Virus record (IMG/VR): IMGVR_UViG_3300022821_000773
Span: 1-23,779 of that record
Source: a virus
Length of the DNA stretch: 23,779 nt
Strand: one strand, 5' to 3'
The position numbers were made by a program, and so were the translations under genes. Position 1 is the first letter of the stretch. Each line of letters begins with the position of its first letter. Positions 1 through 23,779 of the stretch are shown here, in pieces. Below the pieces are notes generated by a model that did not search any database, was not told the DNA's origin, and saw only the letters and a program-made list of their open reading frames with translations.

Positions 1-96
1 GCAACTACTAATTACGGAAAAGTGTATACTAAAAGTGACAATAAATTATATTTTCAAGATGGTGCAGGAACTGAACACGAAATAGCATTTGTATAA
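1..96 (+). CDS. C-terminal end of a tail-fibre-like structural protein (partial)
   Basis: Frame 1 is open from the window edge to TAA at 94-96 and encodes 31 residues. They include YGKVYTKSDNKLYFQDGAGT, a pattern I recognise from the C-termini of phage fibre and appendage proteins (G-K-x-Y-x-K-x-x-x-x-L-Y-F-x-D). The start lies outside the window, so domain content and length are unknown. Assignment rests on this short motif and on the phage context. Confidence 0.5.
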   Translation, partial: ATTNYGKVYTKSDNKLYFQDGAGTEHEIAFV

Positions 97-101
97 TTAA
101 A

Positions 102-107
102 AAGGAG
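102..107 (+). promoter_or_regulatory. Shine-Dalgarno AAGGAG for the ATG at 113
   Basis: AAGGAG sits five bases before ATG 113. It is the only clear Shine-Dalgarno sequence I see before any start in this window; the other uncoupled genes have A/T-rich leaders instead. That makes it useful for deciding that initiation at 113 is probably real. Confidence 0.5.
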
Positions 108-112
108 AAATT

Positions 113-211
113 ATGGCAACAACAACAATAACAGACGGTACGAATGATTTAATTTTTATATATATTTATTATGGGAACATTTACAACAGCGGACGGGAAA
201 ACAAAGGTTAG
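113..211 (+). CDS. Short upstream ORF with a strong ribosome-binding site
   Basis: ATG 113 follows AAGGAG at ideal spacing and opens a 32-codon ORF ending at TAG 209-211. It overlaps the start of the next gene (171) in another frame. The first residues, MATTTITDGTNDL, resemble phage structural-protein starts and also resemble the start of the 171 gene (MGTFTTADGKTKV). The rest (I/Y-rich, then GRENKG) looks like random A/T-rich translation. It could be a leader ORF coupling translation to 171, a remnant of a duplicated or disrupted gene, or spurious. No function is claimed. Confidence 0.3.
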   Translation: MATTTITDGTNDLIFIYIYYGNIYNSGRENKG

Positions 212-458
212 CTTTAAGTACGAAGCAACAACAACTAAGATACAAGCAGTGGTAGGAGATTGTGCAGAAGCATTATTTGATCGAGGTCTAGGAGACCACG
301 GCACAGAGGAAGAACCAAAGGTATTCGCAGATTTATCTAACCAAGATAAGTTAGATTTAATTGATGAATATATTAAGAAGGTTATTGTTAACACTGCAAA
401 CGCTAAGAAATTAGACAAGGTTAAAGCAGATATATCTATAGAAGAGCATGTGATATAA
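171..458 (+). CDS. Small acidic hypothetical phage protein
   Basis: This 95-aa protein is soluble, mildly acidic and has no membrane segment or signal peptide. Residues 1-30 look beta-rich (MGTFTTADGKTKVSFKYEAT...). Residues 50-90 look alpha-helical with alternating charge (LSNQDKLDLIDEYIKKVIV). An in-frame stop at 150-152 prevents extension upstream, so ATG 171 is the first possible start. It follows an A/T-rich leader without Shine-Dalgarno, like most uncoupled genes here. I do not recognise the family. Position next to a fibre-like end suggests a virion accessory or assembly role, which is only a contextual guess. Confidence 0.65.
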   Translation: MGTFTTADGKTKVSFKYEATTTKIQAVVGDCAEALFDRGLGDHGTEEEPKVFADLSNQDKLDLIDEYIKKVIVNTANAKKLDKVKADISIEEHVI

Positions 459-459
459 T
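451..459 (+). promoter_or_regulatory. Candidate extended -10 promoter element
   Basis: TGATATAAT (TGn plus a perfect TATAAT) overlaps the stop of the 171 gene, with about 27 bases to the ATG at 487. No convincing -35 is visible at the expected distance. It could start transcription of the 487 gene and the sugar cassette. In A/T-rich DNA such a match can arise by chance. Confidence 0.25.
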
Positions 460-486
460 CAATTAGTTAATTTTATAGTCATTATT

Positions 487-693
487 ATGTCAGAGAACAA
501 AAAAGAGATTAAGAAGGAAGTTCAGGACAAGAAGCAGTCCCCAGCACAAGTATTCGCACAAGCTTATCAAGAGTTGTGTAATCAATTGGGTCACCAAGTA
601 GTTGCTAATCCAGTGTGGATAGCACGTGATGATGGTACATTTTCCATGAAGGTACAATTTAGTATCGGAAAGTTGCCAAAGGAAGAGAAATAA
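487..693 (+). CDS. Small hypothetical phage protein with lysine/glutamate-rich N-terminus
   Basis: A 68-aa protein. Residues 1-20 are highly charged (K/E/Q) and probably disordered or helical. Residues 20-66 form a compact region (SPAQVFAQAYQELCNQLGHQ..., then WIARDDGTFSMKVQFSIG) that suggests one helix followed by a beta hairpin. The leader is A/T-rich and lacks Shine-Dalgarno. It lies directly before the glycosyltransferase cassette with an 18-base gap. I do not recognise the family; similar small proteins are common among phage structural genes. Confidence 0.6.
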   Translation: MSENKKEIKKEVQDKKQSPAQVFAQAYQELCNQLGHQVVANPVWIARDDGTFSMKVQFSIGKLPKEEK

Positions 694-710
694 TTTTATA
701 AAACAATAGA

Positions 711-3155
711 ATGGCTAAGGATCAATTAACAATTGCTCTTTGTATGATTGCAAAGGATAATGCAGACGTAATTTCACGAGTACTAGATTCAACGGAAAAG
801 GTGTTTGACGCCTATTATTTACAAGACACAGGGTCAACAGACCAAACAGTAGAAGTATTTGAGAAGTGGTGTAAGAAGAACAAGAAACAGTTTAAAACCT
901 CAAAGAGATTCGTAGGCAAGAGTTATAAGTATGTAGAGATAGACGGAAAGAAAGTATTAGGAGACTTTGCTAAAGCTAGAAACAACAGTTTCGATATGGC
1001 TAAGAAGTCAGGACACGATTTTGCCTTCTGGTTAGACACAGACGATATTCTCAAAGGAGCAAGAAACATTCCTCAACTTATCAAGAACATGGACAAGGAT
1101 GGGATACACAACGCTATCATGACTTACGTATACGCTAAAGGGCCTGGAGGATTAAGAGCAGTAACCCAAAAGAGAGAACGTATCATTGATATTAGACTAA
1201 AGGGTAAATGGGCAAACAGAGTACATGAAAACTATCAGATAAAAGGGGAGCATAAAGTAACAGACGTTCCAGAGGGTAGTGTGATAGTAGAACATTTAAG
1301 GACACCATTTGAATCAATCAATACGGGAAGAAGAAACCACCTCATTATGCTACAACAGCTTAAAGAAGAGGGTATAAAGAACTTTGACGACAACATGCTA
1401 CACAACCTAGCCTTTGACCATTGGGAGAGAGCAGAACACAAAGAGGCTATTAAATACTACGAGATAATACTAGAAGAAAGAAAAGACAAGTACCCAATAG
1501 AGACATTATTCAAGGTTATTATTAATACAGGTAAGTCTTACTTGGAATTAGGGGACATAGAGAAGGCTATCATATACGGATACAGAGCAAAGAAACTAGA
1601 CAGAAACACTCCAGAACCTTACTTACTATTAGCACAGTGTTTTTCAATTCAAGGAGAGTGGGAGGATACAATCAGACTTGCAAAACAATCACTTGAAGTT
1701 AAGGTACGAAACACAATAGCACCCGTGAACGAGATGGAGATTCACTTGCTACCTAGGAAGCTCTTAGAACACGCTTACATGCAGGTAGGTATGATGAAGG
1801 AAGCTAAGGCCATGTCAGACGAGATAGTAAAGATTTCACCAATGGCTATTAATAAATCCACTAGAGGACAGATAGACTTAGAGATTAAGAGAAAGAAAGC
1901 TATTCAGGGTATTGGATCGTTAGTCAGGTATATACAAGACACCAACGACTATCCTATGCTAGACAGAGTACATACAGCAATACCACTAGCACTTAAGGAA
2001 GATGATTCAGTACGAGCCTTTATACAAGAAATACAAGCAGACTATAAGAGAAAGACCCGCCATGTGAAATTTGAAGGGTCTAAGAACATTATCCTATACG
2101 CAGGGCCTCATTATGAGCCTTGGGACGGTAACGCAGATAAAGAAAAGGGTATTGGAGGCAGTGAAGGAATGACCATACAATTATCCAGAGAATTAGCAGC
2201 CTTAGGTAATAAGGTAACTATCTACGGAGAACCAGGAGAATCTATAGGCAAAGAAATAGACGGAGTGTTGTATGAACACCACAGTAAGTGGAAGCCTGAA
2301 ATGAAGTGTGATGTATTTATCTCACTAAGAAACCCAGGTATCTTTGCTAAGGTAATAGCCGCTACTAAACAATACTTATGGTTACACGACACAGAGTATG
2401 GAGACCATTTAGAACCTGTACACTTCTATACACCTAATAAGACTATTATACTAAGCGATTCACACAAACAGATTATTAAAGCCAATCATAATATAGAAGA
2501 CGACAGTATATTCTGGCAAACAAGGAACGCTGTTAATAAGTTTGCAGTCGAGTATGGGGATAAGAACGCTGAAGAAAGAAACCCCTACCAAATGATATAC
2601 GCAAGTAGTTACGACAGGGGATTAGACAATCTGTTAGCAATGTGGCCTACAATCAAAGAAGCAATACCAGAGGCTACACTAAAGATCTTTTACGGGTGGA
2701 ATACTTATGATGCTATGATGGAAAGAAGAGTTAACACACCACAGGGAGACCAAATGAAAGCACACAAGAGCAGTGTATTAGAAACCATCGCAGGACTTGA
2801 GGGAGTACAAGAGCTAGGTAGAGTAACTCAGAATGAACTGTATAAAGAGTTTGCGGAGAGTTCAATATGGTTATACCCTACTACCTTTTACGAGATAAGT
2901 TGTATTAACGCTATGACAGCACAAGCAATGGGAGCCGTACCAGTATGTACACCAGAAGCAGCACTTAAGGAAACAGTAAGCAGTAAACACGGAGTTAAGG
3001 TAGAGTTATCCGAAATGACTGACGCTGTTATACACTTACTAAGCAATCAAGAAGAATTAGAGGCTAAACGTAAACCTATGATGAAATGGGCAAGAAAGCA
3101 ATATGATATAGTAGCATTAGCAAAGGATTGGGATAAATTGTTTAACGAGGACTAA
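711..3155 (+). CDS. Three-part glycosyltransferase: GT2 domain, TPR segment, GT4 domain
   Basis: This 814-aa protein appears to fuse two glycosyltransferases. Residues about 6-200 match a GT2 (GT-A) fold: LTIALCMIAKDNADVISRVL, then LQDTGSTDQT at 38-46 and a metal-binding-like DTDD at 109-112. Residues about 230-390 are helical repeats of TPR type (EAIKYYEIILEERKD; SYLELGDIEKAI; PYLLLAQCFSIQGEWEDTI). Residues about 455-810 resemble GT4 (GT-B): GGSEG at 482-486, YASSYDRGLDNLL near 630-642, and EISCINAMTAQAMGAVPV at 728-745 where GT4 enzymes bind the donor nucleotide. No signal peptide or membrane helix is seen, so it is cytoplasmic. Its C-terminal half is related to the 11918-12922 protein. It is the first gene of the cassette. 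Donor and acceptor are unknown. Confidence 0.85.
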   Translation: MAKDQLTIALCMIAKDNADVISRVLDSTEKVFDAYYLQDTGSTDQTVEVFEKWCKKNKKQFKTSKRFVGKSYKYVEIDGKKVLGDFAKARNNSFDMAKKSGHDFAFWLDTDDILKGARNIPQLIKNMDKDGIHNAIMTYVYAKGPGGLRAVTQKRERIIDIRLKGKWANRVHENYQIKGEHKVTDVPEGSVIVEHLRTPFESINTGRRNHLIMLQQLKEEGIKNFDDNMLHNLAFDHWERAEHKEAIKYYEIILEERKDKYPIETLFKVIINTGKSYLELGDIEKAIIYGYRAKKLDRNTPEPYLLLAQCFSIQGEWEDTIRLAKQSLEVKVRNTIAPVNEMEIHLLPRKLLEHAYMQVGMMKEAKAMSDEIVKISPMAINKSTRGQIDLEIKRKKAIQGIGSLVRYIQDTNDYPMLDRVHTAIPLALKEDDSVRAFIQEIQADYKRKTRHVKFEGSKNIILYAGPHYEPWDGNADKEKGIGGSEGMTIQLSRELAALGNKVTIYGEPGESIGKEIDGVLYEHHSKWKPEMKCDVFISLRNPGIFAKVIAATKQYLWLHDTEYGDHLEPVHFYTPNKTIILSDSHKQIIKANHNIEDDSIFWQTRNAVNKFAVEYGDKNAEERNPYQMIYASSYDRGLDNLLAMWPTIKEAIPEATLKIFYGWNTYDAMMERRVNTPQGDQMKAHKSSVLETIAGLEGVQELGRVTQNELYKEFAESSIWLYPTTFYEISCINAMTAQAMGAVPVCTPEAALKETVSSKHGVKVELSEMTDAVIHLLSNQEELEAKRKPMMKWARKQYDIVALAKDWDKLFNED

Positions 3156-3157
3156 GA

Positions 3158-3856
3158 ATGAAGATTAAGGCACTGCTCCCTGGAGTGTTAGACACACAGG
3201 AACAAAAGGATATGACCAAGAGGGCTTTAAACAGCTTAGTATCATCACACGACCTAAAGATAACGGAAGACTATAAGAAGTATAAGAACAAAGTAGCCGC
3301 AGTATGGAATGTATTTCTTAAGGATAAAGTGGGTACAGAGTACGACTACCTACTAATAACAGCCAACGATGTAGAACACGACCCTAAGTGTATAGACTTC
3401 ATGGTAAGGTGTGCTCAAGACAACCCTAAAGCAGGTATTATATCGTGCAAGGTAACCAGAGACTATAGTGAGTTCAAGAAGAAGAAGGGTAAACGAAGGT
3501 ACACTAAAACGTTAACAGAGAACGAGCCTAAAGACCCTGCAACCTTCCTAATGCCATGGGGTGTTATAGAAGACATAGGGTTTGCAGACGAGCAGTTCCC
3601 TTGTGAGTTTGTTGAAAGAGACCTTATATACAGAGCTAAACTAGCAGGTTACGATTGGATACAGCCTGATGTAGTATTAGAATACCACCCTCCTTACTCT
3701 GGCACGATAGGCAACCCAATAGAAAGGTTACAAATAGCCTACCAGAAGTATGTAGCCAAATTTGGAGGTGACGCTAACTTTGAGATTTTCAAGTATCCGT
3801 ACAACGATATAAATTTATCATACTTTCATAATGAAGAAGATGCTTCACCTAGCTAA
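3158..3856 (+). CDS. GT2-like glycosyltransferase
   Basis: A 232-aa protein beginning two bases after the previous stop. YDYLLITANDVEHDPKCIDF (62-81) looks like the GT-A strand carrying the DxD-type metal site (NDVEHD at 70-75). FLMPWGVIEDIGFADEQF followed by FVERDLIYRAKLAGYD resembles the acceptor-side region of rhamnosyltransferase-like GT2 enzymes, in which a final E-x-D-hydrophobic motif is typical. The usual N-terminal nucleotide-binding strand is short and atypical, so this could be a reduced or specialised transferase. It overlaps the next gene by 26 bases. Cytoplasmic by sequence; donor unknown. Confidence 0.7.
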   Translation: MKIKALLPGVLDTQEQKDMTKRALNSLVSSHDLKITEDYKKYKNKVAAVWNVFLKDKVGTEYDYLLITANDVEHDPKCIDFMVRCAQDNPKAGIISCKVTRDYSEFKKKKGKRRYTKTLTENEPKDPATFLMPWGVIEDIGFADEQFPCEFVERDLIYRAKLAGYDWIQPDVVLEYHPPYSGTIGNPIERLQIAYQKYVAKFGGDANFEIFKYPYNDINLSYFHNEEDASPS

Positions 3857-4421
3857 TGGGACAATTTACCTCCCAGATTTTTGTAATATTGATATAGAGA
3901 CCCCAGACGCACACTTAGCCATTAACAGACCTGATCTAGTAAAGGTTAATAAGACTACATTAGAGAACTACTATAAGGACGATGTACAAAGGGATGACTT
4001 TATGTCAGGCAGACTACAACATAAGGAAGTGGTTTGTGATATGTTTGCAGATATTAGAGAGTTACCTTTTAGACCAAGGTCGGTATCTGGCATACTAGCA
4101 GTACAGGTGTTTGAACACTTTTCATTCCAAGAGGGCAAAGACTTACTTAAATACTGGTATAAACTACTTAAGAAGGGTGCGGTACTACACTTAGATGTTC
4201 CAGACCTAGAGGGTACAGTAGAATTATATAAAGACGACCCTAAATGGGCAACAAGATTACTCTATGGGAGTCAAAAGAATGAGTATGGTATACATAAAGC
4301 AATGTACAATAAAGACACATTAAGAGAATTACTAGAAGAAATAGGATTTAAGAGAATAAGATACTTACCTAATATACACAATTACCCAGGGTTTGGGATA
4401 ACAGGAATAAAAGTAGAATGA
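3831..4421 (+). CDS. SAM-methyltransferase-like protein (COG4627-like)
   Basis: A 196-aa protein. The layout fits the class I methyltransferase type often found in sugar clusters: LHLANGTIYLPDFCNIDI at the N-terminus, ADIRELPFRPRSVSGILAVQ (73-92), FEHF (94-97), then LLKYWYKLLKKGAVLHLDVPD. The usual motif I (LNLGCG) reads LHLANG, so the SAM loop has lost its glycine-cysteine-glycine core, and binding may be altered. ATG 3831 gives a 26-base overlap with the previous gene; ATG 3843 (MLHLANG) is an equally good start and fits the family better. Probable role is methylation of a sugar or glycan, by context. Confidence 0.7.
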   Translation: MKKMLHLANGTIYLPDFCNIDIETPDAHLAINRPDLVKVNKTTLENYYKDDVQRDDFMSGRLQHKEVVCDMFADIRELPFRPRSVSGILAVQVFEHFSFQEGKDLLKYWYKLLKKGAVLHLDVPDLEGTVELYKDDPKWATRLLYGSQKNEYGIHKAMYNKDTLRELLEEIGFKRIRYLPNIHNYPGFGITGIKVE

Positions 4422-5284
4422 TTATATCAATAGTAGGACAAGAAGAGGGATACGGTAACATGACCACATGGGTGGCTAAGAGTTTTAGTAGATTAGGCCA
4501 TATGGTTCACCATGTAGACAGGAACAAATTCTTCATACCAGAAGACACTCAAGTAGTTATATTCGTAGACTGTTCCGAAGACTATTCAGATAAAATAGGT
4601 AAAGTAACACAACCTACAGTGTTCTGGAGTATGGATGCTCACATGCCAGGAGGTCTTGAGAGGAGCTTAAACATAGCTAGAAAGGCTGATATGGTGTTTA
4701 GTAGTAATTATGAGCATGGTGTTAAATTACTTCGTAAATTCGGAGTGGAAAGTCATTTACTTCCTATTACTTATATGGACTCTTACGCACAACCTATTCT
4801 TTATAAAGGAGCAGTTAGTACTAAGTACGATGTGGCTATGATAGGACACGCCAACAGTAATGAGAGAGTACAGTTATGGGAGTTATTAAAAGATTATAAA
4901 TCCTTCACAGGTATAGCAGAGACAGAAGAAGATTACAGAGGGGTAATGCACGGTGCTAAAATAGTAGTTAATCAACCAACAGAACCTTGGGATAACATAC
5001 TCAACAACAGATTCTTTGAAGCAATGGGGTTTGGGTGTTTATTACTACAGAAGAGATTAGACACAGACCTTATAGAGAAGCTTGGGTTTGAGAATGGTAA
5101 ACACTTCATATATTGGACAGACTTTGACGACCTTAAAGAGAAACTAGACCTAGCATTAAAGAACCCTAAAGAGACCAATAAGATTGTAGCATCAGGAAAT
5201 GTGGCTGTACGAAAGTACTCAATGGATATGCAAGTAGCTAAGATGGAGACCTTGATACTGTCTAAGTTTTGGGATAGAATATAG
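4418..5284 (+). CDS. CgeB-like glycosyltransferase (GT-B fold)
   Basis: A 288-aa protein overlapping the previous stop as ATGA. The N-terminal half has a Rossmann-like start (MIISIVGQEEGYGNMTTWVA) and PTVFWSMDAHMPGG (66-79), typical of CgeB/DUF3880-type proteins. DMVFSSNYEHGVKLLRKFGV and YDVAMIGHANSNER follow, as expected at the start of the second domain. NNRFFEAMGFGCLLL (196-210) is the donor-binding E-x-x-x-x-G region of the Glyco_trans_1_2 type. Length fits a compact family member. It probably transfers a sugar from a nucleotide donor in the cytoplasm. CgeB proteins decorate spore and surface proteins elsewhere, so a protein acceptor is possible, but this is inference. Confidence 0.75.
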   Translation: MIISIVGQEEGYGNMTTWVAKSFSRLGHMVHHVDRNKFFIPEDTQVVIFVDCSEDYSDKIGKVTQPTVFWSMDAHMPGGLERSLNIARKADMVFSSNYEHGVKLLRKFGVESHLLPITYMDSYAQPILYKGAVSTKYDVAMIGHANSNERVQLWELLKDYKSFTGIAETEEDYRGVMHGAKIVVNQPTEPWDNILNNRFFEAMGFGCLLLQKRLDTDLIEKLGFENGKHFIYWTDFDDLKEKLDLALKNPKETNKIVASGNVAVRKYSMDMQVAKMETLILSKFWDRI

Positions 5285-5289
5285 GTAGA

Positions 5290-7323
5290 ATGACAAATAG
5301 AATGACTATAGAACCTTCAGCTCCTGTACACGGAGAGGAAGAAAAACAGGCTATTGTAAGAGCCTCAGAGACTTGGGGTAGAAACCACGGTGAACACTCT
5401 ATAGCTTTCGAGAATCAATTATCAGAATATTTAGACGCTAAACATGTAACCCTAGTTAATAGTGGATCAAGTGCTAATTTCGTTGCTCTTATGGCTATGA
5501 CCTCAGAAATGGTTCCAGAGAACAGACGTTTAAATCAAGGTGATGAGGTTATCACCGCAGCAATGGGCTTCCCAACAACAGTGAGTCCTATTATATACGC
5601 TGGGGCTGTGCCTGTATTTGTAGACGTAGAAAAAGGAGCTGGCAATATCAATCCAGAACAAGTCAGAGAAATGATAACAGACAAGACTAAGATTATTATG
5701 GTTGCTCACACACTGGGTAATCCTTTCAATATAGACGAGATAAGAGATATATGTGAAGAACATGAACTAACGCTCATAGAAGATAATTGTTTTACTGCAG
5801 AGACATCAATTCTAACAATAGATGGATATATACCAATAGCAGAGATTGAAGTTGGGGATATGGTTATGACATCACAAGGATATAAACCAGTTAAAGATAC
5901 TAAAATGACTGGTAAGAAATCAGTTATTCAGAAACTAGGCTTAGTTGGGACACCAGATCACCCAATAATTACCCCAAAAGGAGTTAAGACACTTGACAAA
6001 CTCAGTACATCTGATAAGATATATGTATGGAACCAGAAATTATACAATATAGAGGAAAAGATTATAAAAGATATCCCGATTCTAAGAGAAGACACCTTGC
6101 TGTGTACTATTGGCATGGGGGTGGAAAGAAAAGAGATTCACTACATAGACAGGTATACAGGGACTCCATTGGAGAAATCCCTAAAGGCTTCTCTATACAC
6201 CATGAGGATGGTAATCCCTTTAACAATGATATTGGCAATCTTAAGCTCATGGAAACTGGTAAACACCATAGTGAGCACACAAATCTACCAGAAAACATTA
6301 AAAAGGTTTTGGTTAATCTGGAAAAGGCTAGAGAGGGTGCGAAAGAATGGCATGGCAGTGATGAAGGTAGGGAGTGGCACAAGAAACATGGAAAAGAGAT
6401 GTGGAAGAACAAAGCACAATATAATACATCGTGTATCTTTTGCGGAAAAACTTATAAAACTTATTTCCCAACAAGAGCAAAATATTGTAGTAAGAAATGC
6501 GGGTGGACTTCAAGACGTATACAACTTAACAGTAGAGGAGAAGCATGAGTTTGTTGCTAATAATATTTTAGTTCATAATTGTGATGCTTTAGGTTCTGAG
6601 TGGAACGGCAAGAGAACAGGAACGTTTGGTCATATAGGAACATCTAGCTTCTACCCTGCACACCATATAAGCACAGGAGAGGGTGGGGCTGTCTATACTA
6701 ACAACGCTATTCTAAGTAGGGCCATTAAATCAATGGTTAGCTGGGGGAGGGACTGCTTTTGTGGCCCTGCTCAAGATAATGTGTGTGGACATAGGTACGA
6801 CCAACAGCACGGGGATTTACCACACGGGTACGACCACAAGAATACATACACTAACTTTGGGTTTAACTTCAAAATGGTAGATATACAAGCTGCTATAGGA
6901 GTAGAACAAATGAAACGATTAGATGGATTCACTATAGCAAGAAGATATAATCATGAATATATAAAAGAAGTGTTTGAACAGTATAAGGATTGGTTTGTTA
7001 TGCCAGAGGTTTATGAGGGTGCTAATCCAAGTTGGTTTGGGTATGTAGTAGAGTTGTCAGAAGCAGCACCATTCACGAAGAGAGAGTTGGAACTATACCT
7101 AGACGAAGCAGGCATAAAAAGTAGGGCTTTGTTTTGTGGTAATATAACTAAACAACCAGTACTAAGCAGTGGTAGGTTCGAGTATAAAGCACACCCTGAC
7201 CTATCAGTAAGTGATAGAATGATGGAGAACGCTTTCTGGATAGGAGTACACCCAGCAATAGGAGAACAAGAGAGAGAGTATATGAAAGAGCAAATAACTA
7301 ATTTTATGAGTGAATACTTATGA
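5290..7323 (+). CDS. rfbH: NDP-4-keto-6-deoxyhexose 3-dehydrase (RfbH/E1 type), interrupted by an intein
   Basis: The 677-aa precursor belongs to the DegT/DnrJ/EryC1 fold. Removing intein residues 167-430 leaves a 413-aa enzyme of normal length. It matches RfbH/E1, which uses PMP and a [2Fe-2S] cluster to remove the C3 hydroxyl of a CDP-4-keto-6-deoxyhexose. The catalytic lysine of related aminotransferases is replaced by histidine in SFYPAHHISTGEGG (H458; spliced H194). Cluster ligands C431, C489, C491 and C499 follow C-X57-C-X1-C-X7-C, the spacing I know for E1. WGRDCFCG and DLPHGYDHK are further RfbH signatures. The E1 partner reductase (E3) is not in the window. ATG 5290 lies five bases after the previous stop; ATG 5302 is an alternative. 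The gene overlaps the next as ATGA. Confidence 0.9.
   Translation: MTNRMTIEPSAPVHGEEEKQAIVRASETWGRNHGEHSIAFENQLSEYLDAKHVTLVNSGSSANFVALMAMTSEMVPENRRLNQGDEVITAAMGFPTTVSPIIYAGAVPVFVDVEKGAGNINPEQVREMITDKTKIIMVAHTLGNPFNIDEIRDICEEHELTLIEDNCFTAETSILTIDGYIPIAEIEVGDMVMTSQGYKPVKDTKMTGKKSVIQKLGLVGTPDHPIITPKGVKTLDKLSTSDKIYVWNQKLYNIEEKIIKDIPILREDTLLCTIGMGVERKEIHYIDRYTGTPLEKSLKASLYTMRMVIPLTMILAILSSWKLVNTIVSTQIYQKTLKRFWLIWKRLERVRKNGMAVMKVGSGTRNMEKRCGRTKHNIIHRVSFAEKLIKLISQQEQNIVVRNAGGLQDVYNLTVEEKHEFVANNILVHNCDALGSEWNGKRTGTFGHIGTSSFYPAHHISTGEGGAVYTNNAILSRAIKSMVSWGRDCFCGPAQDNVCGHRYDQQHGDLPHGYDHKNTYTNFGFNFKMVDIQAAIGVEQMKRLDGFTIARRYNHEYIKEVFEQYKDWFVMPEVYEGANPSWFGYVVELSEAAPFTKRELELYLDEAGIKSRALFCGNITKQPVLSSGRFEYKAHPDLSVSDRMMENAFWIGVHPAIGEQEREYMKEQITNFMSEYL
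5788..6579 (+). mobile_element. Intein in the RfbH-like dehydrase (264 aa), with an out-of-frame nested HNH gene
   Basis: The intein covers residues 167-430. Block A is CFTAETSILTIDG (C167 is the N-terminal nucleophile). Block B is LVGTPDHPIITPKG with T221-x-x-H224. Block F/G is VYNLTVEEKHEFVANN followed by H429-N430 and extein C431. All residues required for standard class 1 splicing are present. It is inserted in IEDN/CDALG, the conserved cofactor-binding motif of the family, as expected for an intein that must splice for its host enzyme to work. Residues about 246-420, between the splicing halves, have no family likeness in this frame (for example MRMVIPLTMILAILSSWKLV), because the DNA there encodes an HNH endonuclease in another frame. 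Splicing of this linker-bearing form is predicted, not shown. Confidence 0.9.
6027..6548 (+). CDS. HNH homing endonuclease nested out of frame inside the intein
   Basis: A 173-aa protein in the -1 frame relative to the dehydrase-intein frame. The N-terminus EIIQYRGKDYKRYPDSKRRH is typical of HNH homing endonucleases of phages. The HNH core is GFSIHHEDGNPFNNDIGNLK (54-73; H58, H59, N66, N67, N71), followed by HHSEH at 80-84. C136, C139, C154 and C158 form a likely C-terminal zinc-binding site. An in-frame stop at 6015-6017 lies just upstream, so ATG 6027 is the natural start. The stop at 6546-6548 falls within intein block F coding sequence. The protein looks complete at both ends, so it is a separate gene rather than an intein domain. 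No Shine-Dalgarno is visible. It probably cuts intein-less dehydrase alleles to spread the element. Confidence 0.88.
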   Translation: MEPEIIQYRGKDYKRYPDSKRRHLAVYYWHGGGKKRDSLHRQVYRDSIGEIPKGFSIHHEDGNPFNNDIGNLKLMETGKHHSEHTNLPENIKKVLVNLEKAREGAKEWHGSDEGREWHKKHGKEMWKNKAQYNTSCIFCGKTYKTYFPTRAKYCSKKCGWTSRRIQLNSRGEA

Positions 7324-8294
7324 AAACGTTGATCACAGGTTCTGCAGGATTCGTAGGGAGTCATGTATTAGAGTATCTATTAGAGAATACAGACTGGGAT
7401 ATTGTATGTTTAGTTAAAATGGCAAGGGCAGGAAACTTGAATAGGATACAAGAGATATTAAATCCTGAATTTGAGAAAAGAGTTAAGATAGTTAGACACG
7501 ACCTCTTAGACCCATTAGACAGTATTCATAGACACATAGGGGAAGTAGACTACATAGTTCATATGGCTGCTGACTCTCATGTAGACGATTCAATTAACAG
7601 ACCAAGAGAAGTATTCATTAACAACGCAGACAGTACAGTCAATATGCTTAACTACGCTAAAGACCACCAACCTAACCTTAAGAGATTCTTATACTACTCT
7701 ACAGATGAAGTGTATGGGGACGCTTCTAATGACTACGCATTCGTTGAGGGAGACGCTCTTATGCCCCGCAACCCTTATTCAGCAGGTAAAGCTTCAGGAG
7801 AAATGGCTTGTCATGCTTGGAGAGAAACATACGGAGTGCCTGTATTGATTATGAGAACAATGAACATGTACGGGGAAAGACAAGACCCTGAGAAGATGAT
7901 ACCCAAAACGATTAAGACTATACTGGCAGGTGAGAAGATGACTATACATAAACACGGTAAAGAGTTAGGTACAAGACATTGGTTATACGCTAAGAACAGT
8001 GCAGACGCTGTCCTGTTTATGTTAAAGGGAGACTTTGATGTATTGAAGGTTAACGTACCAGGAGAGATAGAACTAGACAACCTTGAAATAGCTCAGACTA
8101 CAGCGAGACTAATGGACATGAAATTAAAGCATAAGTTTATACAAGCAGAAACAATTAGACCTGGTTACGATAGAAGATACTCAGTAGATGGAACACTCAT
8201 AGCAGACTTAGGGTGGACACCTCCGTTTAACTTTGTGGAGTCTTTAGAGAAAACAATTAAATTTAGTATGGAGAATCCAGAATGGGTAATATAA
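7320..8294 (+). CDS. Nucleotide-sugar 4,6-dehydratase, RmlB-like extended SDR
   Basis: A 324-aa protein. GSAGFVGSH (7-15) is the Rossmann NAD-binding loop, HMAADSHVDDSI (81-92) is typical of nucleotide-sugar dehydratases, STDEVYG (127-133) holds the T-D-E catalytic triad residues, and Y153-SAG-K157 is the SDR active-site pair. TDE with MAADSHVDDSI is the pattern of dTDP-glucose 4,6-dehydratase (RmlB), not the usual CDP-glucose enzyme (RfbG). It would produce the 4-keto-6-deoxy sugar on which the upstream 3-dehydrase acts. Length is close to the family norm of 320-360. It overlaps the preceding gene as ATGA and the next by 13 bases. Nucleotide preference is uncertain. Confidence 0.85.
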   Translation: MKTLITGSAGFVGSHVLEYLLENTDWDIVCLVKMARAGNLNRIQEILNPEFEKRVKIVRHDLLDPLDSIHRHIGEVDYIVHMAADSHVDDSINRPREVFINNADSTVNMLNYAKDHQPNLKRFLYYSTDEVYGDASNDYAFVEGDALMPRNPYSAGKASGEMACHAWRETYGVPVLIMRTMNMYGERQDPEKMIPKTIKTILAGEKMTIHKHGKELGTRHWLYAKNSADAVLFMLKGDFDVLKVNVPGEIELDNLEIAQTTARLMDMKLKHKFIQAETIRPGYDRRYSVDGTLIADLGWTPPFNFVESLEKTIKFSMENPEWVI

Positions 8295-9028
8295 TAATAA
8301 CTGGAGGGACAGGGTTTGTAGGAGGTCATGTATGGAAGTTTCTAGGTAAGTTAGGATACAACATAGAAAACCTATCCTCTAAGCAATTCATGAATGAAGA
8401 TTGGAAGCTATTAGACAAAGACGTAGAAGTAGTTATACATTGTGCATGGCCTAAGAAAGACCTACACTCAACAGAACACTTAGAGTTTGCAGAAATGTCT
8501 TGTAACTTCTTTAACGAATGTCAAAAGAGAGGAATAAGAGTTATTAATATAGGAAGTAGTTCAGAGTACGGAGTTAAGTACGAGCCTATGCATGAGGAAA
8601 TGATGTGCGAACCTCACACTGCCTACGGTATAGCTAAGTTATCCACAACGTTATACGCAAAGAAGCTAGGGTTTAATACTCTAAGAATCTTTAGTGCGTG
8701 GGGTAAGGGTGGAAGTAACTTCAAGTCCTTGTTCAAAGATGTGGATAAATGGGGGCATCATAAAGATGTTAGACATTATATACCAGTAGAAGATATTGCT
8801 AAGGCAGTGGAAAGAATGTTACATGCTAAACACTTATACGGAGAGATAATCAACTTGGCAGGTGAATATATGGTACAGAGTAATATGCGTGTTTCTATAA
8901 TTGATTCATCTGATATAGAGGCATCTAAGTTAGAGAACTCGAAGTGGAATACATATCCTCAGAATCAATACGAGAGATCATACTGGACTGCAGATCTAAC
9001 TAAAATGAAAAAACTATTAAACCTATGA
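8282..9028 (+). CDS. NAD-dependent epimerase/dehydratase family protein (extended SDR), probable 4-ketoreductase
   Basis: A 248-aa SDR. GGTGFVGGH (8-16) binds the nucleotide, SSSEYG (92-97) supplies the catalytic serine region, and Y115-GIA-K119 is the active-site pair. It is shorter than most extended SDRs (about 300 aa), mainly in the substrate domain. Placed after a 4,6-dehydratase and a 3-dehydrase, the simplest role is reduction of the 4-keto group, as in abequose-type synthases. An epimerase role is an alternative. The start overlaps the previous gene by 13 bases, and the stop overlaps the next start as ATGA. Confidence 0.8.
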   Translation: MGNIIITGGTGFVGGHVWKFLGKLGYNIENLSSKQFMNEDWKLLDKDVEVVIHCAWPKKDLHSTEHLEFAEMSCNFFNECQKRGIRVINIGSSSEYGVKYEPMHEEMMCEPHTAYGIAKLSTTLYAKKLGFNTLRIFSAWGKGGSNFKSLFKDVDKWGHHKDVRHYIPVEDIAKAVERMLHAKHLYGEIINLAGEYMVQSNMRVSIIDSSDIEASKLENSKWNTYPQNQYERSYWTADLTKMKKLLNL

Positions 9029-9444
9029 AGAAATTAAAGATGAACACGGTACTGGTAACAGATTATGTATTACAACACGGTAGACTGCATTGGCAATTGA
9101 TCAATGGTAAGGTTGGTACATGTATATCAGGTATTTCAGAAGACTATCCAACACTTGCTATAGATTACCCACCAGAATACAACAATGGATACAAAGACAT
9201 GGTCCCTTATGAAGCTACCTTTGAAGGAGATATATTATATGTTAATGAGACTACAACACTTAATGAATTGGAAGTACTTGTTAAATCGTTGGTTAGTGAA
9301 GCATCATCCATTAATATAGACTTCACGAAAGGGTTTGACTTCCATGAACAAGTGAGATTTAGTATAACAGGTCTAGAAGATAATTTCGTGATTGATAAAT
9401 ACCTAGATAAGCACCTATCTAAATTGAATAAAGAGAACCTATGA
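9025..9444 (+). CDS. Hypothetical protein of the sugar cassette
   Basis: A 139-aa soluble acidic protein with no signal peptide, membrane helix or cysteine cluster. It looks beta-rich in the first 80 residues (VLVTDYVLQHGRLHWQLING; YEATFEGDILYVNETTT) and mixed alpha/beta later (LNELEVLVKSLVSEASSINI). I do not recognise a family. It overlaps both neighbours as ATGA, so it is translationally coupled between the SDR and the transketolase N-subunit and probably serves the same pathway. It could be a small isomerase-like or accessory protein, but nothing in the sequence shows this. Confidence 0.7.
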   Translation: MKKLKMNTVLVTDYVLQHGRLHWQLINGKVGTCISGISEDYPTLAIDYPPEYNNGYKDMVPYEATFEGDILYVNETTTLNELEVLVKSLVSEASSINIDFTKGFDFHEQVRFSITGLEDNFVIDKYLDKHLSKLNKENL

Positions 9445-10166
9445 AACTAAACAACTTTAAAATCAAAGACAGAATAATGAAGATCGGTAGGGATAAGGGA
9501 GTGGGTCATATAGGAAGTGCATTATCCTGTGTGGACGTACTCTGTACTATCTACAATACAAGGAAAGACCCTATTGTAATACTATCTAAGGGTCATGGAG
9601 CATTAGCACAATACGTTATACTAAACGAATTAGGTAAACTACCAGACGACAAGCTAGAGAGCTACGATCAAGACGGGGGGTTAAATGCACACAGTACCTT
9701 AATGCCTGAGTATGGAGTGTATGCAAGTACAGGAAGCTTAGGACATGGATTAGCAATAGGTATGGGGTACGCAATAGCACACCCTAAAAAAGAAGTATGG
9801 GTTGTTATGGGAGACGGTGAGTGTGATGAGGGTAGTGTTATGGAAGCCTTAAAGATAATACAGAAGCTAGATATAAAAAACATATACCCTATTGTAGATG
9901 TTAATGGATCACAAGGATTCAGTAAAACTAACGAGGAGATGTTGCCACAAGGAGTTAGGGCTTACTATTCAGAAAAGGGTCAGGATTGGGATAACGAAGG
10001 AGAAATTTCATCTCACTATACAGGAGTAGACAAGGACGTTTATAAGAAGTGGAAGCCTAAAGCTAAACAAACAGAGAAGGCTAGACTATACAAGGAAAAG
10101 CAATACAGAAAGCAGTATGAGAAGGCTAAATTGAATGAAAAGAAGAATGAGAAGAACAGTAACTAA
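9441..10166 (+). CDS. Transketolase-like N-terminal subunit (TPP-binding), compact form
   Basis: A 241-aa protein with the pyrophosphate-binding half of transketolase: GHIGSALSCVDVL (22-34, active-site His23), SKGH (49-52), GSLGHGLAIGMG (98-109), and the TPP motif GDGECDEG (124-131) with N155 about thirty residues on (IVDVNGSQGF). After residue 170 the usual segment of roughly sixty residues appears missing. The chain jumps to YYSEKGQDWDNEGEISSHY, which resembles the conserved KGKG-x-x-F-x-E-N-x-x-x-H region. The last 45 residues are a lysine-rich, probably helical or disordered tail absent from ordinary transketolases. It overlaps the next gene, which encodes the other half. Together they may transfer a two-carbon ketol unit, perhaps to a keto-sugar. 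Confidence 0.85.
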   Translation: MKLNNFKIKDRIMKIGRDKGVGHIGSALSCVDVLCTIYNTRKDPIVILSKGHGALAQYVILNELGKLPDDKLESYDQDGGLNAHSTLMPEYGVYASTGSLGHGLAIGMGYAIAHPKKEVWVVMGDGECDEGSVMEALKIIQKLDIKNIYPIVDVNGSQGFSKTNEEMLPQGVRAYYSEKGQDWDNEGEISSHYTGVDKDVYKKWKPKAKQTEKARLYKEKQYRKQYEKAKLNEKKNEKNSN

Positions 10167-10722
10167 AACACTACTAGAGATACTAGACAAAGACACTTAC
10201 TTTCTAACAGCAGACGTAGGGTTTGGAGTGTTAGAACCTTTACAGAAGAAAATGAAGGATAATTTTATTAATGTAGGAGTAGCAGAACAGAGTATGATAG
10301 GTATAGCCTCAGGATTAGCACTCTCAGGTAAGAAGGTGTTCACTTATACGATGTGTTCTTTCTACCTTAGAGCGTTGGAACAGATTAAACTAGACCTATG
10401 TTATCAGGACGTACCAGTCACCATGATAGGGTGTGGTACTCAGTTTGACTACGAAGAGCTTGGTACAACACACTTTGCACTAGAGGATGAAGTAATAATG
10501 AATGCACTGTATAATATAGATGTATACACTCCTAAGACCAAGGGGGAGTTGGTTAAACTTTTAAAGGAAGAACCAAAGAGACCTCGTTATATTAGAATCG
10601 GTAGGTTTGATAAGAACAACGATTTCGAGATCGACAAGAAGCAACTAAAAAAATATCCAAAAGAAGGGGGTAAGTTAAATTATTTTAAGAACAAGTATGG
10701 ATCTAGGAAAAATAGTAAATGA
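10135..10722 (+). CDS. Transketolase-like pyrimidine-binding subunit, lacking the C-terminal domain
   Basis: A 195-aa protein matching the second transketolase domain: FLTADVGFGVLEPLQKK, FINVGVAEQSMIGIASGLAL (44-63, where Glu51 would activate the TPP aminopyrimidine ring), YTMCSFYLRALEQIKLDLCY, and THFALED (112-118). Split C-subunits normally run to about 310 residues with a third domain. Here the protein ends after a short lysine-rich tail, so that domain is absent, as in some minimal TPP enzymes. ATG 10135 overlaps the previous gene by 32 bases. ATG 10147 (MRRTVTKTLLEIL) fits the family start better. It should form a heteromer with the 9441 product. Confidence 0.85.
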   Translation: MKRRMRRTVTKTLLEILDKDTYFLTADVGFGVLEPLQKKMKDNFINVGVAEQSMIGIASGLALSGKKVFTYTMCSFYLRALEQIKLDLCYQDVPVTMIGCGTQFDYEELGTTHFALEDEVIMNALYNIDVYTPKTKGELVKLLKEEPKRPRYIRIGRFDKNNDFEIDKKQLKKYPKEGGKLNYFKNKYGSRKNSK

Positions 10723-11287
10723 TGCCCTCACAATCAATGAGGACAAGAGGATGCTTAAAGAAGAGTTATTATTAATAGCAGAGAGAATGAATGACCTCTA
10801 CAAGGGGGGAAATACATTAGAGATAGGAGCATACAAGGGAATGACCAGTTATGTATTCGCAAGTATCTTAAAGGGTACAAAGAGTAAGAACAAGCATTAT
10901 ATAGTAGATATCTTTGACAAAGAGTCAGGAGCTATAGAAGCAGGTACTTGGTCATACGATGTACACACAAAGGAAATGATGGAAGAGAATCTAAAGGAAG
11001 TTATAGAGCATGTAGACATAACTAGAAGTGAATCATTAGGATGCGATGGACTGTCAGTAGTATTAGATAACAAATTCGATTACTGCTTTATCGATGGAGA
11101 CCACAGATACCCAGTAGTATTCATGGAACTTATGATGGTTGATTTAGTAACTGACCATATCTTCCTACACGACTACGGACATCAAGGAGTAACCGATTCA
11201 GTAGACAGATTCTGCGACCTCAAAGGATATACCTTTAAGAAGATGGCTAAAGACGGTAGTTATGGTTTAATTGAAATATTTAAATAA
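10697..11287 (+). CDS. Class I SAM-dependent methyltransferase (Methyltransf_24-like)
   Basis: A 196-aa protein. TLEIGAYKGMTSYVFASIL (40-58) is SAM motif I with acidic Glu42 and glycine G44. HYIVDIFDK (motif II) follows, then FDYCFIDGDHRYPVVFMEL and IFLHDYG, the characteristic I-D-G-x-H and H-D-Y/F of Methyltransf_24 and cephalosporin-hydroxylase-like proteins. These commonly O-methylate sugars in glycan clusters. It overlaps the upstream gene by 26 bases and touches the next as TAATG. The substrate is unknown; a hydroxyl of the cassette's sugar is the natural candidate. Confidence 0.8.
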   Translation: MDLGKIVNDALTINEDKRMLKEELLLIAERMNDLYKGGNTLEIGAYKGMTSYVFASILKGTKSKNKHYIVDIFDKESGAIEAGTWSYDVHTKEMMEENLKEVIEHVDITRSESLGCDGLSVVLDNKFDYCFIDGDHRYPVVFMELMMVDLVTDHIFLHDYGHQGVTDSVDRFCDLKGYTFKKMAKDGSYGLIEIFK

Positions 11288-11901
11288 TGGATACACAAAA
11301 CACTAAACTAAAAGAAGTAGAAGCTAATAGAAAGTACTACAGTAAATCAGACGGCAATTTCATGACAGAAGAGGCTGTACTACACTCACACAAAGTATTA
11401 GACAGAGTAGACTGGGTAAGGGAGAAGGTTCACCAAGTAGATAGTAGAGACCATTTAGATATTGGCTGTAAGGATGGGTACTTATGTTTAACCCTACAAT
11501 CAGAGGGTATTACATGTGTTGGAGTAGACCCAAGTAAAGACTCAATAGCTAAGGCACAGGAACGTGCAGTCAAATACGGATTGAAAGCAGGGTTTGTTCA
11601 AGCATTTGTGGAAGATGTAAAGGAAAACATTAAAGCCGATACAGTAAGCATGTTAGAAGTATTAGAACATGTTGCAGATCCTAAGAAGGTTATGAGAAAG
11701 CTTTCTAAGCTAGGAAGGATAATAATGATATCTACACCTGATGCTGATGGCAGACACGGACACGATGACGCTGATAGAAACCAAGAACATGTAAGGCTCT
11801 ATACTAAAAAGGAATTAGAGAGGTTTGTTAAAAACTACGGAGAGATATTAGAAAGTACAGTTAGAGACGAGCAGTTATGTATTATGTGGAAGCCTAGATA
11901 A
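11287..11901 (+). CDS. Class I SAM-dependent methyltransferase (Methyltransf_11/23-like)
   Basis: A 204-aa protein. HLDIGCKDGYLCLTLQ is SAM motif I, CVGVDPSKDSIAKAQERA is motif II with the acidic residue after beta2, VSMLEVLEHVADP is the post-motif IV signature of UbiG-like enzymes, and IIMISTPD closes the core. KAGFVQAFVEDVKEN would contact the adenine. Full-length for a minimal methyltransferase without an extra substrate domain. It starts in TAATG overlap with the previous methyltransferase, so the two are translated together. It may act on sugar or on a glycan-bearing protein. The substrate cannot be read from the sequence. Confidence 0.82.
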   Translation: MDTQNTKLKEVEANRKYYSKSDGNFMTEEAVLHSHKVLDRVDWVREKVHQVDSRDHLDIGCKDGYLCLTLQSEGITCVGVDPSKDSIAKAQERAVKYGLKAGFVQAFVEDVKENIKADTVSMLEVLEHVADPKKVMRKLSKLGRIIMISTPDADGRHGHDDADRNQEHVRLYTKKELERFVKNYGEILESTVRDEQLCIMWKPR

Positions 11902-11917
11902 TTTAATCAATAACAAC

Positions 11918-12922
11918 ATGATAAAGAGAATATCAATATATACTAACCTAGTAAGTACTAATTGGACTGCTAGGGATTTAGAAACAGGTATAGGAGGAAG
12001 TGAAGAAAAATTAATAGAGTTTGCAAGGGAGATGGCTAAGAAGAAAGACTACGAAGTATACGTATACCATAACGGTGAGCATGGTACATTCGATGGAGTG
12101 TTCTACAAGGGTCATAAAGACTTCAGAGCATGGTTAAGGAGTGACGTGTTTATATCCTTTAAGGCTAAACATATACTAGATAAGTCTATCAACGCACCTA
12201 TTAAGATACATTGGTCTATGGAAGTAGAGCCTGAGTGGTTGCAACACGAACTAGATTCAGTAGATAAAGTATTAACAATAAGCAAATTCCACAAGTCCCA
12301 AATGAAACCACAGACTGATAAGATAGATTCTGATTACTTATGGGTAGACACAGACAGACTAGACAGAAATAAGGCAGAACAAGAAGAAGGTACAATGCTA
12401 TATTGCTCAAGTTTCGATAGAGGATTAGAAGAAGTGTTAGACAAATGGCTAGAGGTTAAGAAGAAACTAGGACTTAAGAAGTTATACATTACATACGGAT
12501 GGGAGTTTATGGACGAAATGGTTAAAAGAGACCCAGCACTTGCTAAATGGAAAGAGAAAATGACAGAACTACTTAAACAGGACGGGGTTGAGCTTGTTGG
12601 TAGACTTAGTAACGATAAAATGTGTGAAATGTACTGGAAGAGTGAATACTGGGTACTACCTCTTAACAACCCACAGAGCGAGTTGTTTTGTTTAAATGCT
12701 ATCAAGGCTCAGTATTGTGGTTCTATACCCGTTGTGAGACGTGTAGGGGCCTTACAAGAGACAGTAAATCAGTTCATAGACTGGGATAAACTATTAGGAG
12801 AGAAAGTAGGGCAAGACAATTTCACTAAGAAGAGTATTAAAGAGAATAAAGACCACGCATCTAAGTTTGGAATGAAGGAAGCAATACAAAGATGGAACGA
12901 AAGATTCGAGAGGAAAGAATAG
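11918..12922 (+). CDS. GT4-like glycosyltransferase, paralogue of the C-terminal half of the 711 gene product
   Basis: A 334-aa GT-B protein. GIGGSEEKLIEFAREMAKK (24-42) is the acceptor-side glycine loop. YCSSFDRGLEEVLDKW (162-177) starts the donor domain, and ITYGWEFMDEM follows. SELFCLNAIKAQYCGSIPVV (254-273) is the E-x7-type nucleotide-sugar site. The same landmarks occur in the same order in the 711-3155 protein (GGSEG, YASSYDRGLDNLL, YGWNTYDAMM, EISCINAMTAQAMGAVPV), so the two share ancestry. The usual N-terminal domain is shortened. The leader is A/T-rich without Shine-Dalgarno. Donor and acceptor unknown. Confidence 0.8.
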   Translation: MIKRISIYTNLVSTNWTARDLETGIGGSEEKLIEFAREMAKKKDYEVYVYHNGEHGTFDGVFYKGHKDFRAWLRSDVFISFKAKHILDKSINAPIKIHWSMEVEPEWLQHELDSVDKVLTISKFHKSQMKPQTDKIDSDYLWVDTDRLDRNKAEQEEGTMLYCSSFDRGLEEVLDKWLEVKKKLGLKKLYITYGWEFMDEMVKRDPALAKWKEKMTELLKQDGVELVGRLSNDKMCEMYWKSEYWVLPLNNPQSELFCLNAIKAQYCGSIPVVRRVGALQETVNQFIDWDKLLGEKVGQDNFTKKSIKENKDHASKFGMKEAIQRWNERFERKE

Positions 12923-13116
12923 AAAAAGAACTTCAACAAGCATACAAGGCGTATGTGTTTAAGAAGTGGGACGAGTGTATAGACAAAAGGATTAGAAGTA
13001 GAATAGTTATCAACTTTGACAATGGTAAGGTTACTGGAGTACAAGACCAAGCCGCTATCGTTGGAGCGAGTCTATTAAGTATACATTCTAATTCACTTGA
13101 CACTCAAATTCACTAG
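12892..13116 (+). CDS. Small charged hypothetical protein
   Basis: A 74-aa protein that starts 31 bases inside the glycosyltransferase gene in another frame. Residues 1-40 are strongly helical and charged (MERKIREERIEKELQQAYKA). Residues 41-55 look like a short beta hairpin (SRIVINFDNGKVTGVQ). No family recognised. Length, position and overlap fit a real coupled gene at the end of the cassette, but chance cannot be excluded. Its last codons overlap the -35/-10 region of a candidate promoter. Confidence 0.5.
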   Translation: MERKIREERIEKELQQAYKAYVFKKWDECIDKRIRSRIVINFDNGKVTGVQDQAAIVGASLLSIHSNSLDTQIH

Positions 13117-13125
13117 CTATACAAT
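13097..13125 (+). promoter_or_regulatory. Sigma70-type promoter, TTGACA - 17 - TACAAT
   Basis: A perfect -35 (TTGACA, 13097-13102) and a one-mismatch -10 (TACAAT, 13120-13125) are separated by 17 bases, the ideal spacing. Transcription would begin near 13132. It straddles the end of the small 12892 ORF at the boundary between the sugar cassette and the virion module. The match is the best promoter I see in the window. An intrinsic terminator begins only about 28 bases after the predicted start. Bacteroidota promoters differ from this consensus, which is a tension with the host guess. Confidence 0.5.
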
Positions 13126-13131
13126 GTAAGT

Positions 13132-13206
13132 ACATATAACAGCCAAGTTATGCAAATCGAGGCCGTTAATCATTCGTTTAAATACGTCTGGTTAGCGGCC
13201 TTTTTT
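13132..13206 (+). ncRNA. Candidate short terminated leader RNA or attenuator (about 75 nt)
   Basis: If the promoter at 13097-13125 fires, the transcript would hold a small hairpin (ATAAC 13136-13140 with GTTAT 13147-13151) and then the intrinsic terminator, giving an RNA of roughly 75 bases. It could be a stable small RNA or a conditional terminator controlling read-through into the capsid genes. No known RNA family is recognised, and the start is inferred only from the promoter. Confidence 0.3.
13160..13206 (+). terminator. Intrinsic terminator between the sugar cassette and the virion module
   Basis: A 12-bp stem pairs 13160-13171 with 13190-13201 (two G-U wobbles; GGCCG/CGGCC core), with an 18-base loop and a run of T at 13201-13206. 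It would end transcription of the cassette. The region 13117-13225 otherwise holds the end of the promoter and the A/T-rich leader of the next gene. Confidence 0.8.
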
Positions 13207-13225
13207 AATATATAAACAACTTATT

Positions 13226-14434
13226 ATGAAGAAACTATACAGGAAAGAGATACTAAGGGTAGGAGAGTGGAAGCATCCAAATGCTCCTAGAGGAGTTTTA
13301 AAGGTGACTACAGACAAGATAGATGAATTAATAGGCAATTATAAGAAGACCCCATTTGTACCAGTATTAAGAGGTCATATTCAGAATACACAAGCAGAAC
13401 AGAATCCAGCATTAATACTTAATAAGAACATTGAAGGGTTAGTTAGAGAAGGCAATAAGTTATATGCGGATATGAAGATAGACGAAAAGGAATTAGATAG
13501 TTACAACGACGTGTCAGTAAGTATAGATAACAACTATATAGACAAGACAACAGGAAAGAGTATAGGGTCAGTACTAAACCATGTGGCCGCAGTTATAAGT
13601 CCATACATAAAAGATATGGCCCCATTTTTAGCATTATCAGAAAATGATAATATTTTAATTAACTTGTCAGACGAAGTAAGTATGACTAAAAAGAAAACCG
13701 AACCTAAAAAGGAGAAGATCGAATTAGAAGAGGTTACAACAGAAGAGACTAAGGTCGAAGAAGTTGTAGCAGAAACTAAGGAAGAAGCTCCAGTAAAGGA
13801 AGAGGAAGTATCCAAAGAAGAGTCTAAAGAAGAAGTGACTGAGGAAGCTGAAGAAGCCGAAGTGATCGAAGAGGTGAAAGCCGAAGAGGTTAAAGAGGAA
13901 GAAGCAGTAGAGACAGAAGCCGAACCAAAAGAGGAAGCAGAGGAAACCGAGGAAGTTGTAGAACCTAAAGAAGTAGCAGTTGTTACATCTGAGGGAGAAG
14001 CAGCAAGAATCGTAGAACTTGAAGAAAAGCTTAATAAAGCTCAAATCGAGTTAGCAGAAGGTAAGACAGAAAAATCTTACGATATGCTCTTAAGTGCAGG
14101 TAAGTTATTACCAGTACAAGAGGAAGCATACAAGGCACTCCACTTAAGTTTATCAGACGCAAAGACAATAGAACTCTCGGAAGAGGTTACTGTTGAAGCA
14201 TCTGATCTATTAGCTCAATTATTTAAGAAAGCACCATCAGTGGTGAATCTTGAAGAAGTTGGTGTTGATACAGAAAAGGGAGACAAGGCGCAAGAGGCTG
14301 AAGCAAAGTTGAAGGAAGACTTAAGGAAGTTACCTACACATGCTAAGAAAACAGCAGAGGAATTTGATGAGTGGTTCGCACAACATCGAAACAGAATAGT
14401 TGAAACTTCAGAAGAACTTTCAGCAAAGAAGTAA
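13226..14434 (+). CDS. Capsid maturation protease fused to scaffold (Mu gpI-like)
   Basis: A 402-aa protein. Residues 1-140 look like the Mu-like prophage I protease domain: PFVPVLRGHIQNTQ with G50-H51 as likely active-site histidine region, NDVSVSIDNNYIDKTTGK with candidate nucleophile S97 or S99, and VLNHVAAVISPYIKDMAPFL. Residues about 155-250 are an extreme glutamate/lysine/valine low-complexity stretch. Residues 255-400 are helical (RIVELEEKLNKAQIEL...) as expected for a scaffold. The protein should be packed in the procapsid, cleave itself and leave. It directly precedes decoration and capsid genes, the standard order. A/T-rich leader, no Shine-Dalgarno. Confidence 0.75.
   Translation: MKKLYRKEILRVGEWKHPNAPRGVLKVTTDKIDELIGNYKKTPFVPVLRGHIQNTQAEQNPALILNKNIEGLVREGNKLYADMKIDEKELDSYNDVSVSIDNNYIDKTTGKSIGSVLNHVAAVISPYIKDMAPFLALSENDNILINLSDEVSMTKKKTEPKKEKIELEEVTTEETKVEEVVAETKEEAPVKEEEVSKEESKEEVTEEAEEAEVIEEVKAEEVKEEEAVETEAEPKEEAEETEEVVEPKEVAVVTSEGEAARIVELEEKLNKAQIELAEGKTEKSYDMLLSAGKLLPVQEEAYKALHLSLSDAKTIELSEEVTVEASDLLAQLFKKAPSVVNLEEVGVDTEKGDKAQEAEAKLKEDLRKLPTHAKKTAEEFDEWFAQHRNRIVETSEELSAKK
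13682..14434 (+). CDS. Possible nested scaffold product from an internal start
   Basis: An in-frame ATG at 13682 (residue M153, MTKKKTEPKK) marks the exact junction between the protease domain and the glutamate-rich scaffold. The bases before it (TTTTAATTAAC, then TCAGACGAAGTAAGT) resemble the A/T-rich leaders used elsewhere here. Phages such as lambda and Mu make a free scaffold from an internal start in the protease gene, so a 250-aa scaffold is plausible. Evidence is positional only. Confidence 0.35.
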   Translation: MTKKKTEPKKEKIELEEVTTEETKVEEVVAETKEEAPVKEEEVSKEESKEEVTEEAEEAEVIEEVKAEEVKEEEAVETEAEPKEEAEETEEVVEPKEVAVVTSEGEAARIVELEEKLNKAQIELAEGKTEKSYDMLLSAGKLLPVQEEAYKALHLSLSDAKTIELSEEVTVEASDLLAQLFKKAPSVVNLEEVGVDTEKGDKAQEAEAKLKEDLRKLPTHAKKTAEEFDEWFAQHRNRIVETSEELSAKK

Positions 14435-14456
14435 TTTAATTTTTTAAACCAATATC

Positions 14457-14921
14457 ATGGCAGCATTAGCAGCAGATAGACAATTTGAGAGACAACCAAG
14501 TGAATTGGTTCCTTATTCAGGTGCAAGTGGATTTACCTATTACAAAGGTGCATTACTCACACGAACAGGAGCAGCAACAAGTACAGGAGTTGTACCACTA
14601 ACCTCAGCAGGTTCTAGTAACGGCTACTTTTTAGGCGTTGTTGGAAACAGAGTAGATCTTTCAGCAGGACTAGGTTCAAGTAATGAACTTCTAGACGTAT
14701 GGAAGACAGGTGAGTTTACATTCGCAGCAAACGGAACAGGAGCATCAAGTCACATTGGCCTTAAGGCTTATGGAATCGATGACGGAACAGTAGGAATTTC
14801 AGCAGTAGTACCTTCCCTAGCAGTAGGAGAGATTGTAGGAATACCAACAACATCTACATACAGAGTTAGAATTGACGAAGCAGTAGGTGGAAGAGGAGTT
14901 TCAATACATCCTAATTTCTAG
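14457..14921 (+). CDS. Head decoration/stabilisation protein (DUF2190-like)
   Basis: A 154-aa small beta-rich protein: YKGALLTRTGAATSTGVVPL, NGYFLGVVGNRVDLSAGLG, VWKTGEFTFAANGTG, AVVPSLAVGEIVGIPTTSTY. The pattern of short strands and glycine turns, with G-V-V and G-x-F-T/V elements, resembles DUF2190-type and Mu-type decoration proteins that cap capsid three-fold sites. It sits between scaffold and major capsid protein, the usual place. It lacks signal peptide and cysteine. A/T-rich leader including TAATTT and TTTAAAC. Family assignment is by pattern and position. Confidence 0.65.
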   Translation: MAALAADRQFERQPSELVPYSGASGFTYYKGALLTRTGAATSTGVVPLTSAGSSNGYFLGVVGNRVDLSAGLGSSNELLDVWKTGEFTFAANGTGASSHIGLKAYGIDDGTVGISAVVPSLAVGEIVGIPTTSTYRVRIDEAVGGRGVSIHPNF

Positions 14922-14963
14922 GATATCGCACATTATATATATTAAATTTATTAAAGATTAACT

Positions 14964-15974
14964 ATGAGTATGGTAAAATCTGATTTCCCTGAAGCATTAC
15001 AGGTTGATCTCAAAGTAGCATTTGATGAAGGTAGAGAGGCAGCAACAGACGGAGCATATCGAACAATGATCGAAGTTGTACCTACTACATCATCAGCTAA
15101 AGATGAGGTTTTCTATGGCGACAGAGGCAATCTAAGGAGATTCAGAGGAGAAAGACAACCTCAAACATTCTTTGAGTATAGTCAAACATTACATTTAGAT
15201 GATTGGGAGATGACCCACACAGTAAAGAGACATGTAATCGATGATGATCAATCAGGAGGAATTTTGAGAAACAAGATAACTAATTTCGGAAACGCCGCAG
15301 AAGTTTCAGTACAAAGAGAAACATGGGAGTTTTTGAGAGACGGAGTATCAGTAGAAGGATTTGACACAGCATCATTATTTGATGTTAACCACGTGTATAC
15401 AGACACAACAGGTGCTACACATGGATCAGTACAAGGTAATATTAACTATGGTGGATCACAAGTTGACGCTACTACAGTACAAATTGCCGAACAGCATTTT
15501 GCTGAATTAACAAATGATAGAAGTAAGGTTATCGGAATGAGGCTTACAGATATCGTAGTTAAGAGAGGTTCAGTTAACCACAAGAGTGCAAGAGAACTTG
15601 CTAACTCACAATTCACAGTTGAAGCATCTACAGTTAAAGGTACAATGACACAAAACGTGTTCAATGGTGCGTTTAACATTATGGCTACAGACTATGGATT
15701 CGGAGCATCTGAATGGGTAGCTATGGACTTAAGTGACGCTTCTATGAAGCCTATTAAGGTTTTGTCTTCAACGACAAGCCCTGGCTTTGACAATATGGAA
15801 TTTACCGTATTACTTGAAGAGTCAGACGCAGGATTCTGGAGAAATGAATATGCTTACGGAATATTCGGTAGATTTGGTTGGAACCCAGGCGACTGGAGAT
15901 CAGCATTTATGCACGGATCAAGTACATATAGTGGATTCGGTACAGACAATGAGAGACAAGTATTACCTAGATAA
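14964..15974 (+). CDS. Major capsid protein, Mu gpT-like (HK97 fold)
   Basis: A 336-aa protein. YSQTLHLDDWEMTHTVKRHV followed by IDDDQSGG matches the Mu-like gpT family, where W-E-x-T-x-x-V-x-R-x-x-I-x-D-D-Q is the hallmark. LFDVNHVY followed by GNINYGG corresponds to the family's F-x-x-x-H-x ... S/G-N segment. Mu gpT is about 305 aa, so length fits. It would form the icosahedral shell around the scaffold made upstream. The gene has a strong A/T-rich leader (ATTAAATTTATTAAAG) and is followed by a double hairpin, consistent with high, separately controlled expression. Confidence 0.85.
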   Translation: MSMVKSDFPEALQVDLKVAFDEGREAATDGAYRTMIEVVPTTSSAKDEVFYGDRGNLRRFRGERQPQTFFEYSQTLHLDDWEMTHTVKRHVIDDDQSGGILRNKITNFGNAAEVSVQRETWEFLRDGVSVEGFDTASLFDVNHVYTDTTGATHGSVQGNINYGGSQVDATTVQIAEQHFAELTNDRSKVIGMRLTDIVVKRGSVNHKSARELANSQFTVEASTVKGTMTQNVFNGAFNIMATDYGFGASEWVAMDLSDASMKPIKVLSSTTSPGFDNMEFTVLLEESDAGFWRNEYAYGIFGRFGWNPGDWRSAFMHGSSTYSGFGTDNERQVLPR

Positions 15975-16013
15975 TAATGTCTAAGACATTAGGATGGGGC
16001 TTCGGCCCCTCCT
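15975..16013 (+). terminator. Tandem hairpins after the capsid gene, one with a UUCG tetraloop
   Basis: TAATGTC (15975-15981) pairs perfectly with GACATTA (15985-15991). Directly after it, GGGGC-TTCG-GCCCC (15996-16009) forms a very stable UUCG hairpin, extended by AGGA/TCCT across one bulged T (15991-16013). No proper U-run follows, so it may be a partial terminator or a 3' stabiliser of capsid mRNA rather than a full stop. Confidence 0.5.
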
Positions 16014-16039
16014 AGTAGTTAATTTATTAACAACACAAC

Positions 16040-16213
16040 ATGAAATTTGAAATTACACAATACACAGACGGTGATAGAAAGATTGTTGAAACAAGTATAG
16101 TGGAGACAGAAGAAACAATGGAGCAACTTCTACGACACTTACATATAATCAGCGTAGTGCCAGTGAAAGAAACAAAAGAAGTTAAAAAGGAAGTTAAAAA
16201 AGGAAAGAAGTAG
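16040..16213 (+). CDS. Very small hypothetical protein with basic tail
   Basis: A 57-aa ORF starts at ATG 16040 after the leader TTAATTTATTAAC, the same A/T-rich pattern as neighbouring real genes, and stops at TAG 16211-16213, three bases before the next start. Residues 1-40 look like a small alpha/beta unit (MKFEITQYTDGDRKIVETSI...). The end is lysine-rich (KEVKKEVKKGKK). The family is not recognised. Small proteins at this place between capsid and connector genes are common in phages. Confidence 0.65.
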   Translation: MKFEITQYTDGDRKIVETSIVETEETMEQLLRHLHIISVVPVKETKEVKKEVKKGKK

Positions 16214-16216
16214 AGT

Positions 16217-17047
16217 ATGTTAACAACACACGAAAAGATAAGGACTGAATCAGGTTTTCAGCATTTCTTTACAAGAGTGCCGTTTGCTAATAGTCCAGAT
16301 GGAGGGTCTACGACTTTCTTTCTAACAACTGATGATAGAGTTAAGCTAGTCCCTAATTTTGGGACTGGTGTTACTGTTGCAGGGGTTAGTGATATTGAAG
16401 TGTGGTCAGGATCTTCAGGTACATTTGGAGCTTCTAGAATGAACGTATCCTCAATAGACGTAGATACAGGAGCTGTTACATTAGATGCAGCACCAGACGC
16501 AGGTATTTCATTAACAGCGGAGTATGCAAGTTCTCCCATTGATTCTAGACAAATAGAGGATATGAGACTACAAGCAGAGTCTATAGTTAATCAAAGACTA
16601 GCAGTGTGTTATGAGTTACCTATTACACCAACACCATCAGTACTAACAAGTCTGACTAATAGATTAGCTTCAGCATTACTCTTAATAAGGAATTACGGAG
16701 TAGTAGCAAGTGAATCCTCAGTTGATGGGTACGCTTTATACGAACAATTACTAGGAAAGAACGAAAAGGAATATACAGATGCAGGCGGTGCAGGAATATA
16801 CCAAAGAGGAGAGATTGGAATGATATGTACAAGAGACTACGTTTTGATTGATGATAACGGAAATATTATACCTAGAAAAGATATAGGTAATATAAAGGAC
16901 GGAGTATTGTTTGCTGATGGGGGAAGAATCCCAGGTAGGCTATACGATATTACAGAAGAGAACGTAAGGTTTAAAGAAAGCCAATTAGACGCAGATAGGA
17001 GACAGGCAGGGAGTGCTGATAAGTCAGTACCACCAGTACAAGGTTAA
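16217..17047 (+). CDS. Head-tail connector/adaptor protein (Mu gp36/DUF1320-like region)
   Basis: A 276-aa protein. Residues 35-105 form a beta domain often attached to neck proteins (LTTDDRVKLVP..., then SSIDVDTGAVTLDAAPDAGI and LTAEYASSP). Residues 108-165 carry the adaptor-like helices DSRQIEDMRLQAESIVNQRL, LPITPTPSVLTSLTNRLASA, with the pattern of DUF1320/gp6-type adaptors that sit under the portal. The C-terminal 100 residues are unfamiliar and polar. It lies between capsid and tail-completion genes, as expected. It starts three bases after the small upstream ORF. Confidence 0.65.
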   Translation: MLTTHEKIRTESGFQHFFTRVPFANSPDGGSTTFFLTTDDRVKLVPNFGTGVTVAGVSDIEVWSGSSGTFGASRMNVSSIDVDTGAVTLDAAPDAGISLTAEYASSPIDSRQIEDMRLQAESIVNQRLAVCYELPITPTPSVLTSLTNRLASALLLIRNYGVVASESSVDGYALYEQLLGKNEKEYTDAGGAGIYQRGEIGMICTRDYVLIDDNGNIIPRKDIGNIKDGVLFADGGRIPGRLYDITEENVRFKESQLDADRRQAGSADKSVPPVQG

Positions 17048-17066
17048 GCTCATTTAAAAATATTAT

Positions 17067-17525
17067 ATGGCAGAGTTAATTTTCAACAAAAGAGACTTGA
17101 AAAGACTTTCTACAAAATTAAAGAAGCTGACATCGGAAATGCAAGACTTTAGAATACCTTTAAAGAAGTCTGCAAAGATTATAGAGAATGAATCAAAGAG
17201 AAATTTTGATAGACAAGGATTTCTATATAATGTCTCATGGAAGCCTTTGAGTGCTGGTACAAGGAAGCAGAGAGCCTCACAGGGCTATCCAGCTAATAGA
17301 CCGATACTGGTGAGAAGTGGTAAATTAAGGGATTCTGTTAAGACTAAGTCTGTATCACGAGATACAGCAACTGTGGTTAATCCTACGAGTTATGCACCGT
17401 ACCATCAGTTTGGTACAGGTAAAATACCTAAGAGGACTATATTAAGTTCTTCTAGTAAGTCGAGGGCGGCCATAGGAATAGTATTTGGTAATTATGTAGG
17501 TAAAATAATTAAGAAAGTGTTTTAA
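17067..17525 (+). CDS. Tail completion / virion morphogenesis protein (Mu gpG-like)
   Basis: A 152-aa protein with the pattern of the phage virion morphogenesis family: FDRQGFLYNVSWKPLSAGTR, RPILVRSGKLRDSVKTK and YAPYHQFGTGKIPKRTIL, that is, W-x-x-L-x-x-x-T, I-L-x-x-S/T-G-x-L and Y-A-x-x-H-Q-F-G. It is basic, with no signal peptide. These proteins join the tail to the head. It overlaps the next gene as TAATG and follows the connector by 19 bases with an A/T-rich leader. Confidence 0.8.
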   Translation: MAELIFNKRDLKRLSTKLKKLTSEMQDFRIPLKKSAKIIENESKRNFDRQGFLYNVSWKPLSAGTRKQRASQGYPANRPILVRSGKLRDSVKTKSVSRDTATVVNPTSYAPYHQFGTGKIPKRTILSSSSKSRAAIGIVFGNYVGKIIKKVF

Positions 17526-18013
17526 TGGATAGAATAATAAGAGCATTGCTCAAAGATTTAGAAAACGTGTTAGGCCCTAAGGGTAGTGGGAAGGTAATTC
17601 ATTACTACTATGGGAAACCCGATGAAATGCCACAGAACGTGTCAACTAACGGGGCTATATTTATACAGCCAGTTGTTACAGATAGTACACCAGTAGCTAC
17701 AGGTTTAAGAGATAGAATAGAAGATAACCTAGAAATAATTCTTGTTAAGAGTGCTAGGGTACAGCGATATCAGAAGGCTGATGAGGCTGACGGAATAGCA
17801 TTTTTAACCAGGGTTATGTCAGGAACAGATAGTAAGGGGCAAAGACTTACCGATACAGTGTTGTATACGGTGCGTACAAACTTCCAGGACTACGGTGAGA
17901 GGCAACCCAATTTGAGTATAGCTTGGAATGACGACAGGTTTAACCAGTCAGACATAGTGACTGCAACAATGACAGTCACACAAGAGAATATTCAGAATCA
18001 GGGAGTTAGTTAA
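17525..18013 (+). CDS. Probable tail terminator/neck protein
   Basis: A 162-aa protein, coupled by TAATG overlap to the tail-completion gene and preceding the tail tube gene. This is the standard position of the tail terminator (lambda gpU-like). Visible pattern: an N-terminal helix (MDRIIRALLKDLENVLG), a beta core (AIFIQPVVTD, LEIILVKSAR), and a late strand ending in VTATMTVTQENIQNQ, consistent with that fold. No diagnostic motif, so the call rests mainly on synteny. Confidence 0.55.
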   Translation: MDRIIRALLKDLENVLGPKGSGKVIHYYYGKPDEMPQNVSTNGAIFIQPVVTDSTPVATGLRDRIEDNLEIILVKSARVQRYQKADEADGIAFLTRVMSGTDSKGQRLTDTVLYTVRTNFQDYGERQPNLSIAWNDDRFNQSDIVTATMTVTQENIQNQGVS

Positions 18014-18031
18014 ATTATTTAAAAGAAGTCG

Positions 18032-19018
18032 ATGGCAAATTTATTGGCATACAAAGATCTCGGTATTGAAACTGAGAGTTCATTCGGTGCGTCTACGGCT
18101 GGAACAGCAACAAGGTTGCATGTGGCGTCTGTTGGGATAGAGCTTAACCCTAACAAGGAGCTGGTTGAGGACACCAGTGGTACGCCAAAAGGCCGTGACA
18201 GAATAGTAGCACGTAGAAACGATATAGAGGGAGACATAACAGGTTTTGGTACTCCAAGAAGTTTACACCATATGTTTGAGTTAGCATTAGGTGAAGCAGG
18301 TAGTTCAGTCGCATTAGGTACAGCAGCAATCATTACTTACAATCAAAATACAAGTGGTAGTATGATTTCTAAAACAATTAATGTAGACAGAAACAACAGT
18401 CAAGAGAAGTTTTCAGGAGTTAGAGGAAAGTCTTTAGAGCTAACAGCATCTGATGACCTTCTAGAGTTCACAACATCTGTACTTGCACAAGCAAGAGCAA
18501 ATGGAGTTGCATTACCAGACAACGTAGTAGGAGAAACAGTTCTTCCATTTACGTTCTCAGATATAACGGCAACAATACACCAAGGGGCAACCTACGGGGC
18601 AGAAGGAGTTGAATTAAAACTTAATGAATGGAATCTAACATACGACAACGGATTAGAAGGCACACACCAATCAGGATCAAAGGCAATTTCAAGATCAGAT
18701 CTAAGTATACCTACAGTAGAGGGTAGTATGACTATCTTCCACGAGGGAGCAAGTTGGGTAGACGCAACATACGGTTGCAGTGAGTTCTATGTAAGGTTTG
18801 AAGCAACATTACCATCATGTGCAGGATTGATTGACGGTGTTACACCTTATCTACTTAGAATAGACACACCAAGGGTACAATTGACAACAAACACTAGAAA
18901 CTATGAACAAGCAGCCTTACAGGTTGAAGAGATCAAGTTTATGGGAATGTTCGATAACAGTGCAGCAGGTACAAGTGCATTGATCGTACCAAGTTTAACA
19001 GTCGGTACTGAATTTTAG
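18032..19018 (+). CDS. Major tail tube protein
   Basis: A 328-aa protein. The start ANLLAYKDLGIETESSFGAS is typical of phage tail tube proteins (a helix-like cap before beta strands). GDITGFGTPRSLHHMFELAL is another recognisable segment: G-x-I-x-x-x-x-x-P then a helix. The rest is beta-rich (LKLNEWNLTYDNGLEG, GSMTIFHEG) and ends in a strand-loop region. It would stack into the tail tube around the tape measure. The length suggests two tube-fold repeats or an added surface domain. A stable hairpin with possible pseudoknot follows the gene. Confidence 0.75.
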   Translation: MANLLAYKDLGIETESSFGASTAGTATRLHVASVGIELNPNKELVEDTSGTPKGRDRIVARRNDIEGDITGFGTPRSLHHMFELALGEAGSSVALGTAAIITYNQNTSGSMISKTINVDRNNSQEKFSGVRGKSLELTASDDLLEFTTSVLAQARANGVALPDNVVGETVLPFTFSDITATIHQGATYGAEGVELKLNEWNLTYDNGLEGTHQSGSKAISRSDLSIPTVEGSMTIFHEGASWVDATYGCSEFYVRFEATLPSCAGLIDGVTPYLLRIDTPRVQLTTNTRNYEQAALQVEEIKFMGMFDNSAAGTSALIVPSLTVGTEF

Positions 19019-19024
19019 TACATA

Positions 19025-19089
19025 AGTATGCTCACTTGATTGGTCATTCGCAGGTGGGCATACTATAATAAACTGAATGACTGAATGAC
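19025..19089 (+). promoter_or_regulatory. Predicted hairpin-pseudoknot with tandem repeat in the leader of the tail chaperone gene
   Basis: A 14-bp stem pairs 19025-19038 with 19051-19064 (two G-U wobbles), with a 12-base loop. The loop heptamer GTCATTC (19043-19049) is complementary to GAATGAC, which occurs twice downstream, at 19075-19081 and 19083-19089. Either copy could close an H-type pseudoknot. It lies in the 92-base gap between tail tube and chaperone genes. It may trim or terminate tube mRNA or regulate the next gene. Only the pairing is seen. Confidence 0.5.
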
Positions 19090-19110
19090 TAATTTTTTAT
19101 AATTAAAAGA

Positions 19111-19461
19111 ATGGATAAATCTAAGATACCAACAGTTAAATTCGAGGTTGGAACAACAGAAAAGTTTGAAGTAGAAGCTTATAAATGGCTTACACAAGAA
19201 GAGGATGATCGCTATAATGATATTCTCATGGGCAATAAGGAGTTTGAGTTTGATGTCGAAGCTAATAAGGACAATGAAAAGAGTAGTACGCCAAAGACAA
19301 CAATGTCTATTTCTATGTCTAAACTAGCAGACTCTAGGAAGTTCTTAATAGAAACCATGTGTGTGAATCTTAAATGGGAAGACTTCAATGTCTTACAACA
19401 ACCAGTGAGGGAAGAAATACAACAGAAACTCGAAGCAGTAAGGACACCAGGAAAAAAATAA
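19111..19461 (+). CDS. Tail assembly chaperone, short (0-frame) product
   Basis: A 116-aa acidic protein, equivalent by position to lambda gpG. It lies between tail tube and tape measure genes and ends in a frameshift site, which together are diagnostic of tail assembly chaperones. It starts beta-rich (TVKFEVGTTEKFEVEAYKWL), has a polar middle, and ends in a helical region (SRKFLIETMCVNLKWEDFNV). It should coat the tape measure before tube assembly and be absent from the virion. The last codons are GGA AAA AAA TAA. Confidence 0.8.
   Translation: MDKSKIPTVKFEVGTTEKFEVEAYKWLTQEEDDRYNDILMGNKEFEFDVEANKDNEKSSTPKTTMSISMSKLADSRKFLIETMCVNLKWEDFNVLQQPVREEIQQKLEAVRTPGKK
19452..19458 (+). promoter_or_regulatory. 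Programmed -1 frameshift site A_AAA_AAA
   Basis: Seven A residues are read in the 0 frame as A AAA AAA, directly followed by stop TAA (19459-19461). A -1 slip continues as ATA ATA CCC CTT. A candidate stimulatory stem, CCCCTT (19464-19469) with GAGGGG (19495-19500), begins five bases after the heptamer, a usual spacing. The 0-frame and -1 frame match the two chaperone ORFs exactly. Confidence 0.85.
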
Positions 19462-19670
19462 TACCCCTTAGGGAGTTTATTAAATTCTGGGAAAGAGGGG
19501 AGAAGACTAAAAACAAGGAACTTACTGAATTTATTAATATGGTAAGGATTCTGGAGATGTTTAAGGGTTGGGATTACTATACATACAAGGCTCAACCAGT
19601 ACACTTTTTAAATAATCTCTTTGGGTATTTAGATTCTGAAAGTCAATACCGAAAGAAGAAAGAACAATAA
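19458..19670 (+). CDS. Frameshift extension of the tail assembly chaperone (gpGT-like T domain)
   Basis: After a -1 slip at 19452-19458 translation adds 70 residues (starting IIPLREFIKFW, ending YRKKKEQ) to the 116-aa chaperone, giving a 186-aa fusion. The extension is helical and basic, with aromatic residues (FKGWDYYTYKAQPVHFLNNL), like the T domain of lambda gpGT, which binds tail tube subunits. It ends one base before the tape measure ATG. A start at ATG 19374 in this frame would give an unrelated arginine-rich head (MGRLQCLTTTSEGRN), so an independent start is unlikely. Confidence 0.8.
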   Translation: MIPLREFIKFWERGEKTKNKELTEFINMVRILEMFKGWDYYTYKAQPVHFLNNLFGYLDSESQYRKKKEQ

Positions 19671-19671
19671 T

Positions 19672-21390
19672 ATGCCACAAGAAACGGTGCAAGTACAAAT
19701 AAAATTAACAGGAGTAGACCAGGTCAATAGAGACATGGGTAAGCTACAGTCAGGATTAGGTGGGAAGTTTTCTAAAATAGCTGGGAAAGTTGCAACAGTC
19801 GCTAAGGTGGCTGCTGGTGCTATTCTGGCGGTAGGTGCTGCCTCTGTAGCAGTTGGTACAATGGCGGTTAAAAGTGCAGCACAGCTCGAACAGCAACGTA
19901 TTGGATTCATCACACTACTTGGAAGTGCAGAAGCCGCTGATAAAGCATTAGAAAGAATCAAAAAAGACGCAAAAGCAACACCATTTGAATTACCAGGACT
20001 CATAGCAGGAAATAAGAGACTTATATCTACAGGCATAGAAGCAGAACGTGCTGCTGATATAATTCTTTCATTAGGAGATGCTATCTCTGCAACAGGAGGT
20101 TCACAACCAGAATTTGATAGAATGATAACTAACCTACAGCAGATTAAAAACGTTGGTAGAGCATCTGCAATCGATATCAAACAGTTTGGGTTTGCAGGTA
20201 TAAACATCGTCGGTTTACTAGCGGATTCTATGGAAAAGACTACGGCTGAAGTACAGGCATTAGTGACAGCAGGTAAAATAGGTTTTCCAGAGGTAGAACA
20301 GGCACTTAAGAATGCCTCTAGTGAAGGCGGAGACTTCTTTAATGCAATGCAAGATCAGAGTCAAACGCTTAATGGAATACTTTCTAATGTTAAAGACACT
20401 ATAAATATACTCTTGGCAGACTTTGCTACAGAGAGTGGTTTGTTAGATGCCGTGAAAGTGGTAGCACAAGGACTGCTTTCATTCTTAGAAAAGGCAGCAA
20501 GTGGGGCTACAGGTGCAGTAGAAAATATGAAGATAAAGTTTAACGAGTTTATGAACTCAGAGTTTATGAAAAATGCAAGGCTGTTTTTTAGTGCAATATT
20601 TGATGGAATGAAATCAGCAGTCGAGGGCTTTATGCTTGTGTGGAATCCTATTTGGGATACAATGATTGAAATATGGCAAAACGTTCTTAGACCAATGTTT
20701 ATAGAGATTAAGAGGTTGATAATAGAAATGTTTGGTGAAAGTGTAGCTGAGGGAGAAGAGTTTAAAAGGATGATGGAAATCATAGGTGCTTCTATTGCAA
20801 TTGTAGTTGGGGGTATTGTATTGGCAATCGCTGGACTTATATTGATATTCGGAACGTTGGTTAAATCATCACTCGAGAGGACAGCGAAGGTTAAGGCGAC
20901 ATTCGAAAACTTAAAAGAAGGCATCAGGAAAGTTGTATTTGCAGTTGGGTGGTATTTTAAGGTATTGCTACCTCAAGCTGTAGCTACTGGAGTAAACAAG
21001 ATAAAAGCTTTCTGGATGTCTATACCAGCTACAATAAAGAGGGTTGCTAATTCTATAATATTCTATATGGAAAGAGCTGTAAATTCAGTTATAAGTGGAT
21101 TTAATGGTGTTGCGGAAAGTATTCCAGGAGCACCTACATTCCCACTTGTAAAATTCCCAAGATTTGAATCTGGAGGAATTGTAGGAGGAAGTTCTACATC
21201 TGGAGACAAGGTTTTGGCTAGAGTTAATAGCGGTGAAATGATACTTAATAAGGCTCAGCAGTCTTCATTATTCAGAATGTTACAGGGGTCTGGAGGTCAG
21301 ACAGTCAATATGGGTGATATGAACTTCTCACAACAAGGTGCTCCAATGCAACAACAGAACTCGTTTATTAATTTATTAACTAATATATAA
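19672..21390 (+). CDS. Tape measure protein
   Basis: A 572-aa protein. It has an N-terminal domain (QVQIKLTGVDQVNRDMGKLQ), a hydrophobic alanine/glycine/valine segment at 40-67, and then the tape measure N-domain pattern (LEQQRIGFITLLGSAEAADKALERIKKDA; IDIKQFGFAGINIVGLLADSM). A second strong hydrophobic segment lies at 370-397. The C-terminus FESGGIVGGSSTSGDKVLARVNSGEMILNK is typical of tape measures. The protein sets tail length and later may enter the host membrane. At about 0.15 nm per residue it implies a tail near 85 nm, short for a siphovirus. The stop overlaps the next start as TAATG. Confidence 0.9.
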   Translation: MPQETVQVQIKLTGVDQVNRDMGKLQSGLGGKFSKIAGKVATVAKVAAGAILAVGAASVAVGTMAVKSAAQLEQQRIGFITLLGSAEAADKALERIKKDAKATPFELPGLIAGNKRLISTGIEAERAADIILSLGDAISATGGSQPEFDRMITNLQQIKNVGRASAIDIKQFGFAGINIVGLLADSMEKTTAEVQALVTAGKIGFPEVEQALKNASSEGGDFFNAMQDQSQTLNGILSNVKDTINILLADFATESGLLDAVKVVAQGLLSFLEKAASGATGAVENMKIKFNEFMNSEFMKNARLFFSAIFDGMKSAVEGFMLVWNPIWDTMIEIWQNVLRPMFIEIKRLIIEMFGESVAEGEEFKRMMEIIGASIAIVVGGIVLAIAGLILIFGTLVKSSLERTAKVKATFENLKEGIRKVVFAVGWYFKVLLPQAVATGVNKIKAFWMSIPATIKRVANSIIFYMERAVNSVISGFNGVAESIPGAPTFPLVKFPRFESGGIVGGSSTSGDKVLARVNSGEMILNKAQQSSLFRMLQGSGGQTVNMGDMNFSQQGAPMQQQNSFINLLTNI

Positions 21391-21809
21391 TGGCAACACA
21401 AAGAGGCATATTTATAAATGATAGATTCTATAACTACATAAGTGGTACATTTAGAGAGTCTTTCAATCTAAAAAACTCTGTTAACGAAACTCAAGGAGAT
21501 AGAACATTCTCAGTGCAAGGTCGTAGTAAAGAAGATTTTGCAGTTACTATCAGATTAGAAAATGAATACGATGTCAGGGACGGGGAAGCAGTTGTAGGGT
21601 CTACAACATGGTTAGGAGTGTCTAGATTAGCAGACTTGAAGTCTTATCTAGGTGCTACAACAAACCTTCCATTTAATTTAGTAACCCCTTATGGTGTAAC
21701 CTATTCGGTAATACCTACTGGGACTCCAAGTTTAAGCATATTCAATGCTGATAATCCTAGTACAACAAGTGTAGAGCCAGATATGAATCTAAGTTTCGCA
21801 AGTAAATAA
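21390..21809 (+). CDS. Probable distal tail protein
   Basis: A 139-aa protein. The beta-rich composition (GIFINDRFYNYISGTFRESF, DFAVTIRLENEYD, VTPYGVTYSVIPTG) and the position right after the tape measure suggest a distal tail or baseplate adaptor. It is shorter than typical Dit proteins (200-300 aa), so only the tube-interacting ring domain would be present. No diagnostic motif. TAATG-coupled to the tape measure. Call is mainly syntenic. Confidence 0.5.
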   Translation: MATQRGIFINDRFYNYISGTFRESFNLKNSVNETQGDRTFSVQGRSKEDFAVTIRLENEYDVRDGEAVVGSTTWLGVSRLADLKSYLGATTNLPFNLVTPYGVTYSVIPTGTPSLSIFNADNPSTTSVEPDMNLSFASK

Positions 21810-21810
21810 C

Positions 21811-22890
21811 ATGCTTACAGGAACAACCTTATTACAACTCGCAGGTACAAGTAACCTTGTTACACCTTTCATAGAAGCAGAAATCTCTCAAAACTATATG
21901 AGGGGTAATGTCACTGGTATATCTTTGGGTACAAATGACCGTGCAAATGGGTCGTTTGTGTTTGGAGGTAGGTTAATGATACATACAACTAATTCTTCTG
22001 GAGGAAGTAGAGCCTGGAACATACACGATACTGTAGATATAACTTCTGGATTCACGACAATGAGTTTCTCAAGTCTTGGGTTTATGTATAAGAATGGAGT
22101 CACATTAGAAAACTATTTCACATCAGGGGGTGTCAGTGATGCAGGTGGGTTATTAGGTAAGGTAGCTTCAGCTGATGGTCTTAACTGGGGTGCTACATCA
22201 ACCCTACTAGCTAATATAGGACTATACAGTGACCTAAGTGTCGTATCACCGACACAAATATACGGTGCAGACGTTAATGGAAGAATAGCATCCTTTGTAA
22301 ATAACGGGGGTTGGGGTGTTACTATCATAGATAGATTCCCAGTCATAGAACAATTAGGAGCATTCAAACTGAAAGGTAGGGACTTTGTAAGTATAAGTAG
22401 AGCAGTTGATGGAGTAAAGACAGTAGAGGCAAATGAAACAGATGGTACTGCATTCTTTAGAAAGAGAGAGTTATTTAGTAAGGTATCGGATAATGACAAC
22501 GTTGTAACTACTTTTATAAACGGTGTCTCCAAATTGTATGGCTATATATATACAAAAGATAACTATATTGAGAATGTTGGTGGTGTTACTATTGCACAGG
22601 GTTCGGTTAGGTCTTATTTGACAGAAACAGAGGATGGAGTTGACTGGAGCAGCCCAAGATTATTAGATGAAAGAGACCCTTCTAGTGTTGACCTTGGTGT
22701 TATAACTCACACACAGTTTGGAGAAGGATTAACCAATAACACACATACATTATTTGCGATAGAAGCAGGGGCAACTCAGTTGTCTACAATCACATATGGA
22801 AGCAGTCAGTTAGATGTCTCAAATGATATAATAAGCTATACTAATAATGGAAATGACAGGATAAGTTTAATACTAGGCAACAAAAAATGA
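21811..22890 (+). CDS. Tail-tip protein of unknown family, possibly beta-propeller-like
   Basis: A 359-aa protein, beta-rich with many short strands and Gly/Asn turns. Two segments, SADGLNWGATSTLL (120-133) and TEDGVDWSSPRLL (273-285), resemble the S/T-x-D-G-x-x-W turn of BNR or kelch-like beta-propeller repeats, each about a blade turn. FRKRELFSKVSDNDN and GYIYTKDNYIE could be further blades. This suggests a receptor- or carbohydrate-facing tail protein. The first residues (MLTGTTLLQLAGTSNLVTPF) resemble the start of tail-tip proteins. The stop overlaps the next start as ATGA. Confidence 0.55.
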   Translation: MLTGTTLLQLAGTSNLVTPFIEAEISQNYMRGNVTGISLGTNDRANGSFVFGGRLMIHTTNSSGGSRAWNIHDTVDITSGFTTMSFSSLGFMYKNGVTLENYFTSGGVSDAGGLLGKVASADGLNWGATSTLLANIGLYSDLSVVSPTQIYGADVNGRIASFVNNGGWGVTIIDRFPVIEQLGAFKLKGRDFVSISRAVDGVKTVEANETDGTAFFRKRELFSKVSDNDNVVTTFINGVSKLYGYIYTKDNYIENVGGVTIAQGSVRSYLTETEDGVDWSSPRLLDERDPSSVDLGVITHTQFGEGLTNNTHTLFAIEAGATQLSTITYGSSQLDVSNDIISYTNNGNDRISLILGNKK

Positions 22891-23779
22891 GTATAGTAAA
22901 CCAATATACAGGAGCTACAGTTGAACGACTTGGTGGTACTTATTTAGACAGTAGGGCTATCGTAAACATTAAAGAAGGTTATGTATTAGGAGCTTCTAGA
23001 CATTCTGTTAATCTTAATGGGTATAAAGTAGAGGATATGTCTAATTCTGGTGTATTCTCAGAGAGAGTTTCTTTGTCATTATCTAGTCCACTTACAGACC
23101 TTAATAGCAGAGCATTCCCTTATTCCATGAAAAGATCTAGTCATGAGTATCACTTTGAACAGTTTGATAATACAGATACGTTAAATCAGCATTGGTCTAT
23201 TAACACAAACGATTATGGAGTTACTTATGATATAACCGAATGGGGATTAAGAAATAGATTACATATAACCTTCACAGAGGATAGTGATTTATATATGTCG
23301 TATACAAACAATCAAGACATTCCTGATGTTAGGGTAAGAACTAGGTTTAGAAGTACAGTAGCAGGAGTGACTGCATTCGTAGACTTCAGATTAGAAGATG
23401 GAGACAACTTTTACAGAGCAATTTATTCTACAAACAGTATAGCCATTAAGAGGTTCGCAACTATAGGGAATACAGTACTAGCAACTAAGGCTACTGGAGT
23501 TTCTATACTAGCAGACTCTGATTATGATCTATCGCTTGAGGTCAAAGATTCAAAAATATACACAGCAATATCAAAAGACTTAGTATCGTTTACTGGAGGT
23601 GCAAGTCTTAATATAGGGAATGATAGTAATAATGGCGTATACCATGAGTCTGGTGCTGTAAGGATAGGGTCACACGGGTCAGGAGATAAGGCAATTTGGA
23701 GTAATACAGAGGTTCTAGGGGTAGGAGAACAATTAACTTCAGAGTCCACAGCAAGGATAGCCTTAGGGGCTGGTGACAT
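22887..23779 (+). CDS. Tail fibre or tail-tip protein with lectin-like region (cut by window end)
   Basis: ATG 22887 overlaps the preceding stop as ATGA, and the frame stays open for 297 codons to the window edge. The N-terminus (MSIVNQYTGATVERLGGTYL, VNIKEGYVLGASRHSVNLNG) looks like an attachment domain. Residues about 90-230 have the run of a concanavalin-like/laminin-G-type beta sandwich: FDNTDTLNQHWSIN, VRVRTRFRSTVAG, VDFRLEDGDNFYRAIYS, YDLSLEVKDSKIYTAISKD. Such domains in fibres bind glycans. SGAVRIGSHGSGDKAIWSNT follows. Complete length unknown. Confidence 0.7.
   Translation, partial: MSIVNQYTGATVERLGGTYLDSRAIVNIKEGYVLGASRHSVNLNGYKVEDMSNSGVFSERVSLSLSSPLTDLNSRAFPYSMKRSSHEYHFEQFDNTDTLNQHWSINTNDYGVTYDITEWGLRNRLHITFTEDSDLYMSYTNNQDIPDVRVRTRFRSTVAGVTAFVDFRLEDGDNFYRAIYSTNSIAIKRFATIGNTVLATKATGVSILADSDYDLSLEVKDSKIYTAISKDLVSFTGGASLNIGNDSNNGVYHESGAVRIGSHGSGDKAIWSNTEVLGVGEQLTSESTARIALGAGD

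Follow-up and report, generated by a model that had tools for sequence, protein, structure and literature searches.

Putative class 1 inteins of phage genes with an HNH endonuclease gene overprinted in another reading frame

A stop-free open reading frame (ORF) of an IMG/VR virus record was found to carry a class 1 intein within which a complete HNH endonuclease gene is encoded in a different, likewise intact reading frame. The locus very probably represents a mobile intein that relies on a separate HNH gene for homing, with this gene being overprinted at the position occupied by an in-frame endonuclease domain in other inteins. As judged from sequence comparisons, the same double coding is found in about 190 distinct loci, most of which are from phages. 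The original prediction made from this DNA is thereby extended to a large family centred on the phage terminase large subunit (TerL), which uses both alternative frames and has split and free-standing relatives, with the member first noticed, located in rfbH, being the odd one out.

The window, i.e. the whole stretch of DNA analysed here, comprises 23,779 bases of the IMG/VR record with head and tail genes located on the right and sugar-nucleotide genes on the left. The host gene, the intein and the HNH gene all lie on the plus strand. The host ORF (positions 5290-7323) is one frame of 677 aa that encodes an intein-interrupted aminotransferase of the RfbH type (DegT/DnrJ/EryC1). The flanks of the insert, the N-extein at 5290-5787 and the C-extein at 6580-7323 with Cys+1 as its first residue, match RfbH (NCBIfam PRK15407, 1.1e-157; best stretch 425-675) and DegT (Pfam PF01041, 8.7e-80). 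An intein-free RfbH homologue of 64% identity, found in locus L088, reads LIEDN/CDCLGG at the insertion site and represents the empty rfbH site.

The insert matches Intein_splicing and Hint_2 of Pfam as well as the NCBIfam intein C-terminal model TIGR01443, and all residues of a class 1 intein were found (C1 at 5788, TPDH, and HN and C+1 at 6579/6580). Its N part (5788-6033; Hint_2, Intein_splicing) comprises Cys1, block A at 5788-5817 and block B at 5947-5967, which reads GTPDHPI with both the T and the H present. The C part (6517-6579; TIGR01443, Intein_splicing) comprises block F at 6517-6564 and block G, ILVHN, at 6565-6579. In the AF2 model the Hint parts mostly reach pLDDT values of 89-98 (89-98 for residues 1-90, 94-96 for the C part), compared with about 37-75, and largely 37-55, for the overprinted stretch at 6034-6516, and this loop between the Hint halves is predicted to be disordered. 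A Foldseek search with the intein model returned 32 PDB matches at E<=1e-3, mostly inteins and including the gp41-1, DnaB and RecA mini-inteins. A group I or group II intron was ruled out as the identity of the insert, since the Rfam search gave no match to either.

The HNH gene extends from ATG to TGA at 6027-6548 in the -1 frame of the intein and encodes 173 aa; its frame is closed by a TAA at 6015-6017 upstream and by the TGA at 6546-6548, which falls inside intein block F. The protein matches HNH_3 (Pfam PF13392, 3.6e-9, above the cut-off) and was modelled by AF2 with a pLDDT of 95.5. Like HNH_3 homing endonucleases it has an HNH core, IHHEDGNPFNN at 6195-6227, whose H, D and N columns are invariant in 28 nested homologues, and zinc-binding cysteines, a CxxC at 6432-6443 and a CxxxC at 6483-6500, all four of which are invariant. 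A PDB fold search with the HNH model gave weak matches, the best being I-HmuI (1u3e, E 0.047). ORFs, domains and blocks together confirm that a complete HNH gene lies out of frame inside the intein with both frames open, as had been predicted.

Throughout the overlap (6027-6548) the intein frame, which reads as an open linker through the HNH gene, contains no stop codon. When the HNH protein was held fixed and synonymous codons were drawn at window usage, 7.4 intein-frame stops were expected and each of the 20,000 simulations contained at least one (P <5e-5), while permutation of the HNH gene's own codons gave 4.1 expected stops and a probability of 4e-4 for zero. In the reverse test with the intein residues fixed, 7.9 stops were expected in the HNH frame and none was observed. 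Chance openness was rejected by three codon nulls. The dozen or so stops originally expected in the intein frame is too high an estimate, synonymous-codon nulls giving 4 to 7, yet zero stops remains improbable at P of about 4e-4 to <5e-5, and the conclusion drawn from the openness of this frame stands.

Overlapping ORFs were also noticed elsewhere in the window. Two out-of-frame ORFs at 19111-19461 and 19374-19670, directly upstream of a tape-measure-like gene (19672-21390), resemble a tail assembly chaperone pair; such pairs are often produced via programmed frameshifting. A transketolase-like enzyme appears as two overlapping ORFs at 9441-10166 and 10135-10722, which sit among sugar-nucleotide, glycosyltransferase and methyltransferase-like genes clustered at about 700-12900. 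This cluster perhaps represents a phage surface-glycan or nucleotide-sugar pathway.

Homologues of both window frames were searched by tblastn in phage genomes, where the same places in TerL of TJE1, Highwayman and a Rhodobacteraceae phage were matched in different frames; these loci consist of a continuous TerL ORF and an HNH ORF in another frame. Scans of IMG/VR for close relatives of the window intein or of the HNH alone found nothing, and an alignment-based IMG/VR scan yielded the 80 best HNH relatives. All but one of these lie out of frame inside inteins (79/80), nearly all in TerL. In 77 of the 80 the intein N and C blocks flank the HNH gene, which has one common offset (1), with zero stops over 270-368 codons. 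Two further loci, L034 and L049, are nested in the other frame and are open, with 15 and 17 stops expected, respectively. The single exception (L037) is a free-standing HNH gene immediately downstream of an uninterrupted terL; its contig also carries the beginning of an additional intein, at 4091-4213 within a head-morphogenesis-like gene.

After two more scans of viral sequences and one of bacterial and archaeal genomes, the set comprised 235 unique loci. Nesting at offset 1 (-1 frame) was found in 179 and at offset 2 in 14, all 193 with an open intein frame; the remainder are 21 loci that are split or have their intein halves in different frames, 19 without intein and 2 cut by contig ends. 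The -1 offset was rejected as a fixed rule because 14 loci use the other frame. Pfam searches of the N-exteins returned TerL families throughout and the DegT aminotransferase only in the window, some members being without a Pfam match. The homologue search, which had been proposed for metagenomes along with the original prediction, provided 193 nested loci with both frames open. Relatives with the HNH in frame with the intein, which were to have spoken against that prediction, number 0 of the 235 homologous loci. The other case named against it, relatives with stops in the intein frame, does occur, but in the form of split inteins.

These counts also bear on the origin of the locus by two compensating indels, introduced in sequencing or assembly, that moved an endonuclease domain out of its original frame. 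The window stems from a single metagenomic contig, and single frameshifts occur in such contigs, e.g. in L096. However, the same design is present in independent contigs from many metagenomes as well as in GenBank phages (TJE1, Highwayman, LS06-2018-MD07 and a gut phage), and an in-frame relative is missing from all 235 loci; the probability of an artefact is negligible, and for the family it is refuted. Locus L096 itself (a Prevotellaceae MAG, about 2930-2960), which was counted among the 21 split loci, resembles a nested copy whose intein N part is disrupted by one frameshift, and this frameshift looks like a sequencing error or recent damage.

Pooled over the offset-1 loci, the intein frame contains 0 stops vs 667 expected, whereas the third frame contains 18.9 per locus vs 18.0 expected. 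At offset 2 the intein frame likewise contains 0 stops vs 201 expected, with 8.6 per locus vs 7.3 expected in the other frame, and in free-standing and split control loci the stops in both frames match expectation. The stop-free frame is whichever frame carries the intein. Because the classes 'open' and 'stops' were defined by the stop count itself, an unconditioned figure is given: both intein blocks are present in 214 loci, and 193 of these are open, vs about 4% per locus expected at offset 1.

The selection acting on each frame was assessed in six close pairs. Differences concentrate at HNH codon position 3, which is intein codon position 2, and HNH amino-acid changes are far below expectation (each P below 0.002), indicating that the HNH is under purifying selection. 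Given the HNH constraint, intein-frame changes equal expectation in four of the six pairs and are fewer in two. In seven simulated pairs, which are not fully independent, about 13 intein-frame stops were expected conditionally and 0 were seen. The overprinted intein residues appear largely unconstrained, this frame being held mainly to the absence of stops, and the overlap is thus under dual constraint. Residue-level selection on the overprinted loop was rejected as a general feature, being absent in four of the six informative pairs and hinted at in two; some constraint of this kind may nevertheless exist, because two close pairs changed less in the intein frame than the conditional null. A comparison of selection per frame had been suggested, and the view behind it, an HNH gene out of frame inside an intein whose host frame is kept readable and whose linker is overprinted, is borne out by the relatives and these substitution patterns.

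Many inteins lose their endonuclease over time, and the HNH gene could accordingly be a decaying relic, the open intein frame being due to chance or short-lived. The catalytic and zinc residues of the HNH are, however, invariant across diverged members, purifying selection was found in all six pairs, the window HNH was modelled with high confidence, and the whole insert was recently transferred between two loci (L055 and L057), all of which makes decay very unlikely.

The same locus pair documents horizontal movement. The inserts of L055 and L057 are 98-100% identical, whereas their terL flanks are mostly about 55-70% identical and reach 85% beside the insert. Over the family, HNH distances correlate better with intein distances (0.32) than with extein distances (0.19). 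Intein and HNH by these measures move together between diverged TerL genes, and co-descent of the HNH with TerL, as a rejected alternative, is weak given the latter correlation. A DNA matrix of the TerL insertion site ranked the window site 1st of 22,951 positions, and 14th with the +1 codon masked. A jump of the element from terL into the rfbH gene of the window through likeness of the target site is plausible, the support for it being a short site match at one locus. Site-specific cleavage of the intein-free allele by the HNH is predicted, and the recent transfer of an insert between diverged TerL genes would be an indirect sign of it.

Splicing of the family members is predicted from their sequences. 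Conserved class 1 residues argue for it: C1 is kept in 96/98, T/SxxH of block B in 91/98 and the last Asn followed by C/S/T+1 in 97/98. The insert of the family breaks the TerL nuclease motif at a D/H-rich junction before CDAxRY, and that of the window breaks an active-site segment of the aminotransferase. As an alternative, the insert might never be spliced and the host enzymes might tolerate it, as was proposed for the ShiLan domain, where elements share the plan of an out-of-frame HNH and are devoid of splicing blocks (PMC11855218). That precedent and the merely predicted nature of splicing speak for this alternative; the retained splicing residues, the interruption of the host motifs and a confident Hint model speak against it, and we regard it as having little probability.

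With regard to the synthesis of the HNH protein, internal initiation is suggested by the sequences upstream of the HNH starts. In 173 offset-1 loci the median anti-Shine-Dalgarno pairing was -4.9 kcal/mol vs -2.2 at other ATGs of the overlap (p 2.4e-18), and pairing at or below -6 was found for 38% of the HNH starts vs 8% of the control ATGs. A Shine-Dalgarno site is missing at the HNH start of the window (-0.1 kcal/mol), as it is at many other genes there, and the HNH starts of the offset-2 loci (L034, L049, L139-L186) are without the signal typical of offset-1 loci. Programmed -1 frameshifting, by which ribosomes would pass from the intein frame into the HNH and produce an N-extein/intein-N/HNH fusion with no independent HNH start, would fit the absence of this site in the window and the commonest offset being exactly -1. 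A slippery X_XXY_YYZ heptamer is, however, present in the only workable stretch in just 7/68 loci, the HNH frame is closed <=6 codons upstream of the HNH in half of the loci, strong Shine-Dalgarno sites are found at HNH starts and 14 loci use the other frame. Frameshifting is consequently considered improbable, and translation of the HNH from its own start is the preferred reading.

Relatives of the HNH also occur outside of intact inteins. Close free-standing relatives beside terminase genes were found in phages PAE1, FBPa53, SN1, Shemara, Poludnitsa and BP10 and in an Exiguobacterium phage; in Brevundimonas phage Poludnitsa (L129, 2534-3002) the gene is unannotated and lies between terL and the portal gene. 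Split TerL inteins with an HNH of the same family between the halves were found in Vibrio phages 1.238 and 1.245, in Lactobacillus phage CL2 and in several metagenome loci (named split loci: L007, L103, L104, L106, L109, L131 and L212). TerL of the two Vibrio phages (L007 and L133) appears to hold one more intein, located upstream of the split one that the HNH overlaps. In phage CL2 (L131, 1670-2696) the annotated large terminase stops within the N part of an intein, and downstream of the HNH both the C part and the C-extein are unannotated; in this phage, a split intein appears to join the pieces of TerL.

Nested, split and free-standing states are interleaved on an unrooted HNH tree with at least 26 changes. 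The nearest relatives of the split locus L212 are nested loci, and the trees give no support for where the window HNH is placed. Entry of a free-standing HNH gene into a mini-intein is plausible, because free-standing relatives adjoin terL. In a broader scenario, to which we give slightly less than even odds, the overprinted inteins are a missing link from free-standing homing endonucleases to natural split inteins: a terL-adjacent HNH gene enters a mini-intein out of frame, host selection keeps both frames open for long with either alternative frame in use, stops in the host frame give rise to a split intein whose halves enclose the endonuclease, and the element jumps to unrelated genes with a similar target, such as rfbH.

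In the mechanism proposed, the host ORF would be translated through the insert as one precursor. Its two Hint halves would assemble with a long disordered loop between them, which is the HNH gene read out of frame, and the intein would then splice itself out. On the same mRNA, ribosomes would also initiate internally at the HNH start, in the family usually at an internal Shine-Dalgarno site, and produce the HNH enzyme, which would cut intein-free alleles, and repair would copy intein and HNH into them. Since the insert lies in the active site of a host protein that is required, host-frame stops would be eliminated, while the loop residues would be nearly free to follow the HNH code.

If so, about 500-650 bases of a widespread mobile intein class encode two proteins, one of which is merely a removable spacer, and some 190 natural replicates are available for studying gene overlaps where the main constraint on one frame is the need to remain open. 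Between blocks B and F, the intein loop would tolerate almost any sequence of 140 to 240 residues, which is useful for intein engineering, and a testable route to the origin of split inteins is offered. Moreover, the annotation of TerL and HNH is wrong or incomplete in many phage genomes, because the HNH is unannotated in the annotated nested examples.

The family shares with ordinary inteins the Hint splicing domain, the position of the endonuclease between blocks B and F and, as proposed here, mobility by homing. Ordinary inteins, however, hold the endonuclease as an in-frame domain, whereas here the HNH is found at offset 1 or 2 and never at 0 (0/235); as a gene of its own in a different frame, it yields a product separate from the intein protein. 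Fractured genes, reportedly described by Dassa and coworkers in 2009 as split inteins whose halves are separated by a free-standing endonuclease gene, are similar in having a separate gene between the intein N and C parts. They differ in that the window intein halves belong to a single ORF (5290-7323) that reads straight through the endonuclease gene, so that splicing would be in cis. The HNH_3 core is shared with I-HmuI, the best PDB match, and other HNH_3 homing endonucleases of phages, but I-HmuI is encoded in a group I intron and the window HNH in an intein, and the latter has C-terminal zinc-binding motifs. Mycobacteriophage inteins also use TerL as host but lie in its ATPase domain (Kelley et al. 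2016, PMC5050341), whereas the TerL members of the family described here lie in the C-terminal nuclease domain.

A full-text literature search brought up no intein described as having its endonuclease out of frame, which agrees with the original statement that no intein of such design had been described, and the double-coded loci apparently had not been recognised before as a class of intein. The closest known system is an out-of-frame HNH without an intein, namely the ShiLan domain and the Pacc40 insertion, in which the HNH lies in the open frame of a phage DNA methylase (Arsenault, Gosselin and Gogarten 2025, PMC11855218). An out-of-frame HNH in a phage host gene with an open host frame is common to these elements and the present family, as are a disjunct, homing-like distribution and similar free-standing HNH genes adjoining the host gene in relatives. 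For the ShiLan domain, its authors reported that intein or intron splicing elements are absent and inferred that the insertion is not removed (PMC11855218), whereas in the family described here intein blocks flank the HNH, which both starts and stops inside the intein.
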